DNA from: Thermoanaerobaculia bacterium
Lineage (GTDB): Bacteria > Acidobacteriota > Thermoanaerobaculia > Multivoradales > JAGPDF01
DNA length: 45,666 nucleotides
NCBI GenBank assembly: GCA_018057705.1
Contig: JAGPDF010000034.1
Coordinates: 1-45,666, forward strand
Reading direction: 5' to 3'
In this document: positions 1 through 45,666 of the stretch, piece after piece
How the letters are laid out: each line of letters begins with the position of its first letter
Position numbering within the stretch: the first letter of the stretch is position 1
The notes under the pieces: generated by a model
Told to the model about the DNA's origin: nothing
The model's input: only the letters and a program-made list of their open reading frames with translations
Databases searched by the model: none
Translations under genes and position numbers: made by a program

Positions 1-4
1 GAAA

Positions 5-71
5 TGGTGGAGCGGAAGGGATTCGAACCCTCGACCCCCGCGATGCGAAGGTGGTGCTCTCCCAGCTGAAG
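5..71 (-). pseudogene. Degenerate tRNA-Ala(CGC)-like remnant
   Basis: Read on the minus strand, the segment ends in CCA (5-7), with a discriminator A, the acceptor 3' strand (9-15), a fully paired T arm with a TTCGAAT loop (16-32), and an anticodon loop TTCGCAT (43-49; anticodon CGC). The 5' half does not fit. The anticodon stem is CCACC against CGCGG, with two mismatches. The D stem is weak. No upstream sequence pairs with the acceptor 3' strand CCGCTCC. It is therefore a 3' tRNA portion joined near the anticodon loop to other sequence. That is what an integration site or a recombined tRNA looks like. It lies 36 bases from the toxin stop codon. A functional tRNA is unlikely. Confidence 0.6.
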
Positions 72-107
72 AGCCACTCTGATGCGCCGTGGGCCTGCGG
101 GCGGCGG

Positions 108-1043
108 TCAGGCGCTCGGTTCCGCGGCGGGCGGCCACGGTCCGCCTGGCGGCCAGGTTCCTTCGCGCCGGGTGGCCTCGCGCACGTCGCCGAGCACCGG
201 GGACAGGAACGCGGAAAGCGCTTGCGCGAACTCGACTCCTGGATCGGTGGCCAGGGTGAGTCCCGCGCGTCGGGCAAAGGCCCTAACCTGGACAGGACGC
301 GAGGGATTCTCCCAGTAGGCCGCCGTCAGTCCTAGCGGCTCCTCTTCCGGAATCGGCGTGTGCCGTCTATCGAACGTCCTGCGAATAGCCTCGGTGAGGG
401 TCGCCCGATCGAATTCGAAGTGGCTCGCCAGATGGTGCAGATCGAAGAAGTCCTTGATGCGGCTGTTGCGGTCGCCGAGGACGACCATGGCCTCGAGCTT
501 CTCTGCAACGACGGCCTCGCGCGGGTAGGCCAGAATCCGGGGTGGGGGAAAGTCGAGCAGGGCCGGATACAGAAACGACCGGGCCGCAGGCCAAACCGAG
601 TCACCGAGTCCCATGTCGATCTGCAGGGTCAGCCGCGCGGTGCCGCAATGTGCCATGAGGGTCACTCTCGTGCCGGCGTACTCGTCCTCGGCGCGGATCG
701 GCTCGATCCGAATGGCGCCAGCGTCGAAGACGATGCCGTCCGGTTCCGCCGCAACCCCGCAGATCGCCTCCACGTCGCGGCGGATGGCCGCCTGCGAGCC
801 ATCGCCCTGGCGCAGGAGATCGAGATCCCGCGTAGCTCGGTAGGGCTGATCCGACCAGAGGCGAAGGAGCATGGCGCCCTTGAGCACGAAGCGCTCGCGA
901 GCTTCGGACTTTCCAAGTCGGTAGAGGAAACGCTCGAAACAGAAGCTCGTGAGGAGCGTCTGATAGACGTCGCCGCTCTCTCGCGCCCGATGGAGCAGGC
1001 GCGCGGCGACGGAGGCCGGGAGGTTGCTCCTGCCCCCGCTCAT
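108..1043 (-). CDS. AbiEii/AbiGii-family nucleotidyltransferase toxin
   Basis: This 311-residue protein has the layout of AbiEii toxins of type IV AbiE toxin-antitoxin systems, which belong to the DNA polymerase beta-like nucleotidyltransferase superfamily. Visible motifs are LKGA (residues 54-57), the metal-binding RDLDLL with Asp73 and Asp75, a third acidic site QIDMG (Asp143), and the C-terminal signature E181-K182 followed by KDFFDL (197-202). All look intact, so the toxin is probably active. Its ATG overlaps the antitoxin stop codon as ATGA, which implies translational coupling. AbiE toxins of this family modify tRNA or other nucleic-acid targets and stop growth. The substrate here cannot be read from sequence. 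The last 20 residues are Pro/Gly/Trp-rich and lie outside the family core. Confidence 0.9.
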   Translation of the reverse strand: MSGGRSNLPASVAARLLHRARESGDVYQTLLTSFCFERFLYRLGKSEARERFVLKGAMLLRLWSDQPYRATRDLDLLRQGDGSQAAIRRDVEAICGVAAEPDGIVFDAGAIRIEPIRAEDEYAGTRVTLMAHCGTARLTLQIDMGLGDSVWPAARSFLYPALLDFPPPRILAYPREAVVAEKLEAMVVLGDRNSRIKDFFDLHHLASHFEFDRATLTEAIRRTFDRRHTPIPEEEPLGLTAAYWENPSRPVQVRAFARRAGLTLATDPGVEFAQALSAFLSPVLGDVREATRREGTWPPGGPWPPAAEPSA

Positions 1044-1645
1044 GCGATCGCGTCCATGTAGGGTTGCATGACACGCGACACCCGGCAGATCTTCGCGTAG
1101 CGTGCGAGCTCGGCCGCGCGGCCCCGGTGCAGCCGGCCGAAATCGCGCAGCGCCTCGACAGCGACATCCACACCGACCTTGTTGCGGTACTTGAAGCAGT
1201 CGGCGACTGTCTTGGCAGCCGAGTAGACGCGAACCTTGACGCCCTCCAGCCGATGGGTCTCGATGCCCTCGGTGAGCGCCGGACCCGAGAAGCGCGCGAC
1301 CCGCAGGCGCGGGTAGTCGAGTTTCGGCCGGCGCGCCTTTTCGGGCAGCGCGATCCAGATCTCAGCCGGGGCCTGCGTCGTCAGCTCATGGAAGCGCAGC
1401 GCCGTGAGCAGGCAGAAGATCCCACCCGGCACGCGCTTGGCGACGTGGGCGAGGGTGTGTTCGGCGGTGATGGGGTGATTTCCGGCAACGTAGATCCCGC
1501 GTGCTTGGCGCTCGACCAGACCCTTGCGTACGAGGCGGTAGAGCTGACCGCGGGGGATGCCGTGCGACTCGAGCTCCGAGGCACGCACGATACCGAGTCG
1601 CCGGATCACCCGCATAGCCTGAGTCTCGATCGGAGTGGCCGTCAT
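1040..1645 (-). CDS. AbiEi-family antitoxin / transcriptional regulator
   Basis: This 201-residue protein starts with a winged helix-turn-helix (about residues 10-52: IVRASELESHGI, then QLYRLVRKGLVERQARGIY). Its C-terminal part is typical of AbiEi antitoxins (AAKTVADCFKYR). AbiEi proteins repress their own promoter through the N-terminal domain and counter the toxin through the C-terminal domain. The gene precedes the toxin and overlaps it by 4 bases, which is the canonical order. The region just upstream (1646-1685) is clearly more AT-rich than its neighbours and holds two TTGTAT direct copies, a plausible self-binding site. The assignment is strengthened by the adjacent, well-conserved AbiEii partner. 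Confidence 0.88.
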   Translation of the reverse strand: MTATPIETQAMRVIRRLGIVRASELESHGIPRGQLYRLVRKGLVERQARGIYVAGNHPITAEHTLAHVAKRVPGGIFCLLTALRFHELTTQAPAEIWIALPEKARRPKLDYPRLRVARFSGPALTEGIETHRLEGVKVRVYSAAKTVADCFKYRNKVGVDVAVEALRDFGRLHRGRAAELARYAKICRVSRVMQPYMDAIA

Positions 1646-1652
1646 CGACTGG

Positions 1653-1682
1653 ATGATACAAAACGTCGACCATTACATACAA
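1653..1682 (-). promoter_or_regulatory. Putative abiE operon promoter/operator
   Basis: On the minus strand there is TTGTAT (1677-1682), an 18-base spacer and TATCAT (1653-1658), followed 7 bases later by the antitoxin ATG. TTGTAT occurs twice (again at 1656-1661), which could form direct operator half-sites for the AbiEi winged helix. There is no Shine-Dalgarno sequence between the -10 and the start, so the transcript may be leaderless. This is inferred from consensus matching only. Confidence 0.4.
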
Positions 1683-1844
1683 GACCCGACGAATTGTAGC
1701 ACCAGTGTCGCAGAGCAGGCCTTTGCAGCAGAGTGAGATCGATGGTGGGGCACCTCTGAGACTTCGAACACCCCCCGCGGGTCGTCGGTGACGCCTTCGA
1801 CCATCCGCCGGGGCGGATCGGGCGTACGCTAGACAGAGAGAGAC

Positions 1845-2792
1845 ATGAGCGAACGCATCCTCATCGCCGGCGGAACAGGACTCATCGGACGCGCGCTCGC
1901 GGCTCGTCTCGCCGCTTCCGGCAGGGAGGTCGTGCTGCTGTCGCGCTCGGCGTCCGCGAAGGCAGGTGAGCGCGAGCTGCCTCCCGGTTGCCGGCTCGCG
2001 GCCTGGGACGGTCGCACGGCGAAGGGCTGGGGTGAGCTCGCTTCCGGCGCCGAGGCGATCGTCAATCTGGCCGGGGAGTCGATCGCGGGCGGGCGCTGGA
2101 GCGCGGGGCGCAAGGCGCGCATCGTGGATAGCCGGCTGCAGAGCACGGCCGCCGTCGTGGAGGCGATCGCGCAGGCGAAGCGGCCACCGCGGGTCCTGCT
2201 GCAGGGATCGGCGGTCGGTTTTTACGGCGACCGGGCCGACGAGCTCCTGCCCGAGGAGGCGGACGCGGGCGGTGGCTTCCTCGGCGAGACCGCCCGGGCC
2301 TGGGAGGCTGCGAGCGCCCCGGCGGAGAGCTTCGGCGTGCGCCGCGTGCTGGCGCGGACGGGGGTCGTCCTGGCGCGCGAGGGCGGTGCCTTCCCCAAGA
2401 TGGCGCTGCCGTTCCGGCTCGGCGCCGGCGCCATTCTGGGATCGGGGAAGCAGTGGATGCCCTGGATCCATCTCGCCGACGAGATTGCGGCCCTCGAGTT
2501 CCTGATCGGGAACGAAGCGGCCCACGGCGCGGTCAATCTCGCCGCGCCGGCGCCGGAGACGCAGGCCGCCTTCTCGCGCCAGCTGGCGCGGGCGCTCCAC
2601 CGGCCGCTCCTTGTCCGGGCGCCCGCCTGGACAATGCGTGCCGCGCTCGGCGAGATGGCCGACCTGGTGCTCGCCAGTCAGCGGGTGGTGCCGCAGCGGC
2701 TCCTCGACCTCGGTTTCCGGTTCCGCTATCCGGCCCTCGCAGCGGCGCTCGGCGATCTCTGCCGCCGGGATGAAGGCGAGGCGACGCGATGA
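1845..2792 (+). CDS. TIGR01777-family NAD(P)-binding epimerase (YfcH-like)
   Basis: This 315-residue extended short-chain dehydrogenase/epimerase has a dinucleotide-binding glycine motif GGTGLIG at residues 9-15, a Rossmann fold, and the TIGR01777 hallmarks NLAGESIAGGRW and GSAVGFYGDR. The C-terminus (roughly residues 245-305, with SQRVVPQRLLDLGF) matches the DUF1731 tail of this family. The family resembles sugar-nucleotide epimerases and the plant cell-division protein SulA/GC1, but its physiological substrate is unknown. A GAGAG-type ribosome site lies just before the ATG. The stop overlaps the next start as ATGA, so it is co-transcribed with the DUF1295 membrane protein. Confidence 0.9.
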   Translation: MSERILIAGGTGLIGRALAARLAASGREVVLLSRSASAKAGERELPPGCRLAAWDGRTAKGWGELASGAEAIVNLAGESIAGGRWSAGRKARIVDSRLQSTAAVVEAIAQAKRPPRVLLQGSAVGFYGDRADELLPEEADAGGGFLGETARAWEAASAPAESFGVRRVLARTGVVLAREGGAFPKMALPFRLGAGAILGSGKQWMPWIHLADEIAALEFLIGNEAAHGAVNLAAPAPETQAAFSRQLARALHRPLLVRAPAWTMRAALGEMADLVLASQRVVPQRLLDLGFRFRYPALAAALGDLCRRDEGEATR

Positions 2793-3607
2793 GCTTCTGG
2801 GTCGTGCTCGGGCACGCCGCACCGGTTCTCGCCATCTACCTCACCCTCGGCTGGCTGGTGAGCGTGCGGCTTCGCGACGCGAGCATCGTCGACGTGATGT
2901 GGGGACCGGGCTTCGCTCTCGTGGCGGCGGTGGGCGCCTGGGGTGGAGCGGGCGATCCGGCCCGCAAGCTTCTCGTGCTGGCGATGGTGAGCGTCTGGAG
3001 TCTGCGGCTCGCCATCCACATCTTCCTGCGCAATCTCGGTAAGGGCGAGGACTACCGCTATCGGGCGATGCGAAAGAATCAGGGTCCGCACTTCGCCTGG
3101 CTCTCGCTGTTCACGGTCTTCGGCCTGCAGGGGGCGCTGCTGCTACTCGTCGCCATGCCGCTGGTCGCCGCGGCGAGCGTCGCCGGGCGCTCCGCCGGTG
3201 CGGGATTCGCAGGCGCAGGGCTCGGCCCCTTCGACTTCGCCGGCCTCGCGCTCTTCCTCGTCGGCTTCCTCTTCGAGGCGGTCGGCGACGCGCAGCTCGC
3301 GAACTTCAGGGCGAATCCGGCGAACCGCGGCAAGGTCTGCGATGTCGGTCTGTGGCGCTACAGCCGGCACCCGAACTACTTCGGCGACGCGACGCTCTGG
3401 TGGGGCTTCTATCTCGTGGCTTGCGGCGTGCCGGGAGGCGCGTGGACGATCGCCAGTCCGCTCGTGATGACCGTGCTGCTGCTCAAGGTCTCCGGCGTGG
3501 CGCTTCTCGAGCGCGGCCTCAGCTCGACCAAGCCCGGCTACGCCGCCTACATCGCCCGCACCAGCGCCTTCCTCCCCTGGTTTCCCAAGCGCCTGCGTTC
3601 GAGCTGA
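2789..3607 (+). CDS. DUF1295 membrane protein (steroid 5-alpha-reductase-like)
   Basis: This 272-residue polytopic membrane protein has hydrophobic segments near residues 5-25, 38-55, 60-80, 108-130, 150-168, 200-222 and 228-245. The C-terminal signature YSRHPNYFGD followed by WWGFYL is diagnostic of DUF1295, related to steroid 5-alpha reductases and isoprenylcysteine carboxyl methyltransferases. Members are predicted NADPH-dependent lipid or steroid reductases, but the substrate is not established. It overlaps the upstream epimerase by 4 bases, suggesting a shared lipid or envelope task. That link is inference. Confidence 0.9.
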   Translation: MSFWVVLGHAAPVLAIYLTLGWLVSVRLRDASIVDVMWGPGFALVAAVGAWGGAGDPARKLLVLAMVSVWSLRLAIHIFLRNLGKGEDYRYRAMRKNQGPHFAWLSLFTVFGLQGALLLLVAMPLVAAASVAGRSAGAGFAGAGLGPFDFAGLALFLVGFLFEAVGDAQLANFRANPANRGKVCDVGLWRYSRHPNYFGDATLWWGFYLVACGVPGGAWTIASPLVMTVLLLKVSGVALLERGLSSTKPGYAAYIARTSAFLPWFPKRLRSS

Positions 3608-3637
3608 CCTGTCGGCAGGGCGCCGAAGAGAGGACCG

Positions 3638-4831
3638 CTAGACGAGAAACTGCGCCCGCAGCTCGGCGGCGACCTCTTCGCAGATCTCGGGGCGGGTGTA
3701 GACCCGGTAGCGGTCGATCCGGGTCAGATGGCGGATGAAGTGGCTGGCACTCTCCATCGACTCGAGGTGGCCGTCGCGATAGCGGACCCAGACGGGGCTG
3801 CCGCCCAGGCGATGGGGATCCTTGGCGGAACGGGCGACGAGAATCTCACCCGGACCGTAGTGCGCCCGGAGCGCGGGGAGGAGAGATTCGAACGCCTCGC
3901 TCTCGGCCTCCGAAAGGTGCTCGCGGGTCTCGAAGGCGAGCGGGAAGTGGCGGCGATGGACCACCGCCTGGGCGTGCTGGTTGTCCGAGGCCCGCATCGC
4001 CTCGAGCGTCGAGAGGTCGTCCTGGCGCAGAAAGTGCTCCGGATCGGCCGGCCACTGGCGGTTCGCGGCCCGCATCCATTCAGAGAGGTGCTGCTCGAGC
4101 GCCTTGCCGGTGACGTTGAAGTAGACCTGCGTGAACATGTAATAACGCGCCAGGACGAGCGCCTCGATGGCATGCACGCCGCCCTCTTCGACGCCGACGC
4201 CGAGCGCGCCGGTCTCGGGGTCCGAGACGACGGCCAGCGTGTCGAGCAGGCGGTCGAGGTCGTAGACGCCGTAGCGCACGCCGCAGTAGAGGCTGTCGCG
4301 CAGCAGGTAGTCCATCTTGTCCACGTCGAGCTCGCCCGAGATGATCTGCGCCAGGAATCGTCTCTCGGGCGGCACTTTGCCGCCGAGAAGCGCCGCGACA
4401 TCGGCCGGCGCGATGCCGTCGCCGAGGCGATCGAACAGCGCCTGAATCTCGTCGGAGGCGAGGAGGCGCGCCGTCATCGCCTCGTGGTCGATGCCGCCCT
4501 CGAAGAGCTCCTCGGCCGAATGGCTGAAGGGCGCGTGCCCGGCATCATGGAAGAGCGCTGCGAGCCGCACCAGGCGGCGCGCCCGGCGGCGCTCGTCGGC
4601 GCCCAGCAGGCCCGGGCTCTTCCTGAGCAGGGCGTCGAGCATCCGGCCGGCGAGCGACATGGCGCCGAGCACGTGCGAGAAGCGGCTGTGCTCGGCGCCG
4701 GGATAGACGAGGAAGGTCAATCCCAGTTGATGGATGAAGCGCAGACGCTGGAGCGGACGACTGTCGACCAGCGCTGCTTCGAGCGCATCGGTTTCGATGA
4801 AGCCGTGAATCGGATCGCGAAGGGTGAGCAC
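3638..4831 (-). CDS. HD-domain phosphohydrolase (dNTPase/COG1078-like)
   Basis: This is a 397-residue HD phosphohydrolase related to YdhJ/SAMHD1-type dNTP triphosphohydrolases. It opens with the family's LRDPIHGF segment, followed by metal ligands H53 (FSH) and H95-D96 (LFHDAGHAPFSH). The later KMDYLLRDSLYCGVRYG motif is also typical. I chose the GTG at 4829-4831 because it precedes TLRDPIHGF directly, and GAGG stands just upstream. The open frame continues another 200 codons upstream with no family similarity and across the next gene. It probably hydrolyses nucleotide triphosphates, but the exact substrate is unknown. It is the last gene of a leftward block and converges on the DUF1295 gene 30 bases away. 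Confidence 0.88.
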   Translation of the reverse strand: MLTLRDPIHGFIETDALEAALVDSRPLQRLRFIHQLGLTFLVYPGAEHSRFSHVLGAMSLAGRMLDALLRKSPGLLGADERRRARRLVRLAALFHDAGHAPFSHSAEELFEGGIDHEAMTARLLASDEIQALFDRLGDGIAPADVAALLGGKVPPERRFLAQIISGELDVDKMDYLLRDSLYCGVRYGVYDLDRLLDTLAVVSDPETGALGVGVEEGGVHAIEALVLARYYMFTQVYFNVTGKALEQHLSEWMRAANRQWPADPEHFLRQDDLSTLEAMRASDNQHAQAVVHRRHFPLAFETREHLSEAESEAFESLLPALRAHYGPGEILVARSAKDPHRLGGSPVWVRYRDGHLESMESASHFIRHLTRIDRYRVYTRPEICEEVAAELRAQFLV

Positions 4832-4950
4832 GTTGCGCCTCGGGGAACAATAGCGCAGCGGGCCGTCTGGAGATGGCCGAAAATGGGCGGAGATCGGGCC
4901 CAGGTGCGCGGGAGCGACCTCCCCGAAGCAGGAGCCCGGCGTCCTGCCGG

Positions 4951-5745
4951 TCAGGGTTCGGGCAGGAAGAGGTCGGGGATCGTCGAGCCGGGCTCGATGG
5001 CGGCCGAGAGGTCGGCCGTGCGGTCGAGAAAGAGCGCGGCGAGGAGCACCCCGGCGAGCGCTGCCGGGCGCCGCAGGGAGAGCGGCACGAAGCGCGCCGC
5101 GAGCAGGAGGAAGGTCGCGGCCGCAAGGGTCGCGAGATCGGCGCCGAGCGTCGCGCGCACCGGTGTCGAGAAGCCGAGGAGCGAGAACGGCAGCGCGACG
5201 CCGGCGAGCGGCGTGAGCCAACGTACCGGCCCCGCGGCGGCCTCGCCGGCGGCTAGCGCCAGCGGCAGACGAGAGAGGGCGGCGACCAGGAGGCCGGCGA
5301 GGCCCGCCGCCGGTCCGCGGCCGAGGCGCAGCAGCTCGCCGGCGACGCTCGCTGCCGCGAGGAGCAGCAGCGCCAGGCCGGCGGCAATACGCCAGCCGGC
5401 CGGCTCGAGCCTGCGGTGGCCGGCGAGCAGCAGAAGATCGCACAGGGCGACGGCGACCGCGGAGAAGCCGACAGCGAGCGCCGGGATCGTGGCGGGCGGC
5501 CAGGAGAGTCCCCAGGTGAGCGCTGCGTCGATCCGTGCGCCCACGGTGAAGAGCGCCGCGAGGGCGGCGGCGAGGAGGAGTGGAGTCGCGACCAGCGCCC
5601 AGATCCGTTTGCTGTCGCCGACGCCCCGCGAAAGATCGCCCGGGAGGCTCCCGGAGGGGTCGTCGTCGGGTTTGGCGAGATGCCAGGGGACCACGACGTG
5701 CAGTCCCAGGACCAGCAACTGGAAGGCGAGCGCTAGCGCGGTCAT
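4951..5745 (-). CDS. Hypothetical polytopic membrane protein
   Basis: I do not recognise this 264-residue protein. It is dominated by Leu/Ala-rich hydrophobic stretches, about seven to eight likely membrane helices (near residues 3-20, 48-68, 85-108, 118-138, 145-165, 178-194, 203-222 and 228-244). A short charged loop (KPDDDPSG) lies after the first helix. No catalytic or binding motif is visible. Its ATG overlaps the folK stop as ATGA, so translation is coupled to folK, and the HD phosphohydrolase follows 119 bases downstream. The very high Ala/Leu content makes distant homology hard to judge. The overlap and consistent reading frame support it being real. Confidence 0.7.
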   Translation of the reverse strand: MTALALAFQLLVLGLHVVVPWHLAKPDDDPSGSLPGDLSRGVGDSKRIWALVATPLLLAAALAALFTVGARIDAALTWGLSWPPATIPALAVGFSAVAVALCDLLLLAGHRRLEPAGWRIAAGLALLLLAAASVAGELLRLGRGPAAGLAGLLVAALSRLPLALAAGEAAAGPVRWLTPLAGVALPFSLLGFSTPVRATLGADLATLAAATFLLLAARFVPLSLRRPAALAGVLLAALFLDRTADLSAAIEPGSTIPDLFLPEP

Positions 5746-6281
5746 CGGACGGAGCGATCGCTCTGCGACGCGACCTTCACGCAGCGCAGCGGCTCAGCAA
5801 GGCGCTCCACCCAGGGAGAGTCGGGAAGCCGGCCGAGCAGCTCGCACGCGGTCGCGCCGTCGGGAGGAAGCGGCCAATCGGGGGCGAGGTCGCAAAGCGG
5901 CGCCAGCACGAAGCGCCGCAGGCGCAGGCGGGGATGGGGAAGGAGCGGTGCCTCCCCGGAACGTTGCTCGTCGCCCAGCACGAGCAGGTCGATGTCGAGC
6001 GTTCGCGGCCCTTCGGGCAACTCGCCGGCGTTGCGCTCGCGGCCGAAATCGGCCTCGACCCGCTGGGTGAGCTCCAGGAGCTCACCGGCGGCGAGCCTCG
6101 TCGAACCGAGAACCACCGTGTTGAGGAACGGCGGCTGCGAGATTGCCGAGACCGGCTCCGTCCGATAGAGCGGCGCGACGTCGAGCGGTCCGAGCGTCGC
6201 TTCGAGCCGGACGAGCGCCTGTTCGAAGATCCGCCGGGAGTCGCCGAGATTGCTGCCCAGCGCGAGCGCGAACCGGCGCAC
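5742..6281 (-). CDS. folK: 2-amino-4-hydroxy-6-hydroxymethyldihydropteridine pyrophosphokinase
   Basis: FolK (HPPK) transfers pyrophosphate from ATP to 6-hydroxymethyl-7,8-dihydropterin in folate synthesis. The 179-residue product has the N-terminal ALGSNLGD, the YRTEPV segment, PPFLN, the catalytic GPRTLDIDLL with both Asp residues, and the closing LPHPRL...R.FVLAPL. All HPPK landmarks are therefore intact, and the length is near the usual 160-180. I chose the GTG at 6279-6281 because it lies 3 codons before ALGSN and clears the preceding gene. An in-frame start at 6371 would overlap that gene by 41 bases. No folP or folB lies nearby. Confidence 0.9.
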   Translation of the reverse strand: MRRFALALGSNLGDSRRIFEQALVRLEATLGPLDVAPLYRTEPVSAISQPPFLNTVVLGSTRLAAGELLELTQRVEADFGRERNAGELPEGPRTLDIDLLVLGDEQRSGEAPLLPHPRLRLRRFVLAPLCDLAPDWPLPPDGATACELLGRLPDSPWVERLAEPLRCVKVASQSDRSVR

Positions 6282-6330
6282 AGGCTGCGCTGGTGGCGGT
6301 TGCAGCGCTCGCTGCGGTCGCCGCGGCGGG

Positions 6331-6630
6331 CTACTCCTCGTCGTCGTCGAAGTCGACCTCTTCCTCGACAACCCCTTCCGGCGCCTCGATCTCGTCGTCC
6401 GGGATGTCGTCGTCCGGCGTCACGACGAGATCGTCGTCCGCCTCGGGCACGGGCTTGGGCACGTCCTCCCGGCGCTTGCGCTTGGCTGCCGAGGACTCCG
6501 CCGCCAGCTCGGGCCGCTTGGCGTCCTTCTGGTTGGCGGCGCACTTCGGGCAGATGGGCGCGGGGCGCCCCATGTCGTAGAACTTCGCGCCACAGTTGTA
6601 GCACTCGTGTTTGGTACCCAGGTCGGCCAT
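6331..6630 (-). CDS. FYDLN-acid-type zinc-ribbon protein
   Basis: This 99-residue protein has an N-terminal zinc ribbon (C10-x2-C13 and C27-x2-C30, containing the signature CGAKFYDMG). A basic patch (KRKRRED) and a strongly acidic C-terminal tail of Asp/Glu runs, roughly residues 64-99, follow. This matches the TIGR02300 / FYDLN acid family, whose function is unknown. The ribbon suggests contact with nucleic acid or RNA polymerase, and the acidic tail may mimic nucleic acid. Both points are inference. It is the first gene of the leftward block with folK, and a good promoter lies 45 bases upstream. Confidence 0.85.
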   Translation of the reverse strand: MADLGTKHECYNCGAKFYDMGRPAPICPKCAANQKDAKRPELAAESSAAKRKRREDVPKPVPEADDDLVVTPDDDIPDDEIEAPEGVVEEEVDFDDDEE

Positions 6631-6674
6631 GCGTTCTCGAGCTCCTTGGGCCGGGTGACCCCGGCGAGTCCACG

Positions 6675-6703
6675 AACGTAGCAGCGCCCTAGCGGGCTGT
6701 CAA
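6675..6703 (-). promoter_or_regulatory. Sigma70-type promoter for the FYDLN-folK operon
   Basis: On the minus strand a perfect TTGACA (6698-6703) is separated by 17 bases from TACGTT (6675-6680). Transcription would start near 6668, giving a leader of about 38 bases before the ATG at 6630. It is back-to-back with the lolA start, so the two directions share about 100 bases. Confidence 0.6.
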
Positions 6704-6718
6704 CAATCCGGCGCGGGA

Positions 6719-6724
6719 TAGTAT
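6719..6724 (+). promoter_or_regulatory. Putative -10 box for lolA, leaderless geometry
   Basis: TAGTAT stands 6 bases before the lolA ATG. A start point 6-7 bases downstream of the -10 would coincide with the first base of the ATG. No purine-rich ribosome site lies between them. No convincing -35 is visible. Inference from spacing only. Confidence 0.35.
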
Positions 6725-6730
6725 GAACGG

Positions 6731-7519
6731 ATGACGAGAAACCGCTCTGCGCGCCGCGCCACGCTCGCCGCCTGGGGTCTGGCCCTGGCTACGGCAATCG
6801 TGCCCGGACCGGCGCGGGGCGACGAAGCGGGGGTTCCAAACCCCGAAGCTCCGGGCTTGACGCTGGTTCAGCGCTCCGAGGCGCTGGTCGACCGGATCCG
6901 TTTCGAGCAGAAGCGCCTGCGCACCCTCGAGGCCGATTTCGTCCAGAACCGGGTCAGCGAGTTTCTCACCGTGCCGGAGGAGTCCCGGGGGTCGTTCGCC
7001 TATTCGGCCCCCGACCTGGTGCGCTGGGACTACCTCTCTCCCAAACCGGTGTCGCTGGTGATCCGCGAGGACGAGATGGTCACCTGGTTCAAGGACCTCG
7101 GCAAGGCCGAGAAGGTGAAGGTCGGCCGCGCCTCCTCGCAGGTGTTTCGCTATCTGAACGCCAGCGGCTCGCTCGACACCCTGATGAAGTACTTCGCGGT
7201 CACGTTCGCCTTCCCTCCTGCCGTCCAAGGGGCGCCAGGGGCGAGCCCCGGGGCCGGCGAGCCGTACCGCCTCGACCTGGCGCCGCGCTTCGGGCGCATC
7301 CGCAAGCGTCTGGCGGCGATGAGCCTGTGGATCGACCGCAAGCTCTTCCTGCCCGTTCGGGTGCGCTATGTCGAGGCCAACGGCGATACGACCGAGTACC
7401 GCTTCGACCACCTGCGGCTGAACGGAGAGATCCCCGAGGCGCGCTTCGAGCTGGCGATTCCGCGCGAGGTCGAGATCAAGGTCGTCGATCTCGATCGCGG
7501 CAGCGACGCCAAGCCCTGA
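6731..7519 (+). CDS. lolA: Outer-membrane lipoprotein carrier protein LolA
   Basis: LolA is the periplasmic chaperone that takes lipoproteins from the inner-membrane LolCDE complex to the outer membrane. The 262-residue precursor has a basic N-terminus and a hydrophobic signal segment ending near PARG-DEA. Next come the family features LEADFVQNR, SRGSFAYSAPDLVRWDY and a C-terminal half-barrel with LFLPVRVRYVEANGDTTEY and FDHLRLN. A linker near residues 155-175 is longer than in E. coli. The organism encodes many lipoproteins in this window, consistent with a working Lol pathway. It starts a rightward run with tgt, 14 bases apart. Confidence 0.9.
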   Translation: MTRNRSARRATLAAWGLALATAIVPGPARGDEAGVPNPEAPGLTLVQRSEALVDRIRFEQKRLRTLEADFVQNRVSEFLTVPEESRGSFAYSAPDLVRWDYLSPKPVSLVIREDEMVTWFKDLGKAEKVKVGRASSQVFRYLNASGSLDTLMKYFAVTFAFPPAVQGAPGASPGAGEPYRLDLAPRFGRIRKRLAAMSLWIDRKLFLPVRVRYVEANGDTTEYRFDHLRLNGEIPEARFELAIPREVEIKVVDLDRGSDAKP

Positions 7520-7533
7520 GCGGGCGTCTCGGC

Positions 7534-8688
7534 ATGAACTTCGACATTCTGGCCCGCGACGGCGGTGCCCGGCGCGGGCGGCTCGACACCGCCCGAGGTG
7601 CGATCGACACCCCGGGTTTCATGCCCGTAGGCACCCTCGGCGCGGTCAAAGGTCTGACGCCGCAGGAGTTGGAAGCCACCGGGGCGCAGGTGATGCTGGC
7701 GAACCTCTATCACCTCTCGCTGCGGCCAGGGATCGGGACCCTCGAGCGCGCCGGCGGCCTGCACCGCTTCACCGGCTGGAACCGGCCGATTCTGACCGAC
7801 AGCGGAGGCTTCCAGGTGTTCTCCCTGGCCGCGTTGCGCAAAGTCGACGAGCACGGCGTGCGCTTCCGCAGTCACCTCGACGGTTCCCTCCTCGAGCTCA
7901 CGCCCGAAGGCGTCGTCGCGGCGCAGGAGGCCATCGGCGTCGATATCGCGATGGTGCTCGACGAGTGCCCCCCCTGGCCGGTGACCGAGTCGGTCGCCGC
8001 CGCGGCCCTCGCCCGGACGCTGCGCTGGGCAGAGCGCTCGATTGCGGCGCGGACGACCGGCGCGACAGCACTCTTCGGGATCGTTCAGGGGAGCAGCTTT
8101 CGTCACCTGCGGGAAGCTTCGGCGGCGGCGCTCTCGCAGCTGCCCTTCGACGGCTACGCGATCGGCGGGGTCAGCGTGGGCGAGCCGCTCGGGCCCCGCC
8201 GGGCGGCGATCGAGTGGACGACGCCCGGCCTGCCGGAGGCCAAAGTGCGCTACCTCATGGGGGTCGGCACGATTCCCGACATGTTGCATGCCATCTCCCA
8301 TGGCGTCGATCTCTTCGACTGCGTGCTGCCGGCGAGAAACGGCCGCCACGGCCTGCTCTACACCCGCGAGGGGGCGCTGCGGATCAAGAACGCCCGTTTC
8401 CGGGACGACGCCGCGCCGCTCGATCCCGAGTGCGGCTGCCCCGTCTGCAGCCGCCTCTCGCGGGCCTTCCTGCACCATCTTTTCCGCTCCGGTGAGCTGT
8501 CCGCGGCCGTCTACGGCACCATTCACAATCTGCGCGTATTCCTTGACTTCATGGGGGAAGCGAGAGAAGCTATTGCGGCTTTTCGGGTAGCGGACCTGGC
8601 CCGCAGATGGACCAGTCGCTCCGCCGACGAACACCGATCCGAGAATTCTGTGGCGGTGGAGAGCCAGGAGCCGCGCTCGCGGTCGTGA
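7534..8688 (+). CDS. tgt: Queuine tRNA-guanosine(34) transglycosylase
   Basis: Tgt exchanges guanine-34 for preQ1 in the anticodon of GUN tRNAs, a step in queuosine synthesis. The 384-residue protein shows the substrate-binding DSGGFQVFSL with the first catalytic Asp and DECPPWP. It also has GIVQG, YAIGGVSVGEP, the nucleophile segment DLFDCVLPARNGRHG, and the zinc site CGCPVC with a downstream His (LHHLF). The ATG at 7534 gives the family's normal N-terminus (FDILARDGGARRG). An in-frame start about 200 bases upstream would overlap lolA and is rejected. The last 30 residues are unusual, charged and Ser-rich, beyond the family core. The neighbours downstream are yajC-secDF, a common bacterial order. 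Confidence 0.95.
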   Translation: MNFDILARDGGARRGRLDTARGAIDTPGFMPVGTLGAVKGLTPQELEATGAQVMLANLYHLSLRPGIGTLERAGGLHRFTGWNRPILTDSGGFQVFSLAALRKVDEHGVRFRSHLDGSLLELTPEGVVAAQEAIGVDIAMVLDECPPWPVTESVAAAALARTLRWAERSIAARTTGATALFGIVQGSSFRHLREASAAALSQLPFDGYAIGGVSVGEPLGPRRAAIEWTTPGLPEAKVRYLMGVGTIPDMLHAISHGVDLFDCVLPARNGRHGLLYTREGALRIKNARFRDDAAPLDPECGCPVCSRLSRAFLHHLFRSGELSAAVYGTIHNLRVFLDFMGEAREAIAAFRVADLARRWTSRSADEHRSENSVAVESQEPRSRS

Positions 8689-8758
8689 GTCGGCGCGCGC
8701 CTGGCGGGGGCAAGACGACATTCAGTAGCTGCACGGAATCGAACTCGGGAGTCGAGAA

Positions 8759-9097
8759 ATGTTGCAGATCATTCAATGGCCGAGTGCAGGGACCCTGCTG
8801 GCCCAGGCGCAGACTCAGAATCCGCTCGTCTCTCTGGTGCCGATCTTCCTCGTCTTCGGCATCTTCTACTTTCTGCTGCTTGCGCCGATGCGCAAGCGCC
8901 AGAAGGCCCTGCAGAAGGTGGTCGAGGGCCTGAAGCGCGGCGACAAGGTGGTGACCAACGGCGGGCTGATCGGCGAGATCGCCGCAGTCGAGGATCGTGT
9001 CGTCCATCTCAAGCTCGGTGAGAACGTCAAGGTGCGGGTGTTGAAGTCCGCCATCGCAGGCCTCGAGGGCAGCGCCGAACCGGAGGTCACCAAGTGA
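8759..9097 (+). CDS. yajC: Preprotein translocase subunit YajC
   Basis: YajC is a small inner-membrane partner of the SecDF accessory complex. The 112-residue product has one membrane helix (about residues 24-43, VSLVPIFLVFGIFYFLLL), then the family motif PMRKRQK, and the cytoplasmic DKVVTNGGLIGEI segment. A GGGAG ribosome site precedes the ATG. The gene ends in GTGA shared with the secD start, so the two are translationally coupled. The order tgt-yajC-secD-secF is widely conserved. Confidence 0.95.
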   Translation: MLQIIQWPSAGTLLAQAQTQNPLVSLVPIFLVFGIFYFLLLAPMRKRQKALQKVVEGLKRGDKVVTNGGLIGEIAAVEDRVVHLKLGENVKVRVLKSAIAGLEGSAEPEVTK

Positions 9098-10677
9098 ACA
9101 GGGGACTGCTCATCAAGGGCGGCTTCATCGTGCTTCTCGCAGCGCTCTCGCTGCTCGCCTTCTATCCGCCGAAGGACAAGCTCAATCTCGGTCTCGACCT
9201 TCAGGGCGGCATCCATCTGGTGCTCAAGGTCGAAACCCAGGATGCCGTTCGCGCCGAGACCGACAAGGACATGGAGGTCCTGCGACGCGAGATCGCCGAC
9301 GGCGGCGTCTCATCCGTGGCGACCTCGCGCGTCACCGACACCACCTTCGAAGTGACCGGAGTCCCGCCCGAGAAGGACGCCGTGCTCAACAAGGCCGCCA
9401 ACGACTACCTCACGTCGCAGCGTTGGGACTGGAGCCGCCAGGGCAGCCGGACGGTCTTCACGATGACCTCGATCAACGAGCGCGCCGTGCGCAATCTCGC
9501 GGTCGAACAGGCCAAGCTCACGATCGACAACCGGGTCAACCAGTACGGCGTCGCCGAGCCGGTGATTGCGCGCCAGGGTCTCGAGGGCGACCGCATCGTC
9601 GTTCAGCTCCCTGGTGTCGACGATCCGGAGCGTGTCAAGCGACTGATCAAGAGCACCGCCTTCCTCGAATTCCGCCTGACCGAGTATCCGCCCGCGGGCG
9701 GCTCCGGCGTGGCGACGCGGGACGAGATCCTCGGCCGCTACGGTGGCAGCCTCCCGGCCGACATCGAGATCATGGCGCAGGATCAGCGAGACGATCAGGG
9801 CCGGATCCTCGGGCAGTCCTACTACGCCGTGCAGAAGCGCCAGGTGATCACCGGGCGCGAGTTGAAGTCGGCCAACGTCTCTTCGGGCCAGTTCAACCAG
9901 CCGGTGGTGGCCTTCCATCTCAACGCCGATGGCGCGCGCCGGTTCGGCGACGCGACCGGAGCGAACGTCGGTCGAGGGCTCGCGATCATCCTCGACAACC
10001 GCGTGGTGTCGGCGCCGGTGATCAACTCGCGCATCACCGACTCCGGCATCATCGAGGGCAACTTCAGCCAACAGGAGGTGCAGGACCTCGTGACGACGCT
10101 GCGCTCCGGCGCGCTGCCGGCCGGGATCACCTACCTCGAGGACCGGACGGTCGGACCGTCGCTCGGGCAGGACTCGATCGAGTCGAGCATGAAGGCGGGA
10201 ATGCTCAGCATGCTGTGCGTCGTCCTGACCATGTTGATCGTCTACAGGTTGAGCGGCGTCAACGCCCTGGTCGCGCTGGCGCTCAACGTCCTGCTTCTCT
10301 TCGGCGCCCTGTCCTATTTCGGCGCTACGCTGACCCTTCCCGGCATCGCCGGAATCGTGCTCTCGATCGCCATGGCGGTCGACGCCAACGTCCTCATCTT
10401 CGAGCGCATCAAGGAGGAGATGAAGGTCGGCAAGACCGTTCGCGCGGCGATCGACGCCGGCTTCCACAACGCGCTGTCGTCGATCCTGGACTCGAACATC
10501 ACGACTCTGATTGCCGCCCTCTTCCTCTTCCAGTTCGGCACCGGGCCGATCCGGGGTTTCGCGGTGACGCTCTCGGTCGGCATCCTCGGAACCCTCTTCT
10601 GCGCGATCTTCGTCAGCCGGTTCCTTTTCGACCTCGTGTACACGCCGGCCCGCAAGTCTCAGTCGATCTCGATCTAG
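9094..10677 (+). CDS. secD: Protein translocase subunit SecD
   Basis: SecD works with SecF as a proton-driven motor that helps pull proteins out of SecYEG on the periplasmic side. The 527-residue protein has an N-terminal helix, the conserved LGLDLQGGIHL, and a long periplasmic P1 domain (about residues 40-350) with VVQLPGV and LTEYP. Five further membrane helices follow, with the RND-type GIAGIVLSIAMAVDANVLIFERIKEE. The motif ending in DANVLIFERI carries the Asp needed for proton flow in this family. It starts with GTG overlapping the yajC stop. It is followed by secF after 36 bases. Confidence 0.96.
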   Translation: MNRGLLIKGGFIVLLAALSLLAFYPPKDKLNLGLDLQGGIHLVLKVETQDAVRAETDKDMEVLRREIADGGVSSVATSRVTDTTFEVTGVPPEKDAVLNKAANDYLTSQRWDWSRQGSRTVFTMTSINERAVRNLAVEQAKLTIDNRVNQYGVAEPVIARQGLEGDRIVVQLPGVDDPERVKRLIKSTAFLEFRLTEYPPAGGSGVATRDEILGRYGGSLPADIEIMAQDQRDDQGRILGQSYYAVQKRQVITGRELKSANVSSGQFNQPVVAFHLNADGARRFGDATGANVGRGLAIILDNRVVSAPVINSRITDSGIIEGNFSQQEVQDLVTTLRSGALPAGITYLEDRTVGPSLGQDSIESSMKAGMLSMLCVVLTMLIVYRLSGVNALVALALNVLLLFGALSYFGATLTLPGIAGIVLSIAMAVDANVLIFERIKEEMKVGKTVRAAIDAGFHNALSSILDSNITTLIAALFLFQFGTGPIRGFAVTLSVGILGTLFCAIFVSRFLFDLVYTPARKSQSISI

Positions 10678-10713
10678 GAACGCTCGCCCGGAACCGCAGA
10701 CAGGAGCCAGGGA

Positions 10714-11913
10714 ATGGATTTTCTTCGCAATACCAACATCGATTTCATGAAGTACCGGAAGTTCTTCATCGGATTTTCCCTCGCGGTCATGGTCGTGGGC
10801 GCCGTCGCGGTCTTTTTTCTCGGCAAGTTGAACATGGGGATCGACTTCGTCGGCGGAACGCAGCTGACGCTCAAGTTCGCGGCGGAGCCGGATGTCCCCG
10901 AGCTGCGGGACATCCTCGCCCGCGCCGGCCTCAAGGACAGCCAGATCCAGCGCTTCGGCAAGACCGGCGACCACGAGATCCTCGTCCGCAATCCGATTCT
11001 CGAAGGCACCGAAGAGGGCGCCGCGACGCAGATTCTCGAAGCACTCTCGCAGCACTACAATCAGGCGGCCTCGGGCGCCGACCTGAACCAGATCGGCACG
11101 GGCTCGATCTCGCAGCTGCTCGTGGCGGCGAACCCGGACGGAGTCACCGGTGAGCCCGAGGCCGTGGCCGCGCACTACACCGCGGTCGCAGAGTCGATCA
11201 TGGCGGTGCGCAAGAAGGCGGCGATCTTCCGGTCGTGGGACGAGGTGGCGGCCATTCCCGGAGTCTCGGGCAAGTCCTTCGAGGCCCTGAAGTCCTCCGC
11301 TTCGATCGGCAAGTTCTCGCCGCTCGCGATCGAGAACGTCGGTCCCCAGGTCGGCTCGGAGCTTCGCCGGCGCGGCTTCCTCGCCGTCATCGGCGCCCTC
11401 ATCGGCATGCTGATCTACATCTGGATCCGCTTCGAGCTGCGCTTCGCGATCGGTGCCACCATGGCGAGCATCCACGATGTGCTCATCACCCTCGGTCTCT
11501 ACGCCTTCATGGGCTACGAGTTCAACCTGACCACGATCGCCGCCTTCCTGACGCTCATCGGCTACTCGGTGAACGACACCGTGGTGACCTTCGACCGCGT
11601 GCGCGAGAACATGCAGAAGCACCGCGGGCGCAACCTCCTCAAGGTGCTGAACAGCAGCCTGAACCAGATGCTCTCCCGGACCCTGCTCACCGGTGGAACG
11701 ACCATCCTCGCCTCGCTGATGCTCTTCCTGTTCGGTGGCGACGTCATCAAGGGCTTCTCGTTCATCATGCTCTCGGGCATCATCATCGGCACCTATTCGT
11801 CGATCTACATCGCGAGCCCCTTCGCCCTGCTCTGGGAGCAGTGGTTCGGCAGCGGTGGCCGCGAGTCGAGCGCGACAGGCGAGCCGAAGCCCGCGCCGTC
11901 GAAGACACGTTGA
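10714..11913 (+). CDS. secF: Protein translocase subunit SecF
   Basis: SecF pairs with SecD in the Sec translocon accessory complex. The 399-residue protein has helix 1 (about residues 18-38), the signature MGIDFVGGTQLTLKF, and a periplasmic domain of about 170 residues that is longer than usual for SecF (typical total 300-330). Helices 2-6 include TLIGYSVNDTVVTFDRVREN. An AGGAG ribosome site lies 8 bases before the ATG. The C-terminal tail is Pro/Ser/Lys-rich and probably disordered. The extra periplasmic length, around residues 85-200, is the only unusual trait. Confidence 0.95.
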   Translation: MDFLRNTNIDFMKYRKFFIGFSLAVMVVGAVAVFFLGKLNMGIDFVGGTQLTLKFAAEPDVPELRDILARAGLKDSQIQRFGKTGDHEILVRNPILEGTEEGAATQILEALSQHYNQAASGADLNQIGTGSISQLLVAANPDGVTGEPEAVAAHYTAVAESIMAVRKKAAIFRSWDEVAAIPGVSGKSFEALKSSASIGKFSPLAIENVGPQVGSELRRRGFLAVIGALIGMLIYIWIRFELRFAIGATMASIHDVLITLGLYAFMGYEFNLTTIAAFLTLIGYSVNDTVVTFDRVRENMQKHRGRNLLKVLNSSLNQMLSRTLLTGGTTILASLMLFLFGGDVIKGFSFIMLSGIIIGTYSSIYIASPFALLWEQWFGSGGRESSATGEPKPAPSKTR

Positions 11914-11956
11914 TCCCCGCCGTCCCGGCCGCCCCGGCGCCGCGGCGGCCAGACCC

Positions 11957-11962
11957 TATAAT
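11957..11962 (+). promoter_or_regulatory. Consensus -10 TATAAT upstream of rel/spoT
   Basis: A perfect TATAAT lies 38 bases before the ATG of the stringent-response gene, in otherwise very GC-rich sequence. No clear -35 is found 16-18 bases upstream. It would give a leader of about 30 bases and would separate this gene from the sec operon. Confidence 0.45.
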
Positions 11963-12000
11963 CGGCAGATAGGTCGCGCCCGCGCGACCTGTCCTCTCCG

Positions 12001-14238
12001 ATGCCCGACCTCCGCAAGCGGCCACCCGCGCCGCCGGTTTCGCCGCCGAAGCCTCCGACTTCGGCGGATCTCGCACGCCGCCTCGAGGACAACGGCCGGT
12101 TCGTCGACCGCGCCTATCTCGACCGCGTCTTCGGCTACTCGGCCGAGATGCACAAGGACCAGGTGCGGCGCTCCGGCGAACCGTACATGACCCATCCGGC
12201 GAGCGTCGCCTGGCTGCTCGCTGACCTGCGGTTCGACCAGACCTGCGTCGCCGTGGGACTTCTGCACGACGTGCTCGAGGACACGCTGACCACGCTCGAG
12301 GTCCTCCAAGGCGAGTTCGGCCCCGAGATCGCCGAGCTCGTCGACGGCGTGACCAAGATCGGGCGCCACTCCTACGTGCGCAAGGACGAGGCGCAGGCGG
12401 AGACTTTCCGCAAGATGATCCTGGCCTCGGCCAAGGACGTGCGGGTCATTCTGGTCAAGCTCGCCGATCGCCTGCACAACATGATGACCCTGGACGCGAT
12501 GGCGCCAGAGGCCCGGCGCCGGATCTCGCAGGAGACGCTCGAGATCTACGCGCCGCTCGCCAACCGGCTCGGCATGGCGAAGGTCAAGGGGGACCTCGAG
12601 GATCTCGCGTTCTACTACCTCTATCCGCTGCAGTTCGCCTCGCTCAAGACCAGCCTCGACGAGAAGCTGAAAGTCGGACGGGGCACGATCGAGAAGCTCC
12701 GGGAGCGCCTGGTGAGCAGCCTGGCCGAGGCCGGGGTCGAGGTCGAGATCAACTTCCGCGTCAAGCGGTACTACTCGATCTACCAGAAGCTGCGGCGGCA
12801 GGAGATCGACATTTCGGAGCTCTACGACTACCTGGCGTTCCGCATCGTGACGACCAATCTGCGCGACACCTATGCGGCGCTGGGCATCGTCCACCAGAAC
12901 TGGCGGCCGATTCCAGGGCGGTTCAAGGACTACATCGCGATGCCCAAGCCGAACCTCTACCAGTCGTTGCACACGACGGTGCTGGGGCCGGCGGGACAGC
13001 CCTTCGAGGTGCAGATCCGGACACGGGAGATGGACCTCGTCGCCGAAGAGGGCATCGCCGCCCATTGGCGCTACAAGGAGGGCAAAATCAGCTCGGAAGG
13101 CGTCGACAAGAGTGTCCTCTGGCTGCGCCAACTGCTCGAGTTCCAGACCGACGTCAGTGATCCGCGTCACTTCCTCTCCGGCCTGAAGCTCGATCTCTAC
13201 CAGGACGAGGTCTACGTCTTCTCCCCGAAAGGCGACGTGCTCGCCTTTCCGCGCGACGCGATGCCGCTCGACTTCGCCTACCGCATCCACACCGACCTGG
13301 GCCATCGCTGCACGGGCGCCCGGGTCAACGGCCGTCTCGTGCCGTTGCGCACGCCGCTCAAGACCGGCGACATCGTCGAGATCCTGACGAGTCCGAGCCG
13401 CGTACCCAGCCGCGACTGGCTCTCGCTGGTCGTCACCTCGCGCGCCAAGCACAAGATCCGCCACTGGCTCAACACCCAGCAGACCGCGCAGGCCACCGAG
13501 CTCGGTCAGCGGATGCTGGAACGGGAGCTGCGGCGCTATCGCCTGAGTCCCAAGAAGGTGATCGAGAGCGCGGAGTTCCGCAAGTTGATGGAGGCGGAGG
13601 GCCTCTCCCGCCCGGAGGATCTCTACGGGCGCCTCGGATACGGCAAAGCGACGGTCGGCCAGGTAATGGCCGCGCTGCTGCCGCAGGACAAGCTCCAGGA
13701 GCCACCGAAGCCGCCGGGGCCGATCCGCAAGGCGATCGATCGAGTGCTCGCCGGCGGCAGCCAGGGGCCGATCGCGGTGCGAGGCTACGGCGATCTGCTC
13801 GCGGTTCCCGCCAAGTGCTGCCGGCCGGTGCCCGGCGACGAGATCATCGGATACATCACGCGCGGCCGCGGAGTCTCCGTGCATTCCGTGGACTGCCCGA
13901 ACGTGAAGAACCTGCTCTACAACGCCGAGCGCGAGATTGAGGTCGCGTGGGCGAGTCAGGACAAGGGGCTCTATCCGGTCTCGCTGCTCATCGAGACCGA
14001 GGACAGGCCGGGGATGCTCGCCCGCCTGACCGAGGCGATCGCCCGTTTCGAGGCCAACATCCGGCAGATCGAGGCCGACACGGCGCGTCCGGGGCGCGGC
14101 TCGATCGAGGTCGTGATCGAGGTCTCCAATCGCGCCCACTTCGAGCGCATACGCCAGGCGGTGCGCAATCTGCCGGGAGTGCTGGAAGTCACGCGCCGGA
14201 TGGCGGGCGCGACGAAAGCCGGAGAAGACGCCTTCTGA
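12001..14238 (+). CDS. Bifunctional (p)ppGpp synthetase/hydrolase (Rel/Spo)
   Basis: A long RelA/SpoT homologue of 745 residues that makes and degrades the alarmone (p)ppGpp. The N-terminal HD hydrolase domain is intact, with HDVLEDT at residues 89-95 and LADRLHNM near 156, so hydrolase activity is expected. The synthetase domain (about 250-370) contains RVKRYYSIYQKLRR, YDYLAFRIV, RFKDYIAMPKPN, YQSLHT and FEVQIRT. A TGS domain (about 400-460), a conserved middle with the CCRPVPGD motif, and a C-terminal ACT domain (about 660-740) complete the standard layout. The synthetase loop reads PNLYQSLHT where most homologues have Gly before YQSLHT. It stands alone and converges on rpmB. A perfect -10 box lies upstream. 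Confidence 0.95.
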   Translation: MPDLRKRPPAPPVSPPKPPTSADLARRLEDNGRFVDRAYLDRVFGYSAEMHKDQVRRSGEPYMTHPASVAWLLADLRFDQTCVAVGLLHDVLEDTLTTLEVLQGEFGPEIAELVDGVTKIGRHSYVRKDEAQAETFRKMILASAKDVRVILVKLADRLHNMMTLDAMAPEARRRISQETLEIYAPLANRLGMAKVKGDLEDLAFYYLYPLQFASLKTSLDEKLKVGRGTIEKLRERLVSSLAEAGVEVEINFRVKRYYSIYQKLRRQEIDISELYDYLAFRIVTTNLRDTYAALGIVHQNWRPIPGRFKDYIAMPKPNLYQSLHTTVLGPAGQPFEVQIRTREMDLVAEEGIAAHWRYKEGKISSEGVDKSVLWLRQLLEFQTDVSDPRHFLSGLKLDLYQDEVYVFSPKGDVLAFPRDAMPLDFAYRIHTDLGHRCTGARVNGRLVPLRTPLKTGDIVEILTSPSRVPSRDWLSLVVTSRAKHKIRHWLNTQQTAQATELGQRMLERELRRYRLSPKKVIESAEFRKLMEAEGLSRPEDLYGRLGYGKATVGQVMAALLPQDKLQEPPKPPGPIRKAIDRVLAGGSQGPIAVRGYGDLLAVPAKCCRPVPGDEIIGYITRGRGVSVHSVDCPNVKNLLYNAEREIEVAWASQDKGLYPVSLLIETEDRPGMLARLTEAIARFEANIRQIEADTARPGRGSIEVVIEVSNRAHFERIRQAVRNLPGVLEVTRRMAGATKAGEDAF

Positions 14239-14246
14239 CACAGAAC

Positions 14247-14280
14247 GGGCTCCCGACCCCCGTGAGGGGAAAGGGAGCCC
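14247..14280 (+). terminator. Convergent stem-loop after rel/spoT
   Basis: GGGCTCCC (14247-14254) and GGGAGCCC (14273-14280) form a perfect 8-base stem, with an inner CCCC/GGGG match. It lies 9 bases past the stop codon. No T tract follows, so it would be a rho-assisted or simple boundary hairpin. A second hairpin (14319-14342, 9 of 10 paired) lies nearer the rpmB end and may serve that gene. Confidence 0.5.
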
Positions 14281-14356
14281 GACGTCGGATCACTGCGCCA
14301 CTGCAGCAGCGCATTGCCGCATCACCGGTTGGCCGGCGATGCAGCTCAGAATCTTC

Positions 14357-14608
14357 TCAGCTCTTGGAAGCCTTCGAAGCCGAAGCGGCCGGCTGCTCTG
14401 CGGCGACGTAGTTGCGGACCGGCGGGCGCTGCACCTTGCCGCTGCGGATGCAGCGCGCGCAGACCCGGACGCGCTTGACGGTACCGGCGATCAGCGCCTT
14501 GATGGAACGCAGGTTCGGCTCCCAGGTGCGGTTCGTGACGTTATGTGCGTGGCTGACCTTGCGGCCGTGAACCGTTCCTTTGCCGCAGATCTCGCATTGT
14601 TTGGCCAT
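14357..14608 (-). CDS. rpmB: 50S ribosomal protein L28
   Basis: L28 of the large ribosomal subunit, 83 residues. It shows MAKQCEICGKG, HAHNVTNRTWEPNL and CARCIRSGKVQRP. It is the zinc-binding (C+) form, with two Cys pairs: C5-x2-C8 and C50-x2-C53. The Ala/Ser/Lys tail after residue 68 is variable in the family. AAGAGG precedes the ATG at good distance. It is monocistronic on the minus strand. L33 or other ribosomal genes do not flank it. Confidence 0.96.
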   Translation of the reverse strand: MAKQCEICGKGTVHGRKVSHAHNVTNRTWEPNLRSIKALIAGTVKRVRVCARCIRSGKVQRPPVRNYVAAEQPAASASKASKS

Positions 14609-14649
14609 CGGATTCCTCTTGGTCTCGGGTATGGATCCAGCGAACGGTC

Positions 14650-14679
14650 ATTCTAGGCGAAGTAGGGTGGGCTCTGCAA
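14650..14679 (-). promoter_or_regulatory. Promoter for rpmB
   Basis: On the minus strand TTGCAG (14674-14679), an 18-base spacer and TAGAAT (14650-14655) are followed by a leader of about 35 bases with an AAGAGG ribosome site before the rpmB ATG at 14608. Good consensus match in GC-rich surroundings. Confidence 0.55.
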
Positions 14680-14775
14680 GGCGACGGAGGGTACCCTTCC
14701 ACACCGGCCAGAAGGAGGCCTTCGGCCGGCTGTGAAGTGCTGCACATGCTTCTGTGCAGCCCTGTCGCCAACCCC

Positions 14776-14804
14776 TTGACAGCTCTTGAGGTTACTGTTA
14801 CCTT
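14776..14804 (+). promoter_or_regulatory. Promoter for the pilMNOPQ operon
   Basis: A perfect TTGACA (14776-14781), a 17-base spacer and TACCTT (14799-14804) lie about 60 bases before the pilM start. This is the best sigma70-like site in the 258-base spacer between rpmB and pilM. No sigma54 GG-N10-GC site is evident. Confidence 0.55.
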
Positions 14805-14866
14805 GCCCTCAAGTTTTCGGAGTCAACGCGGTTGCTGCGCCAGCTGGCAAGGGGGTAGAAGACGCC

Positions 14867-15922
14867 GTGCTGTTCTCACGCTCGAAGGGACTCGTAGGGC
14901 TCGACATCGGCAGCTCGGCGATGAAGCTCGTCGAGCTCAAGGAGCGCAAAGGGGAGTACTCCCTGCAGCGGCTCGGCATCGAGCCCCTTTCGCCCGAAGC
15001 AATCGTCGACGGCTCGATCATGGACTCGTCCCTGGTCGTGGACGCCATCCACAAGTTGAATGACGCCACCGGCGCCACGCTCCCGAGCTATGCCACCTCG
15101 CTCTCGGGCCACTCGGTCATCATCAAGAAGATCCAGATGCCGGCGATGCCGGCCGAGGACCTGGCCGAGCAGATTCAGTGGGAGGCCGAGCAGTACATCC
15201 CATTCGACATCAACGACGTCCGGCTCGACTATGTCGTGCTCTCCGAGGGTGAGCCGGGTCGCGAGAACATGGAAGTCCTCCTCGTGGCGGTGAAGCGCGA
15301 CAAGGTCAATGACTATGTCTCGGTCATCAGTCAGGCCGGCAAGGTGCCGGTTCTGGTCGATGTCGATGCCTTCGCGCTCCAGAACGCCTACGAGGCGAAC
15401 TACGACCTCGACCCGCTCAAGGTGGTGGCGCTGGTCAATATGGGAGCGAGCGTCACCAACATCAACATCCTGGCGCGCGGCCAGACCGCTTTCTGGCGCG
15501 ACATCTCGTTCGGCGGCAATCAGTTCACCGAGTCGCTGCAGCGCGAGTTCAACCTCTCCTTCGATCAGGCGGAGCGCCTGAAGCGCGGCCAGGCCGTGGA
15601 CCGCTACGGTCCCTCGGATGCCCGCCCGGTGCTCGATCAGGTCTCCACGGAGATGGCGTCCGAGATCCAGAAGACGTTCGACTTCTTCGCCGCGACCTCT
15701 TCGGAAGGTCCGGTCGACGAGATCGTCCTCTCCGGCGGCTGCGCCCTGACGCCCAACCTGCAGCAGGTGCTGCGCGAACGCTTCGGCGTGCCGATCGAAG
15801 TCCTCGATCCGCTCCGGCGTGTCCACTTCCGCGAGGCCGATTTCGACCGCGACTGGTTGAAGTCGATCTCGCCCATGCTCGCCGTCGCCGTCGGCCTGGC
15901 GATCCGCAAGATGGGGGGCTAG
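14867..15922 (+). CDS. pilM: Type IV pilus assembly protein PilM
   Basis: PilM is the cytoplasmic actin-like ATPase that binds the N-terminus of PilN and links the pilus motor to the alignment complex. The 351-residue product shows the actin-fold phosphate loops GLDIGSSAMKLVEL and VNMGASVTNINIL and the adenosine motif LSGGCALTPNL. I chose the GTG at 14867 because LFSRSKGLVGLDIG is the normal N-terminus. An in-frame ATG at 14786 would add 27 unrelated residues and overlap the promoter. It is the first gene of pilMNOPQ, 5 bases before pilN. Confidence 0.93.
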   Translation: MLFSRSKGLVGLDIGSSAMKLVELKERKGEYSLQRLGIEPLSPEAIVDGSIMDSSLVVDAIHKLNDATGATLPSYATSLSGHSVIIKKIQMPAMPAEDLAEQIQWEAEQYIPFDINDVRLDYVVLSEGEPGRENMEVLLVAVKRDKVNDYVSVISQAGKVPVLVDVDAFALQNAYEANYDLDPLKVVALVNMGASVTNINILARGQTAFWRDISFGGNQFTESLQREFNLSFDQAERLKRGQAVDRYGPSDARPVLDQVSTEMASEIQKTFDFFAATSSEGPVDEIVLSGGCALTPNLQQVLRERFGVPIEVLDPLRRVHFREADFDRDWLKSISPMLAVAVGLAIRKMGG

Positions 15923-15927
15923 ACGAG

Positions 15928-16617
15928 ATGATCAAGATCAATCTCCTTGCCGAAGGCAAGCGCCCCGTCGTCGCGCGCAAGGCCCGCTCCCCATTGGGTG
16001 TCGGCGGCGGCGCGGCGGACACCGGCAATCTCCTGCTCGCCGGTGGCCTCGTCATCGGCCTGCTCGCGGGTGGCGGCTGGTTCTTCTGGGCGCAGAGCCA
16101 GCTCACGAAGAAGGAAAAGGAAGTCGCCGCGGCGGAGCGCGAAGTCGAAGAGCTCAAGCAAGTGATCAAGGAAGTCGAGGACTACAAGATCAAGAAGGCC
16201 GACCTCGAACGCAAGATCGACGTCATCAACGGCCTGAAGGCGAACCAGCGCGGGCCGGTCCAGATCATGGACCAGGTCTCGCGGGCTCTGCCGGAGTTGC
16301 TCTGGCTCAACAATCTCGATGTGACGCCGACCACGATCAACCTCAAGGGTTCGGCGTTCAACATGTCGGCTGTCGCGAATTTCATCGACAATCTCGACAA
16401 GGTCGACGAGTTCGCCGAACCGATCCTTCAGGATGCCACCCAGAAGACGGCCAAAGGGGCGCGTTCGGAGGTCTACGACTTCAAGGTCAACCTCGGCTAC
16501 TCGTTCAAGACGGCGAAGGCGCCGACCCTCACGACGGACGCGACTGCCGCGCCCGAGGGCGGGGTCGCCGCCGGTGCCGCGAAGCCGGCCACGGAACCAA
16601 AGAAGAGGGCGGAGTAA
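15928..16617 (+). CDS. pilN: Type IV pilus assembly protein PilN
   Basis: PilN is a bitopic inner-membrane protein that recruits PilM through its cytoplasmic N-terminus and dimerises with PilO in the periplasm. The 229-residue product begins MIKINLLAEG, which contains the INLL motif bound by PilM. It has one membrane helix near residues 32-53, a coiled coil (about 57-100, KEKEVAAAEREVEELK), and a ferredoxin-like domain. An Ala/Thr/Pro-rich tail ends the protein. It follows pilM by 5 bases and precedes pilO by 6. Confidence 0.93.
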   Translation: MIKINLLAEGKRPVVARKARSPLGVGGGAADTGNLLLAGGLVIGLLAGGGWFFWAQSQLTKKEKEVAAAEREVEELKQVIKEVEDYKIKKADLERKIDVINGLKANQRGPVQIMDQVSRALPELLWLNNLDVTPTTINLKGSAFNMSAVANFIDNLDKVDEFAEPILQDATQKTAKGARSEVYDFKVNLGYSFKTAKAPTLTTDATAAPEGGVAAGAAKPATEPKKRAE

Positions 16618-16623
16618 GAGACG

Positions 16624-17256
16624 ATGGCGATCCAGACCGGTCTCGAAGGAAAGCCCTGGTATTTCGGCGCCGCTGCGGGCGCCCTCGTTGCGGCGGCGAT
16701 CGTCGCCGGCTGCTGGTTCGGCCTGGTGGACCCGCGCAACAAGAAGTTCGAGGCGAAGAAGAAGCAGCTCGACGCGCTGCAGGTCCAGATCAGTGAGGGT
16801 CGCGCTGCCAAGCAGAAGCTGCCGCAGTTCCGCGAAGAAGTTCGGCGGCTCGAGCTCGAGCTCGAGAAGCTGCTCCGCATCCTGCCGGCGCGGCGAAACA
16901 CGCCGGAGTTGCTGCGGCGGATCCGTCAGCTGACCGAACAGGGGAATTTCGACCTCCTGCGGTTCACTCCCGGCAACTTCACCGATCGCGACTTCTACAG
17001 CGAATGGCCGATCGCGATCCGGGTCAACGGCAGCTATCACAACCTCGCCCTGTTCTTCGATCGGGTGGGCCGTTTCTCGAGAATCGTCAACATCGAGAAC
17101 CTCAAGATCGCGACCCTGCCGAGGAGCCTCAAGGGGCACTCGATCAGCGCAGCGTTCACCGCCAAGACGTTCGTCTATCGCGAGGCGCCGCCGCCGGAGC
17201 CGGTCACCACCACCAAGAAGGGCAAGAAGGGCGCGCCCAAGGCGGGGGGGAAGTGA
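16624..17256 (+). CDS. pilO: Type IV pilus assembly protein PilO
   Basis: PilO, 210 residues, is the inner-membrane partner of PilN. It has one membrane helix (about residues 14-34), a coiled coil rich in Lys/Glu (KKFEAKKKQLDALQ, then VRRLELELEKLL), and a C-terminal ferredoxin-like domain with LPARRNTPELLRRI and the family motif SYHNLALFFDRVGRF. A lysine/glycine-rich tail (KKGKKGAPKAGGK) ends the protein. Its stop codon shares a base with the pilP start (TGATG), implying coupled translation. Confidence 0.93.
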   Translation: MAIQTGLEGKPWYFGAAAGALVAAAIVAGCWFGLVDPRNKKFEAKKKQLDALQVQISEGRAAKQKLPQFREEVRRLELELEKLLRILPARRNTPELLRRIRQLTEQGNFDLLRFTPGNFTDRDFYSEWPIAIRVNGSYHNLALFFDRVGRFSRIVNIENLKIATLPRSLKGHSISAAFTAKTFVYREAPPPEPVTTTKKGKKGAPKAGGK

Positions 17257-17861
17257 TGCCGACCCAGAACCACAGAGCACTGCAGCAGGCCGGAACCGGG
17301 CACGTCCAGGTGCGTTGCGCGGCCTCCTCGCCCCTCCCGCTCTTCGTCGTACTTTGTGCGCTCGTCGCGACCGGGACCCTCCTGTTGCCGGCGCTCGCCG
17401 CAGCGCAGACCTCCCCGGGCGCCGCGTCGGGCGGCGGGCCGGAAGCGGCTCCGGCCGCGCAGGAACCAGAGACCACGAGCGTCGACGCCATCCTCGCCGG
17501 AGAAGAGGACGTGCTCTCGGGCTCGACCTATTCCTACGATCCTGGCAGTCGGCGCGATCCGTTCCGCTCGCTGCTCATCGCTAAGGGCAAGGCGGAACGC
17601 AAGGGCGCGCTGCCCGAGGGGATTCCTGGGCTGCTGATCGAGGAGATCGACCTCACCGGCATCTTCCGGACTTCGCGCGGCTTCGTGGCGCAGGTCCTGG
17701 CCTCGAACAAGGAAAAGAGTTACCTCATTCGAGAAGGCGACCAGCTCTACGACGGTGACGTCGTGAGCATCACGCAGCAAGAGGTCGTTTTCAAGCAAAT
17801 CGTCAGCGACCCGACGGTGATCAAGCCGTTTCGGGAAGTGATCAAGAAGCTCAGCCCGTAG
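17256..17861 (+). CDS. pilP: Type IV pilus assembly lipoprotein-like PilP
   Basis: PilP connects PilN/PilO to the PilQ secretin across the periplasm. The 201-residue product has a hydrophobic export segment near residues 28-50 ending ALAAAQ, then an Ala/Pro linker. The PilP hallmark YDPGSRRDPFRSL follows, and then a beta-sandwich domain (about 115-190) with LTGIFRTSRGFVAQV and YLIREGDQLYDG. I see no clear lipobox Cys at the signal end, so it may be periplasmic or anchored by an uncleaved helix rather than lipidated. The ATG at 17256 overlaps the pilO stop. The longer in-frame extension upstream lies inside pilO and is rejected. Confidence 0.9.
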   Translation: MPTQNHRALQQAGTGHVQVRCAASSPLPLFVVLCALVATGTLLLPALAAAQTSPGAASGGGPEAAPAAQEPETTSVDAILAGEEDVLSGSTYSYDPGSRRDPFRSLLIAKGKAERKGALPEGIPGLLIEEIDLTGIFRTSRGFVAQVLASNKEKSYLIREGDQLYDGDVVSITQQEVVFKQIVSDPTVIKPFREVIKKLSP

Positions 17862-17892
17862 TCCAACCTTTTTCTTCAGGCAGGACTACGCG

Positions 17893-20652
17893 ATGGAGGC
17901 GAGCGACATGGGAGACGTGGTGAACAGCATGAAAAGGGCACTCAGGAACGGGAAGGCTTGGACCTTGGTTCTTGCGGCTGCGTCGATCTGGAGCGGCTGC
18001 GCTGCGGTCTCTCCCGAGAGCGTATCGCTATCCTCCGAGCCGGTGCCGCCAGCGGCGGCACCCGCAGCCCTGCCGGCCACGATTTCCCGGCTCGCCGTCG
18101 TGGAGGGCGCGCCCGGAACCCGAATCGAGCTGGTGGCCGACGGCGCGCTGGTCTGGACGACCTACCGCGACGCGGACGGGGCGCTGGTCATCGAGCTGCC
18201 CAATACCCGGCCACTGCCGGCGGTCCAGACGGAGAACCCGCCTTCCGGCCTGGTCTCGTCCGTCGCGGTCGCCGTCGACGAGACGAGCGGCCGGCCGCTG
18301 ACGCGGCTTACCGTCGCGACGCGCCAGGAGGCCGAGCACATGCTGGTCGCGGGGCAGAACAGCCTGCGCATCGATATGTCGCCCGCCCCCGTCGGCACCG
18401 CGATCGCCCAGGCTCCAGTCGCTCCGATCGCTCCAGTCGCGGCGGTCGCTTCCACCCCTGAGGTCGCCGAGCTTCCCGAACCCGTCGCTGTCGCCGAGGT
18501 CGACCCGGCTCCGTCCGCTCCGTCCGCGGCTGCGCCCATGACATCTCCCGCGGTCGTCGCCGCGGCGCCGGTGAGCCTGGCATCTTTCGGCACTCCGGAA
18601 AGTCCGGTGGTGGCGCCGCCGCCCAGCGGGCCAGCGGCCTCGATCCTCGGTCGCGTCGAGGTCGTCGAAGAGGGCGCGAACACCGTCGTCGTCATCGCCG
18701 GCGACGGCGAGTTCGCCTACTCGACCTTCCAGCTGGCGAACCCGGATCGCTTCGTCATCGATCTCGATGGCGTCGTGAACCAGAGCGCGCGCAGCAGCGC
18801 GCCCCTCGCCGGAGAGATCCTCTCCCGCATCCGGGTCTCGCAGTTCAAGCAGAGTCCCGAAGCGGTTTCGCGCGTCGTCTTCGATCTGCGCCAGACCGTG
18901 CCGCCGACCATCGAGCGCGGTTCCGAAGGCCTCGTTGTCCGCTTCCGTACCTCGACCGGTCGGACCGAGCCGGCCGCCACCGCGGTGGTGGCGGCGAATC
19001 CTCCCGCTCCTGCCGTGACGCACGCGGTGGCTCCGGCTCAGATGGCTCCAGCGGCTCAGGCTGCTCCGATGGAGGTCGTCGCCTCCACCCTTCCCGAGAC
19101 TCGCCCGGAGGTCGCGCCGAACGCTACCGACGAGGCGTTCGCCGCCAGCGACGTGCAGGCCTACGCCGCCGATTCCGCCAGCCTCCAGTCGACCGCGGAA
19201 GAGGTGTCCGCCGTCACTGCGGCGCCCGCTCCGCTCGCTCAGGTCGCCCCGATCACTCAGACGACCCCGACCACCCCGACGATCGCCTTCGCCGCCAAGC
19301 CGGCGACGCCGCGCGACAGCAGCCTCTTCGAGGCGGCGGATACGCAGACGATCCCCGCGCCGCGCCCCACCGCCGCACCGAGCCCCGTCTTCGCCCAGCA
19401 GAACGTCGGTGGAACGCACAAGGAGTACGTCGGCGAAACGATCTCGCTCAGCCTCAAGGATGGCGACATCAAGGATGTCCTGCGGTCGTTCGCGAAGATC
19501 AGCGGCTTGAACGTCGTGCTTCAGCCCGGAGTGCGGGGGACGGTCACGGTCGAGCTCGAAAGCGTGCCCTGGGACCAGGCGCTCGACCAGATCCTGAAGA
19601 TCAACAATCTCGGTTACGAGCTCGACGGCAACATCATGCGCATCGCACCGCGCAACGTCCTCGAAGCCGAGGCCAAGGAGCAGCAGGCCCTGGCGCAGGC
19701 GCAGGCGCTCTCGATTCCGTTGCGGACCGTGATCAAGCGCATCAGCTACTCGAGCGCCAACGATCTGGCGCGGGTGCTCGCCACCGGCGGCGGACGCGCC
19801 TCGGGGATCCTCTCGCAGCGCGGATCGGTCACCGTCGACGCGCGCACCAATACGCTGATCATCAAAGAGCTGCCGACCTACATCGACACCGTGATTGCGG
19901 TCATCGAGACGCTCGACATACCCGAACCGCAGGTGATGATCGAGGCGCGCATCGTCGAGACCACCAAGCGCTTCAGCCGCACGCTCGGCATCCAGTGGGG
20001 CTTCGATGGTGTCGCCGACGCCGCCCACGGCAACACGACCGGCCTCCAGTTCCCGAACAACGGCAGCGTTCAGGGCGACGTGAACGTTCTCACCGGCGGC
20101 AGCAACGGCCTGCTGCGTCTCGCCATGGGGAACATTCTCGACACCTTCAGCCTCGACGCGACCCTGCAGGCTGCGGAGTCCGACGGCCTGATCAACATTC
20201 TGTCGGCGCCGAAGATCGCGACCCTGAACAACGAGTCGGCGAGCATCCAGTCCGGTCTCCAGATCCCCATCCAGACGGTGGCCAACAACACGGTGACCGT
20301 GCAGTTCGTGAACGCGACACTGCGTCTCGACGTCACGCCGCACGTCACCGCCGAAGGCACCGTCCTCATGGATGTCAACGTTCAGAAGCGCGAGCCGCAG
20401 CTGGCGTTCGCCGTCGCCGGCGCGACCAACGCTCCGATCTCGACCAAGGAAGCCCAGACCCGCGTCATCGTCCGCGATGGCGGGACGACGGTTATCGGCG
20501 GCATCTACAAGGTATCGACCGATCAGGGCCAGGACCGCGTTCCGGGATTGGCCAACATCCCGGTCCTCGGTCACCTCTTCAAGAACCGCCGTCGCGACGA
20601 CAGCAACGAAGAACTCTTGATCTTCATCACCCCGCGGGTGATCAAGCTCTAG
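17893..20652 (+). CDS. pilQ: Type IV pilus secretin PilQ
   Basis: PilQ forms the outer-membrane pore for the pilus. The 919-residue product has a signal segment ending SIWSGC (possible lipid Cys). AMIN domains that bind peptidoglycan start near residues 63 and 250. Two long Ala/Pro/Val linkers follow (about 155-245 and 370-500). The STN/secretin N0 domain comes next (about 517-575, ISLSLKDGDIKDVLRSFAK), then an N1/NolW domain (about 607-680), and the secretin core from about 685 with the signature VPGLANIPVLGHLFKN near 882. The protein is longer than the usual 700-770 because of the linkers. The first of three nearby Met codons is used. A later one (residue 6 or 13) is possible. Confidence 0.93.
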   Translation: MEASDMGDVVNSMKRALRNGKAWTLVLAAASIWSGCAAVSPESVSLSSEPVPPAAAPAALPATISRLAVVEGAPGTRIELVADGALVWTTYRDADGALVIELPNTRPLPAVQTENPPSGLVSSVAVAVDETSGRPLTRLTVATRQEAEHMLVAGQNSLRIDMSPAPVGTAIAQAPVAPIAPVAAVASTPEVAELPEPVAVAEVDPAPSAPSAAAPMTSPAVVAAAPVSLASFGTPESPVVAPPPSGPAASILGRVEVVEEGANTVVVIAGDGEFAYSTFQLANPDRFVIDLDGVVNQSARSSAPLAGEILSRIRVSQFKQSPEAVSRVVFDLRQTVPPTIERGSEGLVVRFRTSTGRTEPAATAVVAANPPAPAVTHAVAPAQMAPAAQAAPMEVVASTLPETRPEVAPNATDEAFAASDVQAYAADSASLQSTAEEVSAVTAAPAPLAQVAPITQTTPTTPTIAFAAKPATPRDSSLFEAADTQTIPAPRPTAAPSPVFAQQNVGGTHKEYVGETISLSLKDGDIKDVLRSFAKISGLNVVLQPGVRGTVTVELESVPWDQALDQILKINNLGYELDGNIMRIAPRNVLEAEAKEQQALAQAQALSIPLRTVIKRISYSSANDLARVLATGGGRASGILSQRGSVTVDARTNTLIIKELPTYIDTVIAVIETLDIPEPQVMIEARIVETTKRFSRTLGIQWGFDGVADAAHGNTTGLQFPNNGSVQGDVNVLTGGSNGLLRLAMGNILDTFSLDATLQAAESDGLINILSAPKIATLNNESASIQSGLQIPIQTVANNTVTVQFVNATLRLDVTPHVTAEGTVLMDVNVQKREPQLAFAVAGATNAPISTKEAQTRVIVRDGGTTVIGGIYKVSTDQGQDRVPGLANIPVLGHLFKNRRRDDSNEELLIFITPRVIKL

Positions 20653-20675
20653 GAACCCAGGGGGAGGATACCCAT

Positions 20676-21224
20676 ATGAAACTCACAAACAGACTCCTGA
20701 CTCTCGGAATCCTGGTGCTCGCGCTCGGCGCCTGCTCCTCGGGCGACATCAGCAAGACCGAGACGGGGGGCGTGCTGCTGTCGATCACCGACTTCGATGG
20801 CCTGCCGATCTCGATCAGCGCCAGCGCCTCCGGCGATCTCGCGCAGATCGAGAGCCTCACGGTGTCGAACGTCGCGAAGGATCCGAACGGCACGACGAGC
20901 GAGCTGATGAACGTCGAGATCCAGAGTTACGAGGTGACGTATACGCGCGCCGATACCGGCACGCGGGTGCCTCCGAAGCTGGTGAACTACATCTTCGGCA
21001 TCGCGCCGGTGAACGGCACTTTCCAGCTCGACAACGGCCCCTTCATGCGCGCCGAGCAGTTCAACACCGTTCCGATTCTGGATCTGAAGAATCTCGGGAT
21101 CGACTCCGAGACCGGCAGTCGGCAGGTTCGCCTGACCGTGGGCCTTCGATTCTTCGGTCGCACGCTGTCCGGCGACAGGGTCGAATCCACGACGGCATTC
21201 TTCACGCTCGAAGTAACGCCCTGA
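20676..21224 (+). CDS. Small outer-membrane-type lipoprotein downstream of pilQ
   Basis: This 182-residue protein has a clear lipoprotein signal, with lipobox LGAC and Cys20 (followed by Ser-Ser). I recognise no named family. The mature part looks all-beta, with segments such as LMNVEIQSYEVTYTRAD and VRLTVGLRFFGRTLSGD. It ends in an alternating hydrophobic strand, FFTLEVTP. A strong ribosome site (GGGGGAGG) precedes the ATG at 20676. It lies 23 bases after pilQ and 20 before the TIG lipoprotein, so it very probably belongs to the pil transcript. A role in pilus or secretin function is inference from position only. Confidence 0.75.
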   Translation: MKLTNRLLTLGILVLALGACSSGDISKTETGGVLLSITDFDGLPISISASASGDLAQIESLTVSNVAKDPNGTTSELMNVEIQSYEVTYTRADTGTRVPPKLVNYIFGIAPVNGTFQLDNGPFMRAEQFNTVPILDLKNLGIDSETGSRQVRLTVGLRFFGRTLSGDRVESTTAFFTLEVTP

Positions 21225-21244
21225 TTCGCCAGGAGAGAGTGACT

Positions 21245-22957
21245 ATGAGAGCTCTGACCCGATTCCGCTTTCCACTTCTGGCCTTGGGGCTGGCGTTCAC
21301 CCTCGGGTGCAGCGCCGATAGCCCGTCGTCACCGACGGCACCGCCCTCGGTGCCGGTCCCACCCTCGGTGGGCATCAATGTGACCGTGACCTCTTCGACC
21401 TCGTCGCTCGAAGCCGGAAGCACCGAGTTCGCCACCCTGATCATCCGCGCCTTGCGCGCGGACAACGGCGCACCGGTCGCCAACCTGACCCCCGGAACGC
21501 TCACCACGACCCTCGGGTCGCTCGGCAGCGCCACCGGACCTCAGGAGATCGCGTTCGAGATCGTCAATGGCCAGGCGACGGTAGTGCTGTTTCCCGGCAC
21601 GGCGATCGGCTCGGCGAGCGTCCGTGCGGCGGTTTCCACCGGCGTCGGCTTCGCCACCGTGGCCATCCGCGAGCCGGGCGTCCCCGACACCTTCTTCCTG
21701 TCGTCGATCAGCCCGAACACCGGCAGCCCGCAGGGCGGTGAGACGGTGACGATCAACGGCGGCGGCTTCAGCGATCCGATCCGCGTCACCTTCGACGGTG
21801 TCACGGCGGTCGTCCTGAGTGCCTCGGGCACCCAGATTCGCGTCACCACCCCGCCGCTCCTCGGAGGTCTTCCCCCCGGCGAGACTCGTGCCGTCAACGT
21901 GGCGGTGACGATCAATCTCAACGAGGAAGGCCAGCTGACCGACACTCTCGCGTCGGGCTTCGTCTACACCAATGGCGGTGGCGGCGGGACACTCCAGCCG
22001 ACTGTCTTCTCGGTCACTCCGGCCTCCGGCCCGAACGAGGGCGGCACCCAGGTCATCATCAACGGTGACGGATTCGAGGCGCCGGTGCAGGTCAAGTTCG
22101 GCACCGGCACCAACGACGCGACCTTCAACGGCGCCGAGGCCCAGGTGGTCTCGGTCACCCGGACGCGAATCATCGTGCTCTCGCCGACGACGAGTTGCCC
22201 CGGTTGCGCGCCGCCGACGCCGAACCAACTGGTCAACATCCTGGTGAAGAACCAGAACTCCAGCCGGTTCACCGTGGTGCCGTCGGCTTTCCGCTACGGC
22301 TCCACCGTTCGGATCACCGCCATCTCGCCCGGGGAAGGTCCCGCGACGGGTGGCACGATCGTGACCATCTTCGGTCAGGGTTTCGACGAGCCGGTCGCGG
22401 TATCGCTCGGCGGCGTCGGCCAGCAGGTACTTTCGGTCTCCGGGAGCGAAGTGGTCGCGAGGACCGTTCCGATCGCGGTGACCAACTGCGCCGACGTCCC
22501 TGGAGCCGCGCGGGTCGTCAATATCGAGACCGGCGAATCCGCGGACGGACCGACCTTCACCTATCGGATTCCCCGCCCCTCGATCTTCGCAGTCTCGCCG
22601 TTCAGCGGTCCGCAAGCCGGCAACACGGTGGTCACGGTTACCGGTTCGAGCTTCGGTGTCCCGATGATCGTGGACTTCGTCGTCGGCGGAACGGCCTTCG
22701 CGGGGAACGTCCAGTCCTCGACGGGCAGCTCGATCACAGTGCGGTCTCCTTCCCTCCCGAATTCGGTCATGGAAACGGAGACCTGCGACGAGAACGGCAA
22801 TCCGGTGCCGCCGGACCCGACGCCGGATCCGGACGGCGAGCGTTACCTGCCGGTTACGGCCAACGTGCGAGTGACGGACCCGGCTACCGGATGCACCGCG
22901 ACCTTGAACGGAGTCTTCACCTTCAATCCGACGGACAGCTCCTGCCGCGGAGACTGA
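21245..22957 (+). CDS. IPT/TIG-repeat lipoprotein
   Basis: This 570-residue lipoprotein (lipobox LGC, Cys22) has a Pro/Ser linker, one Ig-like domain of the Big/invasin type (about 35-135), and four IPT/TIG domains. The IPT/TIG domains begin near residues 148, 253, 355 and 445, each with the pattern SP-x-x-G-x-x-x-GG-x-x-V-x-I-x-G-x-G/S-F. IPT/TIG folds are common in surface and carbohydrate-binding proteins. I chose the ATG at 21245, 7 bases after AGGAGAG; a GTG two codons earlier also fits. It shares spacing with pilQ and the previous lipoprotein and ends at a strong terminator, so it is the last gene of the pil operon. Surface adhesion or secretin-associated roles are possible but unproven. 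Confidence 0.85.
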   Translation: MRALTRFRFPLLALGLAFTLGCSADSPSSPTAPPSVPVPPSVGINVTVTSSTSSLEAGSTEFATLIIRALRADNGAPVANLTPGTLTTTLGSLGSATGPQEIAFEIVNGQATVVLFPGTAIGSASVRAAVSTGVGFATVAIREPGVPDTFFLSSISPNTGSPQGGETVTINGGGFSDPIRVTFDGVTAVVLSASGTQIRVTTPPLLGGLPPGETRAVNVAVTINLNEEGQLTDTLASGFVYTNGGGGGTLQPTVFSVTPASGPNEGGTQVIINGDGFEAPVQVKFGTGTNDATFNGAEAQVVSVTRTRIIVLSPTTSCPGCAPPTPNQLVNILVKNQNSSRFTVVPSAFRYGSTVRITAISPGEGPATGGTIVTIFGQGFDEPVAVSLGGVGQQVLSVSGSEVVARTVPIAVTNCADVPGAARVVNIETGESADGPTFTYRIPRPSIFAVSPFSGPQAGNTVVTVTGSSFGVPMIVDFVVGGTAFAGNVQSSTGSSITVRSPSLPNSVMETETCDENGNPVPPDPTPDPDGERYLPVTANVRVTDPATGCTATLNGVFTFNPTDSSCRGD

Positions 22958-22982
22958 GTCGGTTCCAGCGTCTGACTTCGAG

Positions 22983-23018
22983 AGAGCCCGGTGGCGACAC
23001 CGGGCTCTTTTGTTGTTT
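22983..23018 (+). terminator. Rho-independent terminator ending the pil operon
   Basis: AGAGCCCGGTG (22983-22993) pairs perfectly with CACCGGGCTCT (22998-23008) around a GCGA tetraloop, followed by TTTGTTGTTT. This 11-base stem with a T-rich tail is a textbook intrinsic terminator and marks the end of the pilM-to-TIG transcript. Confidence 0.9.
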
Positions 23019-23040
23019 GGCGAAGATCTCGCGGGCCAGC

Positions 23041-23060
23041 GGGCGAGGCATGCGTCGCCC
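23041..23060. repeat. Near-perfect 20-base palindrome
   Basis: The two halves GGGCGAGGCA and TGCGTCGCCC are complementary at 9 of 10 positions with no loop. GC-rich palindromes of this GGGCGAGGCATGC type occur as dispersed intergenic repeats in many bacteria. This one lies in the spacer after the pil terminator together with two further hairpins. Confidence 0.5.
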
Positions 23061-23106
23061 CTATGCTCCGAGGGGGGGCAAGGGGCCGGCCTGGGTCGAA
23101 GCGTTG

Positions 23107-23133
23107 GATGCGTTGAGCGTAGCGCAACGCATC
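23107..23133. repeat. REP-like palindrome, copy 1
   Basis: GATGCGTTG and CAACGCATC form a 9-base stem around AGCGTAGCG. The 27-base unit is nearly the reverse complement of the second unit at 23169-23195, so the two stand in inverted orientation 35 bases apart, as in bacterial BIME/REP doublets. Confidence 0.6.
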
Positions 23134-23168
23134 GATCGCGTTCCGGTTACCGCCTTCGTCACGCGACC

Positions 23169-23195
23169 GATGCGGTGCGCTGCGCTTACCGCATC
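23169..23195. repeat. REP-like palindrome, copy 2 (inverted)
   Basis: GATGCGGT and ACCGCATC form an 8-base stem around an 11-base middle. Read on the minus strand the unit matches copy 1 at most of its 27 positions. The spacer 22958-23280 contains the terminator, these repeats and a -10-like TATACT at 23266-23271, and no gene. Confidence 0.6.
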
Positions 23196-23265
23196 CTGCA
23201 TTTCCACATTTCCAGTCGGCGGTGACCCCCAGCGGGCGCGCTGGACGCTGTGGCGTCGCGGTTCG

Positions 23266-23271
23266 TATACT
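23266..23271 (+). promoter_or_regulatory. -10 box TATACT for the PKD lipoprotein
   Basis: TATACT lies 9 bases before the ATG at 23281. No ribosome site separates them, so transcription could begin at or next to the start codon. A weak CTGGAC 19 bases upstream is the only -35 candidate. Confidence 0.4.
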
Positions 23272-23280
23272 CCTGTCGAG

Positions 23281-24225
23281 ATGAATATTCTGCGGTCGGT
23301 CCGTCGATGGTCCCTGTTCGTCCTCGCCTCCCTGGCCGGCCTCTCGGCCGGCCTGTCCAGCTGCAGTGAAGGCACTCCGGTGGCTCCGGAGGGGGCGATC
23401 CTGCGGATCTCCGCCTTTCCGACCCAGATCGGCAAGGTCGGGCGGTCGACGGTCACCGTCAGCGCCTATCGCTCGACCGGGAATCCGGTGAACCCGGGCA
23501 CCGAGGTCCGCTTCAGCTCGACCCTCGGTAGCATCGATCCGGTGGCCTACACCAGCGACAGCGGCCAGGCGACAGCCGTACTCCAGGGCACCGGCCGCGT
23601 CGGCACGGCGACGGTGACGGCTTTCTCCGGCGGCATCGAGCCGATAACCCTCGACATCGCCATCGGGGAGCTCGCCGCTTCGATGAGCCTCCAGGTTACG
23701 CCTTCGAGCATCGCAGAGACCGGCGGAACGCTGGATCTCCTGGCCCTCGTCCGCGACGCCGTATCGCAGCCGCTCGCCGGAGCGCAGGTCAACTTCCGCT
23801 CCGAGGTGGGAACGCTCGCGTCGGGCGGGAGGTTCATCACCACCGACGCCGACGGTGAGGCGCGGGACACCCTGACCGTCACCGCTGCGGACCTGCAGCT
23901 CATCGGCGACGACAACTTCGAGGTCACCGCCGAGGTCGGCGGCGCCGGCGGTTCGATCATTTCGCGCTCCTTCTCGGTCGGCATCCAGCGCCCGCCGCAG
24001 GCCGCCTTCACCTTCCAGAGGGCAGGGCTCGTCGTCACCTTCAACGACACCTCGACCGGCAGCCCGACGAGCTGGCTGTGGGACTTCGGCGACGGCACGC
24101 CGACCTCCAACCAGCAGAATCCGGTCCACGCCTACTCGGATGCCGGCACGTATGTCGTCACGCTGACGGCCAGGAACAGCATCGGCACCAGCTCCGCCAG
24201 CAATCTGGTTCAGATCACGAACTAG
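23281..24225 (+). CDS. Big/PKD-domain lipoprotein
   Basis: This 314-residue lipoprotein (lipobox SSC, Cys28) has two bacterial Ig-like domains of the invasin/Big type (about residues 38-125 and 130-235; note STLGSIDPVAYTSDSGQATAVL and TLASGGRFITTDADGEARD). A C-terminal PKD domain (about 240-310) with the signature WLWDFGDGTPTS and YSDAGTYVVTLT follows. PKD and Big folds mediate binding at the cell surface. It lies beyond the pil terminator and has its own -10 box, so it is probably transcribed separately. However, it is the third surface lipoprotein in a row after pilQ. The substrate is unknown. Confidence 0.85.
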   Translation: MNILRSVRRWSLFVLASLAGLSAGLSSCSEGTPVAPEGAILRISAFPTQIGKVGRSTVTVSAYRSTGNPVNPGTEVRFSSTLGSIDPVAYTSDSGQATAVLQGTGRVGTATVTAFSGGIEPITLDIAIGELAASMSLQVTPSSIAETGGTLDLLALVRDAVSQPLAGAQVNFRSEVGTLASGGRFITTDADGEARDTLTVTAADLQLIGDDNFEVTAEVGGAGGSIISRSFSVGIQRPPQAAFTFQRAGLVVTFNDTSTGSPTSWLWDFGDGTPTSNQQNPVHAYSDAGTYVVTLTARNSIGTSSASNLVQITN

Positions 24226-24250
24226 GAGAAGCTGCGTGCCGTCTCTTCCG

Positions 24251-24322
24251 GCTCGATCGTCCAGGGGCCTGCCGCGCCCCGGGGGCGATCGAGCGTTCCG
24301 GGCGGCGCCGATGGCCGCCCGG
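24251..24322 (+). terminator. Two tandem GC-rich hairpins
   Basis: The first hairpin pairs GCTCGATCG (24251-24259) with CGATCGAGC (24286-24294), with an inner GGGGC/GCCCC match. The second pairs CCGGGCGGC (24298-24306) with GCCGCCCGG (24314-24322) across a 7-base loop. They stand between the PKD lipoprotein and the next promoter. No T tract follows, so they may act as a transcript boundary or 3' stabiliser rather than a classical terminator. Confidence 0.5.
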
Positions 24323-24329
24323 GTGCGCT

Positions 24330-24357
24330 CGGACAGCGGCAACGGGTGCGGTATACT
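24330..24357 (+). promoter_or_regulatory. Promoter for the TPR-roadblock-accBC operon
   Basis: CGGACA (24330-24335), a 16-base spacer and TATACT (24352-24357) precede a leader of about 60 bases that contains AGAGGA before the TTG start. This is the only clear promoter before the run that continues through accB, accC, thiE, aroK and the phosphoesterase. Confidence 0.5.
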
Positions 24358-24425
24358 TTCTGAAGTCATGCACTTGCGATGTTTCGAAGTGGCCGGCGAG
24401 GCACCCTCGATGAGAGGAACGGGCC

Positions 24426-25679
24426 TTGCCTGAGCCGTTCTCGACCGAGCAACTGAATCAGCTCCGGCAGCGCTGGGAGCGGGACCCCAAGTCGCGCGCC
24501 TTTCTCCAGCTCGCGGAAGAGTATCGCCGCGCCGGCCGCCTCGCCGACGCCATTCTCGTCCTCAGAGCCGGCCTGCGGGAGCACCCGGGCTACCTCGCCG
24601 CTCAGGTCGCTCTCGGGCGTTGCCTGGTGGAGACCGGCGACTCGGTGGCCGCCATCGAGATCCTCGAACGCGCCGTGGCGCGCGACCCGACGCAGCTCGT
24701 CGCAAACAAGCTGCTGGTCGAGGCCTATATCGCCACGGGACAGGCGAGCCGGGCACGCGAGCGGCTCGATCTCTACCGGCTCTTCAACGACCGCGACGCG
24801 GAGATCGAGCTCCTGGCCTCGCGCATCGTCGCTCTGGAAAGGCTCTCGCCGGAGCCGTCCGCAGCGACCCGGGCAACGACGGGAGCGACGCTTTCCGATC
24901 CCGGCGAGGCGCTCTTCGCCCTGCCCGCGATCGCGGCGCTGCCGGCGGTGAACCTCGAACCGATCGTTCCGCCCCCGGCTCGATCGGTCGACCGCGAAGG
25001 CGAACCGTTCGGCGTCCTCGCCCATCCGGGTGCGACGCGACGCATCGACGAGGCGTTCTTCGAACAGGGCATCTTCGTTCTGGCGCCGGCCGAGCCGGCG
25101 CCCGTCGAGCCCGTTGTGGCCGCGCCGCTCGACTGGGAATCGGCCTCCTGGCCGACAGGCTCCGCCCAGCTGGATTCGATCGATTCAATGGCGCCAGCGA
25201 CTGCCCTCGCTCCGCTCGCCGCGGTCCCTGCGCTGAGCGAGCCCGAGGCGCTCCCCGCGGCGCCCGAGCCGATCGCCGAGCCGGTCTTCGAAGCCGCGCC
25301 CGAGCTTGTGCTCGAGCCCGAACCGGCTCCGATGCCTGCGATGCCTCCGATCGCTCCGATCGACCTGGCGTCGCCGCCCGAGACGCCGCAAACGGCCAGC
25401 TCCACGCTGGGCGAGCTCTATCTCTCGCAAGGGCATCTGGACGAGGCGGAGGAGAGTTTTCTGTCGGTTCTCGAGGCCCGACCCGGGGACAGCGCGGCTC
25501 TCGCTGGTCTCGAGTCCGTCCGGCAGCAGCGCGGCGACGAATCCGGTGCCTTCGCCGAAGAGGTGGCGAACACCGAAGAGTCCAATGTCATCGTCGGCGG
25601 CTTGACGGCGCGCAAGGCGGCGCTGCTCAGGGACTTCCTGGCGCGAATCCGGCGGGGAGCCGAGCGCCATGTTTCTTGA
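24426..25679 (+). CDS. TPR-repeat protein upstream of accBC
   Basis: This 417-residue cytoplasmic protein has no signal peptide. At least three TPR units lie at residues 15-115 (FLQLAEEYRRAGRLADAIL, ALGRCLVETGDSVAAIEILERAV, LLVEAYIATGQASRARERL). A long Ala/Pro/Glu-rich low-complexity linker spans about residues 145-325. One more TPR (about 328-365, TLGELYLSQGHLDEAEESFLSVL) lies near the end. It starts with TTG, supported by AGAGGA 7 bases upstream; the nearby ATG is out of frame. Its 3' end overlaps the roadblock gene by 11 bases. It probably works as a scaffold with that protein, but the partner is unknown. Confidence 0.82.
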   Translation: MPEPFSTEQLNQLRQRWERDPKSRAFLQLAEEYRRAGRLADAILVLRAGLREHPGYLAAQVALGRCLVETGDSVAAIEILERAVARDPTQLVANKLLVEAYIATGQASRARERLDLYRLFNDRDAEIELLASRIVALERLSPEPSAATRATTGATLSDPGEALFALPAIAALPAVNLEPIVPPPARSVDREGEPFGVLAHPGATRRIDEAFFEQGIFVLAPAEPAPVEPVVAAPLDWESASWPTGSAQLDSIDSMAPATALAPLAAVPALSEPEALPAAPEPIAEPVFEAAPELVLEPEPAPMPAMPPIAPIDLASPPETPQTASSTLGELYLSQGHLDEAEESFLSVLEARPGDSAALAGLESVRQQRGDESGAFAEEVANTEESNVIVGGLTARKAALLRDFLARIRRGAERHVS

Positions 25680-26025
25680 GCACCTGGGCACGATCAGCGG
25701 CAGGATCGAGGGCGCCATCGCGCTCTCTCTCGTCGATCGCGACGGCATGCCGGTGGAATCGGTCAGCGCCAGCCCCGAGCTCGACCTCGAGGCGATCGCA
25801 GCCGAGCTGATCTCGCAGGTGCGGGCGATCTCGCAGCAGCAGCAGGAGCTGTCGGTAGGCGAAGTTCAGCAGTTCACCGTGGTAGCCGAGAGAATGACCT
25901 TTCTGGTGAGCGCGGTCGCGGGCGGATACTACCTGCTGCTCGCGCTCGCTCCGACCGGAAGCGTCGGACGCGCCCGCTTCGAGCTCAGGCGCGCATCGTT
26001 GGTGCTCGAAGAGGAGCTTTCCTGA
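25669..26025 (+). CDS. Roadblock/LC7-domain protein (MglB-like)
   Basis: This 118-residue protein has the roadblock/LC7 fold pattern: an N-terminal helix ([29 protein letters not shown]), a central helix ([18 protein letters not shown]), a strand pair ([23 protein letters not shown]) and a closing helix. Members bind small GTPases of the MglA/Ras type, as MglB does in polarity and type IV pilus motility, or act as dynein-type light chains. No MglA-type GTPase is encoded in this window. It overlaps the TPR gene by 11 bases and precedes accB by 7, so it is coupled to both. Confidence 0.75.
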
Positions 26026-26032
26026 GTTCAAC

Positions 26033-26524
<492 letters not shown>

Positions 26525-26533
26525 CCTTTCCCG

Positions 26534-27898
26534 ATGTTCAAGAAGATCCTCATCGCCAATCGCGGCGAGATCGCGCTGCGAGTCATCCAGGCTTGCCGCG
26601 AGCTCGGCATCCCGACCGTGGCCGTCTATTCGACGGCGGACCGCGAGAGCCTGCACGTGACCTACGCCGACGAGGATGTCTGCATCGGGCCGCCACCTTC
26701 GTCGCAGAGTTATCTGAACATCTCGAGCATCGTCTCCGCGGCCGAGATCACAGGCGCCGATGCGATTCATCCCGGCTACGGCTTCCTGTCGGAGAACGCC
26801 CATTTCGCCGAGGTCCTGCGCGACTGCAAGATCGGCTGGATCGGTCCGCCACCGGAGGTCATTCGCCAGATGGGCGACAAAGCGAACGCCCGGCAGACCG
26901 CGGTCGCCGCGGGCGTCCCCGTCCTCCCGGGCAGCCAGGAACCGCTCGCGTCCGCCGAGGAGGCCCGGCAGCTCGCCGGCGAGATCGGTTACCCGGTGAT
27001 TCTCAAGGCGGCGGCGGGCGGCGGTGGGCGCGGCATGCGGATCGTACGTACCGCCGACGAGATCGAAGGCCAGTTCGCGACCGCGTCCAACGAGGCGCTG
27101 ACGGCTTTCGGAGACGGTTCGGTCTACCTCGAAAAGTACCTCGAAGAGCCGCGGCACATCGAGTTTCAGGTGTTCGGCGATGCCTACGGCAACGTCATTC
27201 ACCTCGGCGAGCGCGAGTGCTCCATTCAGCGCCGCCACCAGAAGCTGATCGAGGAGTCCCCTTCGCCTGCGCTCACGCCCGAGCTCCGGGCGCGCATGGG
27301 AGAGGCCTCCGTGAAGCTGGCGCGCGCCGTCGGCTACCAGGGCGCCGGAACGATCGAGTATCTCCTCGACCTCGACGGCAGTTTCTATTTCATGGAGATG
27401 AACACCCGCATCCAGGTGGAGCATCCGGTCACCGAGATGGTCACCGGCGTCGATCTGGTCAAGCTCCAGATCGGGATCGCAGCCGGCGAACCGCTGACGA
27501 TTCCCTCGGGGCTGAAGCCCCGCGGGCACGCCATCGAATGCCGGGTCAACGCCGAAGATCCGGTGACCTTCGTGCCGTCGCCCGGGAGGCTCACGACCTT
27601 CCACCTGCCCGGTGGCCCCGGAGTCCGCGTCGACACCCACGGCTACGAGGGCTATTTCATTCCGCCGACCTACGATTCTCTGGTGGCCAAGCTGATCGTG
27701 CATGCAGGCACGCGCGAAGAGGCCCTGGCGCGTATGAAGCGCGCCCTCGACTTCTTCGTCGTCGAGGGGATCAAGACTTCGATTCCGCTGCATCGCGAGA
27801 TCCTCGAGGACGAAGAGTTCCGGGCCGGACGCTTCTCGACCAAGTTCATGGAGCGATTCGCCGAGCGTCGCAGACTGAAGGCGGCGGCCGTTTCATGA
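26534..27898 (+). CDS. accC: Acetyl-CoA carboxylase, biotin carboxylase subunit
   Basis: AccC carboxylates biotin on AccB with ATP and bicarbonate. The 454-residue product is full length. Its N-terminal domain begins [16 protein letters not shown] and contains [10 protein letters not shown]. The ATP-grasp glycine loop [11 protein letters not shown] is near residue 160, and [16 protein letters not shown] and [14 protein letters not shown] are present. Its stop overlaps the thiE start as ATGA. accA and accD are not in this window. Confidence 0.97.
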
Positions 27899-28530
27899 CG
27901 GCGGGCGCAGCGCCTCGGCCGGGCAGAATCTACGCGATTGCCGATGCCGATGCGCTGGCGCCGCGAACTCTGTCGGCCAGCGCCGCCACCATGGCGGATG
28001 CCGGGATCCTGACCATTCAGCTGCGCGCCAAGTCCCTCCCCGACGATCTTCTCTTCGCCGAGGCCGAGCGCTGTCTGCGGCAACTCGAGGGCTGGCCGGG
28101 AACCCTCTGGATCGACGATCGGGTCGATCTGGCGATGCTGCTGCCGCTCGCCGGCGTCCACCTCGGCAGGAGAGATCTCGCGGCCGCGACGGCGCGCCGG
28201 CTGCTCGCCCCGACGGTCCGCATCGGAGTGTCGACACATGACGAGAATCAGCTCGCCGAGGCCGACCGCGATGCCGCCGCCGACTGGGTCGCCCTCGGAC
28301 CGATCTACGCCACGCAGAGCAAGCGCGATCCGGACCCTGTGGTCGGGCTCGTGCGCCTGCGCGAGCTCCGCCGGCGCACGTCGAAGCCGTTGGTCGCCAT
28401 CGGCGGCATCGAGCAGGCGAACATCGCGGCGGTGCTCGAGGCCGGCGCTGACTCGGTAGCTCTGATCCGGGCGGTCTGTTGCGGAGACATCGCGCGCAAC
28501 TGCCGCGAGCTGCTCGCCATGGCGGCATGA
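27895..28530 (+). CDS. thiE: Thiamine phosphate synthase
   Basis: ThiE joins the pyrimidine and thiazole precursors to make thiamine phosphate. The 211-residue TIM barrel shows IYAIADAD at the start, the substrate loop [28 protein letters not shown], the [10 protein letters not shown] phosphate loop and the closing VAIGGI. HLGRRDL stands where most ThiE have HLGQED, a mild departure at the pyrophosphate site. The window shows no TPP riboswitch upstream, and the gene is embedded between accC and aroK with overlapping ends at both sides. No other thi gene is nearby. Confidence 0.85.
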
Positions 28531-29042
28531 GGATCTTTCTGACCGGGTTCATGGGTGCCGGCAAGACCTCCGTGGGCCGGCGCCTCGCCGCCCGGCTCGG
28601 CTGGCCGTTCATCGACCTCGACGACGAGATCGAGAAAGTCGCGGGTGAGTCGGTGCGCGAGATCTTCGACAAGGTCGGCGAAGGCGGATTCCGCGAGATC
28701 GAAGCCCGTGTCCTCGCCGAGTCGTTGCGCCAGGATCCGGCCGTCGTGGCGACCGGCGGCGGCACGCTCACCTTCCCGCGCAATCTTGCGGCTGCCCGCT
28801 CCGCGGGCCTCGTGGTCTGGCTGAACCCCGAGTTCGCGACTCTCACCCGTCGCATCGGCGGCAGGGGCAAGACGGACCGGCCGCTGTTTCGCGACGAGGC
28901 CACGGTCCTGGCGCTCTATCGCGAAAGGCTTCCCGCCTACGCGCTCGCCGACCTGAAGGTCGACGTCGCCCCAGGAGAGGCCGCGGAAGAGGTGGCGGCG
29001 CGGGTCGCCATGCTGGTCTCGGAGCGCAAATGCAGTATCTGA
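28527..29042 (+). CDS. aroK: Shikimate kinase
   Basis: Shikimate kinase phosphorylates shikimate in aromatic amino-acid synthesis. The 171-residue product has the Walker A loop GFMGAGKTSVG (residues 7-17), the shikimate-binding FIDLDDEIE and FREIEARVL, ATGGGTL, and the lid arginine in RGKTDRPLFR. Length and motif order are normal. Its ATG overlaps the thiE stop, and its end overlaps the phosphoesterase gene by 13 bases. The neighbours are not aromatic-pathway genes (no aroB adjacent). Confidence 0.94.
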   Translation: MRIFLTGFMGAGKTSVGRRLAARLGWPFIDLDDEIEKVAGESVREIFDKVGEGGFREIEARVLAESLRQDPAVVATGGGTLTFPRNLAAARSAGLVVWLNPEFATLTRRIGGRGKTDRPLFRDEATVLALYRERLPAYALADLKVDVAPGEAAEEVAARVAMLVSERKCSI

Positions 29043-29773
29043 TCCTCTCCGACATGCACGGCAACGCCGAGGCGCTGCAGGCGGTGCTGCGACGGCTGCG
29101 ACGGAAGCGTTTCGACGTCGTACTCGTGCTCGGCGATCTGGTCGGCTATGGCGCGGGTCCGAATCAGGTGGTCGAGGCGGTGCGCGATCTCGCCGGCACG
29201 GTCTATCGCATCCGCGGCAACCACGACAAGGTCGTCGCGGGTCTCGAGGACGGGTCGAACTTCAATCACGCCGCGCTCGCTGCGGCGCGCTGGACGACCG
29301 ATCACCTGACCGCGGCCAACCTGCGCTTCGTGCGCGAGCTGCCGCGCGGGCCGCTCGTGCTGCCCGAGGGCTTCTCGATCTGTCACGGCTCGCCGCTCGA
29401 CGAAGACACCTACGTCTTCTCGATGTACGAGGCTGGAGAGATCTTCGAGAGCTATCCCGCCGACCTCGTCTTCTTCGGCCACACGCACGTGCCGTCGCTC
29501 TTCGTCCGCCAGGGCCGCGACATCCGCGTCGCGCTGCTGCGCGGCGAGAGCGGCTCGATCACGATCGAGGACGGTTGCCGCTACCTGATCAATCCCGGGT
29601 CGATCGGGCAACCCAGGGATCGCGATCCGCGCGCCGCCTACATGACCTACGACTCCGACAAGAAGGTCGTGCGCTGGCATCGGGTCGCCTACCCGATCGA
29701 TCGCGCCCAGCAGCGGATCCTCAAGGCGGGGCTGCCGAAGCTCCTCGCCGACCGGTTGGCCGTCGGGACCTGA
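29030..29773 (+). CDS. Metallophosphoesterase (YfcE/MJ0936-type)
   Basis: This 247-residue calcineurin-like phosphoesterase has all metal-binding motifs in order: SDMHGN (residues 7-12), GDLVGYG, RGNHDKV, ICHGSP and FFGHTHVPS. The NPGSIGQPRD segment is typical of the YfcE/MJ0936 group, which cleaves phosphodiesters in vitro. The natural substrate is not evident. The ATG lies inside the 3' end of aroK, so translation is probably coupled. It is the last gene of the operon that begins with the TPR protein. Confidence 0.88.
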   Translation: MQYLILSDMHGNAEALQAVLRRLRRKRFDVVLVLGDLVGYGAGPNQVVEAVRDLAGTVYRIRGNHDKVVAGLEDGSNFNHAALAAARWTTDHLTAANLRFVRELPRGPLVLPEGFSICHGSPLDEDTYVFSMYEAGEIFESYPADLVFFGHTHVPSLFVRQGRDIRVALLRGESGSITIEDGCRYLINPGSIGQPRDRDPRAAYMTYDSDKKVVRWHRVAYPIDRAQQRILKAGLPKLLADRLAVGT

Positions 29774-29795
29774 AGCGACGCCGGCCCGACCCGCC

Positions 29796-29825
29796 TTGCA
29801 ACCGGGGGCTCGCGCTGCGTAGCAT
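29796..29825 (+). promoter_or_regulatory. Promoter for the HEAT-cyclophilin gene, leaderless geometry
   Basis: TTGCAA (29796-29801), an 18-base spacer and TAGCAT (29820-29825) are followed by only 9 bases before the ATG. No Shine-Dalgarno sequence lies in those 9 bases. Transcription would start on or within two bases of the start codon. Confidence 0.45.
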
Positions 29826-29834
29826 GATCTGCTC

Positions 29835-31967
29835 ATGACTTCGGATCGCTCTTCCTGCCGGCTGGCGCTTCTCGCCCTGTTGCCGGTGCTCTCCTGTTCC
29901 CAGGCGCCGCCGGCGAGGTCGCCGGCGCGGCCTCCGACGGGTGCCGAGACCCGCTCGACGCGCGCCACGGACCTGCGCGACACGCAGGCGCTCCTCCTCC
30001 TGCTCGCCGACCAGAAGCGCTTCGAAGAGACCGTTTTCATCGCCCTCCTCGACAGCTCGAAGAGCGTCCGGTTCGACCTCGCCGTGACGCTGGGGCGGAT
30101 CGGCGACGTCCGCGGCCGGGGCCTGCTGCAGGGACTGCTGATCGACGTCGAACCCGACGTGCGGCAGGCGGCGGCGTTCGCCCTGGGGGAGCTCGGCGCG
30201 CCGGAGGCCGTCCCGGCCCTGCTTCGGGCCGCGGTCGACGACGACGCCGCGACCGCAACGCTGGCTCTCGAGGCGCTCGGAAAGCTCCAGGCGCCGCTCG
30301 CAGAGGTGCGCCGGACCCTGACCGCCATCGCGCCCGGGGAGGCCGCCCGGAGGCTCGCGCCGGCGCTCTTCCGCTTCAAGGAGGATGCCCTGGTCGAGGT
30401 CGCGGCTGCAATGCTCGCCGAGCCGGACCCGGCGCCCGCTGGAACCGAAGCCGCGCTCGCCGTGCGCCTCGGAGCGGCCTACGCTCTCTCCCGCGACGCC
30501 CGCCCCGGGGCGTTGCCGTTCCTGCGCCCTCTCCTCGCGGACCCCGACCCGAGGATCCGGGCCTGGGCGGCGCGCGGACTGGGCGATGTCGGCGGGGTCG
30601 CGGACTTCGCCGCGCTGGAGCCGCTGCTCGCTGACACTGCGCCTTCGCCCCGCATCCAGGCGGTCCGGGCCGGGGCGCGCATCGCCGCCCGGACGGAGGC
30701 GGTGCCGCCACTCGCCTGGGGAAGGCGCCTCGCCGGCCTCGTCGACGACCCCCTGCCCGGAGTCCGGGCCATCGCTCTCGAATCTTCGGCGGCCTGGATC
30801 CCGCAAGCGGAAGTTCGCAAGGCTGTGCTCGGACGACTCGTGAATGGCGAGCCACGCGAGCGCGAGCTCGCCCTCCTGGCGTTCGCCGATGCGGGCGATC
30901 CGGAGGCGCCCGAATGGGTGGAACGCGCGGCGGCCGACCCGGCGCGGGCGCTGCGGGCGCGCGCTGCCGAGGCGGCGGGGAGACTCGGGCGTGACGATCT
31001 GGTGGAGAAGCTGGCGCTCGATCCGGAGCCGATGGTCCGGGTGGCAGCCGTCGAGGCCCTGCTCTCCGGCGTCGGTGACCGCGCGGCGGTCGCTGCGGTC
31101 GGCGACCCGGCCTCCGGGGGGGCAGCGGCGGGTGGGCCAGGAACGGCGATCGAAGCGGTGGCGCGGCTCGCCCGGCGGTTCCTGCGCGACCCGGACGCGA
31201 CCGTGCGCACGACCGTGCTCGAAGCGGTCGCCGAGGCCCCCGGACTCTCTGCCGCGAGCCTTCAGCAGGCGCAGGTCGAGGCGAGGCTGGACCCGATCTC
31301 CGATGCCCGCCTCGCGGGAGTACGGGCGCTCGCGGCGCGGGGGCTCGCCGTGCCGGGCGACCACGAGAGTGCGGTCCAGTTCCTCGAAGGACTCGCCGAA
31401 GATGGCGACTTTCTCGTCCGCCGGGAAGCGGCGGGGGCGCTCGAGCGTCTCGGACGGCCGCGGCCGGAGCTCGGGCCGGCCACCACCGGCCGCACCGGTC
31501 CGGTCTATGCCCAGATCCTCTCCCAGACCGACCGCGCGCGCCTCGTCGAGGTCAAGACCGCCCGCGGCGCCTTCCGGATCCGTCTCGACTGTCCCCAGGC
31601 GCCGCTCACCTGTCTCTCGTTTCTCCAGCTCGCCGGGCAGGGCTATTTCGACGGTCTCGAATTTCATCGCGTGGTGCCGGATTTCGTCGTCCAGACCGGC
31701 GATCCCAGAGGCGACGGCTGGGGCGGGCCCGGCTTCGCCTTGCGCGACGAGATCAACCGGCTGCGGTTCGGCCGCGGCACGGTCGGCATGGCGCTCTCCG
31801 GGCCGGACACCGGCGGCAGCCAGTTTTTCATCGCCCTCTCGCCGCAGCCGCATCTCGACGGCGGCTACACGGTCCTCGGCCAGGTGATCGGGGACGACTC
31901 GGTGCTCGACCAGATCCGCCAGCAAGACGGGCTGGTCTCGATCCGGGAAATCGAGACAGGTGAGTAG
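29835..31967 (+). CDS. HEAT-repeat lipoprotein with C-terminal cyclophilin domain
   Basis: This 710-residue protein has a lipoprotein signal (lipobox VLSC, Cys21) and about 500 residues of HEAT-like helical repeats (for example DSSKSVRFDLAVTLGRIGD, DVEPDVRQAAAFALGELG, DPRIRAWAARGLGDVG). A peptidyl-prolyl isomerase domain of the cyclophilin type follows, starting near residue 565. Active-site motifs are present: FHRVVPDFVVQTGDP with the catalytic Arg, GTVGMALSGPDTGGSQFFI and LDGGYTVLGQV. It is therefore likely an active, membrane-tethered periplasmic foldase on a helical scaffold. Client proteins are unknown; outer-membrane or secreted proteins are plausible. It is transcribed alone, followed after 84 bases by the ECF sigma operon. 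Confidence 0.88.
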   Translation: MTSDRSSCRLALLALLPVLSCSQAPPARSPARPPTGAETRSTRATDLRDTQALLLLLADQKRFEETVFIALLDSSKSVRFDLAVTLGRIGDVRGRGLLQGLLIDVEPDVRQAAAFALGELGAPEAVPALLRAAVDDDAATATLALEALGKLQAPLAEVRRTLTAIAPGEAARRLAPALFRFKEDALVEVAAAMLAEPDPAPAGTEAALAVRLGAAYALSRDARPGALPFLRPLLADPDPRIRAWAARGLGDVGGVADFAALEPLLADTAPSPRIQAVRAGARIAARTEAVPPLAWGRRLAGLVDDPLPGVRAIALESSAAWIPQAEVRKAVLGRLVNGEPRERELALLAFADAGDPEAPEWVERAAADPARALRARAAEAAGRLGRDDLVEKLALDPEPMVRVAAVEALLSGVGDRAAVAAVGDPASGGAAAGGPGTAIEAVARLARRFLRDPDATVRTTVLEAVAEAPGLSAASLQQAQVEARLDPISDARLAGVRALAARGLAVPGDHESAVQFLEGLAEDGDFLVRREAAGALERLGRPRPELGPATTGRTGPVYAQILSQTDRARLVEVKTARGAFRIRLDCPQAPLTCLSFLQLAGQGYFDGLEFHRVVPDFVVQTGDPRGDGWGGPGFALRDEINRLRFGRGTVGMALSGPDTGGSQFFIALSPQPHLDGGYTVLGQVIGDDSVLDQIRQQDGLVSIREIETGE

Positions 31968-32018
31968 TTTGCGACGGTCATCGAGGCCGGCGTGGCGGCT
32001 GCCCGTAAGGGCTGCCCT

Positions 32019-32046
32019 GCAACTTTTCCGCGCGCGGGCACGTAGG
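32019..32046 (+). promoter_or_regulatory. ECF-type promoter before the sigma factor gene
   Basis: GCAACTT (32019-32025), a 15-base spacer and CGTAGG (32041-32046) resemble the AAC...CGT pattern of ECF sigma-dependent promoters. It stands directly before the ECF sigma gene, which suggests self-activation. The -10-like element is only 5 bases from the ATG. Confidence 0.5.
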
Positions 32047-32051
32047 TAACC

Positions 32052-32648
32052 ATGTCGGCCGATCTGCTCGATCCCACCGACGAGGCGCTCGTACGATCGG
32101 TCCTCTCCGGGGACCGCGACCGATTCGAGCTTCTGGTGGAGCGGTATCAGACGCGACTGGTGAACTATCTGTATCGCATGGTGCGCAATCTCGAAGAGGC
32201 GCACGATCTGTCTCAGGAGGTCTTCATCCGCGTGTATCAGGCTCTGGACCGTTACGATAGCCAGTACCGCTTCTCGACCTGGCTCTTCCGGGTAGCCCAG
32301 AACGCGGCGATCGACGTCATCCGCAAACGCCGGATCCAGCTGGTCCCCCTCACGCGGCGGGCCGACGAAGGCAGTGAAGCGACCGTCGACCTCGAGCTGC
32401 CGGACGGCAAGCCCTCGGCGCTCGAAGCGCTCCAGGGACGCGAGCTCGACGCCTCGATCCGGTCGGCGATCGACAGCCTGCCGTGGGAATACCGCGAGCT
32501 GATCCTGCTCCGCCACTACGGTGAGCTGGCCTATGAGGAGATCGCCGAGGTCAAGGCCATGCCACTCGGAACGGTGAAGAACAAATTGTTTCGCGCGCGT
32601 CAGATGCTGAAGCAGCAGCTGCTCGGCCCAGAGGGCCACGGGAACTGA
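32052..32648 (+). CDS. ECF RNA polymerase sigma factor
   Basis: This 198-residue group-4 sigma factor has region 2 (about residues 10-90: FELLVERYQTRLVNYLYRMV, DLSQEVFIRVYQALD, FSTWLFRVAQNAAIDVIRKRR) and region 4 (about 135-190: LPWEYRELILLRHYGELAYEEIAEV and GTVKNKLFRARQML). It lacks regions 1 and 3. Between them, residues 95-130 form a charged linker. It is followed 17 bases later by a zinc-finger anti-sigma factor. That pairing implies control by an envelope signal. An ECF-like promoter sits just upstream. Confidence 0.93.
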   Translation: MSADLLDPTDEALVRSVLSGDRDRFELLVERYQTRLVNYLYRMVRNLEEAHDLSQEVFIRVYQALDRYDSQYRFSTWLFRVAQNAAIDVIRKRRIQLVPLTRRADEGSEATVDLELPDGKPSALEALQGRELDASIRSAIDSLPWEYRELILLRHYGELAYEEIAEVKAMPLGTVKNKLFRARQMLKQQLLGPEGHGN

Positions 32649-32665
32649 CGGGGAAGGAAGATCCG

Positions 32666-33292
32666 ATGAACCACGACCAACTGCGTGAGCTGCTCGACCT
32701 CGACCTCGACCTCGAGGCCCTCGCCGGCGCCCCGGGCCCCGGTGCGCTCCCGGCGGTAGAGCCCGTCGAGAGTCTGTTGGCGCCGGCCGAGCGGGCCCGG
32801 CTGCACGAGCATCTTGCGGGGTGCGCCGATTGCCGCCAGGAACGCGAGAGCCTGCGCCGGGTGCACGCGCAGCTCGCGGCCACCGTCGTCCCGCCGCGCG
32901 AGGGCTTCAGCGGCGAAGTCATGCGGGCGCTCGTACCGGCGCCGTGGGAGGCCCGCGCTGTGGCGGTCTGGCGCTGGCCGTTCGCCATGCTGCTCGCTCT
33001 GGGCGGCCTCGCCGCCATTCTCCTGGGCGGCGCCGCTGCGGATCTCGAGCCGCGCGCCGGCTCGTTCGACGCCTTCGTCGCCCTGGCGCGCCTGCTCGAA
33101 AGCGCGGCTCTCGCCGGCGCCGGGCTCCTCGGCGCCTCGTGGCAGGGCCTGGGCTCCGGGCTCGCGCAGTGGCTGGCGGCGTCGAAGACCCATCTCGCGG
33201 GCGCCGGACTCCTCCTGCTGGCCTTGAACCTGCTCTTCCTGCGCCTGCTTCGCCCGTCTTCCCGGAACGCCGAAGCCCGCAAATCCCGATAG
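32666..33292 (+). CDS. Zinc-finger anti-sigma factor, membrane-bound
   Basis: This 208-residue protein has an N-terminal anti-sigma zinc-finger motif H49-x3-C53-x2-C56 (HLAGCADC) of the zf-HC2/ZAS type. It then has two or three hydrophobic helices (about residues 106-128, possibly 140-165, and 175-195). ZAS proteins bind region 2/4 of the partner ECF sigma factor at the membrane. Its stop codon TAG lies inside a TAGACT sequence that may be the -10 box of the next gene. It is paired with the upstream sigma factor. The signal it senses is unknown. Confidence 0.85.
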   Translation: MNHDQLRELLDLDLDLEALAGAPGPGALPAVEPVESLLAPAERARLHEHLAGCADCRQERESLRRVHAQLAATVVPPREGFSGEVMRALVPAPWEARAVAVWRWPFAMLLALGGLAAILLGGAAADLEPRAGSFDAFVALARLLESAALAGAGLLGASWQGLGSGLAQWLAASKTHLAGAGLLLLALNLLFLRLLRPSSRNAEARKSR

Positions 33293-33295
33293 ACT
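33290..33295 (+). promoter_or_regulatory. Possible -10 TAGACT overlapping the anti-sigma stop
   Basis: TAGACT begins with the TAG stop of the anti-sigma gene and stands 7 bases before the next ATG. No ribosome site lies between. It could drive the bactofilin-like gene independently and without a leader. The match may be chance. Confidence 0.3.
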
Positions 33296-33302
33296 CTCGC
33301 CC

Positions 33303-34271
33303 ATGTCTCTGTGGGTCGTCCGGCGCCTCGTCGGGGGCGCGGTGCTGTTTCTCTCTCTGCCGCTCGCTGCGGGTGCCGCAAATTCCGCCGGTGCCGCCAG
33401 TGCTTCCGATGCCGCGGACACCGCTGCCCTGCCCGGACTGCGTCTCGAGGCGGGGAGCGTCGCGCGCCAGCAGATCGTGGCGGTCGGGCGGGGTGTCGAG
33501 GTCGACGGCGAGGCACTGGCAGGGGTCACGGCGTTGAACGGCACAGTCACCGTCACGGGTACCGTACGCGGCGACGTGACGGTTCTCGGCGGCGATCTCA
33601 TTCTGGCGCCGACGGCAGCCATCGAAGGGGATGCGCTGGTACTGGGCGGCCGCCTCGTGGCCGCCGGCGGGTCGCGCCTCTCGGGCCGCGCCGTCGCCTA
33701 CCCGACGGTCTCGCGCGCCTGGCTGACGCTGCTCGAAGGGCCGAGCCTGGGTCTCGGAGCGACATCGCCACTCGTGCTCGGTGCCAAGCTCGGACTGGTC
33801 GCCGCATGGCTGGCACTCACCCTGCTCCTCTTCGCCTCCGCCGGGCGGCCGCTGGTACGCACCTCGGAGGAGGTCCAGCAGGAACCGCTGCGCTGCTTCG
33901 CGGCGGGGCTCGTGGGTCTTTCGGCGATCGTCCTCACGGCGCTCTTCCTGTCGGCGTTCCTGCCGACTTTGCTCGGGATTCCGCTGCTCGTCCTCGTCGC
34001 GCTCTTCGCGCTCGTGCTCAAGCTCTGGGGAATGGTGGCCATCTTTCACAGCCTCGGCCGATACTTCGTCACCCGGATCGCGCGGCGGCGTGCGGTGCAG
34101 CTGCACGCGGCCGTCCTCGGTCTGACGCTGCTCGGCCTGGTGAAGCTCGTCCCCATGGCGGGTGTCTGGGCCTGGACCGCGGCCACGCTCATTGGCATCG
34201 GCGCGACCCTGCGCTCGAAGTTCGGCCGCTTCGAACCCTGGTTCGACGGCGACAACAGTGCACTTGTCTGA
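33303..34271 (+). CDS. Bactofilin-like polymer-forming membrane protein
   Basis: This 322-residue protein has a signal-type N-terminus (about residues 8-27). A right-handed beta-helix-like segment of the bactofilin/DUF583 type follows (about 60-140: VTALNGTVTVTGTVRGDVTVLGGDLIL, then AIEGDALVLGGRLVAAGGSRLSGRAV). About four membrane helices lie in the C-terminal half (near 155-180, 200-225, 225-250 and 270-300). Bactofilins polymerise under the envelope. Here the polymer segment would lie outside the cytoplasmic membrane. It sits 10 bases after the anti-sigma gene, so it is the likely effector or sensor target of that sigma system. That link is inference. Confidence 0.78.
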   Translation: MSLWVVRRLVGGAVLFLSLPLAAGAANSAGAASASDAADTAALPGLRLEAGSVARQQIVAVGRGVEVDGEALAGVTALNGTVTVTGTVRGDVTVLGGDLILAPTAAIEGDALVLGGRLVAAGGSRLSGRAVAYPTVSRAWLTLLEGPSLGLGATSPLVLGAKLGLVAAWLALTLLLFASAGRPLVRTSEEVQQEPLRCFAAGLVGLSAIVLTALFLSAFLPTLLGIPLLVLVALFALVLKLWGMVAIFHSLGRYFVTRIARRRAVQLHAAVLGLTLLGLVKLVPMAGVWAWTAATLIGIGATLRSKFGRFEPWFDGDNSALV

Positions 34272-34316
34272 CCCCGCGAGAGCCTTGCTAGGCTCTCTGC
34301 GGAAGGAGCTCTCGGT

Positions 34317-35168
34317 ATGGAAGTTCGGAAGATTGGCGTCGTGGGCGCCGGCACGATGGGCAGCGGAATCGCCCAGGTGGCCGCGCAGTCGGGTTTTGAC
34401 GTCGTCCTGGTGGATATCGCGCCCAATGCGCTCGCGAAAGGGCTCGCCACGATCGACAAGAGCCTCGAGCGTCTGGTGGCGAAGGGGAAGCTCACCGTCT
34501 CCGAGCGCTCGGCGGCCAGGGAGAAGATTGCTTCGGCCGCCGAGCTCGCGGCGCTCGCCGGCTGCGACCTCGTGGTCGAAGCGGTCGTAGAGAAGTTCGA
34601 GATCAAGCGCCAGGTCCTGCAGGCGCTCGACGCAGTGCTCGGTCCGTCCGCGATCCTGGCGACCAATACGAGCTCGATTTCGATCACCCGGCTCGCCGCC
34701 GCGACGGCCCGTCCGGACAGGGTGATCGGCATGCACTTCATGAACCCCGTGCCGATCATGCAGCTGGTCGAGATCATCCGCGGCCTGCAGACCTCGCAGG
34801 AGACCTGCGATGCCGTCTTCGCGACGACGCGCGAGCTCCAGCGGACCCCGGTGGAGGTGAACGACGCGCCCGGCTTCGTCTCGAACCGCGTGCTCATGCC
34901 GATGATCAACGAGGCGATCTTCTGCCTGCACGAGCGAGTCGGCGAAGCGGCCGCGATCGACGAAGTGATGAAGCTCGGGATGAACCATCCGATGGGCCCG
35001 CTGGCGCTCGCGGACTTGATCGGCCTCGATGTCTGCCTCGACATCCTGCGCGTGCTCGAGGAGGGCTTCGGCGATCCGAAATACCGCCCCTGCCCCCTGC
35101 TGGTGAAGATGGTGGACGCCGGATACCTCGGGCGCAAGAGCGGGCGCGGATTCTATGCCTACGGCTGA
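34317..35168 (+). CDS. 3-hydroxyacyl-CoA / 3-hydroxybutyryl-CoA dehydrogenase
   Basis: This 283-residue NAD-dependent dehydrogenase oxidises 3-hydroxyacyl-CoA (or reduces acetoacetyl-CoA). The Rossmann motif [14 protein letters not shown] begins at residue 7. The catalytic segment [14 protein letters not shown] contains the His of the family, TNTSSISIT lies before it, and [20 protein letters not shown] marks the C-terminal domain. Length is typical of Hbd/PaaH monofunctional enzymes. AAGGAG precedes the ATG, and TTGTCT/TAGGCT (34264-34269, 34289-34294) may be a promoter with a 19-base spacer. The 3' end overlaps the TPR gene by 14 bases. No thiolase or crotonase lies in the window. Confidence 0.93.
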
Positions 35169-37026
35169 AGGACTGCCCAGCGTCTTCTGCCAGGTCTGCG
35201 GTGCCGGGAATTCGAGCGACCGCGAGTTCTGCGCACGCTGCCATCAGAAGCTGATGGTGATCTCCGGCGCAGCGGGCGGCGAATCCGAGCAGTTCGACTC
35301 GGAGCGCGGCGCGGATTTCTCGCTCGACGAGCACCTGCTCGAGCGCATCTCGATTCTCGAGGAGGCGGTCAAGCGCACCGCGGAGACGGCGCAGAAGCTG
35401 GTCGCCGCGGTGCAGAAGCAGGAGAAGAACCTGCTCGTCTCGCAAACCGGCTTCGCGACCCTGCGCGAGCTCCTGGAGCGCCGCCGGCTCGTGGGGCGCG
35501 AAGAGTGGAGCGACCTCTGGGAGTCCAAGATGGACTACCAGCTGCGCGCCCTCGAGAAGCGCGAGCGCTTCATGGCGATCCGCGACCGGGTCGTCGCCCT
35601 CTATCAGGGCAACCGGCCGAAGCTCTTCGCGCAGCATCTGGACGACGCCGAGTACGCCCTCTTCGCCTTCGACGTCGAGCGTGCCAAACGCGCTCTCGAA
35701 CAGGCCTGGAAGCTCGACCGGACGAACTACGAGCTGGCGCTCTTCCTGGGCGAGACCTGTTTCAACGAGGGCGACACCGAGGCGGCTCTCGCCTTCTTCC
35801 AGAAGGTGCTCGAAGTGAAGCCGGATCATTTCGAGGCGCTCGTCTTCTCCGGCGTCATTTTTCACGAGCAGGGCAACTTTCATCGCGCCGAGGGGCTGCT
35901 CAAGAAGGCGGTGGCCGAGTACCCCGACGCCTTCCTGCCGCACTTCAGCCTGGGTGCCGTCTACGCCGCTCACGGCGATCTCTCGCGCGCCGTCGCCTAC
36001 CTCGAGCAGGCGAATCTGCTCGATCGCGTCCCGCAGGCTCTCTATCTGCTCGGCAACTGCCGCTACGAGATGGGCCAGGCGGCGCACGCCATCCGCAGCC
36101 TCCGCGAAGCGGTCCGGCTCGACCCAGCCTTCGAGGAGGCGCACTATCTCCTCGGGCTCGCCTATCTCGACCGGCACTGGAACAAGAAGGCGCTGGCGTC
36201 GTTCCGCGAAGCGCAACGGCTGAATCCCCGCCGCCTGCGCTATCAGGATCTCGTGCAGTTCCTGTCGGGCCGGACCGGCGCGCCGCTGCCGGAGGTGGGC
36301 ACCGAAGCGGCGCGCTATATGGCGAAGGCGGAGGAGCATCGGGCGCGCGGCGAACGCGACCGCGCTCTCTCGAGCTACCAGAAGGCGCTCGACGCCGAGC
36401 CCGAGAATCCGACCCTGCTGATGTCGTTCGCGATGCTCTGCCTCTCCATGGATCGATGGGAGGAGCTCGAGTCCGCTACGCGACGGGTGCTCGAGCTGAA
36501 CCCCGGCGAGATGCTGCGCGCGACGGCGTCGGCCGCCCTGATCGCCGCTCTCAGGAGCGGCGGCAAGTTCCGCGAAGGCAACCGCATCGGCAAGCTCCTC
36601 CTGCAGGAGGGGGCGAGCAACTTCACGCGCACCATCGCCTACTTCGAGATGGCCTACAACCTCGCCGAAATGGAGGAGGACCTCGACCAGGCGCTGGAGT
36701 ATGCGCAGCAGGCGCTCGACCTCGCGCCGGACGAGCTCAAGCAGTTTCCCCTGGCGGCGATGGGCTGGGTTCATTACAAGCGCAAGGAGTACGATCAGGC
36801 GGTCGAGTGCCTGGCGAAGTCGAACGAGCTCGGCTCGTCGCCGACGACGCTCACCCACCTCGGGATGGCACACCTCGCCTCGGGAAACGAGGAGAAGGCG
36901 CGCGGAGCCTTCGGCCGGGCGCGGAGCCTCGAACCGCGCGTCGGCGCGCTGGAAGAGAAGATGATGGAATGCATGCGCGACTCGTCGCGTCTGCTCGAAC
37001 GCGTGCAGCAGCGGCAGAAGCGATAG
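35155..37026 (+). CDS. Zinc-ribbon TPR-repeat protein
   Basis: This 623-residue cytoplasmic protein has an N-terminal zinc ribbon (C12-x2-C15 and C26-x2-C29), a coiled-coil region (about 55-140), and about ten TPR units from residue 165 to the end. Examples are [65 protein letters not shown] and [21 protein letters not shown]. The ribbon suggests it docks on a nucleic-acid or protein partner, while the TPR array provides a scaffold. It starts inside the dehydrogenase gene (14-base overlap), so expression is coupled to it. I do not recognise a named family. Confidence 0.85.
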
Positions 37027-37069
37027 CGGCAGAAACGAAGCAGTTCCTTTCCGAAACCCCGGTGACCCT

Positions 37070-38827
37070 GTGACTCCCAAGACCGAAACCTCGCGCCCGA
37101 CGACTCCCCCCACCCGCTGGTCCCAGACCTATCTCTTCACCACGCGCGAAGTGCCGAACGACGCCGAAGTGATCTCCCACCAGCTGATGGTGCGGGCCGG
37201 CATGATCCGCAAGCTCGCCGCCGGCATCTATACCTACCTCCCCTTCGGCTGGCGGAGCCTGCAGAAGCTCTCGGCCATCGTGCGCCGCGAGATGGCCGCC
37301 GCCGGGGCGGTGGAGCTCTCGATGCCCTCGATCCAGCCGGCGGAGCTCTGGACGGAATCGGGGCGCTGGCAGAAGTACGGCAAGGAGCTTCTGCGCATCC
37401 GCGACCGCCACGACCGCGAGTTCTGCTTCGGACCGACGCACGAGGAGGTCATCACCGACCTGGTGCGGCGCGACGTCAAGAGCTACCGCCAGCTGCCGTT
37501 CAACCTGTTCCAGATTCAGACCAAGTTCCGCGACGAGATCCGGCCGCGCTTCGGCCTGATGCGCGGCCGCGAGTTCCTGATGAAGGACGCCTACTCCTTC
37601 CACGCCACGCCCGAGAGCCTCGACGAGGCCTACGAAGCGATGCGCGCCGCGTACCGACGGATTTTCGAGGCCTGCAAGCTCGATTACACCGTCGTCGACG
37701 CCGACACCGGCACGATCGGCGGCTCCTCCTCGCACGAGTTCATGGTCACCGCGGCGACCGGAGAGAGCGCGGTCGCGCACTGCGACGCCTGTGGCTACGG
37801 CGCCAACACCGAGAAGGCAGCGCGGGGGCCGTGGGGGAACATCTCCGAAGCCGCCGCGGCGGAGCTGACGCGCCGCGACACGCCGGGCATGAAGACGGTC
37901 GCGGAGGTGGCGCAGTTCCTCGCCGTTCCCGAGACCCAGTTCGTGAAGACGCTGATCTACGAGACCGACAAGGGCTTCGTGGCGGTGGCGATCCGCGGCG
38001 ACCGCGAGGTCAACGAGGTGAAGCTCCTGAACGCCTTGAACGTCGAGCACCTGCAGCTCGCGACCGAAGAGAAGGTCCTGGCCGCGACCGGCACGCCGGT
38101 GGGTTCACTGGGTCCGGTCGGCCTGCCCGCGGCGCTCCGCCTGCTCGTCGACCTCTCGGCTGCCGGACTGCGGAACTTCACCTGCGGCGCCAACCAGACC
38201 GACGTCCACCTCCTGAACGCCAACTGGGGCCGGGATGCCAGGCCGGGCGACGTCGTCGATCTCGTCACGGTGGTCGACGGCGATCCGTGCCCGCAGTGCG
38301 GCGCGGCGCTCGCGATCTCGCGCGGCATCGAGGTGGGGCACATCTTCAAGCTCGGCGACAAGTACTCGGTGGCCATGAAGTGCGAGTTCACCGACGAGGC
38401 GGGCGCCCAGAAGCCGATGATCATGGGCTGCTACGGCCTCGGCATCGGCCGCACGGTGGCCGCCGCGATCGAGCAGAACCACGACGCCGACGGCATCATC
38501 TGGCCGATGCCTCTGGCGCCCTTCGAGGTGCTGGTGATCGCCCTCAACCCCAACGAGGCCGAGTCGGCTCGCGCCGCCGAGGAGATGGCGAACGAGCTCG
38601 CGGCCCGCGGCCTCGACGTTCTCTACGACGATCGCGACGAACGGCCGGGGGTGAAGTTCAAGGACGCCGAGCTCATCGGAATTCCGCTCCGCGTCGTGGT
38701 CGGCGGCAAGTCGCTCGCCGCCGGGCAGATCGAGTTCGCCCTGCGCCGCGACCGCCAGAAGCTCCTGGTGCCCGTGGCCGACGCCGTCGCCAAGGCCCTC
38801 GAGCTCGTCGCCGCCGAACGCGGCTGA
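37070..38827 (+). CDS. proS: Prolyl-tRNA synthetase
   Basis: ProS charges tRNA-Pro. The 585-residue product is the long bacterial type. Its class II catalytic core has motif 2 (RDEIRPRFGLMRGREFLMKD) and motif 3 (GCYGLGIGRTVAAAIEQ). The inserted editing domain (INS) spans about residues 230-390, with the YbaK-like segment ETQFVKTLIY. A C-terminal anticodon-binding domain (about 480-580) contains VLYDDRDERPGVKFKDAELIG. It starts with GTG; no strong ribosome site is visible, and a slightly different start is possible. It is the last rightward gene before the repeat-rich spacer. Confidence 0.95.
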   Translation: MTPKTETSRPTTPPTRWSQTYLFTTREVPNDAEVISHQLMVRAGMIRKLAAGIYTYLPFGWRSLQKLSAIVRREMAAAGAVELSMPSIQPAELWTESGRWQKYGKELLRIRDRHDREFCFGPTHEEVITDLVRRDVKSYRQLPFNLFQIQTKFRDEIRPRFGLMRGREFLMKDAYSFHATPESLDEAYEAMRAAYRRIFEACKLDYTVVDADTGTIGGSSSHEFMVTAATGESAVAHCDACGYGANTEKAARGPWGNISEAAAAELTRRDTPGMKTVAEVAQFLAVPETQFVKTLIYETDKGFVAVAIRGDREVNEVKLLNALNVEHLQLATEEKVLAATGTPVGSLGPVGLPAALRLLVDLSAAGLRNFTCGANQTDVHLLNANWGRDARPGDVVDLVTVVDGDPCPQCGAALAISRGIEVGHIFKLGDKYSVAMKCEFTDEAGAQKPMIMGCYGLGIGRTVAAAIEQNHDADGIIWPMPLAPFEVLVIALNPNEAESARAAEEMANELAARGLDVLYDDRDERPGVKFKDAELIGIPLRVVVGGKSLAAGQIEFALRRDRQKLLVPVADAVAKALELVAAERG

Positions 38828-38863
38828 GGGCGCCAGCAGCGGCCTCCAAGAAAAGGGGACACA

Positions 38864-38913
38864 GAAAACAGGGACAGGCACCATTTAATTTAATGGTGCC
38901 TGTCCCTGTTTTC
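38864..38913. repeat. 22-base perfect inverted repeat (50-base palindrome)
   Basis: Two 22-base arms, 38864-38885 and 38892-38913, are perfect reverse complements around a 6-base AT loop. The arm contains GGGACAGGCACCATT. Palindromes with this GACAGGCACC motif are seen as dispersed intergenic repeats in several bacterial phyla and resemble REP elements. It lies 37 bases after proS. No transposase is adjacent. It may double as a transcript end. Confidence 0.75.
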
Positions 38914-38920
38914 TCGGTAG

Positions 38921-39049
38921 GCGGGCGGTGGCGTGGACGCGGGATTCCCGGCGCGCAGTGGCGGGGGGCCCCGCCGACAAGAGAAGAAATCCGATCGACC
39001 GGGGTCCCGACCGAGCACCGGGGATCCCGCGTCCACGCCGCCGACCGCC
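38921..39049. repeat. Arm-core-arm repeat module A
   Basis: Outer arms 38921-38949 and 39021-39049 are complementary at 26 of 29 positions. They enclose a GC-rich core (38950-39018) that begins GGCGCGCAGTGGCGG and ends CCCGACCGAGCAC. The same core recurs in reverse orientation in module B (39128-39194), but module B has different arms. Short reading frames run through it on both strands; they mirror each other between modules and are not treated as genes. Confidence 0.75.
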
Positions 39050-39096
39050 GGCGCACTCGCATCAGCCTTGGACAGGTCGCGCTTGGTCGATCCGCC

Positions 39097-39224
39097 GGCC
39101 GCCGACAGGGATCTCGAAAGGATCCCAGTGCTCGGTCGGGACCCCGGGCATCGGATTTTCCGCCAAAGGGCGGGGCCCCCCGCCACTGCGCGCCGGGCTC
39201 CTTTCGAGCTCCCTGCCGTCGGCC
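39097..39224. repeat. Arm-core-arm repeat module B (inverted core)
   Basis: Outer arms 39097-39126 and 39195-39224 are complementary at 26 of 30 positions. The core 39128-39194 is the reverse complement of module A's core: the first 26 and last 20 bases match exactly, and only a short middle segment differs. The arm sequences of A and B differ, yet each pairs with itself, which points to selection on a stem structure. The 521-base spacer 38828-39348 contains these repeats, the palindrome at 38864-38913 and the terminator at 39274-39311, and no convincing gene. Confidence 0.75.
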
Positions 39225-39273
39225 TGTCCTGAGTGTTCTACGGGTCCGATTCCAAGACGCGTGAAGTCCAGAC

Positions 39274-39311
39274 AAAAGAAAAAGGCGGGAGCGCCGAAGC
39301 ACTCCCGCCTT
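39274..39311 (-). terminator. Rho-independent terminator of the TonB-receptor gene
   Basis: On the minus strand AAGGCGGGAG (39302-39311 as read from the other strand) pairs with CTCCCGCCTT (39282-39291), followed by TTTTTCTTTTG running to 39274. The stem is 10 bases. It lies 38 bases past the receptor stop codon. Confidence 0.85.
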
Positions 39312-39348
39312 CCCAAGGCTCGCGAACGAGCCTAGCCTGCGGCAGTTC

Positions 39349-42300
39349 TTACCAGAGGAACTTCAGACCGAGACGGACCGTCCGGGCCTGCTGGAAGGGG
39401 TTGCCGAAGGAGACGCCCGTGTTGGGCTTGAGGTAGAACGGATTCTCCGTACCGGCGACAACCGACGGATCCAGACCACCACCGAAGAAGTAGTCGTAGC
39501 TGCCGTCGCAGGCGTCGGTGTCGCAGAGGTCACCGTCGAACTGGTTGTTGTCGACGAGCAGAACCGCGTCCTCGTCGAACAGGTTCAGCACGTTGATGCT
39601 GGCCTCGAGCGTGAAGTTACCGATCTTGAAGGGGTGCGTCACGAGCAGATCGGTCTGCGTGAGGTCATCCGTCTCGCCCGCGTTGCCGCGGCCGAAGGGG
39701 AAGAACGGAACGCCGACGTAGTTCCACTGGGTGGAGATCGGCGTGCCGCTGCCGTAGTACTGGTTGACGCCGACCGTGGTGCCCCAGCCGAAGCGATAGA
39801 TGAACTGCGCATCGATCTGGTGCGGACGCTCGGTGTTGAGCGAACCTTCGGTCAGGTTGCCGTTGAGATCGAACGCGTTGTGCAGCGCGTCGAACGCACG
39901 GCTGACGTTCGGGTCGGTACGGCCGAACTCGTCGGAGCTCGCGAGACCCGAATAGGTGCCCTCGAGCTTGCTGTAGGTGTAGCCGACACGGGCCGACCAG
40001 TTGCCGGCGAACCGGCGGTTCCAGGACAGCTCGATCGCTTCGTAGTCACGGATCGCTTCCGGCTGCGCCGGAATCGGGCCCGAGCCATCCGGGTCGCCAG
40101 CGACGAGACCCTTGCCGGGGTTGCCCGTGATGTAGACCTCGTTGCGGACGCCGGTGACCGGGTCGTTGACCAGGTAGCCGATGTCTTCGATGGTGTTGTT
40201 GAGGGTCTTGTTGACGTAGCGGATGCCGAGCACCGAGGTGTTCGTCCACTGCCAGTCAGCACCCAACTGGAACTCTTCCTGCTCCATCGGCTTCAGGTTC
40301 GGGTCGATGGCGTCCTGCGGGTTGGTGGGGTGACGGAGGTCGAGAATGACTTCCGGCGCGCCGAGACCCGGGCAGGGGTTGTTGCTGGCCTGGTTGGTGG
40401 ACTGCGTGCAGTTGCCGCTCGCGAGGAGCGCCGGCCAGTCGAGCGTGTTCACCGGGAAGAGATACTCGAGCCACTTGTCCGCGCCGAACGAGCCGCGGGG
40501 CATCTCGAGCTTGGTGATGTCGTAGTAGATGCCCCACGAACCGTAGACCTTGATCTTCTGGTCGGAGAGGACATCCCAGGCGAATCCGACGCGCGGCGCG
40601 ACCTTGTCGCCGTACTCGAACTCGATGGCGTTCTCGGGCAGCGTCGGATCGACCTTCGCGCCGTAGTTCGGAACGCGCTCCTGCTCGGTGCGGACACCGA
40701 GATTGACCGTCAGGTTCGGGAGAACGGACCAGCTGTCCTGCAGGTAGAAGCCGAGGTTCTTGCTGTCGGCAGCACCCTCGGTGCGGAAGCGGCGGACGCC
40801 GAGCGAACCGTAGGTGCCGATGACGCCAGCGCCGAAGCGATCCGGCAGGCCCCAACGGAAGGTGTAGAGGTTGACGGCTTCGCCGGAGGAGACTTCGTTG
40901 CTGATGTTCTCCATCTGGATTCCGGCCTTGAAGGCATGCGAACCGAGGCCATTGACGAACAGGTTGCCGTCGATGGAGGCCGATTCACGCTCCCAGAGGT
41001 CGGTCGTGGTGGAGTTGTTGCCGGGGAACGAGGTGAAGCCGGCCGGACGGAACAGGGGGCTGTTCGCGATCGGGTAGGCCGTGTTGCGGAAGAAGACCTG
41101 CGCCGTCGCATCCAGACCGCTGTCGCTCGTATCGTCCGACCAGAAGCCGATGCGGCCGGAGAGATAGAAGTTGTCGACGGGGATGTAGTCGGCGTAGGCC
41201 GAGTAGCTCTCGGTCTCGAACTCGGTGACGACCGAGAGATCGGCGAGCGGCGAGGTCGAGCCATCCTTGTTCGGGAGGTTGCCGTCGACGGTGCGCGGCG
41301 ACAGGTTCGCCGAGACCTTGTACAGGAACTGCGAGCCGACGTTGCCCTTGATGTTGCCGGTCAGGTACTCGCTCTTGTCGTTGCGATTGGCCGTCGGGCT
41401 GTTGCCGTCCGGCGTGCGGTCGATGTCGACCTCAGTGTAGGTGTAACCGACGTAGAACCAGGCCGCATCCTGCGCGATCGGGCCGCCGATGGCGAAGCCG
41501 GGCTCGAGCGTCGTGGTGTCGTCCTTGTCGAACGTGCGATAGAGGGACGGATCCGAGCGATACGGGGTCGCGCGCTCGTCGCCGTTCATGGAGGAGTCGC
41601 CGTAGTACATGCCGACCCAGCCCTTGAACTCGTTCGTGCCGCTCTTGGTCACAGCGCTGATCACGCCGCCGACCGAACCGCCGTACTCCGCCGCATAACC
41701 GGCCGACTTGACCTGAACCTCTTCGACGAAATCGGTGACCATGTTCTGGCCGGAGATGCCGTCCTGGGGATGGGTCGTGTCGACGCCGTCGATGACGAAG
41801 CGGTTCTCGGAACCGGAAGCGCCGTCGATCGAGATACCGCCGAGGAAGCCCTCGTTCGCGGCGCCAGCAGCCTGCGTGGCGACGCCCGTGAAGTCGCGGC
41901 CCTTGGGCAGCAGCTCGATCTGCTCAGCGCTGATCGAGGCCGCGGTGGCCGAGCTCTTGACGTCGACCTGGCCGGCTTCGCCGACCACGCTGATCGTCTC
42001 GGAGACGGCGCCGACCGCGAGCGTGATGTTCGCGGTGACGGTCTCGCCGAGGCGGACGTTGACGTTCGTCACCTCAGCCGGGTTGAAGCCGTCGAGCTTC
42101 GCGACCACCACGTAGGTGCCCGGGGGCACGCGGGGGAACCGGAAAGCTCCGGACTCGTTCGTGGTGCCCGCGAGGCGGGTGCCACCGGCCGAGACCGCTT
42201 CGACGGTCGCGCCCGGCAGAACCGCGCCCGACTCGTCCGTCACGGACCCTTCGATGGCGCCCACCTGCTCCTGGGCGCCTGCCGGAGCGACCGCGAACAT

Positions 42301-42360
42301 CGCCACCAGGGCGAGGGCCGCAACGACGCCGACATTCAGCCAATTTCTCTTGTTCAACAT
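39349..42360 (-). CDS. Oar-like TonB-dependent outer-membrane receptor
   Basis: This roughly 1003-residue outer-membrane protein has a signal peptide (about residues 1-29, ending PAGAQ). A carboxypeptidase-regulatory-like domain (about 33-115: GSVTDESGAVLPGATVEAV, PPGTYVVVAKLDGF) follows. A TonB plug (about 125-240: VEEVQVKSAGYAAEYGG, VISAVTKSGTNEFKG) and a long beta-barrel come next, ending VRLGLKFLW with a terminal aromatic residue as in barrel proteins. This matches Oar/OmpA-related receptors, abundant in Acidobacteriota and Bacteroidota. The substrate is unknown. I chose the ATG at 42360, 7 bases after GGAGG; another ATG one codon earlier (42363) is equally possible. It is monocistronic, with its own terminator. 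Confidence 0.9.
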   Translation of the reverse strand: MLNKRNWLNVGVVAALALVAMFAVAPAGAQEQVGAIEGSVTDESGAVLPGATVEAVSAGGTRLAGTTNESGAFRFPRVPPGTYVVVAKLDGFNPAEVTNVNVRLGETVTANITLAVGAVSETISVVGEAGQVDVKSSATAASISAEQIELLPKGRDFTGVATQAAGAANEGFLGGISIDGASGSENRFVIDGVDTTHPQDGISGQNMVTDFVEEVQVKSAGYAAEYGGSVGGVISAVTKSGTNEFKGWVGMYYGDSSMNGDERATPYRSDPSLYRTFDKDDTTTLEPGFAIGGPIAQDAAWFYVGYTYTEVDIDRTPDGNSPTANRNDKSEYLTGNIKGNVGSQFLYKVSANLSPRTVDGNLPNKDGSTSPLADLSVVTEFETESYSAYADYIPVDNFYLSGRIGFWSDDTSDSGLDATAQVFFRNTAYPIANSPLFRPAGFTSFPGNNSTTTDLWERESASIDGNLFVNGLGSHAFKAGIQMENISNEVSSGEAVNLYTFRWGLPDRFGAGVIGTYGSLGVRRFRTEGAADSKNLGFYLQDSWSVLPNLTVNLGVRTEQERVPNYGAKVDPTLPENAIEFEYGDKVAPRVGFAWDVLSDQKIKVYGSWGIYYDITKLEMPRGSFGADKWLEYLFPVNTLDWPALLASGNCTQSTNQASNNPCPGLGAPEVILDLRHPTNPQDAIDPNLKPMEQEEFQLGADWQWTNTSVLGIRYVNKTLNNTIEDIGYLVNDPVTGVRNEVYITGNPGKGLVAGDPDGSGPIPAQPEAIRDYEAIELSWNRRFAGNWSARVGYTYSKLEGTYSGLASSDEFGRTDPNVSRAFDALHNAFDLNGNLTEGSLNTERPHQIDAQFIYRFGWGTTVGVNQYYGSGTPISTQWNYVGVPFFPFGRGNAGETDDLTQTDLLVTHPFKIGNFTLEASINVLNLFDEDAVLLVDNNQFDGDLCDTDACDGSYDYFFGGGLDPSVVAGTENPFYLKPNTGVSFGNPFQQARTVRLGLKFLW

Positions 42361-42474
42361 CATCAAACCTCCATCAGGTTGATAGGGACCGCCGGCGGAA
42401 CGATTCCAACCAGCGCAACTTGGTTACAGCGGTGTGAAAAGCCTAACACAAGGATTTGGGGCCTTGTCACCCTT

Positions 42475-42509
42475 TCGAGGCACTCGAGCTCGAGCATCTC
42501 GGGCCTCGA
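42475..42509. repeat. Nested palindrome upstream of the receptor gene
   Basis: TCGAGGC (42475-42481) and GCCTCGA (42503-42509) form outer arms, with a 12-base palindrome CTCGAGCTCGAG (42483-42494) inside. It lies about 115 bases before the receptor start, a plausible operator position. The 387-base spacer 42361-42747 otherwise shows a mixed AT-rich stretch (42610-42720) and no gene that I can support. Confidence 0.35.
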
Positions 42510-42747
42510 ACCCCCCCTCTCACCGCTGTCCCCTCGCGTACCCGAACCACCAGCCTTCCTTACCAAAAGCGTGCCAGAAGCGGGGGGGCGCAGCGGGCAA
42601 GGGTCAGCCTTGTAAAATTCCTGTAATCAATGGGTTGCGCGATCCATCCGGCCGTAGGGGAATACGGAAAACCGGTGCGCTCCGAAGAAATTCAGAGTGT
42701 TGAACCAATCTGCGGAATTTTGATTCGGCGGGCGGTTGAGGCGCGGT

Positions 42748-44115
42748 TCAGGGGGTCGCCGAGGGCTGCCCGGGGGCGAGCTCCAGGCCGAGCGAGCGGA
42801 TCCGGTTCCCCTGCACCTCGAGAACCTCGAGCTGCGCCGGGCCGAGCACGACGCGGTCGCCGACGCGGGGCTTCCTGCCGAGCTCGGAGAGCACGACGCC
42901 GGCGATGGTGTCCTCGTCGCGAGTGGAGAGCTCGAGCCCGAGCTCGTCCTCGAGGTCGACCACCAGCATCGAGCCGGAGAGAGTGAACAGGCCGTCGCCA
43001 CTGCGGGTGAGCTCCGGCCGGTCGGTGTCGAACTCGTCCTGGATTTCGCCGACGATCTCCTCGATGACGTTCTCGAGCGTGACGATGCCGGAGACGCCGC
43101 CGTACTCGTCGACCACCGCGACCATGTGCTGACGCTCGGCCTGCATCCGGCCGAGCAGGCGATCGAGCGGCGTGGTCTCGGGCACGAACTTCACCGGCCG
43201 CGCGAGGCTCGCGATGTCGGTGATCGGCGAGGTGGTGCGGAAGAGATCCTTGATGTGAATGAGGCCGATGACACTGTCGAGGTCGCGTTCGCAGAGCGGA
43301 AAGCGCGTGTGGCCACTCCGGCGCGCGATGGCGATGTTCTCGGTGATCGGAAGGGAGGTCGAAAGGTGGGTGACGTCGGCGCGCGGCACCATGACCTGCC
43401 GGGCGTTCCGGAGCGAGAGCTCGAAGACGTTGTCGAGGATCTCGCGTTTGAGCTGGGACTGGCTGCCCATCTCCGACGAAGAGAGCAGAATGCGCAGCTC
43501 CTCCTCGGAATGAGAGAGCTCCTCTTCTCCGGCCGACTTGAGGCCGACCAGGCGTAGCAGGCCGTTCGCGGCGTGGTTGAGCAGCCAGATCGCCGGGAAG
43601 ATGACCCAGTAGAAGATGTAGAGCGGCATCGCGATCCACAGCGCGGTCGGCTGCGGTCGCCGGATCGCGAACGACTTGGGCGCCATCTCGCCGACCACGA
43701 TGTGCAGCGCCGAGATGATGATGAAGGCGGTCGTGAGGCTCACCGAGTGCACCAGTGCCTCGGTGGCGCCCGGGATCATCCGCACGAGCGGGGCCATGAT
43801 CCAGCTGAAGGCGGGCTCGCCGACCCATCCGAGCGCCAGGCTCGCGATGGTGATGCCGAGCTGACACGCCGAGAGGTAGGCGTCGAGGTGGGCCACCTGA
43901 TGCCGCGCGAGCTTCGCCATCCGGCTCCCCGCGAGGGCCAGAGGATCGAGCTGGGTCGGACGCACCTTGACCAGCGCGAACTCGGCGGCGACGAAGAAGC
44001 CGTTGAGCGCCACGAGCAACAGGCCGAGGGCAAGTCCGAGCCAGGGGTTCATGGAGCCCGAGGCCGCTCCAGCGCCGCCGGCGCTCTCGGACAGGGCCAA
44101 CACGAGGATCGTCAT
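42748..44115 (-). CDS. CNNM/CorC-HlyC-family transporter
   Basis: This 455-residue hemolysin C / CNNM protein is linked to magnesium or cobalt export and resistance in this family. A DUF21 membrane domain (about residues 20-200) has four helices and the signatures GFFVAAEFALVKVR and SLALGWVGEPAF. Two CBS domains (about 220-340, e.g. VMVPRADVTHLS, HIKDLFRT, VVDEYGGVSGIVTLENVIEEIVGEI) and a C-terminal CorC/HlyC domain (about 355-440) follow. I chose the ATG at 44115. The open frame extends 61 codons further but with no family similarity and over the opposite promoter region. TATACT stands 8 bases before this ATG. Confidence 0.92.
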   Translation of the reverse strand: MTILVLALSESAGGAGAASGSMNPWLGLALGLLLVALNGFFVAAEFALVKVRPTQLDPLALAGSRMAKLARHQVAHLDAYLSACQLGITIASLALGWVGEPAFSWIMAPLVRMIPGATEALVHSVSLTTAFIIISALHIVVGEMAPKSFAIRRPQPTALWIAMPLYIFYWVIFPAIWLLNHAANGLLRLVGLKSAGEEELSHSEEELRILLSSSEMGSQSQLKREILDNVFELSLRNARQVMVPRADVTHLSTSLPITENIAIARRSGHTRFPLCERDLDSVIGLIHIKDLFRTTSPITDIASLARPVKFVPETTPLDRLLGRMQAERQHMVAVVDEYGGVSGIVTLENVIEEIVGEIQDEFDTDRPELTRSGDGLFTLSGSMLVVDLEDELGLELSTRDEDTIAGVVLSELGRKPRVGDRVVLGPAQLEVLEVQGNRIRSLGLELAPGQPSATP

Positions 44116-44123
44116 TCGGGGCA

Positions 44124-44129
44124 AGTATA
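44124..44129 (-). promoter_or_regulatory. -10 box TATACT for the CNNM gene, leaderless geometry
   Basis: On the minus strand TATACT ends 8 bases before the ATG at 44115. The intervening bases TGCCCCGA contain no ribosome site. A start 7-8 bases after the -10 falls next to the ATG. Divergent TAGAAT (44154-44159, plus strand) may serve the TPR gene. Confidence 0.4.
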
Positions 44130-44153
44130 GGCATGGGCGGGCGCCGGACGCAG

Positions 44154-44159
44154 TAGAAT
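44154..44159 (+). promoter_or_regulatory. Possible -10 for the TPR gene
   Basis: TAGAAT lies 74 bases before the ATG at 44234 and would give a leader containing the GGAGG ribosome site. No strong -35 is seen. It is divergent to the CNNM promoter. Confidence 0.35.
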
Positions 44160-44233
44160 GCCCCCGACGTCGCGCCCGGCATGCGGCCAGCATGGTGACT
44201 GGACGGCGGGCAGCCACGCGCCGGAGGTTCGAA

Positions 44234-45226
44234 ATGTCCAACACCCGCAGACTTTCGCGTAGGTCCAGCTCGCTCGTCGCCCTCGCTGCAGTCGCCATCC
44301 TCGTCGCCCTCGGCGGCTCGTCGGCCGCCCATGCCTTGAACCAGGCCCGTCTCTACGGCACGATCACCGACGAGAACGAAAAGCCGGTCGAAGGCGTCCT
44401 GCTCACCGTGACCACGCCGGAGCAGCCGTCGTTCAAGCTCGAGGTGAGGTCCGACGCCAAGGGCAACTGGGCGGTGACGCTCATCGACGCCACGAAGACC
44501 TACAACTACAAGTACGAGAAGGACGGGTACCAGATGATGCAGCAGGATCTGAGGATCCCCATCGGCTCGAACGAGCGCAAGGATTTCCAGATGCTGTCGA
44601 ACGCCGAGGCGATCAAGCGCGGCTCGGCCGTGGCGGTGCCGCAGGAGCCGACCGCGGAGGACAAGGCGGTCCTCGCCTTCAACGCCGCCGCCGAGGCTTC
44701 GCAGATGGGCGACATGGCGACCGCCAAGGCGAAGATGCTCGAGGCCGTGACGCTCAATCCGCAACTCGGCGTCGCGCACTCGGCGCTCGCCGGATTCCTC
44801 TACGCCGAGAAGGACTATGCCGGCGCAGCGGCGGCGGCCGACAAGGCGCTCGCGCTCGATCCGAAGGACGCGCGCTCGCTGCGCGTCGCCGTCGAGGCCA
44901 ACACCGCCCTCGGCAACAAGGCAAGAGCGAAGGAGGCCTCCGCGGCGCTCGCGGCGATCGATCCGAAGGCCGCGGCGATGGACCTTTTCAATCAGGGCGT
45001 GCGTGAGTACAACGCCGGGGCGATGCCGGCGGCCCTGAAGCTCTTCGAGCAATCGCTCGCCGCCGATCCGGACTACCCGAAGACCCACTACATGCTCGGC
45101 ATGTGCTACGTCAGCCAGGGCGACAACGCCAAGGCGAAGCAGCACATGGAGAGCTTCATCGCCGTCGCGGCCGCGGACGACGCGGATCTCGCCACGGCGA
45201 AAGAGATGTTGAGCTATCTGAAATAG
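44234..45226 (+). CDS. Exported TPR protein with carboxypeptidase-regulatory-like domain
   Basis: This 330-residue protein has a signal peptide (about residues 14-36, ending SAAHA). An N-terminal beta-sandwich of the carboxypeptidase regulatory type (about 40-115: ARLYGTITDENEKPVEGVLLTV, KGNWAVTLIDA, YEKDGYQ) follows, then four to five TPR units from about 145 to the end (AAEASQMGDMATAKAKMLEAV, LAGFLYAEKDYAGAAAAADKAL, MLGMCYVSQGDNAKAKQHME). CGGAGG precedes the ATG at 44234; the longer upstream frame is antisense to the CNNM gene and rejected. It probably acts in the periplasm or envelope. The same sandwich domain occurs in the neighbouring TonB receptor, but a functional link is not shown. 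Confidence 0.85.
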   Translation: MSNTRRLSRRSSSLVALAAVAILVALGGSSAAHALNQARLYGTITDENEKPVEGVLLTVTTPEQPSFKLEVRSDAKGNWAVTLIDATKTYNYKYEKDGYQMMQQDLRIPIGSNERKDFQMLSNAEAIKRGSAVAVPQEPTAEDKAVLAFNAAAEASQMGDMATAKAKMLEAVTLNPQLGVAHSALAGFLYAEKDYAGAAAAADKALALDPKDARSLRVAVEANTALGNKARAKEASAALAAIDPKAAAMDLFNQGVREYNAGAMPAALKLFEQSLAADPDYPKTHYMLGMCYVSQGDNAKAKQHMESFIAVAAADDADLATAKEMLSYLK

Positions 45227-45229
45227 CGG

Positions 45230-45666
45230 ATGCGGGTCACCCTCAGTCCGGGTCGCGAGCGCCCGATCCGCGACGGTCATCCCTGGGTCTTCTCGGGCGC
45301 GATTCAATCCGAGCACGGCGATCGCGAAGCGGCGGTCGCCTCCGTTTTCGATGCGCAGGGCGCCCGGCTCGGGTCCGGTCTCTATAGTCCGGGATCGCAG
45401 ATCCGCGTGCGGATGCTGGGCGGCGATCCGTTGAGCGGCTCGCCGAGCCATGCGCCGGCGGGCGTCGACGCCGCCTACTTCGAGGCACGCCTGCGCGCCG
45501 CGGACAGCTGGCGGCAGCGCCTGCTGCCGGCCGGAACCACCGGCTACCGGCTGCTCAACGCGGAGGGCGACGGACTGCCGGGCTGGACCGTCGACCGTTT
45601 CGGTTCGGTCCTGGTCAGCCAGATCACCTCGGCCGGCCTCGAGAAGCTGCGCGGTCCGGCGTACGA
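45230..45666 (+). CDS. RlmI-like class I rRNA methyltransferase (5' part, cut by window end)
   Basis: An open frame of 145 codons runs off the window. It begins MRVTLSPGRERPIRDGHPWVFSG and continues with a PUA-type domain (SGLYSPGSQIRVRML). It then has the segment YRLLNAEGDGLPGWTVDRFG, which precedes the SAM-binding domain in RlmI/YccW 23S rRNA m5C methyltransferases. The catalytic domain lies beyond the window. The ATG is 4 bases after the TPR gene stop, so the two genes are probably co-transcribed. Close relatives such as RlmK/L-type enzymes remain possible until the rest is seen. Confidence 0.85.
   Translation, partial: MRVTLSPGRERPIRDGHPWVFSGAIQSEHGDREAAVASVFDAQGARLGSGLYSPGSQIRVRMLGGDPLSGSPSHAPAGVDAAYFEARLRAADSWRQRLLPAGTTGYRLLNAEGDGLPGWTVDRFGSVLVSQITSAGLEKLRGPAY

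Follow-up and report, generated by a model that had tools for sequence, protein, structure and literature searches.

Intergenic hairpin modules with freely varying, self-pairing arms around a common core in one family of Acidobacteriota

Results

The window analyzed here (45,666 nucleotides) is one whole contig (C34) of a 5.08 Mb draft genome. In it, the convergent genes proS (37070-38827, + strand) and a receptor-like gene (39349-42366, - strand) enclose a gap of 521 nt. Two modules lie inside this gap, module 1 on the + strand (38917-39053) and module 2 on the - strand (39093-39227). A previous sequence-only reading had described them as inverted modules with a common core, each with its own self-pairing arms, and a repeat search as well as pair counts confirmed this. 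The self-pairing comprises 38920-38959/39010-39049 for module 1 (I1, 85% over 40 nt) and 39097-39136/39185-39224 for module 2 (I2, 80% over 40 nt). The cores are indeed reverse-complementary to each other, but the first shared block is 29 bases long and not 26 (I3, 38947-38975/39169-39197, 100%); the second comprises 24 nt (I5, 38999-39022/39124-39147, 96%). When the 316-nt stretch was folded as DNA, an energy of -121.7 kcal/mol was obtained, compared to -84.1 +/- 3.8 kcal/mol for shuffled sequences (z = -10, reached by 0 of 100 shuffles). A strong intrinsic terminator-like hairpin with a T run is found at 39279-39314 (- strand), directly past the receptor-like gene and ahead of module 2.

Module 1 starts with a 5' foot or tail of three nucleotides, GTA (38917-38919); the next nucleotide is the first G that is paired (GTA/G, the slash marking the start of the helix). 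The left arm of 30 nt (38920-38949) is followed by the left core half GGCGCGCAGTGGCGGGGGGCCCC (38950-38972), which has at most a few changes in the main-type modules of this genome, while the pair on contig C39 carries a variant. The apical loop region of 28 nt (38973-39000) is less conserved, and AAATCC and GAT recur in it in the module alignment. The right core half GGGGTCCCGACCGAGCACC (39001-39019), the right arm (39020-39049) and the 3' foot GGCG (39050-39053), which recurs directly outside the helix in many modules, complete module 1. In the arms proper, 27 Watson-Crick pairs and two G.T pairs are formed at 30 positions. A linker (39054-39092) separates the two modules. Module 2 has the same parts in inverted order, all on the - strand: the 3' foot, again GGCG when read on that strand (39093-39096), the right arm (39097-39126), the right core half GGGGTCCCGACCGAGCACT (39127-39145), with a core that does not differ from that of module 1 over the compared stretch, an apical loop region of 26 nt (39146-39171), the left core half (39172-39194), which is identical to that of module 1, the left arm (39195-39224) and the 5' foot ACA/G (39225-39227, with ACA at 39227-39225 on the - strand). 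Its arms form 26 Watson-Crick pairs and one G.T pair at 30 positions, so that the claimed complementarity of each arm pair was verified. By arm clustering, the left arm of module 2 belongs to a class that it has in common with modules C106b of the same genome and C446a of a related genome (G001).

The core is not unique to this locus. The genome of the window (G000) and seven other genomes of the same bacterial family (G001-G007) were compared, and six of these eight genomes of one Acidobacteriota family carry modules. According to a second covariance model, built on 28 modules, and after removal of reverse-strand duplicates, the copy numbers are 11 in G000, five in G001, 16 in G003, seven in G005, four in G006 and five in G007, about 48 in total, with none in G002 or G004. 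In fragmented assemblies these numbers are lower bounds, because the G001 contigs C1 and C446 end in or near modules, and C126 ends inside proS, next to which a module might be expected. The further copies in G000 were first seen by a DNA search of that genome, the weak extra matches of which mostly look like coding DNA. A first covariance model, built on ten G000 modules, was used to search 72 genomes of the order, and its matches were confined to the taxonomic family of the window. Covariance model searches were extended to the class, 148 genomes in total, and revealed no carrier in the 140 additional ones. A pattern scan of genome contigs had matches in JAGOCP010000215.1 and in several JAIOJQ contigs, which are Thermoanaerobaculia MAGs, and one in Bacillota, which does not fit the covariance model. 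Searches of plasmid and viral contigs yielded no match. The family as such is thus well supported.

A typical module has a length of about 135 nt. Its outermost part is the 5' foot; further inward follow 20-33 stem pairs, then the core, which is interrupted by internal loops, and finally an apical region that comprises about 24-32 nt. The sequence of the stem, i.e., of the 20-33 bp arms outside of the core, is nearly free. The core sequence varies among genera, and the plan remains unchanged. In 45 modules the foot was tabulated; most have an A directly before the first paired G (NNA/G), and GTA/G is the commonest of several forms (12 of 45). At the 3' end of the helix GGCG often follows directly. 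Neither foot nor the copies elsewhere in the genome had been within view of the sequence-only reading. Some modules stand alone; others are arranged as inverted pairs, with both possible orders being represented, or as alternating arrays of three (G003:C24 and C9). Inverted pairs or arrays with linkers are present in the window, at G000:C106 and C39, G001:C249 and C446, and G003:C16, C18, C24 and C9. The linker is conserved among recent G003 copies. At a dimer that is orthologous in G000 (C39) and G001 (C249), it is not conserved, and in the alignment it is far more diverged.

Clustering of the arms of 36 modules resulted in 20 arm classes. The arms of different copies are therefore not identical, and they are also not random: in 20 of 20 classes the left arm pairs better with its own right arm than with any other, the mean duplex energy being -58.6 kcal/mol versus -30.6 kcal/mol for foreign partners. 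Within the ten G000 modules, 22 of 44 pairs have changes on both sides, and 81 cells with both-side changes were observed, in contrast to at most 16 for slid structures. The covariation score was 0.575 versus 0.174 after shuffling (0 of 500), and all five measures used exceeded all 500 shuffles. The idea that selection acts on the structure of a family of mobile structured DNA elements, which was put forward on the basis of the window only, is supported by the copies, the arm classes and the covariation. It is well supported that the pairing of the arms is selected or actively kept.

G000:C39 and G001:C249 represent the same dimer in two genomes, at a locus that is orthologous and has an identity of 85-87% in the flanks on either side. 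In register, seven double changes were found that left the pairing Watson-Crick, while about 0.8 would be expected with independently changing sides. Pairing has thus been maintained at a fixed orthologous locus, which suggests host-level selection or self-templated repair, beyond selection at the time of transposition alone. The pairing could be kept mainly by a copying process instead of selection, namely by hairpin-templated strand switching in the course of replication or repair (quasi-palindrome correction), whereby one arm is rewritten from the other. This would fit the comparison of C39a and C249b, in which six of the eight differing pairs have changed on both sides, five of them within the inner 20 pairs, where no single change occurs, and several of the double changes are pairs of transversions, which require a mismatch intermediate. 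However, the internal loops of the core have not been corrected into perfect pairs, and in close copies of G007 the states A-T, G.T and G-C are all present at one stem pair. In addition, templated copying gives no reason for the strand asymmetry of the mismatches described below, and we regard it as distinctly improbable that it is the main cause of the pairing.

A single transition in a stem is equally expected to generate a G.T or an A.C mismatch. The modules were oriented by their cores, independently of the arms, and the mismatches were counted in the arms only. On the strand defined by the core, G.T was found in 40 distinct contexts and A.C in two (sign test p = 4e-10), with the use of distinct contexts being a partial and not a full phylogenetic correction. 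The raw numbers are 60 G.T and 15 A.C; all but one of these A.C, 14 in number, stem from a single fixed position that G003 copies have in common. A wider count, which also took in positions beyond the foot and within the core, gave a less distinct result (49 versus 20 contexts), and the arms-only count was used instead. G.T mismatches are present in both partners of inverted pairs, i.e., on opposite strands only a few tens of bases apart (for example C34a/b, the window pair, as well as C106a/b, C249a/b and C18a/b). Therefore, the asymmetry is explained neither by regional replication or another bias of the chromosome strand nor by transcription of the neighboring genes. For modules that lack a sense-oriented neighboring gene, as assigned by hand from gene calls, the ratio is 19 G.T versus four A.C, and all four A.C are the shared G003 position. 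The strand asymmetry is well supported, and it points to one particular strand of each module as the form under selection, and as the one that works when folded. As evidence for strand-specific recognition of single-stranded DNA, it is indirect.

The excess of G.T over A.C fits RNA, with G.U pairs, as well as single-stranded DNA. The modules could therefore be structured RNAs, either small RNAs or UTR elements, in which the core binds a protein or an RNA and the stem has merely to pair. Covariation and mismatch asymmetry are both as expected for an RNA, and the enterobacterial ERIC element, which has a similar size, acts in mRNA when it is transcribed in one orientation (PMC2229807). However, such RNAs would require inverted partners to be transcribed in opposite directions within about 300 bases, no sequence upstream of the foot is conserved across the G003 copies, and the orientation of the neighboring genes is mixed, divergent pairs included. 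At the window pair no sigma-70-like promoter was found around the modules, and the terminator-like hairpin of the receptor gene precedes module 2. The modules had no Rfam family at threshold, and the sub-threshold miRNA-like matches are most likely chance hairpins. A transcript between proS and the receptor gene, the other possibility that had been raised from the window, has thus become less likely, also in the light of the unrelated genes in every orientation that neighbor the modules. RNA is the main rival explanation; it accounts equally well for the asymmetry, it fits poorly to inverted partners, upstream sequences and gene orientation, and we consider it rather unlikely.

All of the 24 sites analyzed are intergenic, with convergent, divergent and tandem neighbors, and the flanking genes are functionally unrelated. 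The intergenic placement, together with the position of the window pair between convergent genes, would be compatible with bidirectional transcription terminators or boundary hairpins between genes. Yet a T run is absent after the module stems, many sites are divergent or tandem, and the receptor gene already has its own terminator-like hairpin. Besides that site, a terminator scan at the window pair had one other match, a weak one within module 1 on the - strand. A role as terminators is thus very improbable.

The dispersal of the modules is well supported. Copies of two types in G003 (nine of the A-type and five of the B-type) can be aligned inward from the foot; 5' of it they are unrelated, with the exception of one upstream block common to three copies. 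In recent G003 copies the shared sequence begins exactly at the foot, GGTAG or GAGAG. The counterpart of the G000:C6 site in G001 is 121 nt shorter and has neither the module nor either arm; it is a single candidate empty site, which is too diverged for reading a target duplication and might also have originated by deletion. The whole module with both arms is thus present or absent at one site. Taken together, mobility of the modules is moderately supported by these sequence comparisons, and they would have moved by transposition. Different arms around a fixed core could also be accounted for if a mobile core had been inserted into pre-existing palindromes, or if the target had been duplicated in inverted orientation, so that the arms would be target DNA. 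However, neither arm is present at the G001 site. Moreover, twelve G003 modules at dispersed sites belong to only two arm classes, and therefore the arms travel with the core. The empty site and the G003 copies largely refute this explanation, which has become scarcely credible.

The cores of inverted partners were compared in 11 cases; ten were identical, and the remaining one had a single difference. In contrast, the arms of the partners are only 38-62% identical, except for the pair at G006:C183, which has matching arms. Between the orthologous C39 and C249 the cores differ at eight positions. The C39 core variant has seven changes from the common core, and these are present in both C39 partners. 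In G003, three arrays each have only one state of a T/C variant in the core, though arm classes are common to different arrays. These few loci lend moderate support to the view that the core may be converted between inverted partners via their complementary cores. Such a conversion would explain the combination seen in the window, the same core with different self-pairing arms. Inverted dimers with identical cores and unrelated stems could thus be a natural case for local conversion between inverted repeats.

Discussion

The opinion that no named element has this layout is roughly right, yet the anatomy closely parallels that of REP and BIME elements, in a version several times larger. Like REP, BIME and REPIN elements, the modules are imperfect hairpins in intergenic positions with stem irregularities, one strand is apparently functional, and inverted pairs and alternating arrays with linkers are formed (PMC8266576; PMC3733652). 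The short 5' tetranucleotide of REP elements, most often GTAG, has a partial counterpart in the modules, of which 12 of 45 have GTAG and the others mostly have different NNA/G forms. For REP hairpins, it has been described that TnpA-REP processes the single-stranded form on one strand only, and that processing in E. coli depends on a 5' GTAG together with a stem bulge (PMC8266576). However, the modules have a length of about 135 nt compared to 20-50 nt, and arms of 20-33 bp plus the core compared to stems of 5-13 bp. Their arms are sequence-free, the foot is mostly NNA/G, no cognate RAYT gene is adjacent among the 32 of 39 Y1 genes examined, and four to 16 copies per genome contrast with hundreds in many REP families. 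Because the modules are larger, have free stems and are not linked to RAYT genes, we do not claim that they are REP elements, but only that they would work like them.

Other systems share single features. ERIC/IRU/RU-1, YPAL and RPE are also intergenic imperfect palindromes of 100-170 bp that form one long stem-loop, and the Caulobacter intergenic repeats (CIR), which are linked to the CcrM methylation motif, have two long inverted repeats that form two arms with a linker between them (PMC2229807). However, the CIR arms are fixed parts of one repeat with GANTC, whereas the modules also occur singly and have variable stems. Most ERIC- and MITE-like palindromes keep terminal inverted repeats, several with TA ends, while in the modules the base is variable, with outer arms of 20 classes instead of conserved termini, the apex is conserved, and inverted dimers are formed. 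In integron attC sites one folded strand is recognized by its structure, the sequence of the stem is weakly conserved, and it is the ends, located at the hairpin base, that are conserved. The modules share with attC the apparent one-strand structure and the weak conservation of the stem sequence, but have the opposite arrangement, with a variable base and a conserved apex.

We propose, with a probability of about 0.5, that the modules are giant REP/BIME-like elements that act as single-stranded DNA hairpins, the core of which is recognized by a DNA-processing protein. The working form would be one specific strand as a single hairpin with an NNA/G foot, a free outer stem and an irregular apical core. 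The strand would be DNA rather than RNA, and a HuH-like or another protein would bind the core. The candidate protein would recognize the core on the folded single DNA strand, similar to HuH transposases of the TnpA-REP type, and might disperse the modules into intergenic sites, often as inverted dimers. For the outer stem, pairing would be required, while no particular sequence would be. Several observations speak against this proposal: no enzyme was found, GTAG is one of several foot forms, the G.T excess would also fit RNA, pairing is kept at the fixed C39/C249 locus, and the single empty site might be a deletion. It is also possible, though doubtful, that the modules represent a new structure-defined class of mobile elements, in which a non-RAYT enzyme would use an irregular apex on one DNA strand, any paired stem would be accepted, and partner cores would be converted.

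Repeat families are normally defined by shared ends. Here, the ends are free and only the pairing is kept, and therefore the usual repeat finders would split or miss such a family. The ratio of G.T to A.C in long stems offers a simple test for the strand under selection in palindromic repeats. REP, ERIC and similar elements, the working form of which may be either single-stranded DNA or RNA, could be examined in this way.

Several candidate movers or associations were considered. Y1 (RAYT-type) genes, 39 in total, are present in all eight genomes, including the two without modules. No module was found near the 32 of the 39 Y1 genes that were examined (about 1.5 kb each, less at contig ends); for five of the six carrier genomes, every Y1 gene detected was among them. 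Thus, no examined Y1 gene is flanked by a module, the repeats that flank Y1 genes are other families, and RAYT was rejected as the mover. An association with specific neighbors was also rejected, the flanking genes being unrelated; one neighbor, of which G003 has several copies, resembles by eye a gene for a DUF2911-type protein. At G006:C183 (1579-3291, L147) two facing modules with nearly the same arms, at a distance of about 1.4 kb from each other, enclose a single gene for a 391-aa repeat protein. It was considered as an autonomous copy, but the enclosed gene looks by eye like that of an FG-GAP repeat protein and not like a transposase gene.

Some additional features were observed in the vicinity of modules and in the genome of the window. 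Adjoining the G000:C23 module, a structured-looking leader precedes a homocysteine S-methyltransferase gene (L006, 1700-1880), which had no Rfam family at threshold. G000 has 11 Y1-type transposase genes (L131-L138, L087, L095 and L102), several of which are very similar to each other. The short repeats beside them differ, e.g., GAGGTGCCACCCGATTTCC, GGGGACTGTCCCC and GGTAACTGTCACGG, and G000 apparently hosts several distinct RAYT/repeat systems. In the window, a near-perfect palindrome of 52 nt (38863-38914, AGAAAACAGGGACAGGCACCATTTAA and its complement) is situated a few bases ahead of module 1. Because a 14-mer of it is also present on two other contigs, and similar repeats (GGGACAGGCACG/CGTGCCTGTCCC) lie beside some Y1 genes, this palindrome is probably a RAYT-associated repeat that is unrelated to the modules.
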